DNA of 64,000 nt. Source: Phototrophicus methaneseepsis. Its GTDB lineage: Bacteria; Chloroflexota; Anaerolineae; Aggregatilineales; Phototrophicaceae. Below, one piece after another: positions 1-64,000 of the stretch. A program made the translations under genes and the position numbers. The notes under the pieces were generated by a model. That model did no database searches and was not told where the DNA came from. It was given only the letters and a program-made list of their open reading frames with translations. Numbering within the stretch: position 1 is the stretch's first letter; every line of letters begins with the position of its first letter. The DNA lies in contig NZ_CP062983.1 of the NCBI RefSeq assembly GCF_015500095.1, positions 1,240,001 to 1,304,000 of the forward strand. The letters are read 5' to 3'.

Positions 1-276
1 GTCATCAGTGATTTGTACTCTCGTTAGCCAACAATAGAAGCATACCAGGAAAATCATACCCACAATGATGAAATCTTAAAAAGTTTACAGGTAAATTACG
101 TGCCTGTGAATTGCCCTTCTTCTGTTTGCTGCACGTCTATCGCAGGTATGCACCACATACCTTGAGGTGTCAATGCTTCGGATTTAGAACATAAGTCCGC
201 TCTCATGCGTAAGAAAAGTTGTGGTTAATGGCAGACCACAAGATCGGTTAGCAAAGATGTGTTGAGAGGGGAAAAG
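1..276. other. Intergenic left edge, no gene seen
   Basis: No convincing reading frame, RNA gene or repeat is visible in these bases. A GTG at 259 could extend the next gene by six codons, but the AGAGGGG purine run at about 264-270 fits as the ribosome-binding site for the ATG at 277. The stretch probably holds that gene's promoter, which I cannot pinpoint. Confidence 0.5.
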
Positions 277-765
277 ATGTATCGTTGGATTGTATTTTTG
301 CATATCGTGAGCGCGTTTGCTTTTTTTATGGCACATGGCGCATCAGCAGTGATGGCGTTCCGGCTACAACAAGAAAAAGACCCGGAGCGGATACGCACTA
401 TCCTGGATTTATCGTCAGCGGCTGTGCCTGTGGCTTACTTCGCCCTGATGATCCTGGTCCTTGCAGGCATTATCGCCGGGGTAATGGGCAACTGGTTCTC
501 TCAGGGCTGGATATGGGTCTCGCTGGGGCTGCTGATTGTGCTCTGGTTTGGCATGGTGATGTATGCAGGCCGTTACTATAGCCCGGTGCGTAAAGCGGCT
601 GGCTTGCCTTATCATGACCGGGAAGGTGAGCATCCGGCAGGGCCATCCGCCAGTTCGGAAGAGATTATCAAGTTGGCCCAGGCCTCGAATCCGCGCCTGT
701 TGCTCGGCCTCTCTTTTGGGCTGGTGGCTGTCATCATCTGGCTGATGATGTTCAAGCCCTTTTAA
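277..765 (+). CDS. Small four-helix integral membrane protein (DUF2269-like), function unknown
   Basis: The protein has about 162 residues. Four hydrophobic segments are visible: near the N-terminus (WIVFLHIVSAFAFFMAHGA), at roughly 50-70, 80-97, and at the C-terminus (LGLSFGLVAVIIWLMMF). A polar loop lies between helices 3 and 4. The first helix carries a His in a FLHI context, as in the DUF2269-type predicted membrane proteins, but no catalytic motif is evident. The ATG at 277 is preferred over the upstream GTG because an AGAGGGG run sits just upstream of it. The gene stands alone: the next gene begins 80 bases downstream and is unrelated. The family name is a resemblance only. Confidence 0.7.
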   Translation: MYRWIVFLHIVSAFAFFMAHGASAVMAFRLQQEKDPERIRTILDLSSAAVPVAYFALMILVLAGIIAGVMGNWFSQGWIWVSLGLLIVLWFGMVMYAGRYYSPVRKAAGLPYHDREGEHPAGPSASSEEIIKLAQASNPRLLLGLSFGLVAVIIWLMMFKPF

Positions 766-847
766 GGTCACGCATTTAGGATTGTTTTCAGAGATATTCC
801 GTCAGGCACCACTGGCAGTATAGGGCACAGCCTGCTATGCTGTGCCC

Positions 848-2038
848 ATGTCACAATCATCGGAAATGCCCCCTGTTCTCTGGCTCAGCAGCACACGCTA
901 TCATGCCCCCCTGCCTGAGAATTTAGCACGCAAATGGCAGGCGCTTGCCGTGGGCCTACAGCGCCCGATCCACGTGATTGGTTTTGCCACAGCCTGGCGA
1001 CCAGGCCATTTTCATGAATATGTCGATTTTTACTTGATGCCGCAGCCCGCCCAGGCGATTTTGCGCTATGGTGTGATCTTCATCTGGGGGACGGTGTTGG
1101 CATTGTGGTTGGCATGGCGGCACAATTGCCGTCTGATAGTGGCACAAAGCCCCTTTGAAGGCGCGATTGGCGCTTTTGTGAAGCAGATATTCGGCCTTTT
1201 TGGCCAGCAGATGGCGCTGATCGTTGAGAGCCATAACGATTTTGAAGGGGCGCTCTTTATGCAGCGCCAGATCGGGGCCAGGGGAATTTATCAGCGCTTG
1301 ATGCGTGCCGTGGCAGGCTATGCTCTGAGCCACGCTGATGCTCTGCGCCCGGTCAGCAGCAGCGCCGCTGAACAACTCAGACAATATGCGCCTCATACGC
1401 CCCAGTGCAACTTTATGGCCTGGGTCGATGTGGCGAGCTTTACCCAGGCCCAGCGAACAGTGCCGGTCAATGCCTCGCAGGAACTGGTCTATGCGGGTGT
1501 ATTGATCCCGCGTAAGGGCATTCATCACCTGCTAGCAGCCTTCGCCCAATTGGCACACCCACATGCGACGCTCACATTAGCGGGGCCGCCAGATAACCCG
1601 GCTTATGCTGCTGATCTACACGAACAGGCCCAACAATTGGGCATTGCTGACCGTGTGACCTTTGCCGGGGGCCTTTCTCAGGTGGCCTTAGCGGCGGTCT
1701 TTGCGCGGTCCCGCGCACTGGTCTTGCCGTCTCTATCAGAAGGGCTGCCGCGTGTGATTGTCGAAGCGATGTATGCTGGCCTGCCCATTGTGGCGACCAA
1801 CGTCAGCGGCATTCCTGATATTATCACTGATGGCGAACAGGGCTATCTCGTAGAGCCGGAAGATGTGCCTGCGCTAACAAACGCCCTGGACCACATCCTG
1901 CGCGATGATGTGACGCAGATGGGCGCGGCGGCGGCAACGAAGGCGCGGGCGTTCTTCTCGACGGAGACATTTGTGCAGGGATACCGTGATTTATTGACTT
2001 TAGCGCTTACTTCAGCGGAGCAACATCATGGCAATTGA
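848..2038 (+). CDS. Glycosyltransferase family 4 (GT-B fold)
   Basis: Predicted retaining glycosyltransferase of about 396 residues. The C-terminal nucleotide-sugar-binding half is clear: LVYAGVLIPRKGIHHLLAAF at about 215-235 starts the domain, and the EX7E motif lies in SEGLPRVIVEAMYAGLPIV at about 297-315, followed by NVSGIPDII. The N-terminal acceptor-binding half is less conserved and has a hydrophobic patch (GVIFIWGTVLALWLAW) that may contact the membrane. ATG 848 is chosen; a GTG two codons upstream is an alternative. The stop overlaps the next gene by 11 bases, implying translational coupling with a second GT4. Donor and acceptor cannot be inferred; envelope or exopolysaccharide glycosylation is the likely role. 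Confidence 0.85.
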   Translation: MSQSSEMPPVLWLSSTRYHAPLPENLARKWQALAVGLQRPIHVIGFATAWRPGHFHEYVDFYLMPQPAQAILRYGVIFIWGTVLALWLAWRHNCRLIVAQSPFEGAIGAFVKQIFGLFGQQMALIVESHNDFEGALFMQRQIGARGIYQRLMRAVAGYALSHADALRPVSSSAAEQLRQYAPHTPQCNFMAWVDVASFTQAQRTVPVNASQELVYAGVLIPRKGIHHLLAAFAQLAHPHATLTLAGPPDNPAYAADLHEQAQQLGIADRVTFAGGLSQVALAAVFARSRALVLPSLSEGLPRVIVEAMYAGLPIVATNVSGIPDIITDGEQGYLVEPEDVPALTNALDHILRDDVTQMGAAAATKARAFFSTETFVQGYRDLLTLALTSAEQHHGN

Positions 2039-3143
2039 TGGGCCTCTACGGCTGCTGCTGTTTAATCTGGTGACCGATGCCGATCATCAGGTATTGGGGT
2101 TTACGACAAATTGGATTAACGCCCTGGCCCCACACTGCGCTTATATTGACGTGCTCACGATGCAGGCTGGTCGCCTGGATGTGGCGGACAATGTGCGTGT
2201 GTTCTCTGTTGGGCGGGAAAAAGGCTATAGCGAGCCACGCCGCGTCTTAGAATTTTATCGACTGCTGCGGCGTTTGCTCGATGAGCGCTATTATGACGCG
2301 TGCTTTGCGCATATGATGCCGCTCTTTGCGGTGATGGGTGCCCCGTTATTAGCTCCTAAGCACATCCCTATCACGACCTGGTACACACATCGCCAGAGGT
2401 CGATGACCCTGCGATTAGCGACGATGGTCAGTCATCGCGTTATCAGTGCTGTACCGAGTAGTTTCCCGCTTAAGACGGATAAACTGCGTGCGCTGGGCCA
2501 TGGCATTGATGCCGTACTCTATGCGCCACCCTCGCAGGTCCACGATCAGCCACCGCGTGTGATACAGGTTGCGCGACTGACGCCGATTAAAAATCAGGAT
2601 GTGCTGTTAAGGGCAGCGGCCCCGCTCGATTGTGAGGTCGTCCTGGTAGGAGATACAGCAGAGGGCTACAGTACGGATTATCGTGAAGAGCTAAAAACGC
2701 TCACGCGGGAACTCGGCATGGCGGACCGTGTGACGTTCACGGGGCAGCAAACGCCCCAACAGGTGCGCGACTGGTACCAGCGTTCGACGGTGGCTGTTAA
2801 CCTTAGCCCACCCGGATTATTTGATAAAGCCGCATTGGAAGCAATGGCCTGTGGCTTGCCGACCCTCGTCAGCAATGAGGCCTTCGCCAGCCTGACCGGG
2901 CCACAGCACAAGCTGCTGCATATCAACGCGCCGGATGATGTGGAGGGCCTACGAGAGCATTTGCGGACGCTCCTTGCTCTGACGCCCCTCCAGCGCCAGC
3001 AGATTGGGCAACATCTCAGGATGGGCGTGGTGGCTGAGCACAGCCTGGAGCCTCTGGCTCGTAAAGTGATTTCTGTTTTGCGTACGGGTGAAGTCGCCTC
3101 CGAAGGGACTTCTGAAGTGTTTTCTGAAATGGCTTCTAAATAA
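2028..3143 (+). CDS. Glycosyltransferase family 4, second of a pair
   Basis: A GT-B glycosyltransferase of 371 residues. The C-terminal half shows RVIQVARLTPIKNQDVLLRA, a typical start of the GT4 donor-binding domain. It also has the run LFDKAALEAMACGLPTLVS, a GT4 EX7E region in which the first acidic residue is not in its usual place. Start ATG 2028 lies inside the upstream GT gene, with GGAG seven bases before it, so the two are translationally coupled. The C-terminal tail is short and Ser/Glu-rich. A kinase-like gene follows after 37 bases, making a probable three-gene unit for a glycoconjugate. Activity and sugar specificity are unknown. Confidence 0.8.
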   Translation: MAIDGPLRLLLFNLVTDADHQVLGFTTNWINALAPHCAYIDVLTMQAGRLDVADNVRVFSVGREKGYSEPRRVLEFYRLLRRLLDERYYDACFAHMMPLFAVMGAPLLAPKHIPITTWYTHRQRSMTLRLATMVSHRVISAVPSSFPLKTDKLRALGHGIDAVLYAPPSQVHDQPPRVIQVARLTPIKNQDVLLRAAAPLDCEVVLVGDTAEGYSTDYREELKTLTRELGMADRVTFTGQQTPQQVRDWYQRSTVAVNLSPPGLFDKAALEAMACGLPTLVSNEAFASLTGPQHKLLHINAPDDVEGLREHLRTLLALTPLQRQQIGQHLRMGVVAEHSLEPLARKVISVLRTGEVASEGTSEVFSEMASK

Positions 3144-3180
3144 CTTCTAATAACGCTGAAAAACAGGGAGGTTGTGTGGG

Positions 3181-4203
3181 ATGTCGATACCAGCGAGTAC
3201 GATTCCTTGGGAAGGTCCACATTGGCGCGAAGAAGCCGATACATGGATTGCCGCACGAATGGCAGAGCATGGCCTTGCACCAATCGGTGAAGTGACACAG
3301 CCGCATATCCGGCCCTGGTCGACGGTATTGATGATACCAACGGATAGCGGGACGATTTACTTCAAGGCAACATCCCCGGCGTTCCGTCACGAAGCGGTGG
3401 TCACGCAGGCATTGGCCCAATGGGCCCCAGAGCAGATCGTTCCCGTGTTGGCGATTGATCCCCAACAGGGTTGGCTGCTATTGGAAGATGCGGGCACTTT
3501 GGTGCGGCAGGTACTGACGCAGGAGCAGACGATTGATCGCCTGTTAACCATGCTCCCGCAGTATGCCCACCTCCAACAGCAGATGGCGGAACACGCCCAG
3601 CAGCTCCTGACGTTGAAAATCCTGGATCGCCGCTTATCTTCACTGCCCAGGTTATATGATGCGCTGTTGGCAGATCGTGATGCACTTTATATTGATGTCG
3701 ATGATGAAGAGATTGACGAAGAAGACAGCCTCTCTACGCAGGATTACGAACGGCTGCTGGCCCTTTCCGACGATGTGCGCGCTCGCTGTGAAGCCCTGTC
3801 CGCGATGCCAATTCCGCAGACGCTGCACCATGATGACTTCCACGATGGCAATATTTTCATCCGTGAGGGCCGTTTTATCTTCATGGATTGGGCCGAGAGT
3901 GCGGTCGCACATCCATTTTTTAGCATGCAGGTCTTTTTGCGCGGCATAGGGTATCGTTTGAATTTGCCGGATGATGCGCCCGAATTGACGCAGCTCCGGG
4001 ATGCCTACTTACATGCCTGGCGCGATTACGACACAGAAGCCAACCTGTTGCGCGCATACGAATTGGCGCAGCCGCTGGCGATGATTAGCCGTGCGCTGAC
4101 GTGGTACGCGGCCACCAAAGACCTGCCCGCTGCCATCAAAACAGAGCACGCTTTGTCTGTACCGGGCTGGTTAGGGGAATATCTGGCCCATGCGGGCGCG
4201 TAG
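3181..4203 (+). CDS. Aminoglycoside-phosphotransferase-like (APH) kinase family protein
   Basis: 340 residues with the APH/choline-kinase fold signature. The catalytic loop HDDFHDGN lies at about 216-223 (catalytic Asp and metal-binding Asn) and the following FMDWAES at about 232 supplies the metal-binding Asp. The N-lobe has a TIYFKATSP strand carrying the expected ATP-binding Lys and an LLLEDAG segment equivalent to the kinase hinge. An AGGGAGG run ends ten bases before ATG 3181; a TTG at 3172 is less well spaced. The substrate is unknown. Because it follows two glycosyltransferases, a sugar or other small-molecule kinase of the same pathway is more likely than a drug-resistance enzyme. Confidence 0.8.
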   Translation: MSIPASTIPWEGPHWREEADTWIAARMAEHGLAPIGEVTQPHIRPWSTVLMIPTDSGTIYFKATSPAFRHEAVVTQALAQWAPEQIVPVLAIDPQQGWLLLEDAGTLVRQVLTQEQTIDRLLTMLPQYAHLQQQMAEHAQQLLTLKILDRRLSSLPRLYDALLADRDALYIDVDDEEIDEEDSLSTQDYERLLALSDDVRARCEALSAMPIPQTLHHDDFHDGNIFIREGRFIFMDWAESAVAHPFFSMQVFLRGIGYRLNLPDDAPELTQLRDAYLHAWRDYDTEANLLRAYELAQPLAMISRALTWYAATKDLPAAIKTEHALSVPGWLGEYLAHAGA

Positions 4204-4225
4204 CTTGGGACCGTGCTGATTGATA

Positions 4226-4244
4226 GGGGCACAGCTTGTGCCCC
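4226..4244. terminator. Intrinsic terminator between convergent genes
   Basis: A perfect 8-bp stem GGGGCACA/TGTGCCCC with a 3-base GCT loop is followed on the plus strand by a T-rich stretch (ATCGTTCTTGTTT). It lies between the APH-like kinase and the convergent nucleoside hydrolase, so it could serve both strands; the T tract is better on the plus side. Confidence 0.65.
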
Positions 4245-4259
4245 ATCGTTCTTGTTTGA

Positions 4260-5225
4260 TTAAGTGAGGCACGCCATCAACAGGGCCTTCCAGCGGGGAA
4301 TATCAATTTCCCACGTGACGTGGACCTTGTTGCCGCGTGCGATGACATCGCCCCAGGTGATGTCGTTACGTGGGTCCTCCGCGACATTGAGCTTATCAAC
4401 CAGCGTCATGCCGCGTGTGAGCTCACTCTGAGTGATGACTTCCACATAATGCGGGCTCATGCGGGTGGCGATGCCTGGATCAATGGCGACGGCCATTGTC
4501 ACCGGGTCCGGCAGGCTGAGCGCATCTGCAAGGCCCGTTTGCTCACGGAAGGCTTCAATGGCAACGCGGTTGCTATCGAGTACGAAATGGCCTACGGGCG
4601 TGTTCATAGCGCGAATCGTCGCCATCTCCGCCGCGCTGAGGGCGTGCTCCCCCTGGCAAAACTCCCATCCAACCATCTCAACGTGCATACCTGATAGAAA
4701 TACCATCCGTGCGGCTTCCGGGTCGCACCAGATATTCCATTCTGCCGCCGGGGTGACGTTGCCATAGGTGCAGGCCGCGCCCCCCATGACCACACAGCGC
4801 GAAACATGCTCGATAATCTCTGGTGCACGTTGCAAAGCCAGCGCCACATTGGTCAGTGGGCCGAGCGTGACGATCATAATGCCAGGGTTGGCCTGCACCG
4901 TCTCGATGATGGCATCGACGGCGTGCCCCTGTGTCGGCGTGCCTTTCGGGTCCGGGATGCCTGCATCACCCAGTCCATCAGACCCATGAAACCAGGTTGC
5001 ATCTTCAAAGGGCCGGATGAGAGGGCGTTCCACCCCGCGATAGACCGGAACATCCGCTTGGCACAATTCTGTGACGATGAGCGCATTGCGCACAGCCTGT
5101 GGCAGCGAGACATTGCCGTAGACCGTTGTGATAGCCTTCACATCAATATCTGGGTGGCGCATCGCCATGATGAGCGCAACGGCATCATCGGACCCCATAT
5201 CCGTATCAATGAGCATGGTACGCAT
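4260..5225 (-). CDS. Inosine-uridine-preferring nucleoside hydrolase (IunH/RihA-type)
   Basis: 321 residues, the usual length for this family of Ca-dependent N-ribosyl hydrolases, which split nucleosides into base and ribose. The N-terminal Asp cluster DTDMGSDDA at residues 7-15 is the calcium/ribose-binding signature. The segment GSDGLGDAG and the later TLGPLTNVALAL and EWNIWCDPEAA are also characteristic. Start ATG 5225 is preceded by a GAGAG purine run. It could supply uracil or thymine to the pyrimidine-catabolism locus a few kilobases away, but the two are separate transcription units, so this link is inference. Base preference cannot be read from the sequence. Confidence 0.88.
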   Translation of the reverse strand: MRTMLIDTDMGSDDAVALIMAMRHPDIDVKAITTVYGNVSLPQAVRNALIVTELCQADVPVYRGVERPLIRPFEDATWFHGSDGLGDAGIPDPKGTPTQGHAVDAIIETVQANPGIMIVTLGPLTNVALALQRAPEIIEHVSRCVVMGGAACTYGNVTPAAEWNIWCDPEAARMVFLSGMHVEMVGWEFCQGEHALSAAEMATIRAMNTPVGHFVLDSNRVAIEAFREQTGLADALSLPDPVTMAVAIDPGIATRMSPHYVEVITQSELTRGMTLVDKLNVAEDPRNDITWGDVIARGNKVHVTWEIDIPRWKALLMACLT

Positions 5226-5327
5226 GAGTCATTGCTCTCTGTGTAAGTGAATTTGCAGTATGTTTACAATGTGATTGTAACGCATCCATGCCCTGAACAG
5301 GCCTCTAAAGGGCAGAATACGCCATTC

Positions 5328-5353
5328 AAAAATGCCGCTCGGTAAGAGCGGCA
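5328..5353 (-). terminator. Rho-independent terminator after the DinB-fold gene
   Basis: Read on the minus strand this is TGCCGCTC, a 5-base loop, GAGCGGCA, then TTTTT. It lies 19 bases past the DinB-fold stop codon, ending the acyltransferase-DinB transcript before the nucleoside hydrolase gene. Confidence 0.85.
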
Positions 5354-5371
5354 CGTGATCTATCTTATAAA

Positions 5372-5866
5372 TTAGGCACCTTCGCCTGCGGCCAGGGTGC
5401 GCCTGATCTGGTCCAGATGGGCTTCGCCATGCTCCGCATAGAGCTTCACGAGGTCTTCCGGTGTGATCTGCCTGCCACTGGCAGCCAGCGTGCCCACGCG
5501 GACCCATTGCGGCTCGTCCAGGCTTTCGAAGATGCGCACCCAACGGGCGTGATGTTGATACAGCAAATTCAGCGCATTGCTGATCGGTAGGGAATAATCC
5601 GCCAGGGTGGCAAATGCATCCTGATCATACGGGTGCAAGGTTGGGTTGTCTTCCGTCAAGATGCGCTTGAGCCGCATATAACTCATCACGTGCGAATCGT
5701 AAACATGGTGCACATTCTGAGCAACTGTCCATTCGCCTGCCAGGAAGGGCGTATGCAACTGCTCATCCGTCAGCCCTGCGACCAGTCCTTCTAGATGGGC
5801 AGGTAAGCGGCGAATCCGGTCAATATAAGCTTCGCGTTCCTCACTCGTGAACTGTATCTCGGCCAT
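5372..5866 (-). CDS. DinB/YfiT-fold putative metal-dependent protein
   Basis: 164 residues, all-helical by appearance, matching the DinB/YfiT four-helix superfamily (thiol transferases and related metalloenzymes). The three-His metal site is recognisable: a His in the first core helix region (NVHHVYDSH, about 52-59) and two His near the C-terminus in EHGEAHLDQIRR. The motif AGEWTVAQNVHHV resembles the conserved GEWS..QvlaHl segment of the family. Its start lies 26 bases inside the upstream acyltransferase gene, so the two are translationally coupled. The substrate is unknown; a role in low-molecular-weight thiol chemistry is only a family-level guess. Confidence 0.75.
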   Translation of the reverse strand: MAEIQFTSEEREAYIDRIRRLPAHLEGLVAGLTDEQLHTPFLAGEWTVAQNVHHVYDSHVMSYMRLKRILTEDNPTLHPYDQDAFATLADYSLPISNALNLLYQHHARWVRIFESLDEPQWVRVGTLAASGRQITPEDLVKLYAEHGEAHLDQIRRTLAAGEGA

Positions 5867-6557
5867 TGTTTACTAGTCCCCCTTGATTGGGTGGCACCGT
5901 ATCAGGCTGCTCTGTATTAGCCTCACCTGTTGATTCGGCTGTCGATTCGGTGCGCCGTTCATAGGGGGGTAATTCTACCGGATTGGCTTGATCGGGGTAT
6001 AGGGCCGCACCGTGGGATTTGTAGAAATCCTTGATGAGCTCAAAATCTGCGACAAGGTCGCCCGTGGGCCAGATAGGCTGGCTGAAGCCGACGCACTTAC
6101 GAGGGTAATCAATATAAGCGAGCACAATCGGCACGCCTGCTTCTACGGCGGCATAATAGAACCCGGTGCGCCAATGAGGCCGATAGCGGCGCGTGCCATC
6201 CGGCGTGAAGACGAAGACCACGCGGTCCCGCTCTTTGATAATATCCGCCATCTTAGAGACGGCATTGGTGCTGCGGGTGCGGTCAATGCCGATGCCCCCG
6301 AACAGCTTGACGAACCAGCCAATGGGGCCTTTTGTGAGGCTGTCTTTGACCGTGACAAGTGGGCGACGCCGGAAGGAAGCCGCCGCAGCCAGGAAGTGCG
6401 CATAATCCCAGTTTGTCGTATGGGGTGATGCGGCTACGATCATTTTAGGGACATCTGGTAGTGGGGCTTCGAGCTTCCAACCGCGCAAAAACCAGAAGAA
6501 GAAGAGATACGGCCAGCGTATGAACTCAACGCCTGCCTGAACGAAGAACTTCAGCAT
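5841..6557 (-). CDS. Lysophospholipid acyltransferase-like (PlsC superfamily) protein
   Basis: 238 residues. The HX4D acyltransferase motif appears as HTTNWD (H46, D51), and block III as TPDGTRR in place of the usual FPEGTR. This SPHTTNWD variant is typical of a soluble-looking PlsC subgroup often annotated as 1-acyl-sn-glycerol-3-phosphate acyltransferase. An N-terminal hydrophobic stretch (WPYLFFFWFLRGW) should anchor it to the membrane. The last 40 residues are polar and Thr/Glu-rich, look disordered, and overlap the following DinB-fold gene by 26 bases. It probably acylates a lysolipid, though the exact acceptor is not evident. Confidence 0.8.
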   Translation of the reverse strand: MLKFFVQAGVEFIRWPYLFFFWFLRGWKLEAPLPDVPKMIVAASPHTTNWDYAHFLAAAASFRRRPLVTVKDSLTKGPIGWFVKLFGGIGIDRTRSTNAVSKMADIIKERDRVVFVFTPDGTRRYRPHWRTGFYYAAVEAGVPIVLAYIDYPRKCVGFSQPIWPTGDLVADFELIKDFYKSHGAALYPDQANPVELPPYERRTESTAESTGEANTEQPDTVPPNQGGLVNNGRDTVHE

Positions 6558-6790
6558 ATTGGGGGAACTCTCTGCTTGTTGTTGCCAGTGAATAGTTCAG
6601 TGAATCATTCAAGAATGCTGCAATGAGATGTCTCTTTCAGAGATAACGCTCTGGTGCCAACGATCTCTAGATAACATAACCCACTGCATGGCCTATCGTA
6701 ACGCCTCAGTATCATTTTAACGATAGACAAGTGTCAATAAAAGAATATTGTCTTCCACATGGGCCGCGTATGGCACCAAATGGTACGTAT
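6558..6790. other. Intergenic region between two leftward units
   Basis: No coding sequence is seen. The stretch contains the likely promoter of the leftward acyltransferase operon, but no convincing -35/-10 pair stands out. Its left end abuts the terminator of the importer operon. Confidence 0.4.
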
Positions 6791-6823
6791 AAAAAATGAC
6801 CAGCACAGGCTGGTCATCTTTTT
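6791..6823 (-). terminator. Terminator of the NMT1-type importer operon
   Basis: A perfect 8-bp stem TGACCAGC/GCTGGTCA with a 4-base loop is flanked by six A residues on the left and a T-rich run on the right, so it is bidirectional by structure. On the minus strand the T6 tract ends transcripts of the substrate-binding protein gene, 57 bases after its stop. Confidence 0.88.
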
Positions 6824-6879
6824 TTCAGTGATCCGTATCACTTGGCGAGATAATATACCTCGTGCTTATGGCGTGGGGT

Positions 6880-7986
6880 TTATTCACCACCAGGGTTGAG
6901 CGTGACTTCAACCGGCTCCCACATTTCGCCCGTGAGGTCGATCTCTGGATCTTCTTCTGTGAGTTCGGCTAATGCCATCTCTAGCAGATCCGTCCGGTAG
7001 GCCGTCTCAGGCGGTTCTTCTGTGATGACGCCACCATCAATGGCGACTTCGACAGTCTGTGCCCATAGGTCGGCGTCCATCATGCCGATGCCCTCTGGCG
7101 ACGGCCAGATCAGCCCGTTAATTTCATTGAGCTGCCATGCCTGATGGCTCTCGCCCAATGTCGAGCCGTTTTCAAGGACGACGTCAACGCAGGCGTCGAA
7201 GTTATCGCGGCAGAAGACCCAACCCTTAATCGCGCCCTTTAAGAAACTGACGGCGATTTCTTCATTACCTTCTTCAGCCAGCCATTCCGCATTGACGAAG
7301 ATGTGATCTTGCAGCATCGCGGTGCCGACGTCGTTCCAGTCAATGATGGTCAAATCTTCTGGCTGGTAAAGCTCGCCCGTCTCCGGGTTTTCTTGTTCCA
7401 GCACCTGGGCGTATTCGTTATAGATCATGGCCTGTGCGGCGTCGACTTCGCCATTGATTAACAGCGACATATCAAACGGCTGCTGGACGACGGTCACATC
7501 ATCGGGGTTTTCCGGGTCGATGCCCTCAAGGCGCATGGCTGCGAAGAGTTCATGCTCATTGCCGAAGCCCCAGGACCCAATATTCATCCCTTCGAAGTCC
7601 GCCACTTCTTCGATGCCTGTATCCACAAAGGCGACTTGTAGCGTGCCGCTGCGCTGGAAGATTTGCGCGATGTTCACCAGGTCAACGCCCTGTTCATTGG
7701 ATTCCAGCACTTTCGGGACCCAGGCAATACCAAATTCCGCACCGCCAGAGGCGACAACCTGCTGCGGTACGATCTCGACGGCACCTTCTAAAATGGTCAC
7801 GTCCAGGCCTTCTTCTTCCCAGAAGCCCTGATCAAGTGCCGCAAAGTACCCGGCAAATTGCGATTGCGCGACCCACTGAAGTTGCAAGCTAACCGGCGTT
7901 AGTTCCTCATCTTGTGCGGCTGCGCCCAGGGCCATACTGAGCAGCAAGACCAACACGCTGAGCAAGAGTAGGAGCTTTTTGTTCAT
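6880..7986 (-). CDS. NMT1/THI5-like ABC transporter substrate-binding protein
   Basis: 368 residues with a clean Sec signal peptide (MNKK then a Leu-rich core ending near LGAAAQ). The mature start VSLQLQWVAQSQFAGYFAAL is the hallmark of the NMT1/SsuA/ThiY family, which binds thiamine precursors, riboflavin, sulfonates or pyrimidines outside the cell. GGGAAAGG lies just upstream of ATG 7986. It is the last gene of a leftward unit with two permeases and an ATPase, downstream of the aminotransferase of a pyrimidine-degradation locus. The ligand is therefore plausibly a pyrimidine or hydantoin; that is inference from context, and hydroxymethylpyrimidine or riboflavin precursors remain possible. 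Confidence 0.85.
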   Translation of the reverse strand: MNKKLLLLLSVLVLLLSMALGAAAQDEELTPVSLQLQWVAQSQFAGYFAALDQGFWEEEGLDVTILEGAVEIVPQQVVASGGAEFGIAWVPKVLESNEQGVDLVNIAQIFQRSGTLQVAFVDTGIEEVADFEGMNIGSWGFGNEHELFAAMRLEGIDPENPDDVTVVQQPFDMSLLINGEVDAAQAMIYNEYAQVLEQENPETGELYQPEDLTIIDWNDVGTAMLQDHIFVNAEWLAEEGNEEIAVSFLKGAIKGWVFCRDNFDACVDVVLENGSTLGESHQAWQLNEINGLIWPSPEGIGMMDADLWAQTVEVAIDGGVITEEPPETAYRTDLLEMALAELTEEDPEIDLTGEMWEPVEVTLNPGGE

Positions 7987-8170
7987 TTGCCTTTCCCTTC
8001 ACATAAAAGTTGCTGGATAAAAAGGTGCAAACATAGGGCATGAACAGCGGAATAAATAAGGGGTTCCATCTATCCCCAGGATTGCTTCATTCAACCATAG
8101 CGAACAAGTGTTGCTAAACATCTGTTAACTATCAACAAATTTATGAAGTGATCTCTATACAAATGTGTAA

Positions 8171-9015
8171 CTAGCCCTGTTGATGCTGCTCTCTGTACCA
8201 GGGCATTGCCAGTCGTTCCCCAATCAGCACAACAAGATAGAACGAAATGCCAATTAAGGATGCCATCAAAATGGCTGTCCAGGACCGCGCAAAATCGAAG
8301 CTAGAGGCTTCCTGCGTGATGAATACGCCCAGCGTTGCGCGCGGCCCGCCGAAGAACTCCGCCACCACGGCCCCAATCAGGCTGAGAGGCGATGCGACGC
8401 GCAGGGCATTGAAGATATAAGGCAGGGCGTTGGGGATGCGTAAAGAGAATAGGATTTTAAAGGGGCTGGCCGCGTAGGAATGCATCAATTCTAACTGGCG
8501 CGCATCGACCAGCGTGAGGCCCCGCACCGTGTTAATCATCGTCGGGAAGAAGACGATAATCGCCACAATCGCCATCTTAGACGCCGGGTTCGTCAGGCCG
8601 AACCAGTTGTTCATGATAGGGGCGAAGGCGATGATGGGGACGGAGTTTGCCGCGATGGCAAAAGGCATGGCTGCTTCTGTCAGGATCGTCCAGCGAGCCG
8701 TGAGCAGCGCGACAAGGACCCCCGCCCCACAGCCAATAATGAAGCCACCTAATGCTTCCCTGAAGGTCGCCCCTGTTGCTTCGAAGAGCAGTGACGTTTG
8801 CCCCGGCATCAGGAAGAGCCGCACCTCCGTTAAGAACTCCCCCAGGATGACGGAAGGCTTAGGCAGTAAAAATTGCTTGATATCAAACACAATCACGGCC
8901 AATTCCCAAATGAGCAGCACACCCACCGCGACTAAGATTGTCGGCAGGTAATAGCGTAAGCCGCTCATTGCGGATGCAGCCCAGGTTCGTTCCTGTGTTA
9001 CGGATGCTGTCGCCA

Positions 9016-9016
<1 letters not shown>
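8171..9016 (-). CDS. ABC transporter permease (SsuC/ThiX-type)
   Basis: 281 residues with about six membrane segments, including YYLPTILVAVGVLLIWELAV near the N-terminus. The coupling-loop (EAA) region MHSYAASPFKILFSLRIPNA at about 185-205 contacts the ATPase. It belongs to the BPD_transp_1 permeases of the NMT1-type importers. Its ATG shares one base with the stop of the upstream ATPase gene (TGATG arrangement), so the two are co-translated. About 184 bases separate it from the downstream binding-protein gene. Together with the longer permease upstream it would form a heterodimeric channel. Confidence 0.85.
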
Positions 9017-9816
<800 letters not shown>

Positions 9817-9838
9817 AAGCTACCCCTGTATCTCTGTT

Positions 9839-11590
9839 TTATGTGCGTTGAACGGTATTCCGCAGGACGAAAAATTCCATAACGTTGACGATGACGAAGA
9901 AGAAGATACCGACGGATGCCGCAATGACGATAGCGCCCCACAATTTAGGCGTTGAGATCAGGCTGTAATCCGAGCTGAAGTCCAGGATAGCGCGGCCCAG
10001 CCCATCACCGATGCCGGAAGGCAGTTCCCCGATGATAGCCCCCACCACGCTTGACGTAGCCGACACTTTGAGCGCGGTGAATATCTGCGGCAGTGCAGAC
10101 GGAAAGCGTAGCTTCCACATAATTGTCCAGCGGCTGGCCGCATAGGACCGCATCAGGTCGACTTCTTGAGGGGATGGCGAGAGCAACCCGCGCAATGTGT
10201 TGATCGTCACCGGGAAGAACGTCAGATAGGCGGCAATGACCGAGACGGAAAGCTGGCTGGCTCCTAGCCAGATCACGACCATTGGCGCGATCGCCAGGAT
10301 GGGTATCGTCTGCGAGGCCACCACATAAGGCAGCAGGGAGCGCTCCATCATAGCGGAATGTGCGAAGACGGTCCCCAATAAGAAGCCCAGCACAGCCCCC
10401 ATGACAAAGCCAAAGAGCGCTTCGCCCCAGGTATAGAGGGCGGCATCCCCTAGAATACGGACCAGCAGCATGGAGCCATTGCGGCGAGCCGGTTGTAAGA
10501 GCGCTTCCGCGATGGTCTGCAAGTGCGGCAGGTTAATATCCGTCAGAATTTTAAGGTCTAACAAGACGAGGTTGCGCGGCTCTGCTAAAAAGCCTTCATC
10601 AGCGAATTCACCCGCCATGGTTGCCAGCGGCACCCCGACCAGATCGCTCAGGTTAGCCCACTGGTGGGTATCTTCAGCGCGAACGGCCACGCCAAGCCGC
10701 CCTGGGAACGAGGGTTCTATGGGCAAAAAGCCGAATTGCTGGCTGGTATTGAGGGCATCCAGATAGCGTAAATTGGGGTAAGCATCTTCTTCCGGCGGGT
10801 CGTCTTCTGGGTAGCTGACCATGACATCTTGCAAGTCGCGCCTATCGAAGACGACGGCCTGTGCTTCGCCCGCAGAGAGCGCGCCGAGGGCCTCATCCAA
10901 TGTGGGGTATGTGGTATAGATCCAGCCGGGTTGTGGCAGCAGTATCTGATAATCAACCGCATTGCCGAAGCCTTTTGCAGTTTCCCACGTGACGAGTAGG
11001 ACGCTCAATACAGCGAAGAAGCCCAGCACGCGGGTGATTTTACCGGGCGCGAATAGCAGAATCACCGTCATGAGGGCGATGCTCAGCAGCACCCACAAGA
11101 AAGCAGCTTCCCCTATACCAGCTGGTACGATGAACAGCAGACCATCCAGGCCGAGTAGGGCCGCCAGCAGCAGCGGACGCGCCCAACGGGCATGCATCAA
11201 CACGGCGACTAGCCCACCTAATGCGGCGATACCCACCAGAATGCCCCATATGATGAGGAGTGACTTCATGGATTGGTACAGGACCTCCGGTGGGAGTGTC
11301 TCCTGGCCCAGGGCGTGCGCCCAATTTTCGGCATATTGCCCCAGGATGGATTCGATCTCGTCCTGGCTGGTCTGGTCGCTCATCCATGTTGCTAATTCGC
11401 CTAATGTCGAATCTAAGAGCAGCGGATCATCCAGGCTTGCAGCCGCAAAGCGATTGGTGATGAGAGCACTCAGCACCAGGACGACGACCAGCAGGGCCGC
11501 CACGAACCATGTTGATGGCGTATGGCGCGCTGTTGATGCCGGGTTCGCTTGTGCTGTGACTGCTAAATCTGCCATTGGGACGTTCATCAC
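9839..11590 (-). CDS. ABC transporter permease with an unusual long N-terminal extension
   Basis: 583 residues, about twice the usual size. The last 200 residues are an ordinary permease of the SsuC/ThiX family (coupling loop MRSYAASRWTIMWKLRFPSA). Before it come five extra hydrophobic segments (about 29-47, 111-131, 138-157, 163-181, 188-206) and then a soluble stretch of about 165 residues (207-372). That stretch has features of a degenerate substrate-binding domain, such as TYPTLDEALGALSAGEAQAV and LGVAVRAEDTHQWANLSDLV. Start is GTG 11590 or the adjacent ATG 11587; the ribosome-binding site is weak. It is followed closely by the ATPase gene. A sensory or ligand-handing role for the extension is inference. 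Confidence 0.8.
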   Translation of the reverse strand: MMNVPMADLAVTAQANPASTARHTPSTWFVAALLVVVLVLSALITNRFAAASLDDPLLLDSTLGELATWMSDQTSQDEIESILGQYAENWAHALGQETLPPEVLYQSMKSLLIIWGILVGIAALGGLVAVLMHARWARPLLLAALLGLDGLLFIVPAGIGEAAFLWVLLSIALMTVILLFAPGKITRVLGFFAVLSVLLVTWETAKGFGNAVDYQILLPQPGWIYTTYPTLDEALGALSAGEAQAVVFDRRDLQDVMVSYPEDDPPEEDAYPNLRYLDALNTSQQFGFLPIEPSFPGRLGVAVRAEDTHQWANLSDLVGVPLATMAGEFADEGFLAEPRNLVLLDLKILTDINLPHLQTIAEALLQPARRNGSMLLVRILGDAALYTWGEALFGFVMGAVLGFLLGTVFAHSAMMERSLLPYVVASQTIPILAIAPMVVIWLGASQLSVSVIAAYLTFFPVTINTLRGLLSPSPQEVDLMRSYAASRWTIMWKLRFPSALPQIFTALKVSATSSVVGAIIGELPSGIGDGLGRAILDFSSDYSLISTPKLWGAIVIAASVGIFFFVIVNVMEFFVLRNTVQRT

Positions 11591-11700
11591 TTCACGTTAA
11601 CGATTAAAGAAGATCGTGCAGGGCATCGAGCGTCAAAGAGAGTGCGTGTCAAAATGATTGCGCGTAAATGAGCAGACCTGTTTCGCGTGATGGTCTGCCG

Positions 11701-12987
11701 CTAAGAAACATCGACCAAGGCTGCCCCGATCAGTTCAAATGCTGCTTCCATATCCGCATCGGCAACATTGAGATGGGGCGCAACACGGATGACATTGCCA
11801 TACAGACCGCCCTTGCCGAGCAGTAGACCATGTGATTTGGCGCTGTCCATCAGGGCTGTCGCGCGGTGCTTATCGGGCGTCTTGCTCCCCGGCTCGACGA
11901 TCTCCAGCGCTTGCATCAGGCCCATACCGCGCACTTCCCCAATAAATGGGAACTCCGCCTGGAACTCTTCCAGCTTTTCGCGCAGTTTGGCACCTTGCAC
12001 AGCGGCATTTTCGACCAGGTTATGCGCTTCGATGTATTCAATCGTCGCCAGGGCTGTCGCCATCGTAACGGGATTCCCGCCGAATGTGGCAAAGGTGGCA
12101 CCCTGCACCGCCTCGGCAATTTCAGCCGTAGTGATCGTACAGCCAATGGGCGAGCCATTCGCCATCCCCTTAGCAAAGGTCATAATATCCGGCTCGACGC
12201 CGAACTGCTCAATGCCGAACCATTTACCGCCTGTACGGCCCCAGCCTGTTTGCACTTCATCTGCAATGAAGACGCCGCCTGCTTCTTTCACAATTGGCAT
12301 TACACGCTTAAAGTAATCTTCCGGTGGCACGATGAAACCGCCCACACCCTGGATAGGCTCCGCCATGAAGGCCGCAATGCGCCCGTTGGTGGTGGTCGCT
12401 AAGGTCTCTTCCAGGTCTTGCACGCACAAATCCACAACCTGTTCCGGTGTGAGATCGACAGGTGCCCGATAGGTATAGGGATTGCGCACATGCCGCACGT
12501 AAGGATCAACCACGCCGCCTAAGCGCCAGTTACCATGTGCAGTCAGGCTCATTGCCGTCATCGTCCGCCCGGAATAGGCGTGCCGAAGCGTGATGATGAT
12601 CGGGTTGCCGGTGTACATACGGGCCGCCATGATGGCTGTTTCGTTGGCTTCTGTGCCGCTGTTAGTGAAGTAGCACTTTTGTAGGCCGGGTGGCGTCAGG
12701 GCGACGACTTTCTCCGCGACTTCTACCATAATCGGGTTGATATAGATCGTGCTGGTGTGCTGTACTTTCTGGAGTTGTTCCAGGGTGCGCTGGGTGACTT
12801 CCTCATTGCAATGACCGACGGAGACCGTCAGCACGCCGCCGAAGAAATCCAGGTAACGGGTGCCGTCGACATCCCAGATATATTGATCTTTGGCATGATC
12901 GACAACCAGGGGGGCATCCCCATGATAGGGTGCTGCTGCCGGGAACATCACATTTTGAAAACGTTCGATAATACTCGTAGCAGACAT
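11701..12987 (-). CDS. Class III PLP aminotransferase (AGXT2 / beta-alanine or GABA type)
   Basis: About 428 residues. It shows the class III features: YFTNSGTEANETAIMAAR (PLP-phosphate binding), the FIADEVQTGWGRTG segment with the PLP-pairing Asp, and the PLP Lys in TFAKGMANG at about residue 272. It is closest in look to AGXT2-like and beta-alanine/beta-aminoisobutyrate transaminases. ATG 12987 (MSAT) is preferred because GGAG lies six bases upstream; ATG 13008 is an alternative. It heads the leftward unit that continues into the importer and is divergent from the semialdehyde dehydrogenase, which would use its product. Proposed reaction: beta-alanine or beta-aminoisobutyrate to (methyl)malonate semialdehyde. 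Confidence 0.85.
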   Translation of the reverse strand: MSATSIIERFQNVMFPAAAPYHGDAPLVVDHAKDQYIWDVDGTRYLDFFGGVLTVSVGHCNEEVTQRTLEQLQKVQHTSTIYINPIMVEVAEKVVALTPPGLQKCYFTNSGTEANETAIMAARMYTGNPIIITLRHAYSGRTMTAMSLTAHGNWRLGGVVDPYVRHVRNPYTYRAPVDLTPEQVVDLCVQDLEETLATTTNGRIAAFMAEPIQGVGGFIVPPEDYFKRVMPIVKEAGGVFIADEVQTGWGRTGGKWFGIEQFGVEPDIMTFAKGMANGSPIGCTITTAEIAEAVQGATFATFGGNPVTMATALATIEYIEAHNLVENAAVQGAKLREKLEEFQAEFPFIGEVRGMGLMQALEIVEPGSKTPDKHRATALMDSAKSHGLLLGKGGLYGNVIRVAPHLNVADADMEAAFELIGAALVDVS

Positions 12988-13152
12988 CACTTTCTCCATG
13001 CGGTCCATATTCGACTATACCGGGTGTATGGTGTTGGGTCTTGAGTGAAATTGAATGGCGTCCAGTCTACCGATTTTAGGCACTTCCTACAACAGATTGC
13101 GCCACCAGAATACGGTGCCCGCGCAATATTCGCCTAGTTTTGTGAAACATGC

Positions 13153-13174
13153 TATTGTTTAGATGCTAACAATA
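13153..13174. promoter_or_regulatory. Inverted repeat, candidate operator between divergent catabolic genes
   Basis: TATTGTT and AACAATA form 7-bp arms separated by 8 bases, in the intergenic space between the aminotransferase (left) and the semialdehyde dehydrogenase (right). The symmetry, AT richness and position 56 bases before the rightward start suit a dimeric repressor site. No regulator gene is adjacent, so the binding protein is unknown. Confidence 0.4.
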
Positions 13175-13229
13175 ATTTTAATGTTACGATTGCGTGCTTC
13201 TTTTTGTACGCTTTTGTGGAGAACTAAAA

Positions 13230-14681
13230 ATGACTAAAAAAATGAAGAATTATATTGATGGCGCATGGGTTGATGCTTCTGCAGAAGGGACGATTCCGGT
13301 TGAAGACCCGGCCACCTGTGACGTGCTGGCAGAGTGCCCTGATTCCAACGTCAATGATGTGGCTGATGCGGTCGCCGCGGCGAAAGAGGCCTTTAAAGAA
13401 TGGCGGCGTACGCCCATCCTCAGCCGCGCACAATATATGCATCATCTGAAGAACCTCGTCGAAGAGAACTTTGAAGACCTCTCCGAGATGGTCGTTAAAG
13501 AAAATGGCAAGACCAAAGACGAAGCCCGTGGCGAAGTGCGCCGTGGGATTGAGAGCATCGACTTCGCCATGAGCGTGCCCACACTCATGCGCAGCGATGG
13601 GCTGGAAGATATTAGTTCCGGCATTGATGAGACCACGATTCGCCAGCCTGCGGGTGTTTTTGCAGCGATTACCCCGTTTAACTTCCCTTTTATGGTGCCG
13701 ATGTGGTTCCTGCCAACAGCCATTACCTGCGGTAATACCTTTATCCTCAAACCCTCCCCACAGACGCCGCTCAGTTCAGAATTACTGTTTGAAATGCTGG
13801 ACGAGATCGACCTGCCGGAAGGTGTCGTCAACCTGGTGCATGGTGGCGTTCCATCTGCAGAAGCGATTATGAAGCACCCTGATGTGATGGGCGTCTCCTT
13901 TGTGGGGTCCAGCCCGGTGGCGAAGATCATCTATGAGACTTGCACAGCCCATGGCAAGCGCGTTCAGGCGCAGGGCGGTGCGAAGAATTACATCGCTGTG
14001 ATGCCGGATGCTTCCTTAGAAGCCAGCGTCAAGAATATTATGGGCGCGGCCTATGGTTGTGCGGGGCAGCGCTGCCTCGCGGCGGCGGTAGCCGTGGCGG
14101 TTGGCGATGCCTATGATGGCCTCGTCGAAGAATTAGGGCGGCAGGCAGCCAACCTTAAAGTGGGGTATGGGCTGGATGAAACCACCCAGATGGGCACAGT
14201 CGTCAGTGGTGCCGCCAAAGATCGCATTGAGAAGATGATCCAGGAAGGCATCGACCAGGGCGCGACGGTCATTTTGGATGGACGCGGTATTGAGGTAGAA
14301 GGTTACGAAAATGGCTCCTGGGTAGGCCCAACGATCTTAGCTGACGTCACGCCGGATATGCGCATTGCCCAGGAAGAAGTTTTTGGCCCGGTGTTGGCCC
14401 TGATGAAAGCCGATGACTTCGATGATGCTGTCGAGATCATCAACAAGAGCCATTATGGTAACGCGGCCAGTATCTTCACCAACAACGGTAAATACGCCCG
14501 CGAATTCACCTATTCCGTGAACGCTGGCAATATCGGTGTGAATATCGGCGTAGCAGCCCCGTCGGCTTCGTTCCCGTTTGGTGGGCAAAAAGATTCTTTC
14601 TTCGGGGATTTGCACGGACAGGGTATGGATTCCATCGAGTTCTATACTGAGCGCAAAATCGTCATCGAACGCTGGATATAG
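13230..14681 (+). CDS. mmsA: CoA-acylating methylmalonate-semialdehyde dehydrogenase
   Basis: 483 residues in the aldehyde dehydrogenase superfamily. The segment FNFPFMVPMWFLPTAITCGN is diagnostic of the CoA-acylating MmsA/IolA subgroup. The catalytic Cys lies in GCAGQRCLAA at about residue 281. It converts malonate or methylmalonate semialdehyde, NAD+ and CoA to acetyl-CoA or propionyl-CoA. ATG 13230 has GGAG eight bases upstream; an earlier in-frame TTG at 13194 lacks one. It is the first gene of the rightward pyrimidine-degradation unit and completes the pathway that the divergent aminotransferase feeds. Membership in myo-inositol or valine breakdown is possible but not supported by neighbours. 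Confidence 0.9.
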   Translation: MTKKMKNYIDGAWVDASAEGTIPVEDPATCDVLAECPDSNVNDVADAVAAAKEAFKEWRRTPILSRAQYMHHLKNLVEENFEDLSEMVVKENGKTKDEARGEVRRGIESIDFAMSVPTLMRSDGLEDISSGIDETTIRQPAGVFAAITPFNFPFMVPMWFLPTAITCGNTFILKPSPQTPLSSELLFEMLDEIDLPEGVVNLVHGGVPSAEAIMKHPDVMGVSFVGSSPVAKIIYETCTAHGKRVQAQGGAKNYIAVMPDASLEASVKNIMGAAYGCAGQRCLAAAVAVAVGDAYDGLVEELGRQAANLKVGYGLDETTQMGTVVSGAAKDRIEKMIQEGIDQGATVILDGRGIEVEGYENGSWVGPTILADVTPDMRIAQEEVFGPVLALMKADDFDDAVEIINKSHYGNAASIFTNNGKYAREFTYSVNAGNIGVNIGVAAPSASFPFGGQKDSFFGDLHGQGMDSIEFYTERKIVIERWI

Positions 14682-14687
14682 GGGATT

Positions 14688-15050
14688 ATGGCTGCTTTAA
14701 ACACATTCGGAGCGATCTTAACGGCTGCCATCGACCTGGAAGCCCAGTTAAGTGATTATTACACAGCCGTTGGCGATGCGGCGGAAGCCAAAGCCGCGGA
14801 TAAGCGCCGCAGCAAGCTTGAGCGCGTCCGGCGAGAAAATGTCGTCGAGATTACATTGGAGCCTATCGAAGGCCTGGACGAAGCCAACTATAACTATGAC
14901 TTCAACAATACTTCAGCAGCAGGCCAGCAGGCCAATGAAGCTGCTGCTGCCCGTTTTTATGCGGATGTGGCCCCGGCGATCAATGTGCGACAAGCACAAC
15001 GCGCCCTGGAACGCTGCCAAAAAGACCATGCAGAACGGGCAGAGGCATAA
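14688..15050 (+). CDS. Small helical protein embedded in the pyrimidine-degradation locus, unknown function
   Basis: 120 residues starting six bases after the dehydrogenase stop. The N-terminus FGAILTAAIDLEAQLSDYYT resembles the first helix of ferritin/rubrerythrin-like proteins. A basic segment (KRRSKLERVRREN) and LEPIEGLDEANYNYDF follow, then a second helical region rich in Ala and Gln. The spaced Glu and Tyr residues could fit a helical-bundle protein, but a full set of iron ligands is not visible. I do not assign a function. The tight spacing implies co-expression with the dehydrogenase, so a helper or chaperone role for a neighbouring enzyme is conceivable. Confidence 0.65.
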   Translation: MAALNTFGAILTAAIDLEAQLSDYYTAVGDAAEAKAADKRRSKLERVRRENVVEITLEPIEGLDEANYNYDFNNTSAAGQQANEAAAARFYADVAPAINVRQAQRALERCQKDHAERAEA

Positions 15051-15155
15051 GTCCGACCGACTTTTTGTAGCAAGACTTGTCAACAATTTACAAAGAAATG
15101 TGACGGCACAATTGGTATGTATTGAGTAAGTCTTATTCGCAAAGGAGATGCTCTT

Positions 15156-16040
15156 ATGGGTGACAGGCGTATAGTCCGTGCAGCAATGATCCAGGCTACG
15201 TGGACCGGCGATAAGGATTCAATGATTGAAAAGCATGTCGAATATGCGCGTAAGGCGGCGGCTGATGGCGCGCAGATTATGTGTTTTCAGGAATTGTTTT
15301 ATGGCCCTTACTTCTGCCAGGTGCAAGAACCGCAGTTCTTCGCCTATACGGAAGAAATCCCCGATGGCCCCACGACGAAGCTCATGCAAGACCTGGCGAA
15401 AGAACTCAGTATGGTGCTGATTGTGCCCATGTATGAGCAGGATGGCGTTGGCGTTTACTACAATACAGCGGCTGTCATTGATGCTGATGGCACCTACCTG
15501 GGCAAGTATCGCAAGACGCACATCCCCAACCAGCCGGGCTTCTGGGAGAAGTTCTACTTCCGTCCTGGCAACCTGGGCTACCCCGTCTTCGAAACAGCGG
15601 TGGGTAAGGTCGGTGTGTATATCTGCCATGATCGCCACTTCCCTGAAGGTGCGCGTGCGCTTGGCCTCAATGGCGCTGAAATGGTCTTCATCCCCTCGGC
15701 AACATCGCGCGGCCTCAGCCAGCATCTCTGGCGCATTGAACAAACCTCGCATGCGATCTTCAATATGTATTATGTGGGCACTATCAACCGCGTCGGTATT
15801 GAAGAATACGGCGACGACGATTTTTATGGCGAAAGCTACTTCTGCGACCCACGGGGGCAGTTTGTCGGTGATATGGCTAGCGCGCACGATGAAGAATTGA
15901 TCGTGCGGGACCTGGACCTCGATGTGATCCAGGAAGTGCGCAATACCTGGCACTTCTATTTCAATCGTCGCCCAGATTTGTACGGGCCATTGGCAGAAGA
16001 TACCGTATCGGTCAAGAAGGCCGATAAGCTCCCCACCTAA
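15156..16040 (+). CDS. Beta-ureidopropionase / N-carbamoyl amino acid amidohydrolase
   Basis: 294 residues of the carbon-nitrogen hydrolase (nitrilase) superfamily. The Glu-Lys-Cys triad is present: Glu in CFQELFYGPYF (about 44), Lys in YRKTHIPNQ (about 119) and Cys in YICHDRHFPEG (about 157). The motif FWEKFYFRPG and the length match beta-ureidopropionases and N-carbamoylputrescine amidases. It would release beta-alanine, CO2 and ammonia from N-carbamoyl-beta-alanine, the product of the dihydropyrimidinase two genes downstream. AAAGGAG lies nine bases before ATG 15156. A 105-base gap upstream may contain its own promoter, and a terminator follows. N-carbamoylputrescine is the main alternative substrate. 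Confidence 0.88.
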   Translation: MGDRRIVRAAMIQATWTGDKDSMIEKHVEYARKAAADGAQIMCFQELFYGPYFCQVQEPQFFAYTEEIPDGPTTKLMQDLAKELSMVLIVPMYEQDGVGVYYNTAAVIDADGTYLGKYRKTHIPNQPGFWEKFYFRPGNLGYPVFETAVGKVGVYICHDRHFPEGARALGLNGAEMVFIPSATSRGLSQHLWRIEQTSHAIFNMYYVGTINRVGIEEYGDDDFYGESYFCDPRGQFVGDMASAHDEELIVRDLDLDVIQEVRNTWHFYFNRRPDLYGPLAEDTVSVKKADKLPT

Positions 16041-16062
16041 TCATCTCATCTTAGTGACCTAT

Positions 16063-16098
16063 AGAAGGGCGGGCTGCTGGCTTGGCCCTTCTCTTTTT
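16063..16098 (+). terminator. Intrinsic terminator within the catabolic gene cluster
   Basis: AGAAGGGC pairs with GCCCTTCT across a 14-base loop and is followed by CTTTTTCT. It sits between the beta-ureidopropionase and the LLM oxidoreductase genes, which suggests partial termination or separate promoters inside the cluster. Confidence 0.75.
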
Positions 16099-16123
16099 CT
16101 ATAATCCCAGGAGAGGCTTACTT

Positions 16124-17119
16124 ATGGACTTTGCAATTACCTTCAAAGGGGATATTTCCCCAGAGCGTACCGTTGCCCTGGCCAAGCAGGCCGAAGTGGG
16201 GGGCTTTAAGTACGCGTGGTTCTTCGATAGCCATGTGCTCTGGCGCGACTGCTACGTCATGATGGCGCTGTGCATGGCGAATACAAGTACCCTCAAATAT
16301 GGGCCGCTCGTTACCAACCCCGGCGTGCGAGAGTGGTCTGTGGCTGCGAGTATCTTCGCGGCGCTCTCTGTCCAGAGCGGCAACCGCTTCGAAGTTGGCC
16401 TGGGACGTGGTGATAGCTCGCGGCGTATGCTGGGCAAAAAGCCGATGACCGTCGCCAATATGGTGGCCTTCGCAGATGCGATCCGGGGCATGGTGCGGGG
16501 TGACAAAGTCGAATATGACGATACAGAAGCCGAATTCCCCTGGGCTAATGGCTATGAAATGCCCGTTCATATCGCAGCCTACGGACCAAAGGCGCTCAAA
16601 GCTGCTGGCGAAGCAGGGGATGGGCTTGTCATCCAACTGGCAGACCCTGGCCTGGTGCGTTACTTCAGTTCCCAGGCGATAGAAGCGGGCGAGGCGGCTG
16701 GGCGTGATATGTCCAACTATCAAATTATGTCGGCGGCCCCGGTATGGGTGGGCGATATGAAAAAAGCGCGTGAACAAACGCGCTGGTTCCCGGCTATGGT
16801 TGGCAACCATGTGGCTGATATTGTCGAAAAATATGGTATGGATAGCCCCGATATTCCGCAGAGTTTCACCGCTTACATCGAAGGTCGCAAGGGCTATGAT
16901 TACCACGAACACGCGGATAAAGATGCGGAACATCTGGACTTCATCACAGAAGACATTGTCGATTCATTTGGCATCCTTGGCCCCGTAGAAGCCCATGTGG
17001 AGAAGATCAAAGAGTTAGAAGCCGCAGGCGTCACGCAGTTCAATATTTACCTGATGTGCGGGGAAGAAGAACGCATCGTCGCTGAATACGCCGAGCATGT
17101 GATTCCGCACTTTCAATAA
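16124..17119 (+). CDS. LLM-class flavin/F420-dependent oxidoreductase
   Basis: 331 residues with the luciferase-like monooxygenase barrel. Family features include the start MDFAITFKGDISPERTVALA, FEVGLGRGDSSRRMLG (the conserved GRGDSS loop) and PVHIAAYGPKALKAAGEAGDG. It resembles the CPS_4043/TIGR03842-type putative F420-dependent reductases, related to methylenetetrahydromethanopterin reductase. AGGAGAGG precedes ATG 16124. The dihydropyrimidinase starts 16 bases after the stop, so the two are co-transcribed. The substrate is unknown. Since no dihydropyrimidine dehydrogenase is in the window, it could act on the pyrimidine or a related ring upstream of dihydropyrimidinase; this is a hypothesis only. 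Confidence 0.8.
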   Translation: MDFAITFKGDISPERTVALAKQAEVGGFKYAWFFDSHVLWRDCYVMMALCMANTSTLKYGPLVTNPGVREWSVAASIFAALSVQSGNRFEVGLGRGDSSRRMLGKKPMTVANMVAFADAIRGMVRGDKVEYDDTEAEFPWANGYEMPVHIAAYGPKALKAAGEAGDGLVIQLADPGLVRYFSSQAIEAGEAAGRDMSNYQIMSAAPVWVGDMKKAREQTRWFPAMVGNHVADIVEKYGMDSPDIPQSFTAYIEGRKGYDYHEHADKDAEHLDFITEDIVDSFGILGPVEAHVEKIKELEAAGVTQFNIYLMCGEEERIVAEYAEHVIPHFQ

Positions 17120-17135
17120 ACAGGAGTGAAATCGA

Positions 17136-18614
17136 ATGGGAACTCTTTTTAAGAACGGCACCATCGTCACCGCCAGTGATGAGGTTGTTGGCGATATCCT
17201 GGTAGAAGGTGAAGTCATCACGCTCATCGGTCAATCGCTGGATAGTGACGGCCATGATGTGGTTGATTGCACGGGTAAATATATCCTACCCGGCGGCATT
17301 GATGTGCATACACACCTGGATTTACCCTTTGGCGGCACCATCAGCAACGATGACTTTGATACAGGCCATAAAGCCGCTGCGTTCGGCGGGACGACAACCC
17401 ATATTGACTTTGTCATCCAGCCGATTGGTGGCAGCCTTGCGGATGGCCTCAAAACCTGGCGTCAGAAGGCGGATGGCATTGCCCAGATCGATTATGGCTT
17501 CCATATGGCGATTACGGATTTACGCGATGAAATCATGGACGAAATCCCCTCCCTGCTGGAAGAAGGTATTACCAGCCTGAAGTTATTCATGGCATATAAA
17601 AACGTCTATATGATTGATGATTCCACGCTTTACCGCGCTATGCAAAAAGCCGCCGATAATGGCATGCTGGTCATGGTTCATGCGGAAAATGGCGATGTTG
17701 AAGCTCTGCTGACGCCGCAGCTCATTGCGGAAGGCAAGACGGACCCTATCTACCATGCTTCGTCACGCCCGCCGGAGATCGAAGGCGAGGCGACGAACCG
17801 GGCCATTGTTATGTCTGGCATGACGGGCTGCCCGCTTTATATCGTCCATATGACCTGCGAAGAATCCATTGATGCTATCCGGCGTGGTCGCAGCCAGGGC
17901 GCGCCTGTGATGGGCGAAACTTGCGTGCAGTACTTCTTCCTCACCGTGGATGAGCACCTAGGTGCACCTGGTTATGAAGGCTCCAAGTTCGTTTGCTCCC
18001 CGCCGATCCGCTCCGAGAAGGACCATGCCATTCTCTGGAAAGCGGTGCAGGATGGCACCTTGCAGCATATCAGCACGGACCATTGTGACTTCTGGTATGA
18101 GGGGGGTGTCGGACCCTGGAAAGAATGGATGGAAGCGCACAACGGCACAGATTGGGTCGGCTATGAAAAACAGGACCCATCCTATCGCCGCCCCGGTAAG
18201 GAACTGGGTAAAGGCAACTTCTCCAAAATCCCCAACGGTATGCCCGGCATTGAAGACCGCATGATGGTTATCTGGGAGCACGGCGTCAATACGGGCCGCC
18301 TCTCACCGACGAAATTTGTGGAACTCATGTCCACGAATCCGGCCAAAATTTTCGGCATGTATCCTAAGAAGGGGACGATTGCGATTGGTAGTGATGCCGA
18401 TCTGCTCATCTGGGACCCGGAAGCGAAGCATACCATCAGCGCGGAAACGCATCATATGCGTGTGGATTACAACTGCTACGAGGGCATGACTGTGACGGGC
18501 AAACCAGTGATGGTCTACCAACGCGGCAAAAAACTCGTGGATGGGGATGAATGGCTCGGTCAGAATGGCGCAGGCGAGTTCATCAAACGCAAACCCCATG
18601 CGCCTGTTTTGTAA
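17136..18614 (+). CDS. hydA: Dihydropyrimidinase / D-hydantoinase
   Basis: 492 residues, an amidohydrolase-superfamily zinc enzyme. The first metal His pair is HTHLD (about 57-60). The carboxylated Lys is in SLKLFMAYK (about 150), further His ligands are in MVHAENGD and YIVHMTCE, and the catalytic Asp is in STDHCDF. The motif YFFLTVDEHL and the overall length match dihydropyrimidinases rather than allantoinases. It opens dihydrouracil/dihydrothymine to N-carbamoyl-beta-amino acids, which the upstream amidohydrolase then cleaves. GGAG precedes ATG 17136. It is the last gene of the rightward unit. Hydantoins are an equally possible substrate. Confidence 0.92.
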   Translation: MGTLFKNGTIVTASDEVVGDILVEGEVITLIGQSLDSDGHDVVDCTGKYILPGGIDVHTHLDLPFGGTISNDDFDTGHKAAAFGGTTTHIDFVIQPIGGSLADGLKTWRQKADGIAQIDYGFHMAITDLRDEIMDEIPSLLEEGITSLKLFMAYKNVYMIDDSTLYRAMQKAADNGMLVMVHAENGDVEALLTPQLIAEGKTDPIYHASSRPPEIEGEATNRAIVMSGMTGCPLYIVHMTCEESIDAIRRGRSQGAPVMGETCVQYFFLTVDEHLGAPGYEGSKFVCSPPIRSEKDHAILWKAVQDGTLQHISTDHCDFWYEGGVGPWKEWMEAHNGTDWVGYEKQDPSYRRPGKELGKGNFSKIPNGMPGIEDRMMVIWEHGVNTGRLSPTKFVELMSTNPAKIFGMYPKKGTIAIGSDADLLIWDPEAKHTISAETHHMRVDYNCYEGMTVTGKPVMVYQRGKKLVDGDEWLGQNGAGEFIKRKPHAPVL

Positions 18615-18680
18615 ACCCTACCTGATTGGTCCGGCGCTGCAAGCCTTGCCTTGTACCCGCGCCAAGCCATAAGCTTGCTT

Positions 18681-18714
18681 GAGACCTCATTCTGCATGTG
18701 TGGAATGAGGTCTC
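18681..18714. repeat. Long inverted repeat, possible transcription stop
   Basis: A perfect 12-bp stem GAGACCTCATTC/GAATGAGGTCTC with a 10-base loop lies between the convergent dihydropyrimidinase and pyroglutamyl-peptidase genes. There is no T tract on either side, so it may act as a weak terminator or an mRNA 3' end stabiliser. Confidence 0.55.
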
Positions 18715-18817
18715 TGTGTATCAAATAAACGGCGCTCATTGCGCCAGCCAAACTTCTATACCTCACAACAGAGCAATAACACCACGTGCTATTGAAAAAG
18801 TTTGGTTTGCTGCGTCT

Positions 18818-19444
18818 TTATGGTGCGACGGGCAGTTGATTCGTTATGCGTTCTTGCAGGGCTTCCAGGATGTATTCCACGGATTTAACGATGCCGAGCA
18901 AGGCTAGCTGCGCATGTTGATCATAGTCATCAGGGATGGCCGGAATATGTAGGAAACTGCACAGCGTATTCAGCCCCAGTTCATTGATTGTATGCATGGC
19001 TGAATAAAAGACATGGTTGCACACATATGCTCCGGCATGGTTGGAGATCGTAACAGGGACGTTCTTTTCCAGTAGGCTGGCTTTGAGGTCCGCCAGGGGC
19101 ATGTTAGAAAAGTAAGCAGGGGCCCCATCGTCTGTAATCGGACTGCCCTGGCATAGCTGGCCCGCGTTATCCGGCAGGCGGGCATCATCCAGATTGAGCG
19201 CGACCCGTTCCAGATGCAACCCCTTACGTCCTGCGGCGACGCCTATACTCAAGACGACATCCGGCGAGATCGTTTCGATCAACTCACGCACGCGGGCCCC
19301 GGCAGCCTGATACTCTGTTGGCAGGACCTCAGCCGTAATCGCCATATCGGGCAGGGTGTGATGGGCCATAGCTTCTATGACGAGCTGCGACGGATTCACG
19401 GCAATATCGCCAAATGGCTCAAAGCCAGTCAATAGCACTTTCAT
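18818..19444 (-). CDS. pcp: Pyroglutamyl-peptidase I (peptidase C15)
   Basis: 208 residues, the normal size for this cytosolic cysteine peptidase that removes N-terminal pyroglutamate. The start KVLLTGFEPFG is diagnostic. The catalytic triad is readable as Glu79 in HLERVALN, Cys142 in GAYVCNHVFY and His166 in SFLHIP. It begins 62 bases after the stop of the SDR gene on the same strand and may be co-transcribed with it. Its role is peptide salvage; no functional link to its neighbours is obvious. Confidence 0.92.
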   Translation of the reverse strand: MKVLLTGFEPFGDIAVNPSQLVIEAMAHHTLPDMAITAEVLPTEYQAAGARVRELIETISPDVVLSIGVAAGRKGLHLERVALNLDDARLPDNAGQLCQGSPITDDGAPAYFSNMPLADLKASLLEKNVPVTISNHAGAYVCNHVFYSAMHTINELGLNTLCSFLHIPAIPDDYDQHAQLALLGIVKSVEYILEALQERITNQLPVAP

Positions 19445-19506
19445 GATGGTTGCCCTCTCTCATTTACAGAACGTGGTTGCCACTACAGAATGCGTTTGCC
19501 ACCAAT

Positions 19507-20277
19507 TTACCGCGCCAACCAGCCCCCGTCGACTGCCAGCAGCGTACCATGGACATAGCGGGCCGCATCAGAGGCCAGGTAAACGGCAGCGCCCTGCAAA
19601 TCCGCCGCTGTGCCCCATTCACCTGCCGGGATGCGATCCACAATGGCCTTGTTGCGTTCGGCGTCTTCGCGCAATGCGACGTTTAAGTCTGTCGCCATAT
19701 AACCGGGCGAAATCGCGTTGACGTTGATATGATCGGCAGCGAGTTCATTGGCGAGTGCCTTTGTCATGCCAGCGATGCCATGCTTGGCGGCAGCATAAGA
19801 GGGCACCTTGATGCCGCCCTGGTAGCTCAGCATAGAGGCGATATTGATGATTTTGCCGCCGCCCTGGGCTTTCATCTGTTCGGCTGCGGCCTGTGCCAGG
19901 AAGAATGCCGCATTCAGATTGATCTGGATGACGTCCAGCCAATCTTCTTCAGGAAAGCCGAGCACGCCGCCACGACGAGCGACACCGGCATTATTCACCA
20001 GGATATCCAGCTTGCCAAACAACTTAACAACCTGCTGGACAGCCGCTTTAATGTCCGTTGCGGAAGCCTCGAGCAGGTCCAGCGCGATATGCTCGTAACG
20101 CAGCCCGAACCCGGTGACGTAATCCGCCAATCCGGCATCGTCTTCTGAGCGATTCAGTCCGACGATGTGTGCTCCGGCTTCCGCTAGCCCTTCCGCAATA
20201 GCCCGACCTAGACCGCGATTCGCACCTGTCACCAGGGCGACTTTTCCATCCAGCCGGAATTGATCCAGAATGCCCAT
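19507..20277 (-). CDS. SDR-family oxidoreductase (2-deoxy-D-gluconate 3-dehydrogenase / KduD-like)
   Basis: 256 residues of the classical short-chain dehydrogenase family. The cofactor motif TGANRGLG starts at about residue 18, NNAG lies at 95-98, and the catalytic residues are Ser148, Tyr161 and Lys165 (YAAAK). The C-terminal HGTLLAVDGGWLAR is standard. The N-terminus MGILDQFRLDGKVALVTGA is typical of KduD and gluconate 5-dehydrogenases, which act on sugar acids. It lies between a sulfatase and pyroglutamyl peptidase, downstream of other carbohydrate genes, which supports a sugar-acid substrate. The exact sugar is not assignable. Confidence 0.85.
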   Translation of the reverse strand: MGILDQFRLDGKVALVTGANRGLGRAIAEGLAEAGAHIVGLNRSEDDAGLADYVTGFGLRYEHIALDLLEASATDIKAAVQQVVKLFGKLDILVNNAGVARRGGVLGFPEEDWLDVIQINLNAAFFLAQAAAEQMKAQGGGKIINIASMLSYQGGIKVPSYAAAKHGIAGMTKALANELAADHINVNAISPGYMATDLNVALREDAERNKAIVDRIPAGEWGTAADLQGAAVYLASDAARYVHGTLLAVDGGWLAR

Positions 20278-20342
20278 ATTGTTGGCTCCCCTTTATCTGT
20301 TGAGGGTCTATAAAACGTTCACATCGTGCTTTAGCATGCCGT

Positions 20343-21731
20343 TTAACGCGGGTCCGTTAAATCAGTCGGGATATATGGGAACGTGGTGGACCCCGTCATT
20401 TGCCCGAAAGTGACGTATGTCTCCGGCGGTAAGATGGTCGGATGCGCATTTTCGACGGTAGCAATACGGTGCAGCAGCCGCGCGCGCATTTCTTCTGCAA
20501 TGTGCTGATGCGACGTATACGTGATGAGGTTATGCAGTTCATAAGGATCGTTCGTCAGATCATAGAGAAAAGCTTCTTGATACGTTTCGGCGTCGCAATC
20601 ATGCCAGGGGTCCGCATCTTCAGCGACGACGCAGTATTTCCATTGAGCCGTGCGCAGAGCACGCGCCACCTGCGATTCGCTGATCTGGATGAAGACATCA
20701 TCCTGCCATGTGGGGTCCTGTGGGTTACGGACAAGCGGCAGCATACTGTGCCCTTGCATTTGCTCTGGTATAGTGATGCCCGCAATATCAAGCAGGGTCG
20801 GTGGTAAATCGACAAGGCTGACGAGCTGGCGTATCTGCCCGCCGCCATCGAAGCCGGGGCCGCACATCGCCATGGGCACACGCGAGGCGCTGTCGTGGCA
20901 GCTCCGCTTATATTCGCCATTGCGCGTCTTGAAGTGGTTACCATGATCGGATGTGAAGATGACGACCGTATTATCAGCAATGCCCATGCTCTTGAGTGCA
21001 TCCAGCAGGCGACCAAAAGCTTCGTCCAGCCGCTTGACCATGCCATAGTAGCCCGGTGTCTGCTGCGGAGCCGTCCCGCCAAGTGCGAGCAGGTCCGGCG
21101 GTAGCCAGCGCGACCGATAGCGCGCTTCGTAGCCTTCTGGTGCAGGGTAGCTATCCGTATGATTTTGGTGGTGTGGTTCTAAGTAGGACAAAAATAAGAA
21201 GAAGGGATTCTCTTTAACGCCATCAATATAGCGAATAGCGGCATCTGTGAGCGCATCGACGCGGTAACCGGGCAAACGGTGTTCCACGCCATCGTTATCA
21301 TACAGGCGCGCGTCATACGCATCGGAGACGAATTCCAGCAAGTTCGAGGCCAGCCAGGTTTTATACCCGCCGCGCTGCTCTACAGGTACCGCACCGCGAT
21401 GCTCAATATCAGCCAGGTGCCATTTGCCGATGTAGCCCGTCTCATAGCCCGCAACATTGAAGTAATGGGCCAGCGTCTTATGGGATGGGTCGAGCGTGAT
21501 GGCGTTGCGATAGCAGCCTGTCTCCGTGGCATATAGCCCGGTCTGCATGACGGAGCGACATGGCCCGCAAACGGGCTGCGGCGTGATCGTCGTATAGAAG
21601 TGCGTGCCAGATTGCGCAATGCGGTCAAAATTGGGTGTGAGGTCTAGCGGGTTGCCATGCACACCCGTGGTATCCCATCGCTGCTGATCTGTGAAGAAGA
21701 CGACAATATTCGGACGTGAACTATTAGGCAT
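20343..21731 (-). CDS. Sulfatase (alkaline phosphatase superfamily, formylglycine type)
   Basis: 462 residues. The N-terminal metal-binding Asp-Gln is in VVFFTDQQRWD (D15, Q16). The formylglycine motif is CGPCR (Cys55 as the residue to be oxidised, then P57 and R59), a CxPCR variant of CxPxR. Further signatures are the GKWHLA motif and TSDHGNHF (second metal site). No signal peptide is visible, so it is probably cytoplasmic. It must be activated by a formylglycine-generating enzyme encoded elsewhere. With the GH2 glycosidase, epimerase and SDR it suggests breakdown of a sulfated glycan; the ester specificity is unknown. Confidence 0.88.
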   Translation of the reverse strand: MPNSSRPNIVVFFTDQQRWDTTGVHGNPLDLTPNFDRIAQSGTHFYTTITPQPVCGPCRSVMQTGLYATETGCYRNAITLDPSHKTLAHYFNVAGYETGYIGKWHLADIEHRGAVPVEQRGGYKTWLASNLLEFVSDAYDARLYDNDGVEHRLPGYRVDALTDAAIRYIDGVKENPFFLFLSYLEPHHQNHTDSYPAPEGYEARYRSRWLPPDLLALGGTAPQQTPGYYGMVKRLDEAFGRLLDALKSMGIADNTVVIFTSDHGNHFKTRNGEYKRSCHDSASRVPMAMCGPGFDGGGQIRQLVSLVDLPPTLLDIAGITIPEQMQGHSMLPLVRNPQDPTWQDDVFIQISESQVARALRTAQWKYCVVAEDADPWHDCDAETYQEAFLYDLTNDPYELHNLITYTSHQHIAEEMRARLLHRIATVENAHPTILPPETYVTFGQMTGSTTFPYIPTDLTDPR

Positions 21732-21763
21732 CCTACATCCTCTTGTGGTGATCGGTAAAAATA

Positions 21764-22723
21764 TTAATCAATTTGGATCTGACCATCTTCTATCAGCCAC
21801 TGCACGCTTTCCTGGATGGCTTGCAGGGATGTATAGCGTGGTTCATAACCGAGCAGACGCCGCGCTTTTTCGATACTGGCGTTAGGGCTACGGCTGATAT
21901 GCTCCCAGGTGGCCGCCGCTTCTTTCTCACTGACGGTTTCGCACCATTGATCCCAGGGTAAGCAGGTTAAATGCGGCTCTTGGCCGAACCACCGGGCCAT
22001 GGCTTCGGCATAGCCTCGTAACGTCAGTGCCCCGGCAGAAACGGTATGGAAGCTCTCGCCTACGGAGGTGCTCCAATGCGTCATAGCCAGTTGGAATGCC
22101 TGGGCGACGTCATCAGCATGCACATGATGCAGCGTCTCCATGCCGAAGTTGGGCAGCGTGACTTCTTCGCCATGGGCCAGCTTTTCGAAGACGGCCAGTG
22201 ATTGATTGCCAGCCGGGTTAATGGGCTTGTGCCCTGGCCCGACGATATGCCCTGGATGCAGGGCCGTCGCCGGGAAGCCATACTGGCGCGCTTGCTGCAT
22301 GAGATACGTCTCAATCTGGGATTTTTGGGTGCCGTAGTCGCCAAATGGGGCGCGTGGTAGGTCTTCTGTTGCGGGGACGATGCTGCTATGACCATGAATC
22401 CAGATGGTCCCACAATGCAAAAAATGCTGGACATGGCCGCGCAGAGCGTCGACGAGTTGCATACAGCTCGGCAGGGTAAAACAAATCATATCAGTGACCA
22501 CGTCTGCTTCAAAAGCGCGGATGCGCTCGCCAAAGGTGCCGTCTTTTTCTTCTGCCGTGCGGTCAATCGTCACACGCTGAACGTGATCCCAGGCTTTATG
22601 GGGGAGATAGGGCTCACTCTGGCCTCGGCTCAGGCAAATAACCTCATGCCCGGCTTCTACCAATCGCGGGACGAGGTAGGTCCCCACGTGCCCGGTCCCG
22701 CCGATAATAACGACTTTCATCAT
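21764..22723 (-). CDS. NAD-dependent epimerase/dehydratase family protein (extended SDR)
   Basis: About 319 residues. The Rossmann motif GGTGHVGTYLV at the N-terminus binds NAD(P), with LSRG after beta-2. The catalytic YXXXK appears in YGTQKSQIE. The ATG at 22723 (MMKVV) has AGGAAAGG seven bases upstream; a longer frame to 22747 lacks a site. The rest resembles UDP-sugar 4-epimerases and uronate dehydrogenases, but the substrate cannot be fixed. It lies 32 bases before the sulfatase gene on the same strand, in a likely co-transcribed sugar-metabolism set, and is divergent from the GH2 gene. Confidence 0.8.
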   Translation of the reverse strand: MMKVVIIGGTGHVGTYLVPRLVEAGHEVICLSRGQSEPYLPHKAWDHVQRVTIDRTAEEKDGTFGERIRAFEADVVTDMICFTLPSCMQLVDALRGHVQHFLHCGTIWIHGHSSIVPATEDLPRAPFGDYGTQKSQIETYLMQQARQYGFPATALHPGHIVGPGHKPINPAGNQSLAVFEKLAHGEEVTLPNFGMETLHHVHADDVAQAFQLAMTHWSTSVGESFHTVSAGALTLRGYAEAMARWFGQEPHLTCLPWDQWCETVSEKEAAATWEHISRSPNASIEKARRLLGYEPRYTSLQAIQESVQWLIEDGQIQID

Positions 22724-22948
22724 CAATAAACCTTTCCTAAAAAGCATAGTGACTTAAGCATGATGATCATGGCAGCAACACGTCAGAGTATAACACTCCC
22801 CTATATGACTGACGGACCATCTTATGAGATGGACTTAAGGCAAAGAGTCATATCAAAAGAATACGTATTCACCGTTGTTTGCGCACTTTATTTTGAGTAA
22901 GCTCCATATCGTTTTTATTGGTGTTCGTATTTTTTAAAGGATTTGTTG

Positions 22949-24751
22949 ATGTCTATACCACGGAGTGAGTACCCTCGCCCCCAATTTGTTCGCCCTGATT
23001 GGCTGTGCCTCAATGGCGAATGGCAATTTGAAATTGACCAGGCTGATACAGGCCTGGACCGCGGCCTGCTTGAGCGTGAGCTATCGGATACGATTACAGT
23101 CCCCTTCTGCCCAGAATCGAAGCTTTCCGGGATAGAAAACCTGGATTACCTGGAAGCCGTCTGGTATCGGCGCGATGTGACGATACCGCAGGATTGGGCT
23201 GGTCAGAATGTACTGCTGCACTTCCAGGCTGTTGATTATGACACCACGGTATGGGTCAATGGGCAGGAAATCTACCGCCATCGCGGTGGTTTCTCGTCAT
23301 TCTCCTGCGACATTTCTAAGGCGGCCAAGGCGGGCGAAACAGCGACGATTGTCGTGCGTGCCCGTGATAGCCACCGTCTGCCACAGCCACGTGGCAAGCA
23401 ATCACGCCGTTATGGGGCCTATGGGGCCATCTACGTGCGTACGACGGGTATTTGGCAAACTGTTTGGATGGAACCGGTGCCGGAGACTGCCCTACGCCGC
23501 CCGCGCATCACGCCGGATGTTGCCAATGGAGCCTTCCATCTGGAACAGCCCATCAGCAATAACACCCCTGGCCTAATGCTGAAAGCCGTCCTGAGCGATG
23601 AACAGGGCGAGGTTGTCTCTGCCCAGGCTGCTGCTTACTATGACCTGGCACCTCGTCTGACCCTGACCATCCCGGAAGAACGCCGCCGCCTGTGGTCGAT
23701 TGAAGACCCGCACCTGTATGACCTAGAAATCAGCCTGATTGATGCGGATGGTAACGTTGTTGATTCCGCCACCAGCTATGCGGGTCTGCGCAGTGTCGCC
23801 ATTGATGGCAAGGCGATTAAGATCAACGGCGAAGTCATCTTCCAGCGCCTTGTGCTGGACCAGGGTTATTACGCTGATGGCATCATGACAGCCCCCTCCG
23901 ATGAAGCTCTCATCCATGATATTGAACTGAGCATGGCGGCGGGCTTCAATGGGGCGCGTCTGCATCAGAAAGTCTTTGAAGAGCGCTTCCTGTATCATGC
24001 TGACCGTATGGGCTATATCGTCTGGGGTGAGTTTGGCGACTGGGGCTGCCGGGAAAGTCACTTGGACGCCACTGTGCACCAGCAGCCGACCGCAGCCTAC
24101 ATCACAGAATGGCTGGAAGTGCTGGAACGGGATTATTCTCATCCGGCGATTGTCGGCTGGTGCCCTCTGAATGAAACCTGGCAGCTCTTGCATGATCGCG
24201 TCACCGCGCTCGATGATGTGACCTGGGGCATGTACCTCGCGACAAAGGCCATGGATACCTCGCGCCCGGTATTGGATACATCGGGTTATGCACATCGCGT
24301 CATCGGCGCGGATGTCTACGACAGCCATGACTATACCCAGGACCCGGAAAAATTCGCTGAAAATCAAGCAGGCCTGGATCAAGATGATCCCTATCTGAAT
24401 ACCTATGGAGATGGGCGGCCATTTTCCGTGCCGTATGCAGGCCAGCCGTACTTCTGTAGTGAGTTCGGTGGCATCCGCTGGAACCCGGAAGAAGAAGAAG
24501 GTCAGGGTTCCTGGGGTTATGGGGAACGTCCTACAACCCTGGAAGAATTCTATGACCGCTTCGAACGTCTATGCGCTGTCCTGCTGGACGATCCGAATAT
24601 GTTCGGCTATTGCTATACACAGCTTACGGATGTTTACCAGGAGCACAACGGCATCTATAAGTTCGACCGCAGCGGAAAATTCGATGATCTGGCTCGCATT
24701 CGCGCTGCACAGGTCCGTCCCGCCGCGATTGAGGAAGCAAGCAAGAGCTAA
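22949..24751 (+). CDS. Glycoside hydrolase family 2 (beta-galactosidase/beta-glucuronidase-like)
   Basis: About 600 residues with three recognisable parts. An N-terminal jelly-roll sugar-binding domain contains FQAVDYDTTVWVNG. A short immunoglobulin-like domain spans about 185-280, and a TIM barrel follows. The acid/base Glu409 is in CPLNETW and the nucleophile Glu505 is in FCSEFGG, the order expected for GH2. No signal peptide is present, so it should act inside the cell on imported oligosaccharides. AAGGA precedes ATG 22949. It is divergent from the epimerase-sulfatase-SDR set and ends in a strong terminator. The glycosidic bond cleaved is not predictable. Confidence 0.88.
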   Translation: MSIPRSEYPRPQFVRPDWLCLNGEWQFEIDQADTGLDRGLLERELSDTITVPFCPESKLSGIENLDYLEAVWYRRDVTIPQDWAGQNVLLHFQAVDYDTTVWVNGQEIYRHRGGFSSFSCDISKAAKAGETATIVVRARDSHRLPQPRGKQSRRYGAYGAIYVRTTGIWQTVWMEPVPETALRRPRITPDVANGAFHLEQPISNNTPGLMLKAVLSDEQGEVVSAQAAAYYDLAPRLTLTIPEERRRLWSIEDPHLYDLEISLIDADGNVVDSATSYAGLRSVAIDGKAIKINGEVIFQRLVLDQGYYADGIMTAPSDEALIHDIELSMAAGFNGARLHQKVFEERFLYHADRMGYIVWGEFGDWGCRESHLDATVHQQPTAAYITEWLEVLERDYSHPAIVGWCPLNETWQLLHDRVTALDDVTWGMYLATKAMDTSRPVLDTSGYAHRVIGADVYDSHDYTQDPEKFAENQAGLDQDDPYLNTYGDGRPFSVPYAGQPYFCSEFGGIRWNPEEEEGQGSWGYGERPTTLEEFYDRFERLCAVLLDDPNMFGYCYTQLTDVYQEHNGIYKFDRSGKFDDLARIRAAQVRPAAIEEASKS

Positions 24752-24773
24752 CACGATACCCCATCTATAGATT

Positions 24774-24807
24774 AAAAACGGCCCGTGTCATCAACATGGG
24801 CCGTTTT
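24774..24807. terminator. Bidirectional terminator between GH2 and LarA-like genes
   Basis: AAAACGGCCC pairs with GGGCCGTTTT, extended inward by GTG/CAT wobble pairing. The flanking A and T runs make it functional on both strands. It sits between convergent genes: 22 bases past the GH2 stop and 24 bases past the LarA-like stop. Confidence 0.9.
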
Positions 24808-24831
24808 CGTTTCTGGTGATATGTGCTGTTC

Positions 24832-26094
24832 TTAACGTACCCGGTAGAGCGTTTCGCCTGCTTTGGGCACATAAAGCACGCCCTCGTCTTCCTGGTTCAT
24901 CCAATCGGCGGGGACGATGCTGTCAGGGTCCATATAGCCAAGGTTGAGCTGGAGGCAGGCTGCTTCCGGGATTTTGCTGGCAAGCGTGACGTTGATGCGA
25001 GGCTTTTCTTCGCCATCTTCAAAGGTGCCACTGCCTTTTAGATGCGTTCCATGGGCTAATACACCCAGCGGGATATGCTGATAGGCGTCCCACTGCTTCA
25101 GGTAAAAATCGCGCACATGATAACCTGCTTCGTAGATATATTTGCCGTGTACATGGCTAACCGTCTCCAGATGCGGCGCATAGACAATCAACTCGCCGCC
25201 ATCCGCCACGGCAGGCTCCAGCTTATACATCGCCTTGGATGCCGTCCACAATTCGTCATACATGGTCGCCGCTTGCGACAGGACGCGCTGATAGGGCTTA
25301 TCGACCCACTTAATATGCCGCTCCGACGACAGATCCGCGGCGGCACTCCAGGCGTTGAGGTGGTCGCCAATGAAAATGCCCGCCAGGTCTGTGCCAAGGA
25401 CGACCATACTCACAAGGGTAATCGGCGTCGGGATGCATTCAGCGGCAGCATGAATCATGGCGCGCATGGGTGTTTCTTTGACGCCGATAGTCTTTAGAAT
25501 GGTGATGAGCGCGCCTAGCCAGTGCGTCACATTGATCATATCTGCGCCAGAAATGCCGGGGAACAGGTACTTTGCCCCGCCAGAGAAGCCAACCACCTCA
25601 TGTGGGAAGGTCGGCCCAATGATGAGGATATGGTCATATTCCATGGCCTTTTTGTTGATGCGAATCGACACATCGCCGCCCAGTGACGGATGCCATACGT
25701 CGCCCGCTATCGCTTTGATCTGGTCGACCTTCATCACGCCAATTTCTGCCAGGGCACCGGGGTTATCCCAATCATGATTGAGCAAACCCACATGCCTGTA
25801 AGTGCTGCGGCGTTCTTTTTCTGTGATGCCCACAAGCTGATATAGGGCATCGTCATCCAACGGCGGATGCGTGCCGAGTGCAACCATGAAGTCGAGCTGT
25901 GCGACATCATGCAAAGCGGCTACCAACTGGCGGAACAGCATCCCCAGCGGGATCGTCCGCGTGTGATCGGGGATGAGGGCCAGTACACGCTGATTGGTAT
26001 ATTGGCCTTCCAACCCTTGATGCAGCGTTTGCTGGATCGTCGCTTCATCGAGCACATCTGAGCCGGATGCGGTAGCCTGTGCTATGATGCCCAT
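24832..26094 (-). CDS. LarA-like nickel-pincer-dependent racemase/epimerase (DUF2088 family)
   Basis: 420 residues resembling LarA, the lactate racemase that carries a covalent Ni-pincer nucleotide. Signatures are IPDHTR at 41-46, ALGTHPPLDDDAL (substrate/His region), and FPHEVVGFSGGAKYLFPGIS, which holds a conserved His and the Lys that tethers the cofactor. Cofactor synthesis genes larB/C/E are not nearby. LarA homologues act on several alpha-hydroxy acids, so a sugar-acid epimerase role would suit the neighbouring glycan genes; this is inference. It is convergent with the GH2 gene and has no close partner on its own strand. Confidence 0.82.
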   Translation of the reverse strand: MGIIAQATASGSDVLDEATIQQTLHQGLEGQYTNQRVLALIPDHTRTIPLGMLFRQLVAALHDVAQLDFMVALGTHPPLDDDALYQLVGITEKERRSTYRHVGLLNHDWDNPGALAEIGVMKVDQIKAIAGDVWHPSLGGDVSIRINKKAMEYDHILIIGPTFPHEVVGFSGGAKYLFPGISGADMINVTHWLGALITILKTIGVKETPMRAMIHAAAECIPTPITLVSMVVLGTDLAGIFIGDHLNAWSAAADLSSERHIKWVDKPYQRVLSQAATMYDELWTASKAMYKLEPAVADGGELIVYAPHLETVSHVHGKYIYEAGYHVRDFYLKQWDAYQHIPLGVLAHGTHLKGSGTFEDGEEKPRINVTLASKIPEAACLQLNLGYMDPDSIVPADWMNQEDEGVLYVPKAGETLYRVR

Positions 26095-26325
26095 TATTGT
26101 TTCTCCTACATGGCGCTATGGCAAATCATGCTCTGACTATAACCCGGTTGATGGCTTTTCGTACAGATACCGATGATAGACCATGTCTATAAAAGCCCAG
26201 AGATAAGAGGTACTCAGGATGATCTTGTAAATTTATGACGCTGGCAAACCATCCGCCTCATATTGCTGGCCTTTAATTTGTTGATCTCAAGGGTATCGAG
26301 ATTTAATAATAGGCAAATGTACATA

Positions 26326-26342
26326 AACCATTTATAATGGTT
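26326..26342 (+). promoter_or_regulatory. Promoter -10 box inside an inverted repeat
   Basis: TATAAT at 26333-26338 lies within the 7-bp inverted repeat AACCATT/AATGGTT, 53 bases before the small ORF at 26391. The -35 region is poor. Overlap of a perfect -10 with a palindrome suggests a repressed or activator-dependent promoter. Confidence 0.4.
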
Positions 26343-26390
26343 ATCCCGTAAGCATTTCTACTGAGATTTAACATTGAGAGGTCAGAGGCT

Positions 26391-26618
26391 GTGAATAAGC
26401 AACGTACCGTAAACCGTGAAACGTACATTCTGACTGAACTCGAGGACGTTGTCCTATTGGCCGTTGAAGAAGATGGTGAAATTATTGGTTATTTGCCATA
26501 TCATCGCGTTGAGCGCACCATTCTCACCCTCACAGATGACCAACTGAATCAGTTATTTCAAAAGATGACACATCAAAAGCCAGCTCACAAAGATCTCAAT
26601 ATCGCTGCTGCAAGCTAG
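26391..26618 (+). CDS. Small acidic protein of unknown function
   Basis: 75 residues from a GTG start with an AGAGG run close upstream. The sequence reads as a beta-strand-rich N-terminal half (YILTELEDVVLLAVEEDGEI, then IGYLPYHRVERTIL) and a helical, polar C-terminal half. It has its own -10 element upstream and a strong terminator downstream, so it is a stand-alone transcription unit. No family is recognised. It is convergent with recF. Confidence 0.6.
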   Translation: MNKQRTVNRETYILTELEDVVLLAVEEDGEIIGYLPYHRVERTILTLTDDQLNQLFQKMTHQKPAHKDLNIAAAS

Positions 26619-26682
26619 CGTTTTCCCAACTGATTTTATTGGTAAGTTAAACTTCTTCGAATAGGCCGTTCATAGAAATAGT

Positions 26683-26704
26683 CCGCCCCTGAGGGCGGCT
26701 TTTT
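26683..26704 (+). terminator. Intrinsic terminator after the small ORF
   Basis: CCGCCC pairs with GGGCGG across a CTGA tetraloop and is followed by CTTTTTATTT. It ends the small acidic-protein transcript 65 bases past its stop, in the space shared with convergent recF. Confidence 0.88.
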
Positions 26705-26744
26705 ATTTAATGGCTATTCCCTGTTGAAAAGGCTGTGCGTTGGT

Positions 26745-27956
26745 TCAGGGCGTGGCTTTTTCTGAGATTTGCCCGGCGATGACTTCATAGACCTGGGCAC
26801 GCTCTAAAAAGTCACTTGTGAAGATTTCAAGTTCGGTGGTGGTGACGAGTGTCTGCGCGATACCATCAAGCCGATCTAACAGATAAGCCCGACGCTTGCG
26901 GTCCAGTTCGGCCACGACTTCATCCAGCAGCAGAATAGGCCATTCGCCCAGGTGATCGCGCATCCAACTGAGTTCGGCCAGCTTCAAGGCCAAAACGGCG
27001 GTGCGTGCCTGCCCACGGCTGCCATACAAGCCGCAGTCACGCTCATTAATGAAAATACGCAGTTCATCACGATGCGGCCCGCTGAGCGTCACGCCGCGCA
27101 TGATGGATTCATTCTGCTCGGCTTCTAGCTGCTGCAAGAACTGCGGTTCGATCTGCTCCGCTGTCAGTTCCCGGTGCAGGTCCAGTCCCAACAAGTTAAA
27201 CGACATCTGGCCGTTGGCTTCTGCGGTGGGAACGAAGCTGGGCTGGTATTTGAGCGTGAGCGTCTCCGTGCGCCCGGTCAGGTCATCGTGATTGCGCTGG
27301 GCCAGTTCTTCCAACTCACGCAGAAATGTCTGCCGCCCAGCGATGACAGCCGCGCCCGCATGGGCTAATTGCTCATCCCAAAAGGCGAGTTCCTTACGGC
27401 TGGACTGCCGCTCGGAGATGCGGCGCAGTAGGGCGTTACGCTGTGGCAGGATTTTCTCGTAATTGTCGAGCGCTTCCAGATAATCTCGGTTGACCTGCGT
27501 CAGGGTCGTATCCATGAAGCGGCGGCGCTCACTGGGGGAGCCTTCCACCAGGGCCAAGTCCTGCGGCAAGAACAGCACCACCGTCAGCAGGCCGACCACA
27601 TCCATAACGCGTTTTTCGACGCCGTTAAGCTTGATCGTCTTCTTAAAGCGTGGCACAGGGCCGCTTTTATCCATCAATAGGGTGATTTCCAGCCGTTGTG
27701 TGGCACTTTCCCGGTTGTTGACATCAGCGGCGAGCCTTGCGAATGGAATCGGGTCGTCTTCTGTGCGCCAGTGGATGAGCTGCCGGTCACTGGTGGTATA
27801 GGGGGAACGGGATGTCGCAAGGTAATAGAGCGCTTCCAGGATGCTGGTTTTGCCCTGGGCGTTTTCTCCATATAAGACAATGGGCTGCTGCGGCAAACTG
27901 AGTTCCAGCCGCGCATAATTACGGAAGTTCGTCAGTGATAAATGTTCGATGTGCAT
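26745..27956 (-). CDS. recF: DNA replication and repair protein RecF
   Basis: 403 residues. The start MHIEHLSLTNFRNYARLEL is the typical RecF opening. Walker A is GENAQGKT (30-37), FLPQDLALVEGSPSERRRF contains the family-specific middle region, and the C-terminal Walker B is LLLDEVVAELD. It binds single-strand gaps and loads RecA with RecO and RecR in the cytoplasm. In many bacteria recF sits in the dnaA-dnaN-gyrB cluster; here it is isolated, with no replication genes in the window. The upstream neighbour on the same strand is more than 160 bases away. Confidence 0.95.
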   Translation of the reverse strand: MHIEHLSLTNFRNYARLELSLPQQPIVLYGENAQGKTSILEALYYLATSRSPYTTSDRQLIHWRTEDDPIPFARLAADVNNRESATQRLEITLLMDKSGPVPRFKKTIKLNGVEKRVMDVVGLLTVVLFLPQDLALVEGSPSERRRFMDTTLTQVNRDYLEALDNYEKILPQRNALLRRISERQSSRKELAFWDEQLAHAGAAVIAGRQTFLRELEELAQRNHDDLTGRTETLTLKYQPSFVPTAEANGQMSFNLLGLDLHRELTAEQIEPQFLQQLEAEQNESIMRGVTLSGPHRDELRIFINERDCGLYGSRGQARTAVLALKLAELSWMRDHLGEWPILLLDEVVAELDRKRRAYLLDRLDGIAQTLVTTTELEIFTSDFLERAQVYEVIAGQISEKATP

Positions 27957-28120
27957 GGGGTCTCTCGCTTGTGTATTGCGGCGAGGGGTGACCCTCTTAT
28001 TATAGCACAGAGGTTCGATACGCCCTATGGTGAAGGGCCTTTTAGCCCCCTTTTTAATGGGGCAATTTGTTTAAGGAATCGGCAGCAAAATATGGTCTTA
28101 TGGCGCTCTACATCCCCACC

Positions 28121-29323
28121 TTATGGCAAGAAGTGGTCGCGCAGCAGTTCATGGATCACGGCAGCATAACGTGCTGCCCCGGCATCGCTGAAGTGCCCAT
28201 CGAATGGCAGATTGTACCAACTACGGATGGTTTCCTCCGTAGGCTCATCGTCACCGAGCATGAGCGGGGCTGTCTCGACGATGCGCAAATCGGGATAATC
28301 TTCCAGGAAGTCCGGCATGGGGGTATCGTAGACGCCGTTGAGCAATTCCATATGAGTAGGGATGTGCAGCAGCAGTGTATTGGGCTGTGATGATAGCAGC
28401 CAGCCGATTTCATACCGGCTTTTCTCCATCGCGATCGTGTCATTCGGGTAGAGGCGCAGTTGATCTGTCGTGCGGGAAAGGCGCGGTACCAGGCCAAAGC
28501 GCCAGCCAATCGTCGCTGCGAACAGCTCGGGGTACAGGCCAAACCAGGGTCGGCGGGCAATATCGCTTGCATAGAGGTCCTGCCGGAGCTGCTCAAGCGT
28601 GTTGCCTTCCGCCACGACATACTGTGGCAAAATCAACACCCCATAGACGCACCAGGGATTATCAATCGAGACGGGTTCTTTGTAGCAGGTCAGGTGCAGG
28701 TCGTAGCTGCGGCCTCCCCACTCGACCTGTGCCACGCCTTCCCACAAGAAGCGGCGGCGCAGATCATCGCTGATGAAACCAGCCAGCACCATATCCGGCT
28801 CGTAGGCCTCAGCGCGGGATAAATATACATCGTCGAACTGCTCAGCGCCGATTGCTTCAAGGCCGAAGTTCATCACCGTGATTTGTTCAACGCTCAAGGC
28901 TGCTTTCAGGTCGTCGTCCTCATCTAATAAGGATTGTAGGACGCCTGCCCAGGGATTGTCGTTAAACACGCCCGCCGTAAATGAATCACCAATCAGGGCG
29001 ATGCGATAATCACCTTCGGGCTTCTCTGTAGTCACATCTCGCGTGCCGACCATACCCTGATTATTGGTGATAACGTTGGTGGCGTACACGCTAACGTCGG
29101 GCGGCTCAGTCTGCGTATAGCGCACATTGGCATCCGCCGGGTAGCGATAACCAGCCTCAGCGTTGTACAGGTGCAGGGGTTGGTCCGTCCACCAGATCGT
29201 ATAAGGTTCGTAGTTGTTGCTCAGGTGAATATAGGTGATGACCCGATAGCCGACTTCCAGGACAAGATAGGTCATCAACATGGAAGCGACGACGATCAGG
29301 CTGTTCACGAGGATTTTTTTCAT
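28121..29323 (-). CDS. Membrane-anchored SGNH/GDSL-family hydrolase-like protein
   Basis: 400 residues with one N-terminal membrane anchor (LVNSLIVVASMLMTYLVLEV). The block I motif GDSFTAG gives the catalytic Ser114, and the C-terminal block V is present as DGHFSDAGAARYA with the Asp-x-x-His order DGHF. These suit an esterase/acyltransferase of the SGNH fold facing outwards, as in the AlgJ/AlgX or DltD-like sugar O-acetylation proteins, though no specific subfamily can be assigned. It stands alone between recF and a histidine kinase gene. Confidence 0.72.
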   Translation of the reverse strand: MKKILVNSLIVVASMLMTYLVLEVGYRVITYIHLSNNYEPYTIWWTDQPLHLYNAEAGYRYPADANVRYTQTEPPDVSVYATNVITNNQGMVGTRDVTTEKPEGDYRIALIGDSFTAGVFNDNPWAGVLQSLLDEDDDLKAALSVEQITVMNFGLEAIGAEQFDDVYLSRAEAYEPDMVLAGFISDDLRRRFLWEGVAQVEWGGRSYDLHLTCYKEPVSIDNPWCVYGVLILPQYVVAEGNTLEQLRQDLYASDIARRPWFGLYPELFAATIGWRFGLVPRLSRTTDQLRLYPNDTIAMEKSRYEIGWLLSSQPNTLLLHIPTHMELLNGVYDTPMPDFLEDYPDLRIVETAPLMLGDDEPTEETIRSWYNLPFDGHFSDAGAARYAAVIHELLRDHFLP

Positions 29324-29604
29324 CTGAGAACCATTTCATAAGAATCGCTGCAACGGTCACATTTCCAATAGATTTTATTCTACTGGCATAGTTACCGACA
29401 TCTGGCACTGCGCGCTCATTATAGTGTGCTATGAATGAGACGTAAGCCCGGATTCTCGCTGATGAAATGGCCTATTTTCTTGATGAAGCGCGGAGAGGCA
29501 TTGCGTTTGAAGGGTTTTGATATTTTTGTGTTGGCTTGGCGTAGCTTACCTACGTGTCTTCATGAACACACGCCAAGCCTAAGTATCATCACTTTTCGTC
29601 GTGA
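29324..29604. other. Intergenic, nothing coding
   Basis: No supported gene is seen. The inverted sequence GGCTTGGCGTAGC / CACGCCAAGCCT at about 29533-29580 gives an imperfect hairpin that may end the leftward histidine-kinase transcript; it has no strong T run. Confidence 0.35.
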
Positions 29605-30759
29605 CTAAGGTCGTGGCTTTGTGCCTGCGGCTTTGTGTACTGGCCTGGGTAAGCGGATCGTCACGATTGTGCCCTGTTGGGACGTGCTGTGCAGGTCAAT
29701 TTCGCCTTTGTGCAGTTGCACAATGCGTTGGGCAATGGGCAGCCCCAGACCAAATCCGCGCGCTGTCTGGGCTTTGTCGCCTCTATAAAAGCGGCTGAAA
29801 GCATTGTCACGCTGTTCTGGCGTCATGCCCTGGCCTGTATCCTCAATGACCAGCTCATAATAAGTGTCATCATCAGTGTGAACGCTGATAGAGATCGTAT
29901 CTGCTGCCGCTGTATGTTGTATGGCGTTCTCCAATATCATACGTAGAGCCATATCTAAGTAGCGCCCATGCCCGTTAACTTCCACGCAGTCACTGCCGAG
30001 CTGCATCTCTATCATACGCTTCCTGGAACGATAATAATGCGTTTGGAGCGTATTCAATAAACGAGAGAGGCTGACAGATTCGGTGTCGAGAGCCGTCATT
30101 GAATCCAGTTCAGCCATGAGCAGCATCTTATCTAGCAGTTGGGTGATATGGTCGATTTCCTGGTCTACCACAGCCAGGTTATGCATTTTTTTGATGGGGT
30201 CGGTTTGTTTGGCGAGCATCTGCGCACAGGATGTAATGACGGAGAGCGGTGTGCGGAATTCATGAGAGGCACTGCGGATGAAGCTGGATAGGATTTGCGT
30301 TCGCTCTTGCTGGAGCCTCAGTTGGAAGCGGCGCTCTTCAAGCATCTTTATTTCTGTGATGTCGGTGAAGACGACGACAACCCCGTCGAGTGAATTCGTG
30401 TTGGATTCATGAAGCGGTCTGGCGTTGACTTTGATCCACGTAAGGGTGCCATCTGGCTTATGCACACCCATGATGACATCCTGTTGGGGGATGCTCGTAC
30501 GCAACGTTACCATAGCAGGGTGATCTTCGCCGGGGAAATCAGTCCCATCTTCGTGGATGCTGTGCCAGCGAGGGTCAATCGACGTGCGACCATAAAGCTG
30601 GTCCTCAGTTAAACCGAGCATCTCACAAGAAGCCGGATTTGCCGCGACGATTGCTCCGTCGGTATTCTGGATGACGACGCCTTCCTTCATGGCATCGATA
30701 ACAGCCTGTAAAAGATTTGTGCGATTGAGGATCAATTGATCAATCTGATTGAGGAGCAT
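29605..30759 (-). CDS. PAS-domain sensor histidine kinase
   Basis: 384 residues, without membrane segments. A PAS domain spans about 18-135 (VVIQNTDGAIVAANPASCEM start; ending VVVFTDITEIKMLEERR). It is followed by a dimerisation/phosphoacceptor helix with His166 in SASHEFRTPL and by a HATPase domain: N box ENAIQH, G1 DTGQGM and G2 GFGLGLPIAQR. It is a cytosolic sensor that would autophosphorylate on His166. No response regulator gene is adjacent, so it is an orphan kinase and its partner is unknown. The C-terminal RPVHKAAGTKPRP is a short basic tail. Confidence 0.88.
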   Translation of the reverse strand: MLLNQIDQLILNRTNLLQAVIDAMKEGVVIQNTDGAIVAANPASCEMLGLTEDQLYGRTSIDPRWHSIHEDGTDFPGEDHPAMVTLRTSIPQQDVIMGVHKPDGTLTWIKVNARPLHESNTNSLDGVVVVFTDITEIKMLEERRFQLRLQQERTQILSSFIRSASHEFRTPLSVITSCAQMLAKQTDPIKKMHNLAVVDQEIDHITQLLDKMLLMAELDSMTALDTESVSLSRLLNTLQTHYYRSRKRMIEMQLGSDCVEVNGHGRYLDMALRMILENAIQHTAAADTISISVHTDDDTYYELVIEDTGQGMTPEQRDNAFSRFYRGDKAQTARGFGLGLPIAQRIVQLHKGEIDLHSTSQQGTIVTIRLPRPVHKAAGTKPRP

Positions 30760-30994
30760 TGATATCTACAACCTCAGAATAGATAAACTTCACAACTAAA
30801 TAATATAGGGCACCCACCATAACTAATCCACAATAATCCGTATTATTGGGGATTACGTTTACGTATTTGTACGGAGTTTTCTTTGTCGCATGCGGCATGA
30901 AGGATGTAAGATAGTTTCGCTTTGAGGCATCTATAATCTTTAACTTGCTTGAAGATGATCTTGAAAACCTACACATGGAAGTGAGCATCTTTTT

Positions 30995-31849
30995 ATGAGC
31001 GATTCACCCAAATTACAACCCTTGGCAGAGCCAAGTGAACCGAAGCAGATGGTGGTTATTGCTGCCCATCATGATGACATTGAGTTTGGTCTGGCTGGCA
31101 GCATTGCGAGCTGGGTCAATGCCGGGCATACCGTAACGTATGTGATCATTACAGATGGTGGCGCGGGGAGTAACGAGCCTGGCAGCATCCGGACGGAACT
31201 GGTCGAAACGCGCCGTAAAGAACAACTCGCCGCTGCGAAGACGCTCGGTGTGGAAGATGTGCGCTTCCTGGGGTATGAAGATGGCATCCTGGAACCAACG
31301 ATGGCGCTTCGTCGTGATCTGACACGCATCCTCCGCGAAGTCAAACCTTATCGCGTGATTTGCCAGGACCCCACAACCGTCTTCGCTGGCGATGCTTATG
31401 TCAACCATCCTGACCATAGGGCGGCTGGCGAGGCTGCGATTTATGCGACCTTCCCAAGTAGCGAATCGCGCCCGATCTTCCCGGAACTCCTCGCAGAAGG
31501 CTATGAACCGCACAAAGTGAGTGAACTGTTGCTCAACCTCTCGATGCATCCGACGCACTTCGTTGATATTACAGAGACAATCGACCAGAAAATTGAATCC
31601 TTGCGCTGCCACGCCTCCCAGATTGGGGAGGGCGAAGCGGCTGATAATGGTGCCCTGAAGTGGGTGCGCATCCGCAATGCGGAAACGGGCAAGGAACTGG
31701 GCGTCGAATATGCTGAGCAGTTCCGACTGATGAAGTTTGACCAAGAGCCGCAAGAACCTGGTGTGGAAGAAGCTGCAAATGAATCCCTGGCGGATGCGAC
31801 CCCACCTGTTGAGCCAGAAGAAGCCGAAACGGCCACAGAGGAAAGCTAA
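30995..31849 (+). CDS. PIG-L / LmbE-family deacetylase
   Basis: 284 residues. The zinc site AAHHDDIEFGLAGS (first two ligands and catalytic Asp) and the later NHPDHRAAGEAA are the two signatures of this family, which removes N-acetyl groups from GlcNAc-containing small molecules. The last 45 residues are acidic and Glu/Ala/Pro-rich, probably a disordered tail. The next gene starts three bases after the stop, so the two are co-translated. Substrates in related operons include mycothiol- or bacillithiol-type precursors and glycans, but nothing here fixes it. Confidence 0.85.
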   Translation: MSDSPKLQPLAEPSEPKQMVVIAAHHDDIEFGLAGSIASWVNAGHTVTYVIITDGGAGSNEPGSIRTELVETRRKEQLAAAKTLGVEDVRFLGYEDGILEPTMALRRDLTRILREVKPYRVICQDPTTVFAGDAYVNHPDHRAAGEAAIYATFPSSESRPIFPELLAEGYEPHKVSELLLNLSMHPTHFVDITETIDQKIESLRCHASQIGEGEAADNGALKWVRIRNAETGKELGVEYAEQFRLMKFDQEPQEPGVEEAANESLADATPPVEPEEAETATEES

Positions 31850-31852
31850 TCC

Positions 31853-32680
31853 ATGTCCTATGATCCTGTGACAGAAGATTGTCCTTATGATCCTGAACAT
31901 CCGGCAACGATGCTGGAAGTCGAAATCCCAAGTGGGAATGCTATCCTCCTAGGGCGTGCGTATCTGGCAGCCGGGGCAGGCCCGCACCCGATGGCAATTT
32001 TCTTACATGGCATCCCAGGGCACGAGCAGAATATGGATATTGCCCATGCGGTACGCCGCGCTGGCTGGAATGCTGTTGTCTTCCATTATCAGGGATCATG
32101 GGGCAGCACAGGCGTTTATCGCTTCAATCATGTGCTGGCGAATGTGGAAGCTGCTCTGGCGTACTTTCGCCAGCCGGAAGTTGCCCAGACGTTCCGTACG
32201 GACCCGGCCCGAATCATCCTGATTGGGCACAGCCTGGGCGGATGGGCCACGTTGATGACCATGGCGAAGGGCCTTGTTGATACAGCGGCGGCAATTGCGC
32301 CGATCAATATGGGTATGATGGGCGAGATGCTGCGCGAAGATGAAGACATTGTGCGTCCTATGATGCAGCAGCTTTTCGCCCCGCTCGTCATCCGCTTGAA
32401 CGACGTTACAGCCGATGATCTGGTTGGCGAAATTTATGCGGCTGATGCCTGGGATTATTACCAGATGGTGCCGGAATTCATCGAGAAACGGCTGCTTTTG
32501 GTCGGTGCGGAGCGTGATGATGTGGTGCCCCCAGGGCAGCATCTGTTGCCGCTGGTGAGCCTGCTGAATAAATCGAATATGACACAGCTATCGTATCAAT
32601 CGTTACCTGCGGACCATGTCTTTTCATATCAGCGCATTGCACTAACGCGGCTGATCGTCGATTGGCTGGGAACGCTGTAA
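31853..32680 (+). CDS. Alpha/beta hydrolase
   Basis: 275 residues of the alpha/beta hydrolase fold. The nucleophile elbow is GHSLGGW (Ser at about 126). The catalytic Asp is in GAERDDVVPP and the His in LPADHVFS near the C-terminus. The oxyanion strand FLHGIPGHEQN precedes it. No signal peptide is seen, so it is cytoplasmic. It is coupled to the LmbE-type deacetylase, which suggests a shared small-molecule substrate such as an ester or acylated amide. The specificity is unknown. Confidence 0.82.
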   Translation: MSYDPVTEDCPYDPEHPATMLEVEIPSGNAILLGRAYLAAGAGPHPMAIFLHGIPGHEQNMDIAHAVRRAGWNAVVFHYQGSWGSTGVYRFNHVLANVEAALAYFRQPEVAQTFRTDPARIILIGHSLGGWATLMTMAKGLVDTAAAIAPINMGMMGEMLREDEDIVRPMMQQLFAPLVIRLNDVTADDLVGEIYAADAWDYYQMVPEFIEKRLLLVGAERDDVVPPGQHLLPLVSLLNKSNMTQLSYQSLPADHVFSYQRIALTRLIVDWLGTL

Positions 32681-32720
32681 ATTCATTCAGGCCATTTCGA
32701 TAAACAATGCGATAAACAAC

Positions 32721-32749
32721 AAGAGGGGTGCACTATGGGCACCCCTCTT
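32721..32749. terminator. Hairpin between convergent hydrolase and MOSC genes
   Basis: AAGAGGGGTGC and GCACCCCTCTT form a perfect 11-bp stem with a 7-base loop. T runs are modest on both sides. Its place between two convergent stops supports a bidirectional terminator. Confidence 0.7.
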
Positions 32750-32784
32750 GCTATAAACAAGCCTTTGTGGGCGAAACTCTGGCG

Positions 32785-33258
32785 TTACTCTGCTTTTTCC
32801 GCCAGGACCACCTGCACAGTATCCCCCACCTTGATGGTACCGCTTTCGACAACGCCCGCCATCACCCCGACTTTGCCTTCTACATCGTGATGATTGCGCC
32901 CTTGGACGCGTGCCAGCCAATCACAGGGTTCCCGCAAGGCGATCACTTCGACAATCGCTTGATCGCCAATTTGCAACCGTGTGCCAGCGGGCAGGGCTTC
33001 TAAATCAATACCACTGAGCGTAATCTGTTCGCCCATTTCACCGGGTGCCGTCCGCCAGCCCGTCTCGGCCAGTGCATCAAACTGCTCGCGAGAGACGATG
33101 TTCAACTGGCGCCTGGGGTTGCGCCCCGCTTTGTAATCTCCCTCGATTCCCTGCCCTGCGATGAGGTTCAGCGCTTCTGCAGGTTGGCGGTTAAATGCGT
33201 AAGGTGGTTTCTGAATTGTTTTGGCTGGTTGGTAAACCAGGCTATGTACTTCTGGCAT
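32785..33258 (-). CDS. MOSC domain-containing protein
   Basis: About 157 residues, a stand-alone MOSC domain (molybdenum cofactor sulfurase C-terminal type). The conserved Cys lies in LREPCDWLARVQG, the likely Moco sulfur or metal contact. LIAGQGIEGDYKAGRNPRRQ and GEMGEQITLSGIDLEAL are the usual surrounding motifs. ATG 33258 has AGAGAGGAC upstream; the frame stays open further to 33327 without a good start. Such small MOSC proteins are thought to handle sulfur or molybdopterin ligands; the precise role is unknown. It begins 48 bases after the stop of an unrelated lipoprotein gene. Confidence 0.85.
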   Translation of the reverse strand: MPEVHSLVYQPAKTIQKPPYAFNRQPAEALNLIAGQGIEGDYKAGRNPRRQLNIVSREQFDALAETGWRTAPGEMGEQITLSGIDLEALPAGTRLQIGDQAIVEVIALREPCDWLARVQGRNHHDVEGKVGVMAGVVESGTIKVGDTVQVVLAEKAE

Positions 33259-33305
33259 GGGACGTCCTCTCTTTTTTATCATCTCGCTTGATCGACAGGT
33301 TTGTT

Positions 33306-34550
33306 TTAGCGTACGGTGAACGTGCATGTCTCTTGCTGGAATGGGATATTCGTCCCCGGGCCGTATTGTGCATCGCCATCATTGATGGCGCGTTCCCACG
33401 TCACCTGATATTGAATCTCGTATGTGCCGGGTTCCAACGGACCATAGGGCACGTAGTAGTAGGCCACGTAGAAAGCCCCTTGCTGGCGAATATCCGTCAC
33501 GTAATTATCCGGGTTGGGCACAATCTCGTCATTCACGCGGATTTCGTGTGTCGCAGCGTCGATATGATCCTGTACCTGCTGGCGTGTCCGTGCAAACCAG
33601 GCCCAATAAATCTCTACGGATGAGCCAGATGGGACGACCGGGGCTGGAATCCCGTAGCCTTCATCATCACAGAAAGCGAAGACATCCACGCCGGATGTGG
33701 GTGTGCCTTCATTGGCAACTTCTGGCGTCGAGACGTTCGCGCCAGATTCTGTTGCATCGCTACCCGGCTGGCTCGTCAGGCTGATCTCACGGGAGCCAGT
33801 GGGGGTGGCGTTGGCGCCGGGTGTCGATGTCGCCGCGCCTTCTGCCAGGGCGGTTGCTGTGCGATTGATTGCTGTCAGGTCGATTACTGGCACCAGGGCC
33901 TGAGTCGTCGCACGTGCATCATCTTCATCCTGTTCCGTCGGCGGGACTTGCGTCGGCGGCGTTGGTGTCTGGGCACCGCTAACAGAGCGAGGTGGCGTTG
34001 GTGTGATCGTACCACCGCCGAGGATGGCGGTCGGGAGGGGTGTCCCCTGTGCAATCGCCGTCAGGTCCGTGGTTGCCTCTGGCGAAGCAAACGGCGTTGA
34101 AGTCGGCGGGATTCTGAGCAGGGAAGCCGCCAGCCAGCCTTCTGAGTTATCTTCCAGGCGCACATTGTACCAGTCACCTTCTGGGCTAACGCCCAGGAGG
34201 ATAACGCCAGTTCCGGGTGGAATTGTGTCAATGATGACGAAATTGGTGCCGGGTCCTTCGCGCACGTTGACAAGCCCCGCTGCCGAGTTGATGATACCCT
34301 GGATGGTCGGTGTTAGCGTCGGCGTTGGCGAAAGCGTCGGCGTGGGTGGCACAGGCGTGATCGTCGGTGTCTCCGTAAAGGTGGGCAATGGGGTATTGGT
34401 AATCTCTGGCGTCGCTGTAAAGCGCGGCGTTTCACTGAGCACGGGCATAAAAGTCGCCGTTGGCTCTGCTGCGATTTGTTCTTCTTCTGGCGTACAGGCT
34501 GCTAGCAACAAACTGACCAGTACACAGCCAATCACAATCTTCTTTATCAT
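33306..34550 (-). CDS. SH3-domain lipoprotein with Thr/Pro-rich linkers
   Basis: About 414 residues. The signal peptide MIKKIVIGCVLVSLLLAACT carries a lipobox with Cys19, so it is anchored outside the cell. A low-complexity Thr/Pro linker follows. Next comes a bacterial SH3-like domain (GLVNVREGPGTNFVIIDTIP, about 90-140), often used for cell-wall binding, then a second low-complexity stretch. A C-terminal beta-rich domain (about 295-414) has FARTRQQVQDHIDAA and two Cys. ATG 34550 has GAGAGG nine bases upstream, and the longer open frame to 34679 is not needed. Many surface lipoproteins of this group are built this way; the ligand is unknown. Confidence 0.8.
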   Translation of the reverse strand: MIKKIVIGCVLVSLLLAACTPEEEQIAAEPTATFMPVLSETPRFTATPEITNTPLPTFTETPTITPVPPTPTLSPTPTLTPTIQGIINSAAGLVNVREGPGTNFVIIDTIPPGTGVILLGVSPEGDWYNVRLEDNSEGWLAASLLRIPPTSTPFASPEATTDLTAIAQGTPLPTAILGGGTITPTPPRSVSGAQTPTPPTQVPPTEQDEDDARATTQALVPVIDLTAINRTATALAEGAATSTPGANATPTGSREISLTSQPGSDATESGANVSTPEVANEGTPTSGVDVFAFCDDEGYGIPAPVVPSGSSVEIYWAWFARTRQQVQDHIDAATHEIRVNDEIVPNPDNYVTDIRQQGAFYVAYYYVPYGPLEPGTYEIQYQVTWERAINDGDAQYGPGTNIPFQQETCTFTVR

Positions 34551-34814
34551 GCCAGTGTGCCTCTCGTTTGCGGAATAAGCATCTTTATGATGGACTTTTG
34601 CCGTTTTATATGGGCTTTTGCCATAAGTTCTCTTTCCATATTTTACCGTTGCTGGCTGTTTTAAGCACTTGCAAGCCATTGTATTGTGGCATACAGTCAG
34701 GCAATCGTCAGCCTGGAAACGTCCTACTATGTCTCATGGGCTGATATAATGCAGCGTCTTTGCAGTTCCTTGTGCCAGTTTATTGTAAGGCGCAGTATAG
34801 TTAGGTGCATTATA

Positions 34815-35642
34815 GTGACGAAGCATCCTGGTAAGCAAAACTTAATCGCTACAGTAAACCCTGGCATCATCATCACGCTATGGGTCATTGGTCTGCTGTT
34901 ATTGAGCGCCTGCGAGCCACAACGGGCCCATCCATCGGATGAGGTTCTGCCTTCCCCACCACCGCTCGCAGACCTGATGCAGATTACGCTGAGTGAGCCT
35001 CTGGTGCTGGCGCTGAATGAAAATGAATCGGCTGCTGTTGTCTATATGGGCGAAGGCCCTATTCGCGTTCAGGCCGCCCCTATTCTGGATTCAGAGCCGC
35101 TTGATGTGGTGCTCCTGGTGCTGGACGCGAATTTTAATCAGATCGCTTATAAAGATGGTACCAGCGAAGGCCTGGAGCAGATCGCTTATCTGCCTCTGAA
35201 AGGCCCTGCACCCTATATAATCCAGATAGATAGCTTTAATGGCTTACAGGCTGGTGAAGTCGAAGTCACCGTCTCTGAGCCGGAAGCTGATAATGATTCT
35301 CGCTCGCTTGAAGTCAACTTGCGCCAGGGTGCGACCTATCATTATGAGCTTGCTGCGTCTGCAGGAATGACTTATACGGTGACGGCACGTGCTTTGGATG
35401 AGGATCGTGATTTGCGGTTGAGCGTCTATGATGCTGAAGGTAACCTCATTTTCAACAATGACGATTTCAGCAATGATGATCATCATCGTGACGCCCAATC
35501 TTCAGAAGATGAGTCGTTAGGACCACGAGACGCACAGGTGGGCTTTTCTGTCGCGGCTGATGAATTGCTGACGATTGACGTTGGTGAATACCTGGGACGT
35601 GCAGTACAGCTCATGCTCGAGATCACGCCGACCGGGTCTTGA
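34815..35642 (+). CDS. Lipoprotein with two pre-peptidase C-terminal (PPC)-like beta domains
   Basis: About 275 residues. The hydrophobic segment VIGLLLLSACEPQ provides a lipobox Cys at about 33. The rest reads as two similar beta-sandwich segments: about 60-145 (PLDVVLLVLDANFNQIAYKD) and 155-270 (DLRLSVYDAEGNLIFNNDDF). Both match the PPC-type pattern of extracellular proteins, in which a sentence such as LSVYDxxGxxixxnDd recurs. The GTG start at 34815 is chosen for signal-peptide position and an AGG nine bases upstream; frames open further to 34686 give an unlikely leader. It is divergent from the SH3 lipoprotein and ends 42 bases before tRNA-Arg. Confidence 0.68.
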   Translation: MTKHPGKQNLIATVNPGIIITLWVIGLLLLSACEPQRAHPSDEVLPSPPPLADLMQITLSEPLVLALNENESAAVVYMGEGPIRVQAAPILDSEPLDVVLLVLDANFNQIAYKDGTSEGLEQIAYLPLKGPAPYIIQIDSFNGLQAGEVEVTVSEPEADNDSRSLEVNLRQGATYHYELAASAGMTYTVTARALDEDRDLRLSVYDAEGNLIFNNDDFSNDDHHRDAQSSEDESLGPRDAQVGFSVAADELLTIDVGEYLGRAVQLMLEITPTGS

Positions 35643-35684
35643 CTTTTATAATTCTTGCGACTATCCTACGGGCACAATTCATTT

Positions 35685-35758
35685 GTACCTGTAGCTCAGT
35701 GGATTAGAGCGATTGTCTACGGAACAATAGGTCGGGGGTTCGAATCCCTCCAGGTACG
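35685..35758 (+). tRNA. tRNA-Arg (anticodon ACG)
   Basis: A full cloverleaf is readable. The acceptor stem is GTACCTG/CAGGTAC, the D-stem GCTC/GAGC, and the anticodon stem ATTGT/ACAAT with loop CTACGGA (anticodon ACG, wobble A to be inosine). The T-arm GGGGG-TTCGAAT-CCCTC has one G-T pair. The variable loop is 5 bases. The 3' end is G then CA; the CCA is not encoded. It borders the degraded region to its right. Confidence 0.96.
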
Positions 35759-35936
35759 CACAACGGGAATACACCTGAACGATGACCAGCCAAAGCGCTG
35801 GTTTTTGTTTTGTCCACTACGCCTGCTCCCTCTTTTCCACTCGTTATCTGCTCTGATACCTGTCGCAAATATTGGAATGGTGGGAGCAATTCCAGCTGTA
35901 TAATATTCCTCTATATCTTCCTGCCGACGACAAAAT
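35759..35936. other. Intergenic sequence after tRNA-Arg
   Basis: No gene is supported. Short open frames on both strands here are shadows of the tRNA and its flank. A CCAGCCAAAGCGCTGG hairpin followed by TTTTTGTTTTG at about 35784-35812 is a good terminator candidate for the tRNA transcript. Confidence 0.45.
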
Positions 35937-36054
35937 AACCACGCCTTGCAGACGTGCAGTCACCCGAAGGGCGGGATTTGCTGGTGAGTACAGCGGCGCA
36001 AGCCCGGAAGCAAATCCCGTCGAGCACTGCTAGACGGCATGTGAAGGCGTGGTT
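35937..36054 (+). ncRNA. Strongly folded element, candidate structured RNA of unknown class
   Basis: An 11-bp perfect helix AACCACGCCTT/AAGGCGTGGTT closes a 118-base segment. Inside, CGGGATTTGC (35972-35981) pairs perfectly with GCAAATCCCG (36010-36019), GCAGT pairs with ACTGC (35956/36026), and the apical part contains a GGC-GCAA-GCC hairpin with a GNRA loop. The nested helices and GNRA loop point to an RNA rather than a DNA site. I do not recognise it as tmRNA, RNase P, SRP or 6S RNA. The strand is set by proximity and is uncertain. It could be the 5' part of the intron-like sequence that follows. Confidence 0.45.
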
Positions 36055-36099
36055 CAATTGGGGATAAGTCGGGAAGTGAGTGGGTTCTAGAGTTTTTAT

Positions 36100-36265
36100 T
36101 GTCCATGAGTTACGTACTGAACTGGAGAACGCAACATCGGTGGCCTTGAAAGGTTCAAAATCGCTGGTAAGCGGCCAACTCGAGCAACCGAATTAGCGAG
36201 AGACGTTCGACACGGGCGAGACTGAGCCAGGGATGAAACTCCTGTACACTTAACCTTCTAAGCTT
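36100..36265 (+). ncRNA. Possible group II intron domain I remnant
   Basis: The stretch has the feel of group II intron ribozyme domain I: a purine-rich run with short hairpins such as TCGCTGG-TAA-GCGGCC, the motif AACTCGAGCAACCGAATTAG, GACACGGGCGAGACTGAGCC and GGGATGAAACTCC. There is no intron-encoded reverse transcriptase nearby and no convincing domain V/VI hairpin downstream, so if it is an intron it is a truncated relic. The call rests on memory of related sequences, not an alignment. Confidence 0.28.
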
Positions 36266-36333
36266 AGTCTTTTTCATTTGTGTTTTGGACCATGTAATCT
36301 GCCAGCGCCGTATGGGCTAACGCCGTGACTTGA

Positions 36334-36423
36334 TCGATCAACGGTTGTTCGGCGTATCTCAAATGCAGCTATACGCGCAATGTTGAATACAAACCGCTCG
36401 TGTTGCGACTAGCCCATGAGTGA
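36334..36423 (+). pseudogene. Short 3' gene fragment upstream of the acidic protein
   Basis: Thirty codons with protein-like composition, including YLKCSYTRNVEYKPLVLRLA, end in a TGA that overlaps the ATG of the next small gene (ATGAGTGA). The 5' part of the frame is closed by a stop and has no start. The overlap suggests a former two-gene unit whose first gene has been lost. The family is not recognised. Confidence 0.28.
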
Positions 36424-36624
36424 TGTCTACGAACCGCCACCCATGGATTACGAGAATCTGGAATCGCCACCGGATTTCTATATGGATGATCCCTGGGAAT
36501 GCCGCTGGATTATGCTTATGATCCGGGACAGGATTTCAATGCCTTTCCACCACCGGATTATGATCTTTTTCCGATTTTGGATGATTACACACCGGATGAT
36601 CTGAAGATTAGCATAGAATTTTAG
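36416..36624 (+). pseudogene. Frameshifted small acidic Pro/Asp/Tyr-rich protein
   Basis: From ATG 36416 the frame gives a protein rich in PPP, DY and D, up to about DDPWE at 36498. It then turns into unlikely Arg/Ile/Met-rich sequence. From 36499 the frame two bases over continues the same composition (MPLDYAYDPGQDFNAF, then PPPDYDLFPILDDYTPDDLK) to a TAG at 36622. Restoring one base would give a single acidic protein of about 68 residues. The break may be real decay or a sequencing error. The function is unknown. Confidence 0.5.
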
Positions 36625-36818
36625 AGAGCTAAAAAGTTAAACCAAGTTAGTACTTGAAGACTTCTTGTAAGTGCATTCATTCTTTTCGTATCTTCTTTTG
36701 CTGTGCATTCGAAAAATTCTGTGTAAAATGCGATACAAGAGGTGGTGCTCGTGCAGTCTATCGCCAGGGCATATGTCAAAATCCTCTACATTGAATGTGA
36801 ACTTAGTTTACTGGATAA

Positions 36819-37730
36819 TTAGCGTCTTGATGTATGACGCTGAAACGGAAAGTTAACTGTAGTTTCTGTGAGATTCGAATAGCTGCGGGGTTTACGAAAT
36901 GCATTCCCCCATACTTCAGATTGACGATACTCACGAAGTCGATCAATATCGATTTTAGCTATATAAATTCCTTCAGCCTCATCGGCCTCAACCACTTTCA
37001 TATCACGTGAACCATTCTCATCAAACGCTATACCATCGTAAGCTATAGAATGACCCATACCTGCATAGTTTGTCATAGCCACTGCTACCATATTTTCAAA
37101 GGCGCGTCCCCTAAACTGAGAAAGTCGATTGATTTCTAGATCACAGGCATTTGGTGTAAGTATTACTTCAGCACCCTTCAACATCAAGGCACGAGCACTT
37201 TCGGGGAATTCTCGATCATAACAGATCATTGTCCCTATTTTTACAGCACCGATTGCCGTATCAAGTGAATCAACATAAAACTCATCACCTGGCGAACAGG
37301 CCGCTTCCAAACTAAAATCACAGGTATGAACCTTAGCATAAGTATATACAATGTCTCCATGTCGATTGATGAGTGACGCGGAGTTACGCGGCAATCCATC
37401 CCATTTTTCGAGATATGTAAGTACGATGGCTAAATCTAGCTCCTTCGCCAATTTGCAAAAGTGCTGTACAAAAGGACTATCCGCGCTCACCGCTTGCGAA
37501 TACCATTCTTGTCGTAAAGAATCATATGTAGAATCAAGTGGGTCAAAATCTTCACGCCAAACATCTTCAGAATATGGTGTGTATCCAATATTCCACATCT
37601 CAGGGAACACTACAATGTCTACTCCTTGCTCTGCCGCCTGACGACAATATTTTTCACCTTTTGCCAAATTCGCTGTCTGGTCATTACCACAGGCGAATAG
37701 TTGCAATAAGGCAATCTTCAACATTTTCAT
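36819..37730 (-). CDS. Nitrilase-superfamily carbon-nitrogen hydrolase
   Basis: 303 residues. The catalytic triad is present: Glu in VVFPEMWNIGY (about 44), Lys in YAKVHTCDF (about 133) and Cys in GTMICYDREFPES (about 169). AAGGAG lies five bases before ATG 37730, so the start is firm. The coding sequence is noticeably richer in A and T than the genes to the left of the tRNA, and it is the only intact gene in the degraded stretch, which suggests acquisition by transfer. It resembles amidases acting on small amides (omega-amidase or carbamoyl type) rather than aliphatic nitrilases. A TATAAT-like box lies upstream on the minus strand (37762-37767). Confidence 0.83.
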   Translation of the reverse strand: MKMLKIALLQLFACGNDQTANLAKGEKYCRQAAEQGVDIVVFPEMWNIGYTPYSEDVWREDFDPLDSTYDSLRQEWYSQAVSADSPFVQHFCKLAKELDLAIVLTYLEKWDGLPRNSASLINRHGDIVYTYAKVHTCDFSLEAACSPGDEFYVDSLDTAIGAVKIGTMICYDREFPESARALMLKGAEVILTPNACDLEINRLSQFRGRAFENMVAVAMTNYAGMGHSIAYDGIAFDENGSRDMKVVEADEAEGIYIAKIDIDRLREYRQSEVWGNAFRKPRSYSNLTETTVNFPFQRHTSRR

Positions 37731-37761
37731 ATCAACTCCTTCCTATTTAAATACTGTCTCA

Positions 37762-37767
37762 ATTATA
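37762..37767 (-). promoter_or_regulatory. -10 box of the nitrilase-family gene
   Basis: TATAAT on the minus strand lies 31 bases before the ATG at 37730. The matching -35 region is weak, so this is a tentative promoter. Confidence 0.35.
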
Positions 37768-37802
37768 GCATGTAGACTCCAGCATGAACTATAAACCAAC
37801 CT

Positions 37803-38373
37803 TGGGGATTAGCGTAAATCAAGCAGATGATGGGACATTGCATTGGAATCTTTACCACCTGAATCGGATAGCACAAGTGCTGCTCCGTTACGGAGTAAAG
37901 TCAGCGCATCCGATGCGTCTTCCGACAGGTCAAGAGGATAGACTGGAACCAGCAATGCTCTAGACATTTTTGGAACTTGGCAAATCTATGCACTATCAGA
38001 TACACAAGCCTCCCCATTGATTTTGGAAGTCAATTTTGAAGGTGCTGCCGCTGCCACCCTCGAAACAGCTCGGCTATCGCCAAATGAAAACTATCTTGCG
38101 ATTGGCGGAGCGATTAATGATTCATCAGGGTATTTGATAATAATGAGTCTCGAATCGAAACAGGTCATTTTCGAGAAAACCTTTTCTGAACGTATTTGTC
38201 ATATTGATTGGATCAATCATTCAAAAATCATCTTCATACAATTCTCAAGCCAATGCGATACATCTTTTCTTACACCTACCTCGATTGATATTTTAGACAT
38301 AACCACACCGAGTCTGGAAAATATCTCGAATAGATTGTTAGAAATGCAGTGGTTGCTAGGCGATCCTTATTGA
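37803..38373 (+). pseudogene. Remnant of a beta-propeller-like coding region
   Basis: Between about 37960 and 38373 one frame reads as protein: GTWQIYALSDTQASPLILEV, then RLSPNENYLAIGG and SGYLIIMSLESKQVIFEK, which look like blades of a WD40/PD40 propeller. It has no proper start: a TAG closes the frame just upstream and the first possible start is the TTG at 38017. Another frame over 37803-37970 gives a run including LNRIAQVLLRYGVK that also ends in a stop. The region is best read as decayed gene pieces. Confidence 0.4.
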
Positions 38374-38473
38374 GGTAAGAAAACAGCGCTGGGCTACCCG
38401 ATGTGTCCGACTTGAATGGGTTTAAGCTATAATAGTCATATCTTGCTGCGCATAGATTAACGTGGAGCCTTCC

Positions 38474-38755
38474 ATAACAAATTCCATATTGCTGGATCTT
38501 CCAGAAGATATTGCAGCAAAAGCGCACTCTATTGCGGAAACAACGGATCAGTCTGTTGAACAGGTTTAGCTGGATTTCCTCAAATCTCTGGTCGAATTGT
38601 TGCCCTTGCTGCCGTTCGATGAGCAAAGTGAACAATCCCTGCGCCATATAATAAACTGGCATTCAAATCTTGTTAGACTCACATTCTTATATCCATTAAC
38701 TGATCTAGAACTTTTGTATTCTCTGTCAGCGCCTGTCCCTACAGATATGCGGTGA
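38474..38755 (+). pseudogene. Small gene with an internal stop and no start
   Basis: One frame reads SILLDLPEDIAAKAHSIAET, then TDQSVEQV, a TAG at 38567, and LDFLKSLVELLPLLPFDEQS onward to a TGA at 38753. The pattern of LDLPEDIA...SVEQVLLDFL is like small antitoxin/ribbon-helix-type proteins of unknown function common in these bacteria. The TAG replaces what should be a sense codon in mid-domain and no ATG or GTG opens the frame, so the gene is dead unless the stop is read through. Confidence 0.48.
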
Positions 38756-38772
38756 TCGTATCGTAGAGTCGT

Positions 38773-38778
38773 TATAAT
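38773..38778 (+). promoter_or_regulatory. -10 box upstream of the first YtfQ-like gene
   Basis: TATAAT lies 40 bases before the GTG at 38818. The -35 hexamer 17 bases upstream is poor. No copy of the GTGAACGTTCAC operator is seen here. Confidence 0.35.
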
Positions 38779-38817
38779 AGAGTCACTCAAATAAATTTAT
38801 GTAAGGGTGGTGCTCAC

Positions 38818-39783
38818 GTGCAAAAATCTGTATTAAAAATGGGGTTTATGATTTTTTTGGCGGTAGTGGCATTGACCTCACACGCGCAAGCCAACCCTGT
38901 ATCCACGCCAGCTCGATTGACCATTGGATTCTCCCAAGTTGGGACGGAAAGTGATTGGCGCACTGCATTTTCTGATACGATCTTCACGGAAGCAGCCCGA
39001 CGTAACATCGAGTTGCTGTTCCTCGATGCGGAGAATAGTCAGGAGAATCAGATCGCGGCGATTCATTACTTCATCGAAGCGGGCGTCGATGCGATTTTGC
39101 TCGCGCCTGTTATCGAAACTGGCTGGAATAGCATCTTGCAGGAAGCACAGCACGCCAATATCCCGGTAGTGATTATCGACCGCAATGTCACCGCAGATGA
39201 ATCGCTGTATTTGACGCGCGTGTCGTCAGATTTTCGTCATGAGGGACGTCTGGCGGCGGCATGGTTGGCGCAGGCCACTGCCGGACGCTGCAACATTGTG
39301 GAGCTAGAAGGCACGGTCGGCTCCAGTGCTGCCCGTGACCGACATATTGGCTTTTTGGAAGTGATGCAGCTCTTCCCTGATATGCGCATCACGGTCTCGC
39401 AGCCTGGTGACTTCCGACGTGAATTGGGTCAGCAGATCATGGAAGGAATCCTCAACACAGAAGATCCGTCGAAGATTTGCGCGGTGTGGTCACATAACGA
39501 CGATATGGCGATTGGTGCAGTGCAGGCCATCAAAAACGCGAATCTCGATCCCGGTGACGATATTCTAATAGTTTCGGTCGATGCGATCCCCGATATTTTT
39601 CTGGCGATGATGAACGGCGATACCAACGCCACCGTCGAATTGAACACCAATATGGCAGGGCTAGCATTTGACGCCATTGAACGCTATTTTAACGGCGAAG
39701 ATGTTCCGAAGTGGATACGCGTCACCGGTGGGTTATACTTCCCGGCGACGGCTGCCGAAGAATACGCTAGACGAACACAATAG
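38818..39783 (+). CDS. Sugar ABC transporter substrate-binding protein, YtfQ paralogue
   Basis: 321 residues with a signal peptide (LKMGFMIFLAVVALTSHAQA). The mature part is a type I periplasmic binding protein: LTIGFSQVGTESDWRTAFS, ENQIAAIHYFIEAGVDAILL and CAVWSHNDDMAIGAVQAI closely match E. coli YtfQ, the galactofuranose binder. It is a clear paralogue of the protein encoded at 41279, with most residues shared. A GTG start is used, with AAGGGTGG upstream. The gene lies next to a LacI regulator and outside the main transporter operon, so it may be an alternative binding subunit with a shifted ligand range. Confidence 0.85.
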   Translation: MQKSVLKMGFMIFLAVVALTSHAQANPVSTPARLTIGFSQVGTESDWRTAFSDTIFTEAARRNIELLFLDAENSQENQIAAIHYFIEAGVDAILLAPVIETGWNSILQEAQHANIPVVIIDRNVTADESLYLTRVSSDFRHEGRLAAAWLAQATAGRCNIVELEGTVGSSAARDRHIGFLEVMQLFPDMRITVSQPGDFRRELGQQIMEGILNTEDPSKICAVWSHNDDMAIGAVQAIKNANLDPGDDILIVSVDAIPDIFLAMMNGDTNATVELNTNMAGLAFDAIERYFNGEDVPKWIRVTGGLYFPATAAEEYARRTQ

Positions 39784-39838
39784 ATCGTCGACTTAGCATG
39801 CCATGCGTACATAAACGATAAAAAGGTCACGTTGACGA

Positions 39839-40858
39839 ATGCCTGTACCAGCCTCCCGGCGATCCCGCCCGACGATACTTGATGTTGCTTCGCTAGCGGG
39901 TGTGTCTTATCAAACCGTATCGCGGGTTATCAACAATCATCCTTATGTCTCCGAAGATACACGTAAGCGGGTACAAGCGGCGATTGATGAACTCGGTTAC
40001 CGTCCCAACAAAGCCGCCATTAACCTGCGGGCGAAGTCGTCCAAAATCATCGCCATTATCCTATATGGCGGCTGGCTCTATGGGCCGAATCAGGTAGCGC
40101 TTAATGTGGAGATGGCCGCCAAGACCAGCGGCTTCGATGTCATCATGAGCAATATCACGGAGCCGCAGCAGCAGTTGATGGAAGCCTTACAGCATGTCAA
40201 AGACTGGATGGTCGATGGCATTGTGCTGATACTGCCAGCGCGTGGCGCAGCCAAAGTGGACATTCAATCGATCAGTGGTGATATTCCTATCGTGCAGATT
40301 GATTCCTTTGATATTAAAGGCATTCCGTCGATCAACTTCAGCGAAGCCGCCGGAACGCGCCTGATTGCCCAACATCTCATCGACACCGGGCATCAGGCAT
40401 TCTGTGAGATCAGCGGCCCTCTTAACTGGCACGGTGCACAGATCCGCCACGAGACACTGCTGCAAGTCTGCAAGGAAAATGGCATCGCACCACCTATACA
40501 CATGGAAGGTAACTGGGCGACTCCCAGCGGCTATCAGGCGGCACGGCGCATTATCGAGCAGGGACATCAATTTACGGCGGTGATCGCGGCTAATGACAAC
40601 ATGGCGCTAGGCGCATATCGGGCGCTCCATCAGGCTGGCCTATCTGTGCCCGATGATGTTTCTGTGGTGGGCTATGATGATATCCCCGAAGCAGCTTATT
40701 ACACACCGCCCTTGACCACAATCCGCCAAAACTTCATTGAACTTGGCAACAGCGGCTTTGATTATCTGCTGCAAATTATGGATGAACCCGGCACACGTAT
40801 CCGGCAGCAATTGGTTGAACCTAAGCTCATCATCCGCGAAAGTACACGGTCGATTTAA
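39839..40858 (+). CDS. LacI-family transcriptional regulator
   Basis: 339 residues. The N-terminal helix-turn-helix and hinge are classical: TILDVASLAGVSYQTVSRVI at 12-31, then RPNKAAINLRAKSSKIIAII into the effector domain. The C-terminal domain is a periplasmic-binding-protein fold (AVIAANDNMALGAYRALHQA, PDDVSVVGYDDIPEA). It should repress by binding palindromic operators in the absence or presence of a sugar effector. Two copies of TGTGAACGTTCAC lie just downstream at the promoter of the ytf-type operon, the obvious targets. It follows the YtfQ paralogue after 55 bases and is probably transcribed with it. Confidence 0.92.
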   Translation: MPVPASRRSRPTILDVASLAGVSYQTVSRVINNHPYVSEDTRKRVQAAIDELGYRPNKAAINLRAKSSKIIAIILYGGWLYGPNQVALNVEMAAKTSGFDVIMSNITEPQQQLMEALQHVKDWMVDGIVLILPARGAAKVDIQSISGDIPIVQIDSFDIKGIPSINFSEAAGTRLIAQHLIDTGHQAFCEISGPLNWHGAQIRHETLLQVCKENGIAPPIHMEGNWATPSGYQAARRIIEQGHQFTAVIAANDNMALGAYRALHQAGLSVPDDVSVVGYDDIPEAAYYTPPLTTIRQNFIELGNSGFDYLLQIMDEPGTRIRQQLVEPKLIIRESTRSI

Positions 40859-40888
40859 CCCTTCCCCATCTGAAATCCTATGAATTGC

Positions 40889-40917
40889 TTGACAACGCCT
40901 TTGATCATAGTCATAAT
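40889..40917 (+). promoter_or_regulatory. Promoter of the ytf-type transporter operon
   Basis: TTGACA at 40889-40894 and CATAAT at 40912-40917 are separated by exactly 17 bases, a near-consensus sigma-70-type promoter. It is followed at once by the first operator palindrome, so transcription would start inside or next to it. It drives the binding-protein gene 350 bases downstream. Confidence 0.78.
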
Positions 40918-40918
40918 G

Positions 40919-40932
40919 TGTGAACGTTCACA
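40919..40932. promoter_or_regulatory. LacI-type operator O1
   Basis: TGTGAACGTTCACA is a perfect 14-bp palindrome with the central CG typical of LacI/PurR-family sites. It begins two bases after the -10 box, so a bound repressor would block initiation. Confidence 0.8.
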
Positions 40933-41278
40933 GAATCACACAGAGTGGAAACTTAGTCGATGTGTGATTTTTTAATAGATAAACATGTGAACGTTCACTG
41001 AAATTGAATTTATGTGCTTAATATCAAAACATGACTTTATGAGAGCTTCGTTTTTTCTTTCTTACTCCATGCGCGAAAAGCGCTTTCTCACCATGTTTTC
41101 TCCGCATGGCGTGGACTGTACTTTGTCCGCGCTATTTGTGTTTCGGTTTGCCGTTCGCAGCTATCAACAGGTTGTGATGGCTGCACGACAGGGTTCACTA
41201 AAAAGGAGGACTTATTGAGGGGAAAAAATATGCGTTACCTGTTTTGTTCATAAATGACCATTTTGAGGAGAATTACTC
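40933..41278 (+). other. Long 5' leader of the ytf-type operon with a possible short leader ORF
   Basis: About 346 bases separate operator O1 from the binding-protein start. After the second operator the longest open frame (41012-41218, 68 codons) has an unconvincing composition. A better mini-ORF starts at TTG 41215, five bases after AGGAGG (41204-41209), and runs 12 codons to TAA at 41253, just before the GAGGAG of the binding-protein gene. This could be a translated leader peptide; no attenuator stem-loop is obvious. Confidence 0.4.
40986..40999. promoter_or_regulatory. LacI-type operator O2
   Basis: TGTGAACGTTCACT repeats the O1 palindrome with a single end mismatch. The centre-to-centre distance to O1 is 67 bp, about 6.4 helical turns, which is compatible with DNA looping by a tetrameric repressor or with two independent sites. 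Confidence 0.78.
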
Positions 41279-42247
41279 ATGAGAAATTGGAAGTTTGTTC
41301 TTATATCGGTGCTGGCGCTGGCGCTCCTGGTTCCTACCGCATTCGCCCAAGTCGATCCATCGGGTTCTGGCCTAACTATCGGCTTTGCACAGGTGGGTTC
41401 GGAAAGTGCATGGCGTACGGCCTTCTCCGAAGCTGTAATTGCAGAAGCAGAAGCACGGGGTATCAATCTCCTGTTCTCGGACGGTCAACAACGGCAAGAG
41501 AACCAGATCGCCGCGATTCGCTCCTTTATTGCGCAGGGTGTGGATGCCATCATCCTCGCTCCCGTTGTTGAAACAGGCTGGGACGAAGTCCTGCAAGAAG
41601 CTGCTGACAATGACATCCCGGTTGTGATCGTTGATCGCAATGTGACCGCTGATCGCTCGCTATGGGTGACACGCGTGTCTTCGGACTTCGTACACGAAGG
41701 TCGTCTGGCAGCGGCATGGCTGGCACAGGCTACCGCTGGTGACTGCGACATCGTTGAACTGCAAGGTACGGTCGGCTCTAGCGCTGCGCTAGATCGTCAG
41801 CAGGGCTTCAACGAAGTGATCGCATTGTTCGACAATATGGAAATCGTCCTGACGCAATCTGGTGACTTCACCCGTACAGGCGGCAAGGAAGTAATGGAAA
41901 GCTTCCTGAACACGATGGATCCAGCAGACATCTGCGCGGTATGGGCGCACAACGATGACATGCTCATCGGTGCGACACAGGCGATGGAAGAAGCGGGCAT
42001 TGATCCCGGTGACGATATTCTGACGATTTCAGTTGACGCGATCCCTGACATCTTCCTCGCGATGGCAGAAGGCAAGGCCAATGCGACAGTCGAACTCAGC
42101 CCGAATATGGGTGGCCCGGCTTTCGATGCGGTTGTGGCTTACCTTAATGGCGAAACGCTGCCAGACTGGATTCCGGTTGCGGGTGGTATCTACTTCCCAG
42201 ACACGGCAATGGAAGAATACGAAGCACGTAGTGGTGGTGGCGAGTAA
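41279..42247 (+). CDS. ytfQ: Galactofuranose-type ABC transporter substrate-binding protein YtfQ
   Basis: 322 residues with signal peptide ending near PTAFA. The mature sequence follows E. coli YtfQ almost segment by segment: GFAQVGSESAWRTAFSEAV, FSDGQQRQENQIAAIRSFIA, QGVDAIILAPVVETGWDEVL, VELQGTVGSSAALDRQQGF and HNDDMLIGATQAM. It captures a sugar (galactofuranose in the family prototype) outside the membrane and delivers it to the two permeases. GAGGAG precedes ATG 41279. It is the first gene of the operon under the LacI operators and is followed by the ATPase gene after 177 bases. Confidence 0.9.
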   Translation: MRNWKFVLISVLALALLVPTAFAQVDPSGSGLTIGFAQVGSESAWRTAFSEAVIAEAEARGINLLFSDGQQRQENQIAAIRSFIAQGVDAIILAPVVETGWDEVLQEAADNDIPVVIVDRNVTADRSLWVTRVSSDFVHEGRLAAAWLAQATAGDCDIVELQGTVGSSAALDRQQGFNEVIALFDNMEIVLTQSGDFTRTGGKEVMESFLNTMDPADICAVWAHNDDMLIGATQAMEEAGIDPGDDILTISVDAIPDIFLAMAEGKANATVELSPNMGGPAFDAVVAYLNGETLPDWIPVAGGIYFPDTAMEEYEARSGGGE

Positions 42248-42424
42248 GCCGACCACTGAAGCGACATAACTGAAATGGTCTGAGGGAAATCGACAATAGA
42301 CAAACGCCGGCAAGCATATTGTACCAATGTCGGTTTTCCCTCTCCCACATATTGCAGGTTCATTATAGCCCATGCACGCCTGTTACTGTAACCCGAATAG
42401 ATGTGTAATTAGCAAAGGTTCCAC

Positions 42425-43948
42425 ATGAACGCCCACCCTCCATCTGCCATCCTGCAAACACGCGGCCTGTCGAAGTCTTTCGGCAGTGTTGATGCGCTGG
42501 TATCGGTGGATTTCAATTTGCGAGTAGGAGAAATCCACGCGCTGCTTGGTGAAAACGGCGCGGGTAAATCCACATTGATTAAGCTCATTACTGGGGTCTA
42601 TGCCAAAGACAGCGGCGAAATTTTATTAGATGGGGAGGTCATTACGCCTCATAACCCACGAGAAGCGCAGCAGATTGGCATCAGCCCTGTTTACCAAGAA
42701 ATTAACCTGATCCCGACAATGTCAGTCGCGGAGAATATTTATCTCGGTCGCCAGCCGATGCGATTCGGCATGGTGAACAACAATGCCATGCACCGACAGG
42801 CAAAGGCACTGCTCAACCACTATAACATCGACATTGATGTGACGCGCACGCTGTCTTCTTATTCTGTGGCGATCCAGCAGTTGGTCGCCATCGCGCGCGG
42901 CGTGGATATGTCCGCAAAGGTGCTGATACTCGATGAGCCGACCGCCAGCCTCGACCGCAAAGAAGTCGACATCTTATTTGAGGTGATGCGTCAGCTTAAA
43001 GCGGATGGTATCGGCATTATTTTGATTACGCACTTCCTCGATCAGGTGTATGAAATTTCCGACCGGATCACGGTGCTGCGAAACGGGCACAAAGTCGGGG
43101 AGTATATCACGGCGGACTTGCCGCGTGTGCAGTTGATCTCCGAGATGCTAGGTCATGAACTGACGGAAACATTAGGCAAAGAACGCGCGACATTCGAGAC
43201 GAAACTGAAGAACGGCGACGCCTTCATCCAGATTGAGAATATGGCGCGTAAGGGCTATCTCTCGCCGATTAGTATCGACATCAATCAGGGCGAGATTGTG
43301 GGGCTGGCGGGCTTGCTGGGGTCAGGTCGCACAGAAACGGCCCTCTTGATCTTCGGCATCGAAAACCGCGATCAAGGGACGATCCACATGGATGGTGAGG
43401 CAATCAATTTGCGATCACCAAGCCAAGCTATTCAGTATGGCTTTGCGCTGTGCCCGGAAGATCGCAAGACGGATGGCATCGTAGGTGAACTGACAGTACG
43501 CGAAAATATTATTCTGGCGCTGCAAGCCAAGCTCGGTTGGTTCAACTTCATTCCCATGAAGCGCCAACAGCATTTGGCTGATGAGATGATCGCGGCGCTG
43601 CATATCGCTACACCCGACGCTGAAAAACCTGCTGGTCAGCTTTCCGGTGGTAACCAGCAAAAAGTGATCCTCGCGCGCTGGCTAGCCTCGGAGCCGAAGT
43701 TCCTCATCCTTGATGAACCAACGCGCGGAATTGATGTCGGCGCGCACGCGGAAATTATCAACATTATCAAACGCCTGAGCCATGAGGGTATGTCGCTTCT
43801 CGTGATCTCTTCGGAACTGGCGGAAGTGGTCGATTACAGCGACCGCGTCGTTGTGCTGCGGGATCGCCAGATGGTGGCGGAACTCACGGGCGAGGACATC
43901 AACGAGAATCGAATTATGCAGGTGATCGCGGAGGGACAACATGCCTGA
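42425..43948 (+). CDS. ytfR: Sugar ABC transporter ATPase with two nucleotide-binding domains, YtfR
   Basis: 507 residues, a fused double ATPase of the ribose/galactofuranose class. The first domain has Walker A GENGAGKST (42-50) and Walker B LILDEPTASLD. The second has a degenerate Walker A (GLLGSGRTE), the signature LSGGNQQKVILARWL and FLILDEPTRGIDVGAHAEI. The asymmetric second Walker A is normal for this class. The stop overlaps the first permease gene by 8 bases. The ribosome-binding site is weak. It powers uptake from the cytoplasmic side. Confidence 0.93.
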   Translation: MNAHPPSAILQTRGLSKSFGSVDALVSVDFNLRVGEIHALLGENGAGKSTLIKLITGVYAKDSGEILLDGEVITPHNPREAQQIGISPVYQEINLIPTMSVAENIYLGRQPMRFGMVNNNAMHRQAKALLNHYNIDIDVTRTLSSYSVAIQQLVAIARGVDMSAKVLILDEPTASLDRKEVDILFEVMRQLKADGIGIILITHFLDQVYEISDRITVLRNGHKVGEYITADLPRVQLISEMLGHELTETLGKERATFETKLKNGDAFIQIENMARKGYLSPISIDINQGEIVGLAGLLGSGRTETALLIFGIENRDQGTIHMDGEAINLRSPSQAIQYGFALCPEDRKTDGIVGELTVRENIILALQAKLGWFNFIPMKRQQHLADEMIAALHIATPDAEKPAGQLSGGNQQKVILARWLASEPKFLILDEPTRGIDVGAHAEIINIIKRLSHEGMSLLVISSELAEVVDYSDRVVVLRDRQMVAELTGEDINENRIMQVIAEGQHA

Positions 43949-44999
43949 GGCAGCCCAAACCAAGGAAAAGAACAGCATCCAAACGCTGTGGCAATCACTC
44001 GTGAGCAACCGCACCTTCTGGCCAGTATTAGCACTGCTGCTGATCTTGCTCAGCAATCGGCTGATCGCGCCGGACTTCTTCAAGATAGAGATAGTCGAAG
44101 GGCGCTTTTATGGCAGTCTCGTGGTGATTTTGATACGCGGCGCGCCCGTGGTGCTGCTGGCAATCGGCATGACGCTAGTGATCGCTACTAAAGGTATTGA
44201 TCTATCAGTCGGCGCGGTGATTGCTATTTGTGGCGCAGTAGCGGCGGTGTTGGTTTCGACAACGGACATCAACCCGATACTGGCGATTTTCATCAGCATC
44301 GGCGTGGGCGCATTGTGCGGCCTGTGGAACGGCGTCCTTGTGGCGTACTTCGATATTCAGCCAATTGTCGCCACGCTAATTTTGATGGTATCGGGACGCG
44401 GCATCGCACAGATGATTACCAGCGGCCAAATCGCCATCTTCAACAATGAGACGTTGGCTTTTGTCGGTACAGGCGTTATGGCAGGCATTCAATTCCCGAT
44501 TTATATCTGCATCATGGTGTTCATATTGGTGTGGCTGCTGGTGCGACGGACAGCCATTGGCCTACTGATTGAGTCCGTTGGCGCGAATGACCGCGCCAGC
44601 TATTATGCCGGTATTAAAGCGGCACAAATCAAGCTACTGGCGTATACGATTTCCGGCATTTGTGCGGCGCTGGCAGGTTTAATCCTGACGGCGGACATCA
44701 AAGGCGCAGACGCCAATAATGCTGGCCTGTGGTTGGAACTTGATGCCATCCTCGCGGTGGTGATTGGCGGCACATCGCTTAATGGTGGGCGCTTCTTCCT
44801 CAGCCTGAGTGTGATTGGCGCGTTGATTATCCAGAGCGTGGAGACGGGCATCTTACAAAGTGGCCTGCCCCCGACGTTTAATCTCGTGGTGAAAGCCATC
44901 GTCATTTTGACTGTCTTATTGCTGCAATCCGATGTGGTGCGCCAATTTATTAGCCAATCGATTCGTCGGCTGCGACCGCAAAGGAGCGTCCCCGCATGA
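43941..44999 (+). CDS. ytfT: Sugar ABC transporter permease YtfT
   Basis: 352 residues with about ten membrane segments of the branched-chain/ribose permease family. Conserved motifs include GMTLVIATKGIDLSVGAVIA, the cytoplasmic loop GANDRASYYAGIKAAQIKLL and VIGGTSLNGGRFFLSLSVIG. The size is close to E. coli YtfT. The gene begins within the ATPase gene (8-base overlap) and ends overlapping the second permease at ATGA, so all three are translationally coupled. With the partner permease it forms a heterodimeric channel. Confidence 0.9.
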   Translation: MPEAAQTKEKNSIQTLWQSLVSNRTFWPVLALLLILLSNRLIAPDFFKIEIVEGRFYGSLVVILIRGAPVVLLAIGMTLVIATKGIDLSVGAVIAICGAVAAVLVSTTDINPILAIFISIGVGALCGLWNGVLVAYFDIQPIVATLILMVSGRGIAQMITSGQIAIFNNETLAFVGTGVMAGIQFPIYICIMVFILVWLLVRRTAIGLLIESVGANDRASYYAGIKAAQIKLLAYTISGICAALAGLILTADIKGADANNAGLWLELDAILAVVIGGTSLNGGRFFLSLSVIGALIIQSVETGILQSGLPPTFNLVVKAIVILTVLLLQSDVVRQFISQSIRRLRPQRSVPA

Positions 45000-45973
45000 A
45001 GTCGCGCATTTTCCCGCTCATTGCGACCATCGTTGTTTTTGTCTTACTGTATCTGATTGGCTGGCAGCGCTTCCCCGCTTTTGGCACGACGCGCGTCATT
45101 CTGAATATTTTGACCGATAAAGCCTTCTTGGGCGTGGCGGCGGTCGGCATGACCTTCGTCATTCTCTCCGGCGGCATTGACCTCTCGGTGGGGTCGGTCA
45201 TTGCGTTTACGAGCATCTTCTGTGCCTTGTTGATCCAGAACTCCGGTTTTCATCCATTAGCCGCTTTCGCTGTGGCCTTGCTGCTCGGTGCGGCCTTCGG
45301 CGCGACAATGGGCGCGATCATTCACTATTTGAAGATCCCGCCCTTCATCGTGACCTTAGCCGGGATGTTTTTGGCGAGAGGCGCGTCTTTCTTACTCTCA
45401 GAAGCTTCTGTTGCCATTGAACATCCTTTTTATGCCGATATTTCCAGCATGTATTATCTGTTTGAGGACAAAGGCCGCCTGACCTTTGTGGCGACGCTGT
45501 TTGTGGTCATTTTGCTGTTGGGGATGATTGTGGCGCACTTTACGCGCTTCGGGCGGAATGTGTATGCGCTGGGTGGCGACAGTGATTCCGCCTTGTTGCT
45601 GGGCGTACCCATCGCCCGGACGACCATCGGCGTTTATACGCTGAGCAGTATACTGGCGACGTTGGCAGGCATTATCTACTCACTTTATACGCGCTCTGGT
45701 TATCCACTAGCAGCAGTGGGGCTGGAACTGGATGCGATTGCGGCGGTTGTAGTTGGTGGGACGTTGCTCACAGGTGGCGTCGGTTATGTGATGGGCACAT
45801 TCGTAGGTGTGTTGATTCAGGGCGTCATCCAGACTTATATCAACTTCGACGGTGGCCTGAATAGCTGGTGGACGAAGATCGTCATCGGCGCACTATTGTT
45901 CGTGTTCATTGTCTTGCAGAAGATACTCAGCAGCCGTACCAACATTTTTCAGTTGCGCCGGGATGAGACATGA
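44996..45973 (+). CDS. yjfF: Sugar ABC transporter permease YjfF
   Basis: 325 residues, second permease of the same family: GMTFVILSGGIDLSVGSVIA, LGGDSDSALLLGVPIARTTI and VVGGTLLTGGVGYVMGTFVG. Two distinct permeases after a double ATPase is the YtfQRT-YjfF arrangement, different from single-permease ribose systems. The start overlaps the previous stop by four bases (ATGA). The hydrophobic C-terminus ends in a short basic tail. A histidine kinase gene begins 48 bases later on the same strand. Confidence 0.9.
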   Translation: MKSRIFPLIATIVVFVLLYLIGWQRFPAFGTTRVILNILTDKAFLGVAAVGMTFVILSGGIDLSVGSVIAFTSIFCALLIQNSGFHPLAAFAVALLLGAAFGATMGAIIHYLKIPPFIVTLAGMFLARGASFLLSEASVAIEHPFYADISSMYYLFEDKGRLTFVATLFVVILLLGMIVAHFTRFGRNVYALGGDSDSALLLGVPIARTTIGVYTLSSILATLAGIIYSLYTRSGYPLAAVGLELDAIAAVVVGGTLLTGGVGYVMGTFVGVLIQGVIQTYINFDGGLNSWWTKIVIGALLFVFIVLQKILSSRTNIFQLRRDET

Positions 45974-46020
45974 GGGCATACTAAAGCAATCTATTTAAGC
46001 AAAGATTGATCACGTCTATC

Positions 46021-47856
46021 ATGCTGAAGAATGCCAGCCTGGTTGTCAAATTGAATATTCTGGTGCTGTTGGTACTGGCACTGCTGCTGGTCGGTGTGAT
46101 CTTCCTGCTCATCCAGAATACACAAAACCTCACGCAGGAAATTGGAGGCGAACGCATTGTAGAAGAAGTCAGTATTATTCGCAATCGACTGGAAGAACTC
46201 AAGCGGGAGATGCTGGTTGATACCAACTTCATCGTCAGCAGCGTCAGCTTTTATCAAGCGGTGGGTCGTCGTGATGCCGACGACACAGCGACGATTATCA
46301 ACACAGCCAATACCTATCTCGGGTTAGATGACATTACGGTTGTCGATGGGGACGGCAATCGGCTGGTTGATACCTATCAGGACGTGGACACCATGCAGGA
46401 AGATGCCCTGCTGCAACAGGCTCTAGGACGCGTCACCAAGTCATCCCTACTAATTGAGCAGAATGCGGATCGCATCGAAATTAGCTTAGCCGCGTCTGCG
46501 CCTATCTTCAATACCTCTGGCAATGTGCTTGGTGCTGTCCAGATGAGCCGCCATATCAATTCTGCATTTTTGCAAAGTCTGGTTTTTCAACAACAAGCGA
46601 CTTACCTTGGGCTGACGCACGACAACGCCATTGTCGTCTATTCGCACCCGGAAGCAGCCGACCTCGAACAGAATATCCTCGTCAATAATATCACCCTGAA
46701 TGCCGAAGCCGTCGCTGCCGCCCGTCAGGGCGAGGCCATCATTCAGGAGAAGCTGATTTTGGGCGAAGGCGGCGTCCCGCATATGGTGGCCTATGTGCCG
46801 ATCATGACCGATGGCAGTGATCCTAACGCAGTGATTATGATCGTGGTTGAACTGGACGAAATTTTCAGCTTTCAAAATCGCACGCTGCTCAATACGATCC
46901 TGATTTTCTTCGCCTTGACGTTGGTCACGATGGCGATTATGTATGTCAACCTCTATCGCACAGTGATACGCCCGCTGACGGAGTTAAAAACGTCCTCGCA
47001 GACGATCACCAACGGGCAATATGATAAACGTGTGCCGGTCATGACCCGTGATGAAGTGGGGCAGTTGGCACAGTCCTTCAATGAGATGGCAATTGCCGTA
47101 CAGCAGCGCGAAGTCAGCTTGCGCGCCGCCCGTGAACAGGCCGAGCGTGCCGACAAGGTGAAGTCGATGTTTTTGGCGAGTGTGTCGCATGAACTGCGAA
47201 CGCCGCTCAATGCCATCATCAACCTGACCAAGTTTGTGGGGTTGGGTATGTATGGTGCGGTCAACAACGAGCAGGTCGATATTTTGCAGAAGGTGGAATC
47301 GCGCAGCAAGCATTTGCTGAACCTGATTAACGATGTGTTGGATATTTCTAAGATCGAATCCGATTCGCTGGAACTGTTCGTAGAAGATGGTATTAATCTA
47401 GCGGAAATTGCGCAATCGGCTGTGGAAACCACGCAAAGCCTCGTTATCAACAAGTCGGTAGAAATCCAGTGTGAAATTGAAGAGCATTTGCCGCTGCTGA
47501 CCGGCGACGGCCAGCGCATCCAGCAGATTATCATCAATCTGCTGTCGAATGCCTACAAATTCACCGATGAAGGCGTGATCAATTTGCGAGTGTACTGCCA
47601 GCAGGATGAAGTTATTATCCGCATACAGGATTCCGGCATAGGGATTGAAGAAGAAGACCGCGAATTGATCTTTGAAGCCTTCCGGCAGACCAAAGAGGGA
47701 CTACGAAAAGGTGAAGGTACGGGTCTAGGGCTGCCGATTTCCCGACGATTGGCGCAGGCGCATGGTGGCCGCCTGTGGTTTGAAAGCACGCCCGGCGCAG
47801 GGGCGGTCTTTTATGTGGCTTTACCCTTAAAAACGCGTCTGGTTGTTACGCTATAA
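46021..47856 (+). CDS. Transmembrane sensor histidine kinase (Cache-like, HAMP, HisKA, HATPase)
   Basis: About 611 residues. TM1 is at about 9-30 (LNILVLLVLALLLVGVIFLL), followed by an extracellular sensor of about 240 residues that looks like a double-Cache domain. TM2 is at about 284-304, then HAMP (LKTSSQTITNGQYDKRVPVM), a phosphoacceptor His near 390 in SHELRTPLNAI, and a HATPase domain with N, G1 (DSGIGIEEED) and G2 (GTGLGLPISRRL) boxes. No receiver domain is fused. ATG 46021 is preferred; TTG 46006 is an alternative. Placed directly after the sugar permease genes and before two receiver proteins, it probably senses the same sugar or its binding protein. Confidence 0.85.
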   Translation: MLKNASLVVKLNILVLLVLALLLVGVIFLLIQNTQNLTQEIGGERIVEEVSIIRNRLEELKREMLVDTNFIVSSVSFYQAVGRRDADDTATIINTANTYLGLDDITVVDGDGNRLVDTYQDVDTMQEDALLQQALGRVTKSSLLIEQNADRIEISLAASAPIFNTSGNVLGAVQMSRHINSAFLQSLVFQQQATYLGLTHDNAIVVYSHPEAADLEQNILVNNITLNAEAVAAARQGEAIIQEKLILGEGGVPHMVAYVPIMTDGSDPNAVIMIVVELDEIFSFQNRTLLNTILIFFALTLVTMAIMYVNLYRTVIRPLTELKTSSQTITNGQYDKRVPVMTRDEVGQLAQSFNEMAIAVQQREVSLRAAREQAERADKVKSMFLASVSHELRTPLNAIINLTKFVGLGMYGAVNNEQVDILQKVESRSKHLLNLINDVLDISKIESDSLELFVEDGINLAEIAQSAVETTQSLVINKSVEIQCEIEEHLPLLTGDGQRIQQIIINLLSNAYKFTDEGVINLRVYCQQDEVIIRIQDSGIGIEEEDRELIFEAFRQTKEGLRKGEGTGLGLPISRRLAQAHGGRLWFESTPGAGAVFYVALPLKTRLVVTL

Positions 47857-47867
47857 CGAACGACACA

Positions 47868-48287
47868 ATGACGGATGACACGATGTCTCAACCCTTTTTC
47901 CTCTATGTTGAAAATGATGAACTCAGCCGTGAGGTGATGCATGCCCTCCTAACGCGCGGACTAGGTTACAATACGCTTAAGTTTCTCGAAACCAGCCAGC
48001 GTTTTGAGGAAGAACTCGGTCAGCTTGACCCCAAGCCGGATGTCATCTTCCTTGATATTCACATGGAGCCGATTGATGGCTTCGAGATGCTGGAAATGAT
48101 TCATCGCAATCCGGCATATGAGTCGACGCCGGTCATCGCGCTGACAGCGAGCGTGATGAACGAAGAAGTCCGTAAATTGCGCGAAGTAGGCTTCGATGGT
48201 GTGATTGCAAAACCACTGGACTATGATACATTCCCTCGTATTCTGGCGCGCATTCTGGAAGGTGAGCAGGTCTGGAAGACAAAATAG
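47868..48287 (+). CDS. Receiver-only response regulator 1
   Basis: 139 residues, a lone receiver domain. The acidic pocket is at FLYVENDELS, the phosphoacceptor Asp63 is in FLDIHMEPIDG, the Thr/Ser switch is in ALTASVM and the Lys in IAKPLD. No DNA-binding or enzymatic output follows, so it would act as a phosphotransfer or protein-binding partner. It starts 11 bases after the kinase stop (ATG 47868, or 47883) and is surely co-transcribed with it. The N-terminal VENDE replaces the usual VDDD. Confidence 0.85.
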   Translation: MTDDTMSQPFFLYVENDELSREVMHALLTRGLGYNTLKFLETSQRFEEELGQLDPKPDVIFLDIHMEPIDGFEMLEMIHRNPAYESTPVIALTASVMNEEVRKLREVGFDGVIAKPLDYDTFPRILARILEGEQVWKTK

Positions 48288-48310
48288 ATTTGTTTGGAAA
48301 AGAGGCTTTT

Positions 48311-48697
48311 ATGGAGAGCATCCACGCATTAATTATTGATGATGATGCCTATAATGTGTACGTCATGGAGCGCTTCCTCGACAAGGAGAATATCTCCTAT
48401 ACCACTATCGGTGACACCTCCTCGCTGGAAGATGAATTATCGAAATGCGGCGAGGTCGATCTGATACTTCTGGATCTAGAAATGCCTTACAAGGATGGCT
48501 ATGAAGCCATTGAAATACTCAGGATACATTTTGGCAGTATGGTACCTATTATCGCTTGTACCGTTCATACAGCGGAGATCAACCGCGCTCGTAAAATTGG
48601 TTTTTCCGGATTTATTGCCAAGCCACTGGATATGGATCGCTTCTCGGATCAAATCAGCCGTATCCTGAAAGGGGAAGAAATCTGGGAGGCACGCTGA
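48311..48697 (+). CDS. Receiver-only response regulator 2
   Basis: 128 residues, a second lone receiver domain. The acidic residues are in ALIIDDDAYN, the phosphoacceptor Asp55 in LILLDLEMPYKDG, the switch in ACTVHT and the conserved Lys in IAKPLDMDRF. AGAGG lies five bases before ATG 48311; the frame is open from TTG 48290. It ends with a charged GEEIWEAR tail very like that of the first receiver (GEQVWKTK), so the pair probably arose by duplication. No output domain is present. Confidence 0.85.
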   Translation: MESIHALIIDDDAYNVYVMERFLDKENISYTTIGDTSSLEDELSKCGEVDLILLDLEMPYKDGYEAIEILRIHFGSMVPIIACTVHTAEINRARKIGFSGFIAKPLDMDRFSDQISRILKGEEIWEAR

Positions 48698-49280
48698 CTA
48701 TGTCGAGGCAGAATCGCGTTCTGTGAGTTCGCGGTAACTAACAATTGCTTCAGTCTAGTCGATTCTCGTGCATAAGCAGGGCCATATACTTGAGCAACCT
48801 CAAAACGACTCCCAGTTGATTCCCCAGAAGCATAGCCAGCACATCCAGGGCGCGACGATGCCAGTCGAGGCACATTCATCATAAAAATACATTATTGGTT
48901 ATGGGAGCCGATGGTCTCGACCGAAGATTTCGAGCCAGGACTGAAGATTCTAGCGAAATGACGTCAAAAACCGTTGGCGAGAAAACGCAACTTCTATCTG
49001 CTGCTCGGGAGACTCAGCGCGAGGTGTTGCGAAGGTTGTCAGCAAGGTCATTTTGAACGCGCAAGGTGAGGTAAATCGCCTGGAGTTGCTGCCACCGTTT
49101 GTCTATGTGAGTGTAATTGCTGAAGGTAGACAAGCTCCGCTGGCAAGCAAGCTGTCTCTGGAGAGCCAGTCTGACGCGCAAACGACCCAAATTCGGTCGT
49201 TTCATGTTCAACATACGTCGTGTTAGGCACCGCTAGCACTAGTGCTAGCGGTGATTCTATTTTGGCTTGAACGGATGTGA
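48698..49280. other. Non-coding or decayed region right of the sensory operon
   Basis: No intact gene is supported. Minus-strand frames give protein-like patches (for example GSRFEVAQVYGPAYARES near 48750-48850, and HIDKRWQQLQAIYLTLRVQN near 49050-49120) but are broken by stops and lack starts, so they may be remnants of an old gene or mobile element. The right end carries the large palindrome listed separately. Confidence 0.4.
49228..49253. repeat. Perfect 26-bp palindrome
   Basis: CACCGCTAGCACT followed at once by AGTGCTAGCGGTG is completely self-complementary with no loop. On the plus strand it is followed by ATTCTATTTTG. It lies 28 bases past the stop of the leftward secreted-protein gene. 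It may be a bidirectional terminator or a protein site; the absence of a loop is unusual for a terminator. Confidence 0.55.
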
Positions 49281-50678
49281 TTAATGTACGGTGATGCTGG
49301 CGACGAGCGCATCCAGCAGTTGAATATTCGGGGAATAGGCGCTGCTATCCATCACGTTGATTTGCAGTAAAACGCCATCAAGATAGGTGCGATAGTTCAT
49401 CATGAATTGGTCAATATCAGCAATCTCGTAAACGGTTCTGCCCTGCGGCAGGAAGCCGGCAAACAGGGGGAAGATTGCCGATACGACATACTGTCCATCA
49501 TCACTAAGCCCGGTATAGACGTAAAACAGGTCATTCGCTGTAAGTGGTTCCGCCGACTGTGAATAGTAGGCGATATAACGCACCCCTTCACCACTGCCAA
49601 AGCGCAGATATTCCGGCTGCGAAACGATCGTTTGCGCTGCATTCAGGATCGGCAGAATCGGCAACGCATCGTCGGGGTTGCTGGTGGCGGAACGGCTGTG
49701 AAGTTCTGGTTTAGCAGCGAGGAAGTTCTGCAGTTCTCCCAGTCGCAAGCCATAGGGCTGATCTTCGGCGGGGAATTCCGACACAGGCATAACGAACATC
49801 TGAGGCTGGTGGCCTATGTTATCCGTCGGATAGCCCACAAACGAGAACAGCGTATAACCGGGTGTCGCACCGAACATACTTTGTTCGGCTTCTGCGCCAG
49901 TAATTGGCTCAACGGCATCCACCTCGACACGATAAGCCAGAGTGGGATCATATGCGAAGGCGATACCGCCATAGCTCACATCCCCGTTGGCCTGCGTTGT
50001 CAGGATCATCGTTGCAGGTGGTGTAACAGACAACGTGCCAATAAGGGCATCAAGCGTCGTCAGATCAGGAGTGAAGTCGCTAGCAGTGAGTATATCCAGC
50101 GATTGGGCATCACTGACAGCAATATCCTTAAACTCCATCGCTGTAAATGGGAAGATCGCTGAGATAAGGTAGCCATCATCCGCTGTCATGCCGATGAAGC
50201 GGTAGGAGATGTTACTCGCACCCTGCCGGTCTTGCATCTCTAGGACAAAGCGCACACCGGAACCCGTCTGGAAATCCAGCGGGGCGACTTGTGCAACCAC
50301 ACTGGTCATACCGGGTGTCGGATTGATGAGCTGCTGCTGGGCTTCTTCAATACCATTGGCGAAGTCCGCTAGCAAATTCGAGAAATAACTTATATCGGAT
50401 CGCAGCGATGAAGCTGGTATGACCGATATTTCCGCGCCGGTATCCAACCAGCCCTCGTCGTTGTGATAATTCTGGAAGATGACTTTGACTTCTTCGGGCG
50501 TATCGGCTGTGGCAGGTGTGAATCTCGCAATCGCATCTTCCGCCACTGAAAGCGGATAGGTGAAGGAAATACCATCGTCGTACCAGCGATAGCCGTTGAA
50601 ATCACGGCTGTCATTCTGTGCGTACCCGGCAGCGGAAAACAAGAGCAAGATACATAGCACGGTCATTCGCTTGAACAT
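49281..50678 (-). CDS. Secreted protein with two copies of an unknown domain
   Basis: 465 residues with a signal peptide (MFKRMTVLCILLLFSAAGYA). The rest divides into two halves of about 200-220 residues that share order and motifs. Each opens with a short G-Y/I-x-F-x-Y/D segment (DDGISFTYPLSVAEDAIARF versus YGGIAFAYDPTLAYRVEVDA). Each later has a GVRF/GVRY strand, a DGYLISAIFPF / DGQYVVSAIFPL strand, and closes with LDALIGTLSV / LDALVASITV. An internal duplication is clear. The family is not recognised. It begins 52 bases after a second secreted protein on the same strand and may be in one unit with it. Confidence 0.65.
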   Translation of the reverse strand: MFKRMTVLCILLLFSAAGYAQNDSRDFNGYRWYDDGISFTYPLSVAEDAIARFTPATADTPEEVKVIFQNYHNDEGWLDTGAEISVIPASSLRSDISYFSNLLADFANGIEEAQQQLINPTPGMTSVVAQVAPLDFQTGSGVRFVLEMQDRQGASNISYRFIGMTADDGYLISAIFPFTAMEFKDIAVSDAQSLDILTASDFTPDLTTLDALIGTLSVTPPATMILTTQANGDVSYGGIAFAYDPTLAYRVEVDAVEPITGAEAEQSMFGATPGYTLFSFVGYPTDNIGHQPQMFVMPVSEFPAEDQPYGLRLGELQNFLAAKPELHSRSATSNPDDALPILPILNAAQTIVSQPEYLRFGSGEGVRYIAYYSQSAEPLTANDLFYVYTGLSDDGQYVVSAIFPLFAGFLPQGRTVYEIADIDQFMMNYRTYLDGVLLQINVMDSSAYSPNIQLLDALVASITVH

Positions 50679-50730
50679 GGGTGTTTCTTTCTAACGGTCT
50701 GATGACCATTGTCTAAACCATCGTTCGTAG

Positions 50731-51993
50731 TTATGAAGGTACTCCCGGCATGAATTGACTGATATTCGTCCCGATTTCGTTCACTTCGCCCGTTGAGAGC
50801 GTCAGCTTGAGTACTTTAACCGGAACCGTCGCAATCTGGGCGGTAGTGGTATCGAAGGGCGCGGCAGGATCAAACACACCATCTCCAATGTCGGCAATCC
50901 AGCGTTGCAGGTTCGGAATCTGACTGAAGATGAGCGTATCTTCGTCTACGGCATACACACGCCCGATGCTAGCAACCTCATCCGATCCGCTGTATAGCAG
51001 CGTATCGCTGTGGGTGGTGAGGTCGAACTGGCGAAGCTGCACCGTATACAGCGCGAAGCTCGCTACCGTTCCATCTTCCAGCCCAAAAGATGCTCTGAGT
51101 GCGTCTTCCTGTGCTTGCGTCACGGGGATGGATTCCGTGCGCGATTGGTACACCGTATAAAAGGCGCTGTCGTCGGAGGCTGACCACGCCACCTGATCGA
51201 CGGGCATTTCCGTCTCAAAGGTCTGGACATCACCTGTAGCGAGATCGGCAATGGCAAGCTGTTTACCGGCATCCCGATGTTCGGGGTCAAAAGTCGTGCC
51301 GAGCAGTTGGGTACGATCCGCCGAGAGCGTCACATTGCCAAAGGGATCACCGATTTCGGTAATTGTGCCCTCTTTGATATTGAACAACGCGGTGCGTTCG
51401 CCAATGCAATCCAGCGTATAGACCACGCCGTAGGGCGTCATCGCCAGCGTATGATGCGAACCGCCGAAGCCGACTTCCGCCCAGTACTGCCAGTCGGTCG
51501 GCAGCGGAGAACCACCGCCGCAGCCCGGCGATACAGCTTCGGTATTATCAATCTGCCCGATGTACTGCGGCTCGGCGCCTGCTTCCGGCGCGATGGTGTA
51601 CAGGTCGATAATGAAGGTGGGATCGCCTACAGTTTCATCTCTGGCATACAAGATCAGGCCATCTTCCGTGACGTCAAATGGGTAGAACAATGCCGTGTTG
51701 CTCGCCAGCGCGACGGGGGCTTCCCCATCAATGCTGAGCCACAGCGTTTGAGCCACATCGGCATCGGTGCGCGTGAAGATCAGCTTATTGCCGAACCACG
51801 CCATCTGCTGGAAGTGCCCCAAGCCATCCTGCGTGATCGGCACGGTTCCCGAAGTGGTATAGATTATCAGGTCGCCATTGGTGATGCCCGCGCCGATGAT
51901 GGTCTGTCCATCAAGGGCGGCGAAGGACGTGACTGAGACAAGCGGCAAAATCGCCAGACACACGATAAAAAGTCGCATGATTCGCGTGACCAT
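50731..51993 (-). CDS. Secreted beta-propeller-like protein
   Basis: 420 residues with a signal peptide (LFIVCLAILPLVSVTSFAAL). The body consists of repeating strands such as GNKLIFTRTDADVAQTLWLS, EDGLILYARDETVG and ADRTQLLGTTFDPEHRD, the pattern of TolB/PD40-type propellers. The central part has a CGGGSPL segment and WQYWAEVGFGGSHH, which could be a ligand site. No enzyme motif is visible. It is between a duplicated-domain secreted protein and a secreted hydrolase on the same strand. Its role is unknown. Confidence 0.6.
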   Translation of the reverse strand: MVTRIMRLFIVCLAILPLVSVTSFAALDGQTIIGAGITNGDLIIYTTSGTVPITQDGLGHFQQMAWFGNKLIFTRTDADVAQTLWLSIDGEAPVALASNTALFYPFDVTEDGLILYARDETVGDPTFIIDLYTIAPEAGAEPQYIGQIDNTEAVSPGCGGGSPLPTDWQYWAEVGFGGSHHTLAMTPYGVVYTLDCIGERTALFNIKEGTITEIGDPFGNVTLSADRTQLLGTTFDPEHRDAGKQLAIADLATGDVQTFETEMPVDQVAWSASDDSAFYTVYQSRTESIPVTQAQEDALRASFGLEDGTVASFALYTVQLRQFDLTTHSDTLLYSGSDEVASIGRVYAVDEDTLIFSQIPNLQRWIADIGDGVFDPAAPFDTTTAQIATVPVKVLKLTLSTGEVNEIGTNISQFMPGVPS

Positions 51994-52052
51994 ATTGGCC
52001 TCTTTGTGACAAACCAGTTGTCACTCTAGTAAACGATAATGACCTCGGCGGC

Positions 52053-53489
52053 TTACTCCGTGACGAAAGGCAGCGCGCCTATAGCCTCAATACAGGTGCC
52101 ATCGGGTGCGACAGTCGGATCGTTGATGAAATCAGTCAGCATACGATCCACACAGCGATTGCCGACGACGTAATGCGCGTGATAGGGCACCAGAAAACCA
52201 TAACCATTGGGCAGGGTCGCCAATGTCGAATCCAGCCATGCCTGCGAGCTGTACGGGTCGAGCGCGCCGCTCATAATGAGCACCGGCACATCCGTGATGG
52301 CGGGCTGAGGATCCGCTTCTGTTGGGACGCGCGCGCCCCATATCTCACACTCTGACCGTTGATCCGCATTGGCGGCGGCATAGGCGGCACGGAAAGCAGG
52401 GTTGAGCTGTTCCAGCGCAGCATTGAATGCTTCTGGCGAGGTCAGTAGGATGCTGTCTGTGCAGCGCATCGAGTACCATGCGCCGATCGGGCGCAGTGGA
52501 TCGGGCGGTGTTGACAGCGCATTGGCGTACGTTTCGATCTGGTCATATTGACTCGCGTAGAGTGTCGCAATGAGTCCCGGCACAATCGGAATTTTCGTCT
52601 CGTCTTTGAGCAGTTCACCCAGACCCAACAGCAGATCACTACCCTTAAATTCGACTTCTTCGCCTAGTACCGTAATCGACAGCGGATTATCGTCCAGGCG
52701 CTCAACGATGACAGCTAACTCGTCAATCAGATCGCCCGGAAAGGCTGCCGAGCAGGCGGCATCGGCGGCACACAATTCTGAAATTGCTGCGATAGTGTCT
52801 TGCAAATCCACTGGAATCGAAGCCTGTAGATCACCTTGCGGCGGTTGAAGCGCTGTCACCAATGCGGCGCGGATATTCTCTGGATGATCGCGCAACAGAG
52901 TCATCGCAACCGAAGAACCATAAGACCCGCCCCAGATGTTGTACTGTTCGTAGCCTAAAGCGCGAATGATGTCGGCGGCATCGGCGGCATTGTCACGGGT
53001 GGTGAAGTCGGTGACATCCACGCCCTGTGCTTGGTAACGGTCGCGGCAGGCGGTGATCCAGCTATCGTCGGGCGCACCGATAGATTCCGGACAGGTCAGC
53101 GCCGGGTCGGAATACCCCATGCCGCGATAGTCGAAGATGATCACATCGCGTGTGCGGTTGATGGCCGACAGCAGGCTGTTCATTCCCAGTGCATAGGCAT
53201 CCAGCGTGCGCGAACCGGGGCCACCATCGAGGTAAATCAGCGGATCACTGGCGGCATCCGCCCGACCCGCCCTGAAGATGGCAACCGCCAGCGCCACCGA
53301 GCGTTCTTCAGGATGGGCGCGGTCCTGCGGCACGGTCACCGTGCCGCACTCGACGAGGGAGCCAGCCGGAAATTGTACCGGGCACGGCATGGGCTGGAAC
53401 AGCACCAGCGAATCCGTCCCGGCATGAATGAGCTGCGTTGATAGCAGCAAGGATATCAATAAAGGAAGCAGTAGCAGTCGTTTGGTCAT
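52053..53489 (-). CDS. Secreted alpha/beta hydrolase (TAP / prolyl aminopeptidase-like)
   Basis: About 478 residues with a signal peptide (MTKRLLLLPLLISLLLSTQL). The fold is clear: DPLIYLDGGPGSRTLDA (oxyanion strand), the nucleophile elbow GGSYGSSVAM, the catalytic Asp in LIMSGALDPYS and the His near VPYHAHYV. This is the tripeptidyl/prolyl-aminopeptidase-like (Abhydrolase with TAP-type C-terminus) group. Four Cys pairs fit an extracellular location. ATG 53489 is selected because the signal peptide begins there; the frame extends to 53684 without a plausible start. A proteolytic role outside the cell is likely; the substrate is unknown. Confidence 0.83.
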   Translation of the reverse strand: MTKRLLLLPLLISLLLSTQLIHAGTDSLVLFQPMPCPVQFPAGSLVECGTVTVPQDRAHPEERSVALAVAIFRAGRADAASDPLIYLDGGPGSRTLDAYALGMNSLLSAINRTRDVIIFDYRGMGYSDPALTCPESIGAPDDSWITACRDRYQAQGVDVTDFTTRDNAADAADIIRALGYEQYNIWGGSYGSSVAMTLLRDHPENIRAALVTALQPPQGDLQASIPVDLQDTIAAISELCAADAACSAAFPGDLIDELAVIVERLDDNPLSITVLGEEVEFKGSDLLLGLGELLKDETKIPIVPGLIATLYASQYDQIETYANALSTPPDPLRPIGAWYSMRCTDSILLTSPEAFNAALEQLNPAFRAAYAAANADQRSECEIWGARVPTEADPQPAITDVPVLIMSGALDPYSSQAWLDSTLATLPNGYGFLVPYHAHYVVGNRCVDRMLTDFINDPTVAPDGTCIEAIGALPFVTE

Positions 53490-53509
53490 GCACTCAAATC
53501 CGTTCGGTG

Positions 53510-53704
53510 TTATGAAGTGTAATAGGAACGTCGCATCGCAGGTAGCAGCGGCAAGCCCACTATGAGCACGGCGAAGCCGTATAGGATGTACTGCGGCAGC
53601 GCCATCTGCGGCAGGGTGAAGACCTGCACCGTCGTGTCTTGCAAAATTTGTCGTGAAGTAACTTGTTCGGTGACATTCGTGCAAAAAAATAAGACTCCTT
53701 TTAT
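53510..53704 (-). pseudogene. C-terminal fragment of a membrane protein
   Basis: On the minus strand 65 codons read through to a TAA at 53510, ending in ILYGFAVLIVGLPLLPAMRR and a short tail. This looks like the last membrane helix and tail of a lost transporter or anchor protein, preceded by DTTVQVFTLPQMALPQY. It has no start codon and is bounded on the 5' side by the TAG of the PAS fragment, which happens to be in the same frame. It marks a recombination scar upstream of the hydrolase gene. Confidence 0.45.
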
Positions 53705-54058
53705 CTATCCGTGATATTCAACCGGAGTCATGATGAGAGGACAATAGATGACGGATTCCATCGCTGGTAAATCCAAGTCGTATGCCTGGGATGTCTCACC
53801 ATTTAAAGCAGGGGCGAACAGCGAATTCAGCGTTGATTTAGCTTGTGGGAAAAGACTCAGGAAGTTGATCGCGGGTTGCAATATGGACGCGATTTGAGGG
53901 AAGTACTGCTGACAGAAGCTCTGCCAGTCACTATTGTAACGAAGAATAGAGCCATCGCTGCCAAGGATAATAATACCTGTCGGCAGACGCTTAAATAGCG
54001 CTTCAAGAATTTCCGGTGTCCAAGAATCGATATTGGATGGCTTAGGATTGGCTTGCAA
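53705..54058 (-). pseudogene. Truncated PAS-domain protein
   Basis: 117 residues. After a short leader, LPTGIIILGSDGSILRYNSD is a normal start of a PAS domain, and the middle (FCQQYFPQIASILQPAINFL, then LNGETSQAYDLDL) resembles PAS sensors attached to kinases or cyclases. It ends abruptly at VEYHG and a TAG, before the last PAS strands, and no output domain follows in frame. It is best taken as the 5' remnant of a larger sensor gene, though a short PAS-only protein cannot be excluded. Confidence 0.5.
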
Positions 54059-54819
54059 GGTAACCGCCTCTTCTGGCTACCCCATACTGCTCACTTTATG
54101 CATGCTGTCATATTTTCACTCAAGTTCAGCGAAATTGATAGTGATAAATATCCTTATTACGGGTCATCTGACGAGGCTCAATACCAGCCAATTCACAGAA
54201 CCGAATCAATCTGAAGCATGGAGAATTGATCGGCTGATTTCATACAATAGGGTCGAAGCAATTGCGAGATAGAAAGCTGCGGTTATGGAGACGACAAGGG
54301 ATACCAATCTGGCGATATATGATGAAGGATTTTGACGGTACAGAGCTGGTTTAGCTTCAGCTTGATGGTTTTCCTCACGATTCAATACGATCCGGTGGCT
54401 GATGTTAAACGCTCGAAGCAAACCGCCCCGCCGAGAAGGTCGGGGGCAGTTTTCAGGCAGACTCCTAGTCCTCTACTTGCAGCACAGCGCTTTGCCAAAT
54501 TTGAACTCTGTCATGCTACGAAGACCTTCTCACTCCCCATTATCGGAAAAAGTGCAATTCCATGTCTATCAAGCAATCTGTGAAGATTAGGGGCGAATTG
54601 GCATGTCAGCCAATGCAATATGTTTCTCTGAGAGGTGCACGACAAGATGCGCCACCTATCCTGAATGCCAGTGCAATGTTTGCTCCGATTCTGAAGCGAC
54701 CGAAGCAAGCTGACTATTCATGTGGGTGGCATTCTTATCGAGTGGGGACGATTATCGTATACTCTGCTACTGAGATTGATTAAAATAGGGCGTAAAAATC
54801 AACAAAAGGCTTTTTGATC
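54059..54819. other. Intergenic stretch without a supported gene
   Basis: Several short open frames exist on both strands but none has convincing composition plus a ribosome-binding site. One minus-strand frame (54206-54421) includes the hydrophobic run LVSLVVSITAAFYLAIASTL and could be a leftover membrane peptide. The rightmost bases should contain the promoter of the ABC-2 exporter pair. Confidence 0.4.
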
Positions 54820-55767
54820 GTGACAGATCACGCGATCCATATGCAACACCTCACGCGCAGCTTTGGCAATGTGCGGGCGGTTGACGACCTCTCCCTGACG
54901 GTAGCCACTGGGGAGGTGTTTGGCTTTCTGGGACACAACGGTGCCGGGAAAACGACCACTGTTCGCCTGCTGAACGGCGTCCTGGAATCGGACAGTGGGC
55001 AAATGACTGTCCTCGGTCTGAATCCGCAAACGGACGGTGCTACTCTGCGGGCACGAACCGGTGTGCTGACAGAAATGCCTTCGCTCGATGAACGACTCAC
55101 TGGCACCGAGAACCTGATCTACTATGCCGATCTGTACAGCATCCCCGCAGACCGTGTTCAGCAGCGGGTTAATGACGTTCTGGAGACATTTGGTCTGTCG
55201 GATCGCGGCAGCGACCGGGTTGGCGGTTACAGCAAAGGCATGAAGCAGCGGCTGGCACTGGCGCGTGCTTTTCTGCATAGTCCCGAACTGATCTTCCTTG
55301 ATGAGCCAACCTCCGGTCTGGATCCGATTGCCACACAGGAAGTTCACGATATGATCCGGCATGTCAGCCGCGATGAAGGGCGTACCGTCTTTCTCTGTAC
55401 ACATAATCTGATAGAGGCACAGAGCCTGTGTGACCGAGTGGCGATCCTCGAACATGGGCGGATCAAGGTGGCAGGTGCTCCTCATGAACTTGCACAGCAG
55501 GTCGGTACGCGCATACGCTATGTGCTGGAAATCGCGCCACAGCAGATGGATGCCGCATGTGTTGCGCTGGCGCAGATGACCGCTGTTGAAGCAGTGGAGG
55601 CTTCTGCCAGCAGTCTGACGATTACGGTCACCGACCGAGAAGTCATTCCTGATGCGCTGGCATCTCTTGTCACAGCGCAAATTCGCGTCTATGCTGTCAC
55701 GCAGCAGCAGGTTTCGCTGGAGGATATTTATCTGGCGCTGCATGGCCGAAAGGAAGCTGATTCATGA
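54820..55767 (+). CDS. ABC-2 type transporter ATP-binding protein (NatA-like)
   Basis: About 315 residues. Walker A is GHNGAGKTT, the signature YSKGMKQRLALARAFLHSPE and Walker B LIFLDEPTSGLDP, followed by the CTHNLIEAQSL His switch. The C-terminal 90 residues form the small regulatory domain common in exporter ATPases. The start is either GTG 54820 or TTG 54814; both are compatible with an AAAAGG run. The stop overlaps the permease gene by four bases (ATGA). It powers an exporter of unknown substrate, typically a drug, lipid or sodium. Confidence 0.9.
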   Translation: MTDHAIHMQHLTRSFGNVRAVDDLSLTVATGEVFGFLGHNGAGKTTTVRLLNGVLESDSGQMTVLGLNPQTDGATLRARTGVLTEMPSLDERLTGTENLIYYADLYSIPADRVQQRVNDVLETFGLSDRGSDRVGGYSKGMKQRLALARAFLHSPELIFLDEPTSGLDPIATQEVHDMIRHVSRDEGRTVFLCTHNLIEAQSLCDRVAILEHGRIKVAGAPHELAQQVGTRIRYVLEIAPQQMDAACVALAQMTAVEAVEASASSLTITVTDREVIPDALASLVTAQIRVYAVTQQQVSLEDIYLALHGRKEADS

Positions 55768-56597
55768 ACTGGCGAGCGATGCGGGCAATTGTCCGCAAGG
55801 ACCTGAAAGTCGTCCTGCAAACGAAAGCTGTGCTGTTCCCGCTGATTGTGGTACCGCTTATCCTGCTGGTGGTGCTGCCGGGCGTGGGTGGCCTGTTACT
55901 GGCAAATGCCGATCCGGCATCCAGCGCTATCACTGACTTCCGGGACGAGATGGGACTGTTCTTCGATAACCTGCCCCCGGCATTGAGCGCCCGCCTGAAC
56001 AGTTTCGACAACGAAGTTCAGATGGTGACGTATCTGCTGTTCAATATGATATTTCCATCACTGTATCTGATTCTGCCGCTAATGGTCGCCAACATCATCG
56101 CTGCTGACAGCTTCGCCGGGGAAAAGGAGCGCAAAACATTGGAAGCGCTGGTCTATTCCCCCACCACAGACCGTGAACTTTATGTAGCGAAGTTAATCGG
56201 CCCCTGGCTGGCAGGTATCGCCATCGGTTGGCTGGGTTATCTGGCCTTTACAATTGTCATCAGCCTAACAACCATCTCCTTTATGCACGAGGTCATCGTG
56301 GTGGATGTCACCTGGTTACTGCTCATCCTATGGGTGACTCCGGCGGCATCCGGCCTTGGCCTGGGCGCGATGGTACTGGTTTCCTCCAGAGTCAGCACCT
56401 TTCAAGAAGCATATCAACTTGGTGGGATGGTTGTCCTGCCGATTCTGCTGCTGCTGTTCGGACAGCTCGGTGGCATCGTCTATTTCAGCCCGATTGTCGT
56501 CTTTATCGTGGGACTCATTCTGTGGCTAGTTACTCTTGGCCTGATGTACTTCGGTGCAAAGACCTTCCGGCGCGGCGAACTCATGGCACGGTTATAG
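55764..56597 (+). CDS. ABC-2 type transporter permease
   Basis: 277 residues with about six membrane segments. The N-terminal helix (AVLFPLIVVPLILLVVLPGV) is followed by an extracytoplasmic loop of about 60 residues and then the ABC-2 motif region AADSFAGEKERKTLEALVYS with TTDRELYVAKLIG, which is diagnostic of the NatB/YhaP-like exporters. It starts with ATGA overlap to its ATPase gene. A terminator follows 30 bases after its stop, so the two form a complete exporter operon. The substrate is not predictable. Confidence 0.88.
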   Translation: MNWRAMRAIVRKDLKVVLQTKAVLFPLIVVPLILLVVLPGVGGLLLANADPASSAITDFRDEMGLFFDNLPPALSARLNSFDNEVQMVTYLLFNMIFPSLYLILPLMVANIIAADSFAGEKERKTLEALVYSPTTDRELYVAKLIGPWLAGIAIGWLGYLAFTIVISLTTISFMHEVIVVDVTWLLLILWVTPAASGLGLGAMVLVSSRVSTFQEAYQLGGMVVLPILLLLFGQLGGIVYFSPIVVFIVGLILWLVTLGLMYFGAKTFRRGELMARL

Positions 56598-56961
56598 CCT
56601 CCTACTGCGGGTTCATGATACAGACAAAAAGGCAGGGACGGTTGATCCTGCCTTTTGTCGAGCGGCCTCTCCTTCACTGTGTTGCTGGTGCGCCATTCCA
56701 TGACAAATGAGTGGAACTTCTCACGACACACCGCACAATCATGGCTACGCTAAATTATGAGCGTGCTCATTTGGGTTGTGCAAACCCCTATTGCAAGCAA
56801 ACAATGATGAATAGAGAAGGCTAGATAAAGAAGCGTCTATCTACTGGATTCTGTGGACGGACTATCTCATCACAAAGCTTTCAATATGAACCGCTTAAGA
56901 TCAGGTTGAAAAATGCCATGTTTCCGCGATTTTGTCGTATCATAAAGGAGTCACATCGGTT
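56598..56961. other. Intergenic space right of the exporter operon
   Basis: Apart from the terminator described separately, no gene or repeat is seen. The bases before 56962 include an AAAGGAG run for the next gene. Confidence 0.45.
56627..56656 (+). terminator. Terminator of the ABC-2 exporter operon
   Basis: AAAAGGCAGG pairs with CCTGCCTTTT over a 10-base loop, and flanking GAC/GTC extends the stem. T residues at the 3' side make an intrinsic terminator 30 bases past the permease stop. Confidence 0.85.
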
Positions 56962-57822
56962 ATGAAAAAGCACTGGATTATCAGTCTGTTGATGGTCTTG
57001 CTAGGTGGCATGATGACGGTAAATGGGCAGGACGCCGAAGCGGTAATCACGTTGGAAAGAACAGCCTGTTTTGGTACATGCCCGGTATACAGCCTGTCGA
57101 TATGGGAAGATGGCACGGTACGCTACAACGGCAGTGAGTACGTCACTGTTACGGGGGAGCAAACCAGCGAAATGGACCCAGAGACGGTGCAGCATATGCT
57201 GAGTGCGTTCGTAGATGCGGGTTACTTCCAATGGGAGGATGCTTACGATACCCAGGTCGTTAGCGACCTCCCGACGATTACGACAACCGTTAGCGATGAG
57301 GGCAATACCAAGACCATCATGCGTTATGCAGGTGACACCAGCGCGCCCCTTGCTTTACCCTTCCTCGAAAATTGGATCGACGAGATGACGAACAGCGCGT
57401 TATGGACAGGGCAGCAGCCCGACCTGACGGCGGTATCCAACAATGGCAATTCACCATTGCTTACTCTGCGTCGTGATCCCTGTTTTGGGATGTGTCCTGT
57501 TTATACAATCGCAGCCTATGAAGATGGCACCGTCGTCTATACAGGTATAGCGCATGTCGAGGAAGTTGGCGTGTCGGTCCTGACCGTTGAAACTGCAAAC
57601 GTCACCAGTGTGGCACAGCAGGCTGATATTTTGGGCTATTTTGGTTGGCAGGATGCCTACGACGAGCGCATCATGACCGACCAGGCCACCGTGACAACTT
57701 CTATTCGCTGGGAAGATGAGTTTAAGCAGATTGTGCGTTACGATGGCGATCCGAATGCGCCAATTGGCTTGCTACGCCTCGAAGAGCGTATCGACCTGTT
57801 GGTAACAGGTTCGTCAGGCTAG
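56962..57822 (+). CDS. Secreted protein with two DUF6438-like domains
   Basis: About 286 residues with a signal peptide (MKKHWIISLLMVLLGGMMTV). Two copies of the same domain follow: ACFGTCPVYSLSIWEDGTVR near 35-54 and PCFGMCPVYTIAAYEDGTVV near 175-194. Each is followed by a similar region with YFQWEDAYD / YFGWQDAYD. The CFGxCPVY signature with two Cys is the DUF6438 hallmark. The paired Cys could form a disulfide or bind a ligand, but no activity is known. A ribosome-binding AAAGGAG lies eleven bases upstream. It precedes the GAPDH gene by 32 bases. Confidence 0.72.
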   Translation: MKKHWIISLLMVLLGGMMTVNGQDAEAVITLERTACFGTCPVYSLSIWEDGTVRYNGSEYVTVTGEQTSEMDPETVQHMLSAFVDAGYFQWEDAYDTQVVSDLPTITTTVSDEGNTKTIMRYAGDTSAPLALPFLENWIDEMTNSALWTGQQPDLTAVSNNGNSPLLTLRRDPCFGMCPVYTIAAYEDGTVVYTGIAHVEEVGVSVLTVETANVTSVAQQADILGYFGWQDAYDERIMTDQATVTTSIRWEDEFKQIVRYDGDPNAPIGLLRLEERIDLLVTGSSG

Positions 57823-57854
57823 GTTGTTTTCATCCACCTTACGGAGAACATCTC

Positions 57855-58853
57855 ATGGCAAAAATCGCAATACATGGCTTCGGACGTATTGGGCGTTCTA
57901 CCTTGAAGGCAGCGCTCCAAAACGATCTTTTTTCGCCGATTTCAGTATCGGATATTCGGGATGCACAGACTTTCGCGGCCCTTTTCGCTGCTGATAGCAA
58001 CTATGGCCGCTGGCATGAGCCTGTGGAAAGTACCGATACGACCATCACCATTGGTGGGCGCGAAATCCAATATATCAACACCAGCGAATCACTCCCAGAT
58101 TGGGGTGCTTTGGGCGTAGACCTGGTCATTGATTGCACAGGGCGGGCGACAGTTCGTTCAGGGGCACAGGCCCATCTCGATCGCGGTGCGAAGAAAGTAC
58201 TCATCAGCGCCGCGTCAAAATCCAAAGAAGATTGTGATGCCATGCTGCTGCTCGGCATCAATGCGGAAGACTACAAACCCGATCAACATCACATTATCAG
58301 TATGGCAAGCTGCACGACCAACGCGCTTGCGCCTGTCGTCAAGATTCTGCGCAATAATTTTGGCATTGAATACGGCCTCTTTTCGACAGTTCATGCTTAT
58401 ACCAACACGCAATCGCTGTCGGATCAGCCGATGAAAGATCGTCGCGATTCCTGGGCTGCTGCTGAAAATATCATTCCTTCATCATCTGGCGCAGCCAAAG
58501 CGCTCGTCTTCATCTGGGAAGACCTGCAAATGACGGGCAAAGCTTATCGTGTGCCGGTACGCACAGGCAGCATTGCGGAGATCAACGCTGTTTTAAAGCA
58601 AGATGTTACAAAAGAACAGGTCGTCGCTGCCTTTGAAGAAGCTGCCCAGACGGAAGAACTACAAGGCGTGATGGGCCTGCTATATGATGAATGGGCTTCC
58701 GCACGTATTGTGGGGGACCCGCATTCCTCTATTATTGATATGCCGCTGATTAATGTCATCGGCAATCGGTTGGTATCCGTTGCCGCGTGGTATGACAATG
58801 AAATGGGCTACTCGACACGGCTTGCAGAAATGGCGAGCTTCCTCAGCCGCTAA
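57855..58853 (+). CDS. gap: Type I glyceraldehyde-3-phosphate dehydrogenase
   Basis: 332 residues, normal length. The NAD-binding start KIAIHGFGRIGRSTLKAA, the catalytic Cys153 in SCTTNALAPV, and the C-terminal WYDNEMGYSTRLAEM are diagnostic. It oxidises glyceraldehyde 3-phosphate with NAD(P)+ and phosphate in glycolysis or gluconeogenesis. The phosphate-binding residues appear intact (HAYTNTQ with H180-equivalent, TGAA replaced by SSGAAKA). The next unit is convergent, with a strong shared terminator. No pgk or tpi gene is nearby, so it is an isolated gap gene and may be a second copy. Confidence 0.93.
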   Translation: MAKIAIHGFGRIGRSTLKAALQNDLFSPISVSDIRDAQTFAALFAADSNYGRWHEPVESTDTTITIGGREIQYINTSESLPDWGALGVDLVIDCTGRATVRSGAQAHLDRGAKKVLISAASKSKEDCDAMLLLGINAEDYKPDQHHIISMASCTTNALAPVVKILRNNFGIEYGLFSTVHAYTNTQSLSDQPMKDRRDSWAAAENIIPSSSGAAKALVFIWEDLQMTGKAYRVPVRTGSIAEINAVLKQDVTKEQVVAAFEEAAQTEELQGVMGLLYDEWASARIVGDPHSSIIDMPLINVIGNRLVSVAAWYDNEMGYSTRLAEMASFLSR

Positions 58854-58933
58854 CGTCATACCTGATGACCAATCGCGTAGGTGAGCGATTGCCTCATACC
58901 TGCTCCCCAAAATCACCAACGCCTTGATGTCAA

Positions 58934-58966
58934 AAAGTTGGCAGATAATGTATCTGCCAACTTTCT
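58934..58966. terminator. Bidirectional terminator between gap and the M23 peptidase gene
   Basis: AAAGTTGGCAGATA pairs perfectly with TATCTGCCAACTTT around a 3-base loop, with A and T runs on each side. It serves both the gap gene and the convergent peptidase gene. Confidence 0.92.
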
Positions 58967-58997
58967 AACCATGTGACGCATTGAGGTTATGTGAGGT

Positions 58998-61562
58998 TTA
59001 AGGCTCGGTGGTGGCTGTCACAACGGGTATCAGATCGACTACAGGCTCAGCCGTTGGTGACTGTGAAATAGAAGTCGGTGTTGCTGTTGGCTGCGCTGTG
59101 GGTGACGATGTGCTCGTTGCACTGGGTATGCTGACTGCCGTTGTGATAACGGGGTCTGGTGTGCTCGTTGGTGTTAATGTCGGTTCGATGGGCATCTCGG
59201 TTGACGTTGGCGGGACGGTTGCCGAGGCGGTAGGTGTCGCCGTTGGCGTCTCGCTCCCAGATGCCGTGGTTGGAGAAGCCGTGACAGTCGCCGTTGATTC
59301 TAAAGTTGGCGTCCCTGTAGCGGTCGGTGACGTTGTCGGCGTCAAGGTCAGTGTTAAGTAGGGCGTTGGGCTCTCTGTAGGAATCATAGTGGGCGTTAAA
59401 GTCCATGTTGGCAGCGCAGGGGGTATAATGATCGGCTCGCTTAGCCCACTCATCAGATTTAAATTGCCCCATTTACCCGCCACAGGCGCTTCATTAGCTG
59501 CGCCATAGGTAAAGACAATATTGGCATTTCCCGTTGTGTTGATATTCCTGAGATACCAACGGGCTTCACTCGCGCGATAGATGCCAATTGTATCCACACA
59601 GTCGCCATTCCAATCCCCAACGATGGGAATATCAACTGCCGGATTGCCGTAAACAAAGGTCATATGGGCAGGCCCGGTAGAATTCTGATTGCGTAGGTAC
59701 CATTTGCGATCACTGGCACGATAGATGCCAATGGTATCCACGCCATCGCCATCCCAGTCACCTGTGATCGGCGTTTCATTGGCAAGGCCGTATATAAACG
59801 CCACCTGAGGCGCCCCCGGCGTATTGTCATTACGGAATAACCATGTTGCCGTACTGGGACGATAAAGGCCGACCGTATCAATGCCATCGCCATCCCAGTC
59901 ACCTGCAACGGCAATATCTGAGGAACCCCCAAACGCAAAAGTGATGTCCGCATAGCCTGTTGTATTGCTGTTCCGTAAGTAGAACGTGCCGTTGCGGAAG
60001 ATGCCGACCGTATCAACGCCATCGCCGTTCCAATCGCCGATGATAGATTGATCTGATGGTGCACCATATTTGAATACCTGGTTGGCCGGACCTGTTGTAT
60101 TGGAAGATCGCAGATACCAGCTAAAATCACTCGCACGATAGATACCGGGTGTATCTGGTAAGCTGGAACACGTCTCCGGCGTTGGTGTGGGGTCTACTGC
60201 TTGTATTAAACGAATTCGATCAATCCGCAGAGCGCCGGTCTGTGTGGATTGTCTACAGGATGGATCAAGCCTTAGCTGACGGAGTTGGCCTGTCCAATTG
60301 CTATGATTGGATAGTTGCAGGGTGTAAGTGTGCGCATCGCCATCAGTATCTACATCAAACTTAATGCTATAAGCTTCTTTAAATCCTTGCCCGGTATCCC
60401 AGAATAACTGCCCACAATTTTCTACTCGGGATGCCATCGTAATGGCGATTGCACCATAATCACTTGTGTTGACAGACGTTATTTTGGGGCTCCATAAAGA
60501 TGGATCCGATCCTATCACGGATGTCCAGAGCGTCTTTGTCTTTGATTCACGTTGAGGATTGCTCAGGCTTGACGTGTTCACCCAACCTAGCGGGACATCG
60601 GCACTGTTAAAGTTCCAATCTGTCCTGGATGTGGTGCCACTCCCTAAGGCGCCTGAGTTGTAGAGTAAGCCATAACCACAAGCAAGCTTCCCATCCTGAA
60701 TACGTTGCAGACAGGCTCGATAATCTGAACTTGTTGCACGCCATCCACCAAAATAAAGTTCATTGGCGCGTACAGGTTGGCCCTGATAATACACTAGAAA
60801 ATGTACATGTGCCCCAGTGGGCGTGGCACTACATGCTTTAGACACGCCTTGGTGACCAATTATCGTCCCTCGAGATACTGTCTGATTGACATGTACCTGA
60901 ACATTTTCAAGGTGATAGTAGTAAGTTTCGAAATTCCGTTTATGGGTAATGACAACCCATCCTTGTCCTCCAGCACATATTTCTCGGACAACGCCATCTG
61001 CTGGGGCTCGCACCCAACCCGAACCTCCTGCTCCAGCTGCAAGATCTAGCGCTGAATTTGGCGTATTAGCACCATGTGGGCCCTGTGTCATTACCCATTC
61101 TTCTCTTACGCCAAAAGGCAACCCAAATGCAATAGAGTTATCTGAAACTAGTTGAGGTGAAAGGCTACTGCTTACATCCCAGAGTGTAATTAGTTCTTCG
61201 GATACCAAGCCAACAGGGGCTTCGCGTACTAAATTGTCGAACTCTGTGGTGTAGTTAAAAGCGACTCGGCCATCAGGCGCTTTTACAAAAAAGCGTGCTG
61301 TCGGATAACCCTCTGAATTAACCGTGTAAATAATGACATCCCCTGCGATCCACCCATCGCGATTGGCAACATTCGTAAAGGATGCTTCTTCAGTGGTGAT
61401 AATGCCTTGCTGTTGTAATGCTGCGCGCAGTTCAAGCACGATAGCTGGCACTTCATCCTGTGCTAAAACCGTATCTTGAGCCAAACTCCCTACAAGTGCC
61501 AAAATCATAACCGCCACAAACGATAATCGGATGATGCCTCGTATAATGCCTAAGCGTTTCAT
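58998..61562 (-). CDS. Large secreted M23 metallopeptidase with FG-GAP-like repeats
   Basis: About 854 residues. A signal peptide is followed by an N-terminal region of about 120 residues, then an M23 (LytM-type) domain with metal ligands His and Asp in GPHGANTPNSALDLA and the HxH in GAHVHF. A carbohydrate-binding-like beta domain (about 310-480) comes next. At least four repeats with GDWDGDGVDTIGIYR cores follow (about 500-715), similar to FG-GAP/VCBS propeller repeats. The tail is a 120-residue Thr/Pro/Ser-rich stretch. ATG 61562 has GGGGA five bases upstream; ATG 61574 is an alternative. It probably remodels peptidoglycan or degrades other bacteria's walls while staying surface-bound. Confidence 0.85.
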   Translation of the reverse strand: MKRLGIIRGIIRLSFVAVMILALVGSLAQDTVLAQDEVPAIVLELRAALQQQGIITTEEASFTNVANRDGWIAGDVIIYTVNSEGYPTARFFVKAPDGRVAFNYTTEFDNLVREAPVGLVSEELITLWDVSSSLSPQLVSDNSIAFGLPFGVREEWVMTQGPHGANTPNSALDLAAGAGGSGWVRAPADGVVREICAGGQGWVVITHKRNFETYYYHLENVQVHVNQTVSRGTIIGHQGVSKACSATPTGAHVHFLVYYQGQPVRANELYFGGWRATSSDYRACLQRIQDGKLACGYGLLYNSGALGSGTTSRTDWNFNSADVPLGWVNTSSLSNPQRESKTKTLWTSVIGSDPSLWSPKITSVNTSDYGAIAITMASRVENCGQLFWDTGQGFKEAYSIKFDVDTDGDAHTYTLQLSNHSNWTGQLRQLRLDPSCRQSTQTGALRIDRIRLIQAVDPTPTPETCSSLPDTPGIYRASDFSWYLRSSNTTGPANQVFKYGAPSDQSIIGDWNGDGVDTVGIFRNGTFYLRNSNTTGYADITFAFGGSSDIAVAGDWDGDGIDTVGLYRPSTATWLFRNDNTPGAPQVAFIYGLANETPITGDWDGDGVDTIGIYRASDRKWYLRNQNSTGPAHMTFVYGNPAVDIPIVGDWNGDCVDTIGIYRASEARWYLRNINTTGNANIVFTYGAANEAPVAGKWGNLNLMSGLSEPIIIPPALPTWTLTPTMIPTESPTPYLTLTLTPTTSPTATGTPTLESTATVTASPTTASGSETPTATPTASATVPPTSTEMPIEPTLTPTSTPDPVITTAVSIPSATSTSSPTAQPTATPTSISQSPTAEPVVDLIPVVTATTEP

Positions 61563-61689
61563 TGACTTCCCCATTTACCTCACATCGATAATTTAAATGT
61601 ATAACCTACAATGTTTTGTATGGTATTACGCGTTATTAATGCGGTGGCCTCTACACGAATTTGCGGTGATTGAGGTTAGAAGAAATGGT

Positions 61690-62904
61690 TTAGAAGAAGG
61701 TGAACGGTTTACCAATCAGGATATTGAGCCGATAAAGCTGCAACAAGTGATAAATCATTAAATGAAAGGCATGCTCTTTGGCGTAGAGGATGACGAGCCG
61801 ACGGTGCAGGTGATAGAGCTGCGTTTTGTTATCACTAAACTTCATATGGTATAGGCCATTACGGGCATGTTCGCTGGCTGTATCTATCTGCCCCAACAAT
61901 TGGCAAACTGTCGCCTGGAGCTGCAAGCACATGGCTAACTTCAATTCCGACCCCAGAGAAGCAAAGATCAACACAGCTTCTTTTAGCAGCGTATACGCGG
62001 CTTCCAGCTCTCCAAGATGAACATAGACGAAGCTCTGGCCGTATGCATACATCGCCTTCTGATAAATTCTTTCCGGGAATTTTGAAGCACGCAGATAACC
62101 TTCCTGAAAAGATCGCAGGGCCTCTTGCTTAGGGATTGCATCAAGCTCTGCCTTTGCCCAGCCAATGTTGTAGTCTTGTTCTCGAATATCATCACCATTG
62201 TTCAGGCCTTGGGCAATGGATTTGATCGCTTCATATTCGCGAATGGCCTCATATGCTTCAGCAGGAGACGCCCTGAGAAAATATAACGTGCTGGCATAAG
62301 CTTCGCGCGCACGCAGATAATAGAAAGGCTCATCCTTCAACGTCAGAATGTCGAGGGACATGTGATGATGATAGAGCGAGCGCCCTTTTTGGCGCATTTG
62401 CTGGGTTACATAGCCCAACAGTATATGATGCAATGCAGCTTCGACAGACCTGGCAGGGAGCCTATCGAGGTAGGCTTCTTGCTCAGCGATCACGGTGCGC
62501 AGGTTTGTTTGCTGGCCTCGTTGTTTGATTTGTGCCCAGCCCCGTGTGCTAACCAGAAAAGATTGGCTCTCTAAGGAGAGCTTGTCAAAAATATCTGGCT
62601 GGAATAATGGGGCGGATAGCTTCATCCATACATGCCACTCGCCTTCCTGAACATGAAAATACTCAGCCAGATAAATCACATACCAGTTCAGTGCGTAAGC
62701 ATCTTGATGGGGGCTGATACGGCTGGCAGATTGCTCGTCGTACAATCTCGTGAGGTTCTCGTTCAGGCAGGCTTTATAGATGGGCAGCGCCTGATTAGCG
62801 GCTCCATCGTAACGAAGCAACCTCCGTGCCTGTTGAATATCTAGCCAGAATTTGGTTTGGCTATATTCAACGGCGAAATCGACATATTCTTGCAGGGCAA
62901 TCAT
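61690..62904 (-). CDS. Helical-repeat (TPR-like) companion of a STAND NTPase
   Basis: 404 residues, predicted all-helical. Segments such as LGELEAAYTLLKEAVLIFAS, QLLGQIDTASEHARNGLYHM and ALHHILLGYVTQQMRQKGRS have the spacing of tetratricopeptide repeats. No enzymatic motif is present. Its ATG overlaps the stop of the NTPase gene upstream (ATGA), so the pair act as one split STAND protein: NTPase half first, repeat sensor half second. In related proteins the two parts are usually fused. Ligand and target are unknown. Confidence 0.65.
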   Translation of the reverse strand: MIALQEYVDFAVEYSQTKFWLDIQQARRLLRYDGAANQALPIYKACLNENLTRLYDEQSASRISPHQDAYALNWYVIYLAEYFHVQEGEWHVWMKLSAPLFQPDIFDKLSLESQSFLVSTRGWAQIKQRGQQTNLRTVIAEQEAYLDRLPARSVEAALHHILLGYVTQQMRQKGRSLYHHHMSLDILTLKDEPFYYLRAREAYASTLYFLRASPAEAYEAIREYEAIKSIAQGLNNGDDIREQDYNIGWAKAELDAIPKQEALRSFQEGYLRASKFPERIYQKAMYAYGQSFVYVHLGELEAAYTLLKEAVLIFASLGSELKLAMCLQLQATVCQLLGQIDTASEHARNGLYHMKFSDNKTQLYHLHRRLVILYAKEHAFHLMIYHLLQLYRLNILIGKPFTFF

Positions 62905-64000
62905 AAATCGCTGCGGCGCACCTTTGGCAGAAAATAAGCCTGAATCAACGGATGGAAAGCATAAAGTGACTGATTTTGCGTTGCGGACGGAATCGAGTTC
63001 ATAATCCGTTTTCTGACGAGACTGAGCAAATCTTCAGAGAATTTTTCTTCTTGCTGCTCCGGTTGGGGCAGTATGTTTTTGCTCTGGCAGAATGCTTGCC
63101 AATGGTGGCGGAGTTCTGAGCGCGAAATTGTCCCTGAACCTGTACGCCATGTTTTGAGCGCCGCAAATGCCGCAATGGCCATCGCGGAAGGCGTCAGGTC
63201 CATGATGAGCGGTTCAAATAACGTCCGGAAAGCTTTGAAGTTTTCGCCAGTATTGAGGTCCGATGTGATTTGCTCAAGCGTATTGCCTGTTTCATACCGT
63301 CGCAGCGCAATCTGGATGAACAGGGGGTTATGGCGTGTGGCCTCTGCGAGATGAACGGCTTCTTCTGCGCTCAATGGGTTGCTGATGTTCCAACGTGTTT
63401 GAAGGTCCAGAATATATTGTTTGCTGCCTTCCGGCTCCAGGCCGCCAATATCCAGCCGAGCTGGCTCCGGCGATTCAACATCAACGCGCGATGTGATGAG
63501 CGCACGACTTGCGATGGGGGCGCGGCTGCCTAGGGGCGTCAGCATATCCTGTAACATATTGACCACCGCTTTTTGATCGCTCACCGTCTCAAGGTTATCC
63601 ACAACGATGAGGTGCCGCACCTTGCGCAGATGATCAGCACATGCCCCAACCCATTTATCAGGTGGTTTACTCAGGACATCGTCCCACCCAAAACGGGCTG
63701 CAATGCTCTTGATGATTTCGTTCTCGTCTAGCGAGCGATCCTCATAAATGTATATCTGCCCGTCTGCATCCATGACCTGCCGCTTATCGGTCGTCCAGTC
63801 AATATCTGTGACGAGTCCCTCTTGATAGGCGATCATAGCTGTGTGCCATGCCAGCGCTGTTTTGCCACTCCCAGCCGTACTGGCGATAATGGTCACGGGA
63901 TGTTGTTCGATACGCTCAAGGACCTGTTTCGTCGCTTGCTCACGACCGTATAATCTCCATGGGATGGCAGGCCTCACGCGGGTTCTTAAATCTAAAAAGC
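62901..64000 (-). CDS. STAND-class (NB-ARC/AAA-like) NTPase, 5' end beyond the window
   Basis: At least 366 residues; the frame is open to the right edge, so the true start lies outside. Before the GTG at 63977 the sequence LDLRTRVRPAIPWRLYGRE continues in frame, typical of the junction between a helix-turn-helix or effector domain and the NTPase. Walker A is STAGSGKTALAW and Walker B is HLIVVDNLE, followed by SRALITSR (sensor) and the winged-helix part RISRSEL-like HHWQAF region. The family includes signal-transducing ATPases and some antiphage sensors. The repeat domain is in the next gene, coupled by ATGA. Treat the assigned name as partial. Confidence 0.7.
   Translation of the reverse strand, partial: FLDLRTRVRPAIPWRLYGREQATKQVLERIEQHPVTIIASTAGSGKTALAWHTAMIAYQEGLVTDIDWTTDKRQVMDADGQIYIYEDRSLDENEIIKSIAARFGWDDVLSKPPDKWVGACADHLRKVRHLIVVDNLETVSDQKAVVNMLQDMLTPLGSRAPIASRALITSRVDVESPEPARLDIGGLEPEGSKQYILDLQTRWNISNPLSAEEAVHLAEATRHNPLFIQIALRRYETGNTLEQITSDLNTGENFKAFRTLFEPLIMDLTPSAMAIAAFAALKTWRTGSGTISRSELRHHWQAFCQSKNILPQPEQQEEKFSEDLLSLVRKRIMNSIPSATQNQSLYAFHPLIQAYFLPKVRRSDL

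Follow-up and report, generated by a model that had tools for sequence, protein, structure and literature searches.

A hairpin family that sits on mobile elements of the class Anaerolineae most likely serves as a single-stranded DNA promoter or priming site and not as a non-coding RNA. One of its members lies in the genome of Phototrophicus methaneseepsis, within the 64,000-nucleotide stretch analysed here (termed the window). The fold, its covariation, the promoter motif with its geometry, the orientation of the neighbouring genes and the kinds of carrier were all obtained by computation, and the choice of the folding strand has statistical support. The initial annotation of the window copy had seen a structured element that might be a new RNA, a ribozyme relic or the RNA of a lost mobile element. 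The structured element, its covarying homologues and the leftover of a mobile element stand, whereas the RNA or ribozyme relic is probably wrong, since the promoter reads out of the hairpin base and would give a transcript without the hairpin.

Table 1. Features of the window and of the genome that contains it. Positions are those of the window, except for the copy pairs, which are given by their positions in the genome.
Feature	Position	Strand	Remarks
tRNA-Arg (ACG)	35685..35759	+	inserted stretch seems to begin just 3' of the tRNA
Probable full extent of the element with weak outer stem	~35920..36075	+	DNA-parameter fold; limits approximate
Reported relic hairpin	35937..36054	+	11-bp closing helix, inner helix, GGC-GCAA-GCC tip
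Closing helix, 11 bp	35937-35947 with 36044-36054	+	
Conserved apical 20-mer, window version TGAGTACAGCGGCGCAAGCC	35985..36004	+	family consensus TGAG-YGNAR-CGGC-RCAA-GCC
Decayed mini-hairpin GTACAGC	35988..35994	+	T.G closing pair (family G-Y-GNA-R-C)
-35-like box TAGACG, 3' arm	36031..36036	+	4/6 to TTGACA; looks decayed
-10-like box TTCAAT	36053..36058	+	16 bases after the -35-like box
PAPS-reductase-like gene fragment	37795..37952	-	same kind of mobile element
Copy pairs, same genome	335591/349872, 1008098/1021094, 4329363/4310544		E 2.6e-10 to 1.2e-3

The nested fold over 118 bases is present as the initial annotation had described it, with an inner helix of 10 bp (GGGATTTGCT/AGCAAATCCC). 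Folded as RNA, the window hairpin has a minimum free energy of -54.3 kcal/mol compared to -41.35 (sd 3.8) for shuffled sequences (z -3.41), and 1 of 200 shuffles was equally stable. That homologues retain it through compensatory changes shows the fold to be more than a chance product. A 361-base fold that takes in 226 extra bases is no better than shuffles (z -0.61), and the structure is therefore local. The true element is slightly larger than the limits first given (Table 1). No open reading frame of at least 60 aa runs across 35937-36054, which agrees with the original description of a non-coding element directly after a tRNA gene.

A short core shared with other sequences was first seen by BLAST in 61 genomes, namely its own and those of relatives. 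Searched as a pattern with up to three mismatches, this core occurs nine times, in 7 of the 154 genomes of the order, and its reversed control not at all. The window copy shares 75-79% DNA identity over 104-125 bp with hairpin 2 of three elements of the same genome, here called A, B and C. Six further copies in this genome form three same-orientation pairs that are 13-19 kb apart (Table 1), and two other genomes, G001 and G032, contain one such pair each. We built a model, R1, from an alignment of 10 copies (A2). Among 396 genomes of the class it has matches in 24 at E <= 0.1, 14 of which reach 1e-4, five of these 14 having supplied seed copies. The phylum sample gave 4 of 400 genomes at E <= 1e-4, which are the window genome and three of its class. 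The window copy, itself part of the seed alignment, scores 69.6 bits. The covarying homologues in related genomes that had been proposed as a check were found, compensatory changes included.

The R1 match set (75 of 139 loci searched) comprises 84 matches, of which 58 were kept. Those dropped are 10 duplicates from contig positions already represented, the near-duplicate L116 at the end of a contig, 7 opposite-strand echoes, 7 chance matches and 1 partial match in L136. Fifty-five of the kept hairpins score at least 33.5 bits; the three lower ones (L075, 31.5; L133, 28.7; L080, 24.4) were retained for their visible stems and context, and their scores overlap with those of the seven chance matches (19.8-31.2 bits). 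The latter come from loci of other phyla (L096, L112, L117, L119, L120, L127 and L134) that have the apical pattern and were judged to be chance occurrences for their poor stems (6-8 of 12 bases). An exact-pattern scan of species genomes recovered 50 stretches. Thirty-seven of them carry names that we take to be those of Chloroflexi groups, the group membership being presumed for some, and 40 of the 49 non-identical stretches have a stem match of at least 9 of 12 bases, a score used without a shuffle control. Copies that look real also occur in records under other names (L095, L114, L123, L126, L133 and L135). Among these, L095, from a record named Pleurocapsa minor, and L133 and L114, both filed under Alkalihalobacillus macyae, carry family hairpins; their names look wrong, or the bins mixed. 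The membership of L126, filed as an alphaproteobacterium, is uncertain: it scores 42.6 bits, its arms align over 21 columns only and it has no promoter call.

The initial annotation could not assign the element to any class it could name, and Rfam 15 has no family for it either. There was no match on the window element at the gathering score, nothing overlapping it up to an E of 10, and nothing at any hairpin in seven family loci scanned at gathering scores. IscB/omega-RNA, group II intron, twister and hammerhead were dropped for this reason, the last also because its core is not intact. Searches of plasmid, phage and viral-contig collections gave no match; the plasmid collection, which includes F, was searched with the window element and one SSB-side hairpin.

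Covariation supports the stem across the family. In A2, 12 of the 14 arm pairs are changed on both sides. The copies form 33 clusters, of which 31 are represented in alignment A4 (all except L071 and L004). Here 92.0% of the cells pair, whereas shuffles reach 62.0% and slid registers 29-40%, and the covariation score is 0.737 versus 0.187. The number of A4 pairs with any double change (11 versus 10.8 in shuffles) is uninformative. While the arms are variable, the apex is constant, with the consensus TGAG-YGNAR-CGGC-RCAA-GCC. Its positions 5 and 9, the closing pair of a mini-hairpin, are C/G in 29, T/A in 16, A/A in 6, T/G in 2 and A/G in 2 of the 55 in-register copies, and they covary (Fisher p 4e-6 on 32 clusters, L071 being out of register). 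Position 6 is G in 54 of these 55 copies, the window copy alone having A. For many copies the search pattern itself dictated positions 4, 8 and 10 and admitted only A or G at position 9, and the constancy of these four positions is therefore no independent evidence. Hairpins of the G-C-GNA-G-C type are small DNA hairpins of high stability.

The stem contains a promoter of the -35/-10 type that reads outward from its base. The strict motif, TTGACA (at least 5 of 6 bases)-N16-[TC]ANNNT, is found in the 3' arm of 13 of the 33 clusters, compared to none at N16 and at most two at other spacings in the reverse complement of the 5' arm, and a mean of 0.1 (maximum 1) in 40 dinucleotide-shuffle sets. 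Other spacers in the 3' arm yield 4 of 33 clusters for 14 bases and 0-3 of 33 for the rest. When 4 of 6 bases are allowed, the counts are 16 for the 3' arm, 2 for the other arm and 1.1 (maximum 4) for shuffles; the clusters are related by descent and hence not independent. Twenty of the 33 clusters lack the strict promoter, and a looser call failed in four (L102, L085, L110 and L126). In the called cases the distance between the box and the apical GCC varies from 7 to 43 bases; what subtypes with different arms have in common is thus the -35/-10 spacing. In the window copy the promoter is degraded (TAGACG-N16-TTCAAT). Its TAGACG occupies the same place as the TTGACA of two relatives, L073 and L113, and its -10-like box, taken alone, is no better than shuffles of the same arm (p about 0.5).

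We examined the DNA folds of the 27 of 33 representatives that have a promoter call and a measurable loop. At least three extra unpaired bases of the 5' arm face the -10 box in 18 of 26 cases, and the same 5'-side excess is seen about 12 bases upstream of the -10 in 24 of 27, whereas at offsets from +4 to +16 it occurs in only 1-3 of 26-27. Other peaks lie at -28 (10 of 14), at -26 (9 of 21) and at +18 to +24 (6-9 of 20-24). Moreover, the arm mismatches of the 33 representatives, counted in a symmetric alignment, are biased towards G.T over A.C (72 versus 41, binomial p 0.0046) and towards A.G over C.T (92 versus 38, p 2e-6). Counted by cluster, the G.T excess is weak (19 versus 8 with 6 ties, p 0.052). 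This bias favours the + strand, the one on which the hairpin was first described, as the strand selected to fold.

We then surveyed the genes next to the hairpins. A labelled gene on the left (5') side is present for 39 of the 58 hairpins; all 39 lie on the opposite strand. The 36 that are no more than 1 kb away comprise 10 XRE, 9 RNase H, 9 SSB and 6 f8 protein genes and two others. These labels are based on similarity to reference proteins taken from the same loci, and 19 of the 58 hairpins have none. A naive count of the longest left ORFs is less clear (36 on the opposite versus 19 on the same strand). The f8 gene encodes 183 aa and accounts for 6 of the 39 labels; Pfam finds nothing in its product, and that it is an RNase H is a guess. 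In element A hairpin 1 adjoins SSB (PF00436), in element B hairpin 2 adjoins RNase H (PF00075), and in several elements hairpin 1 lies upstream of ssb. One further copy precedes ArdC (PF08401, 4.8e-36) in the same geometry. SSB starts 20-122 nt from the apical motif; as the longest ORF was taken to define the start, the shortest values (20-55 nt) reach into the arm.

Apart from the ArdC copy, a third case, the carriers are of two types. A T4SS coupling protein and a relaxase-like gene occur near several copies, and conjugative carriage was judged from these. Further element genes encode a DUF6094 methyltransferase-helicase and PAPS-reductase-like, ThiF-like and RepB-primase-like proteins. The small relaxase-like protein has three invariant histidines (H130 and H142-x-H144), and relaxases make up all seven of its top fold matches, obtained with a low-confidence model (pLDDT 61) at E values of 0.003-0.06, none below 0.001. 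No solved structure matched it by sequence. Its family occurs in L088, L106, L038, L075, L081, L097, L104, L107, L118 and L125; of two members scanned with Pfam, one matched TrwC (E 0.0025) and the other Rep_OBD (E 0.016), both weakly, and the one member scanned with NCBIfam gave none. Carriers of the second type are integrated elements with a rolling-circle Rep (Rep_trans or REP_ORF2-G2P), and in three loci a tyrosine integrase was found. The Rep gene is on the hairpin strand in 5 of 9 loci (L084, L086, L087, L093 and L123), two of the other four having short right flanks. In these elements the promoter is soon followed by the start of a regulator gene on the hairpin strand, so that here the promoter could serve double-stranded DNA.

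Some neighbourhoods show further features. Restriction-modification and nuclease-helicase genes, possibly cargo, lie beside hairpin elements in L070 (232-4096) and L072 (29-5154), and a gene for a group II intron reverse transcriptase/maturase (L104, 2374-4164) is close to an SSB-side hairpin. In L094 (4547-6329) two different family hairpins are separated by 1.7 kb, and the transposase-like gene in the interval resembles IS110. Insertion of IS110 into the hairpin was considered in L094, L116 and L125 and is not supported.

The window copy most plausibly remains from an element that had inserted next to tRNA-Arg. G001 has a tRNA-Arg (ACG) locus that lacks the following stretch. A PAPS-reductase-like scrap lies 1.7 kb from the window hairpin, with a carbon-nitrogen hydrolase gene between the two. 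The scrap is 84.8% identical over 158 bp to element C (E 5e-44), and its intact relative in element A is a PF01507 protein. Together with the homologous hairpins on elements A, B and C, this scrap bears out the suggestion of a lost mobile element. There is no opposite-strand operon 5' of the window hairpin, which, unlike the family, is not upstream of entry genes. The window copy is solitary, decayed and operon-less, and it is probably inactive. A second copy of the tRNA end was not found within the window. Over 176 bp, the end of the tRNA-Arg gene with the following stretch (35736-35909) shares 70% similarity with the corresponding end of a tRNA-Leu gene and its following stretch in G001 (L147, 4764-4935), as if one element end had visited several tRNA genes. 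Further along the window, 38818-39783 and 41279-42247 encode two similar proteins, by eye of sugar-binding type, that look like a tandem duplication.

What, then, is the working form of the hairpin? We infer that it is folded single-stranded DNA, because the promoter points out of the hairpin, the folding strand is the template of the neighbouring operon, and the carriers have single-stranded stages. The hairpin would act while the element is single-stranded, either on entering a cell by conjugation or in the form of a rolling-circle intermediate. One strand would fold into a long stem capped by two small hairpins, and RNA polymerase would bind there, meeting a duplex -35 box and a -10 box opposite the looped-out stretch of the other arm. 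Transcription in the cell would initiate and proceed outward from the stem base, using the 5' arm and the adjoining single strand as its template, and the product would be the mRNA of the 5'-side operon (the SSB, ArdC or RNase H operon), a primer for the second strand, or both. Once the DNA has turned double-stranded the hairpin would be lost and the start switched off. The scheme assumes that the hairpin strand is the transferred strand.

The same structures might instead be single-strand origins or primosome-type sites whose sole job is second-strand priming, an explanation to which we give some, if clearly lesser, weight. Their occurrence in rolling-circle elements fits, as does the apical ARCGG, which is near AAGCGG, a motif linked to primosome assembly (PriA-type site). 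AAGCGG is present once in a 171-base stretch of phiX174 that contains no close match to the whole apical motif. However, the repeated placement of the hairpin upstream of SSB, ArdC and RNase H genes suggests that gene expression is involved too. Priming as the sole job also overlaps with the reading as a promoter, because Frpo is described as doing both; Masai and Arai 1997, going by its title, reportedly presents it as promoter and priming site alike. PMC4595007 describes a single-strand origin (sso) on ICEBs1 and the use of primosome-type sites by some plasmids.

A + strand non-coding RNA encoded by the mobile elements, the view of the initial annotation, is unlikely. It would account for the covarying stem and the GNRA-type loop, and tolerance of G.T on the + strand would fit RNA too. 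However, the promoter conserved inside the 3' arm points out, so that a transcript would lack the hairpin, the opposite-strand SSB genes start so close to the 5' arm that a + strand promoter would hardly fit upstream, and Rfam has no match. A minus-strand RNA, forming a riboswitch-like structured 5' leader of the leftward operon, would explain why the hairpin lies just upstream of operons. It would, however, bear A.C and C.T in place of G.T and A.G, opposite to the observed bias, and the same apex precedes very different genes, which makes a leader highly improbable. A recombination site or MITE-like palindrome without a promoter role is the least credible explanation: long palindromes do occur on mobile elements, and the DNA similarity of elements A, B and C stops at or just after hairpin 2, but the -35/-10 spacing is fixed and confined to one arm, the neighbouring genes obey an orientation rule and variable arms carry a constant apex.

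As a putative single-stranded DNA promoter or priming site, the family can be compared to several known systems. At the minus-strand origin of M13/f1, RNA polymerase primes on a hairpin of single-stranded DNA, a likeness to the proposed action of the family by description and not by sequence. The virion RNA polymerase of phage N4 uses a small DNA hairpin with a three-base loop as its promoter; this is N4's own polymerase, whereas the family has a sigma70-type promoter. RNA-polymerase-type sso, such as sso1 of ICEBs1, resemble the family as orientation-specific folded single strands linked to Rep genes, again by description and not by sequence, and they differ in that the family also lies upstream of SSB- and ArdC-type genes. 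In many cases sso are recognised as promoters by RNA polymerase, as stated in PMC4595007.

The closest resemblance in layout is to Frpo/ssi of plasmid F and its relatives. These are long hairpins formed by one DNA strand, the stem of which contains the -35 and -10 boxes; they precede ssb and further entry genes, for which the folding strand is the template (PMC9849209 and PMC11541004). Plasmid F carries two such sites, with ssb downstream of one of them (PMC9849209), and family elements have two hairpins. The Frpo site of F, when folded here, has a similar layout and lacks the two-hairpin apex of the family. Two family members tried gave no plasmid match, hence no sequence similarity to Frpo of F. 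The family further differs in its host phylum and in being found also in integrated rolling-circle elements. Frpo-like sites lie upstream of ssb in other plasmids, and there are candidates in other conjugative elements; single-stranded DNA promoters are best known from plasmid F and relatives, with candidates elsewhere, for example in an insect metagenome (PMC11541004).

A more tentative idea, which we hold to be rather doubtful, concerns the apex. The G-Y-GNA-R-C mini-hairpin and GGC-RCAA-GCC might together be a portable module that recruits a dedicated factor to single-stranded DNA and that has been swapped among conjugative and rolling-circle elements on unrelated stems, which would make it a new kind of start site beyond Frpo and sso. 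Such a factor would be a part of RNA polymerase, a primase or an element protein.

Among the openly accessible journal papers searched, none joins Frpo with Chloroflexota, and the one that names integrative and conjugative elements together with Chloroflexi and Anaerolineae is a review on another subject. Our analysis yields a searchable model and an exact apical motif for a family that is common to conjugative and rolling-circle elements and that lies upstream of SSB and ArdC genes. If our interpretation is true, such a covariation-backed family in another phylum would make early expression from the incoming strand a more general strategy.
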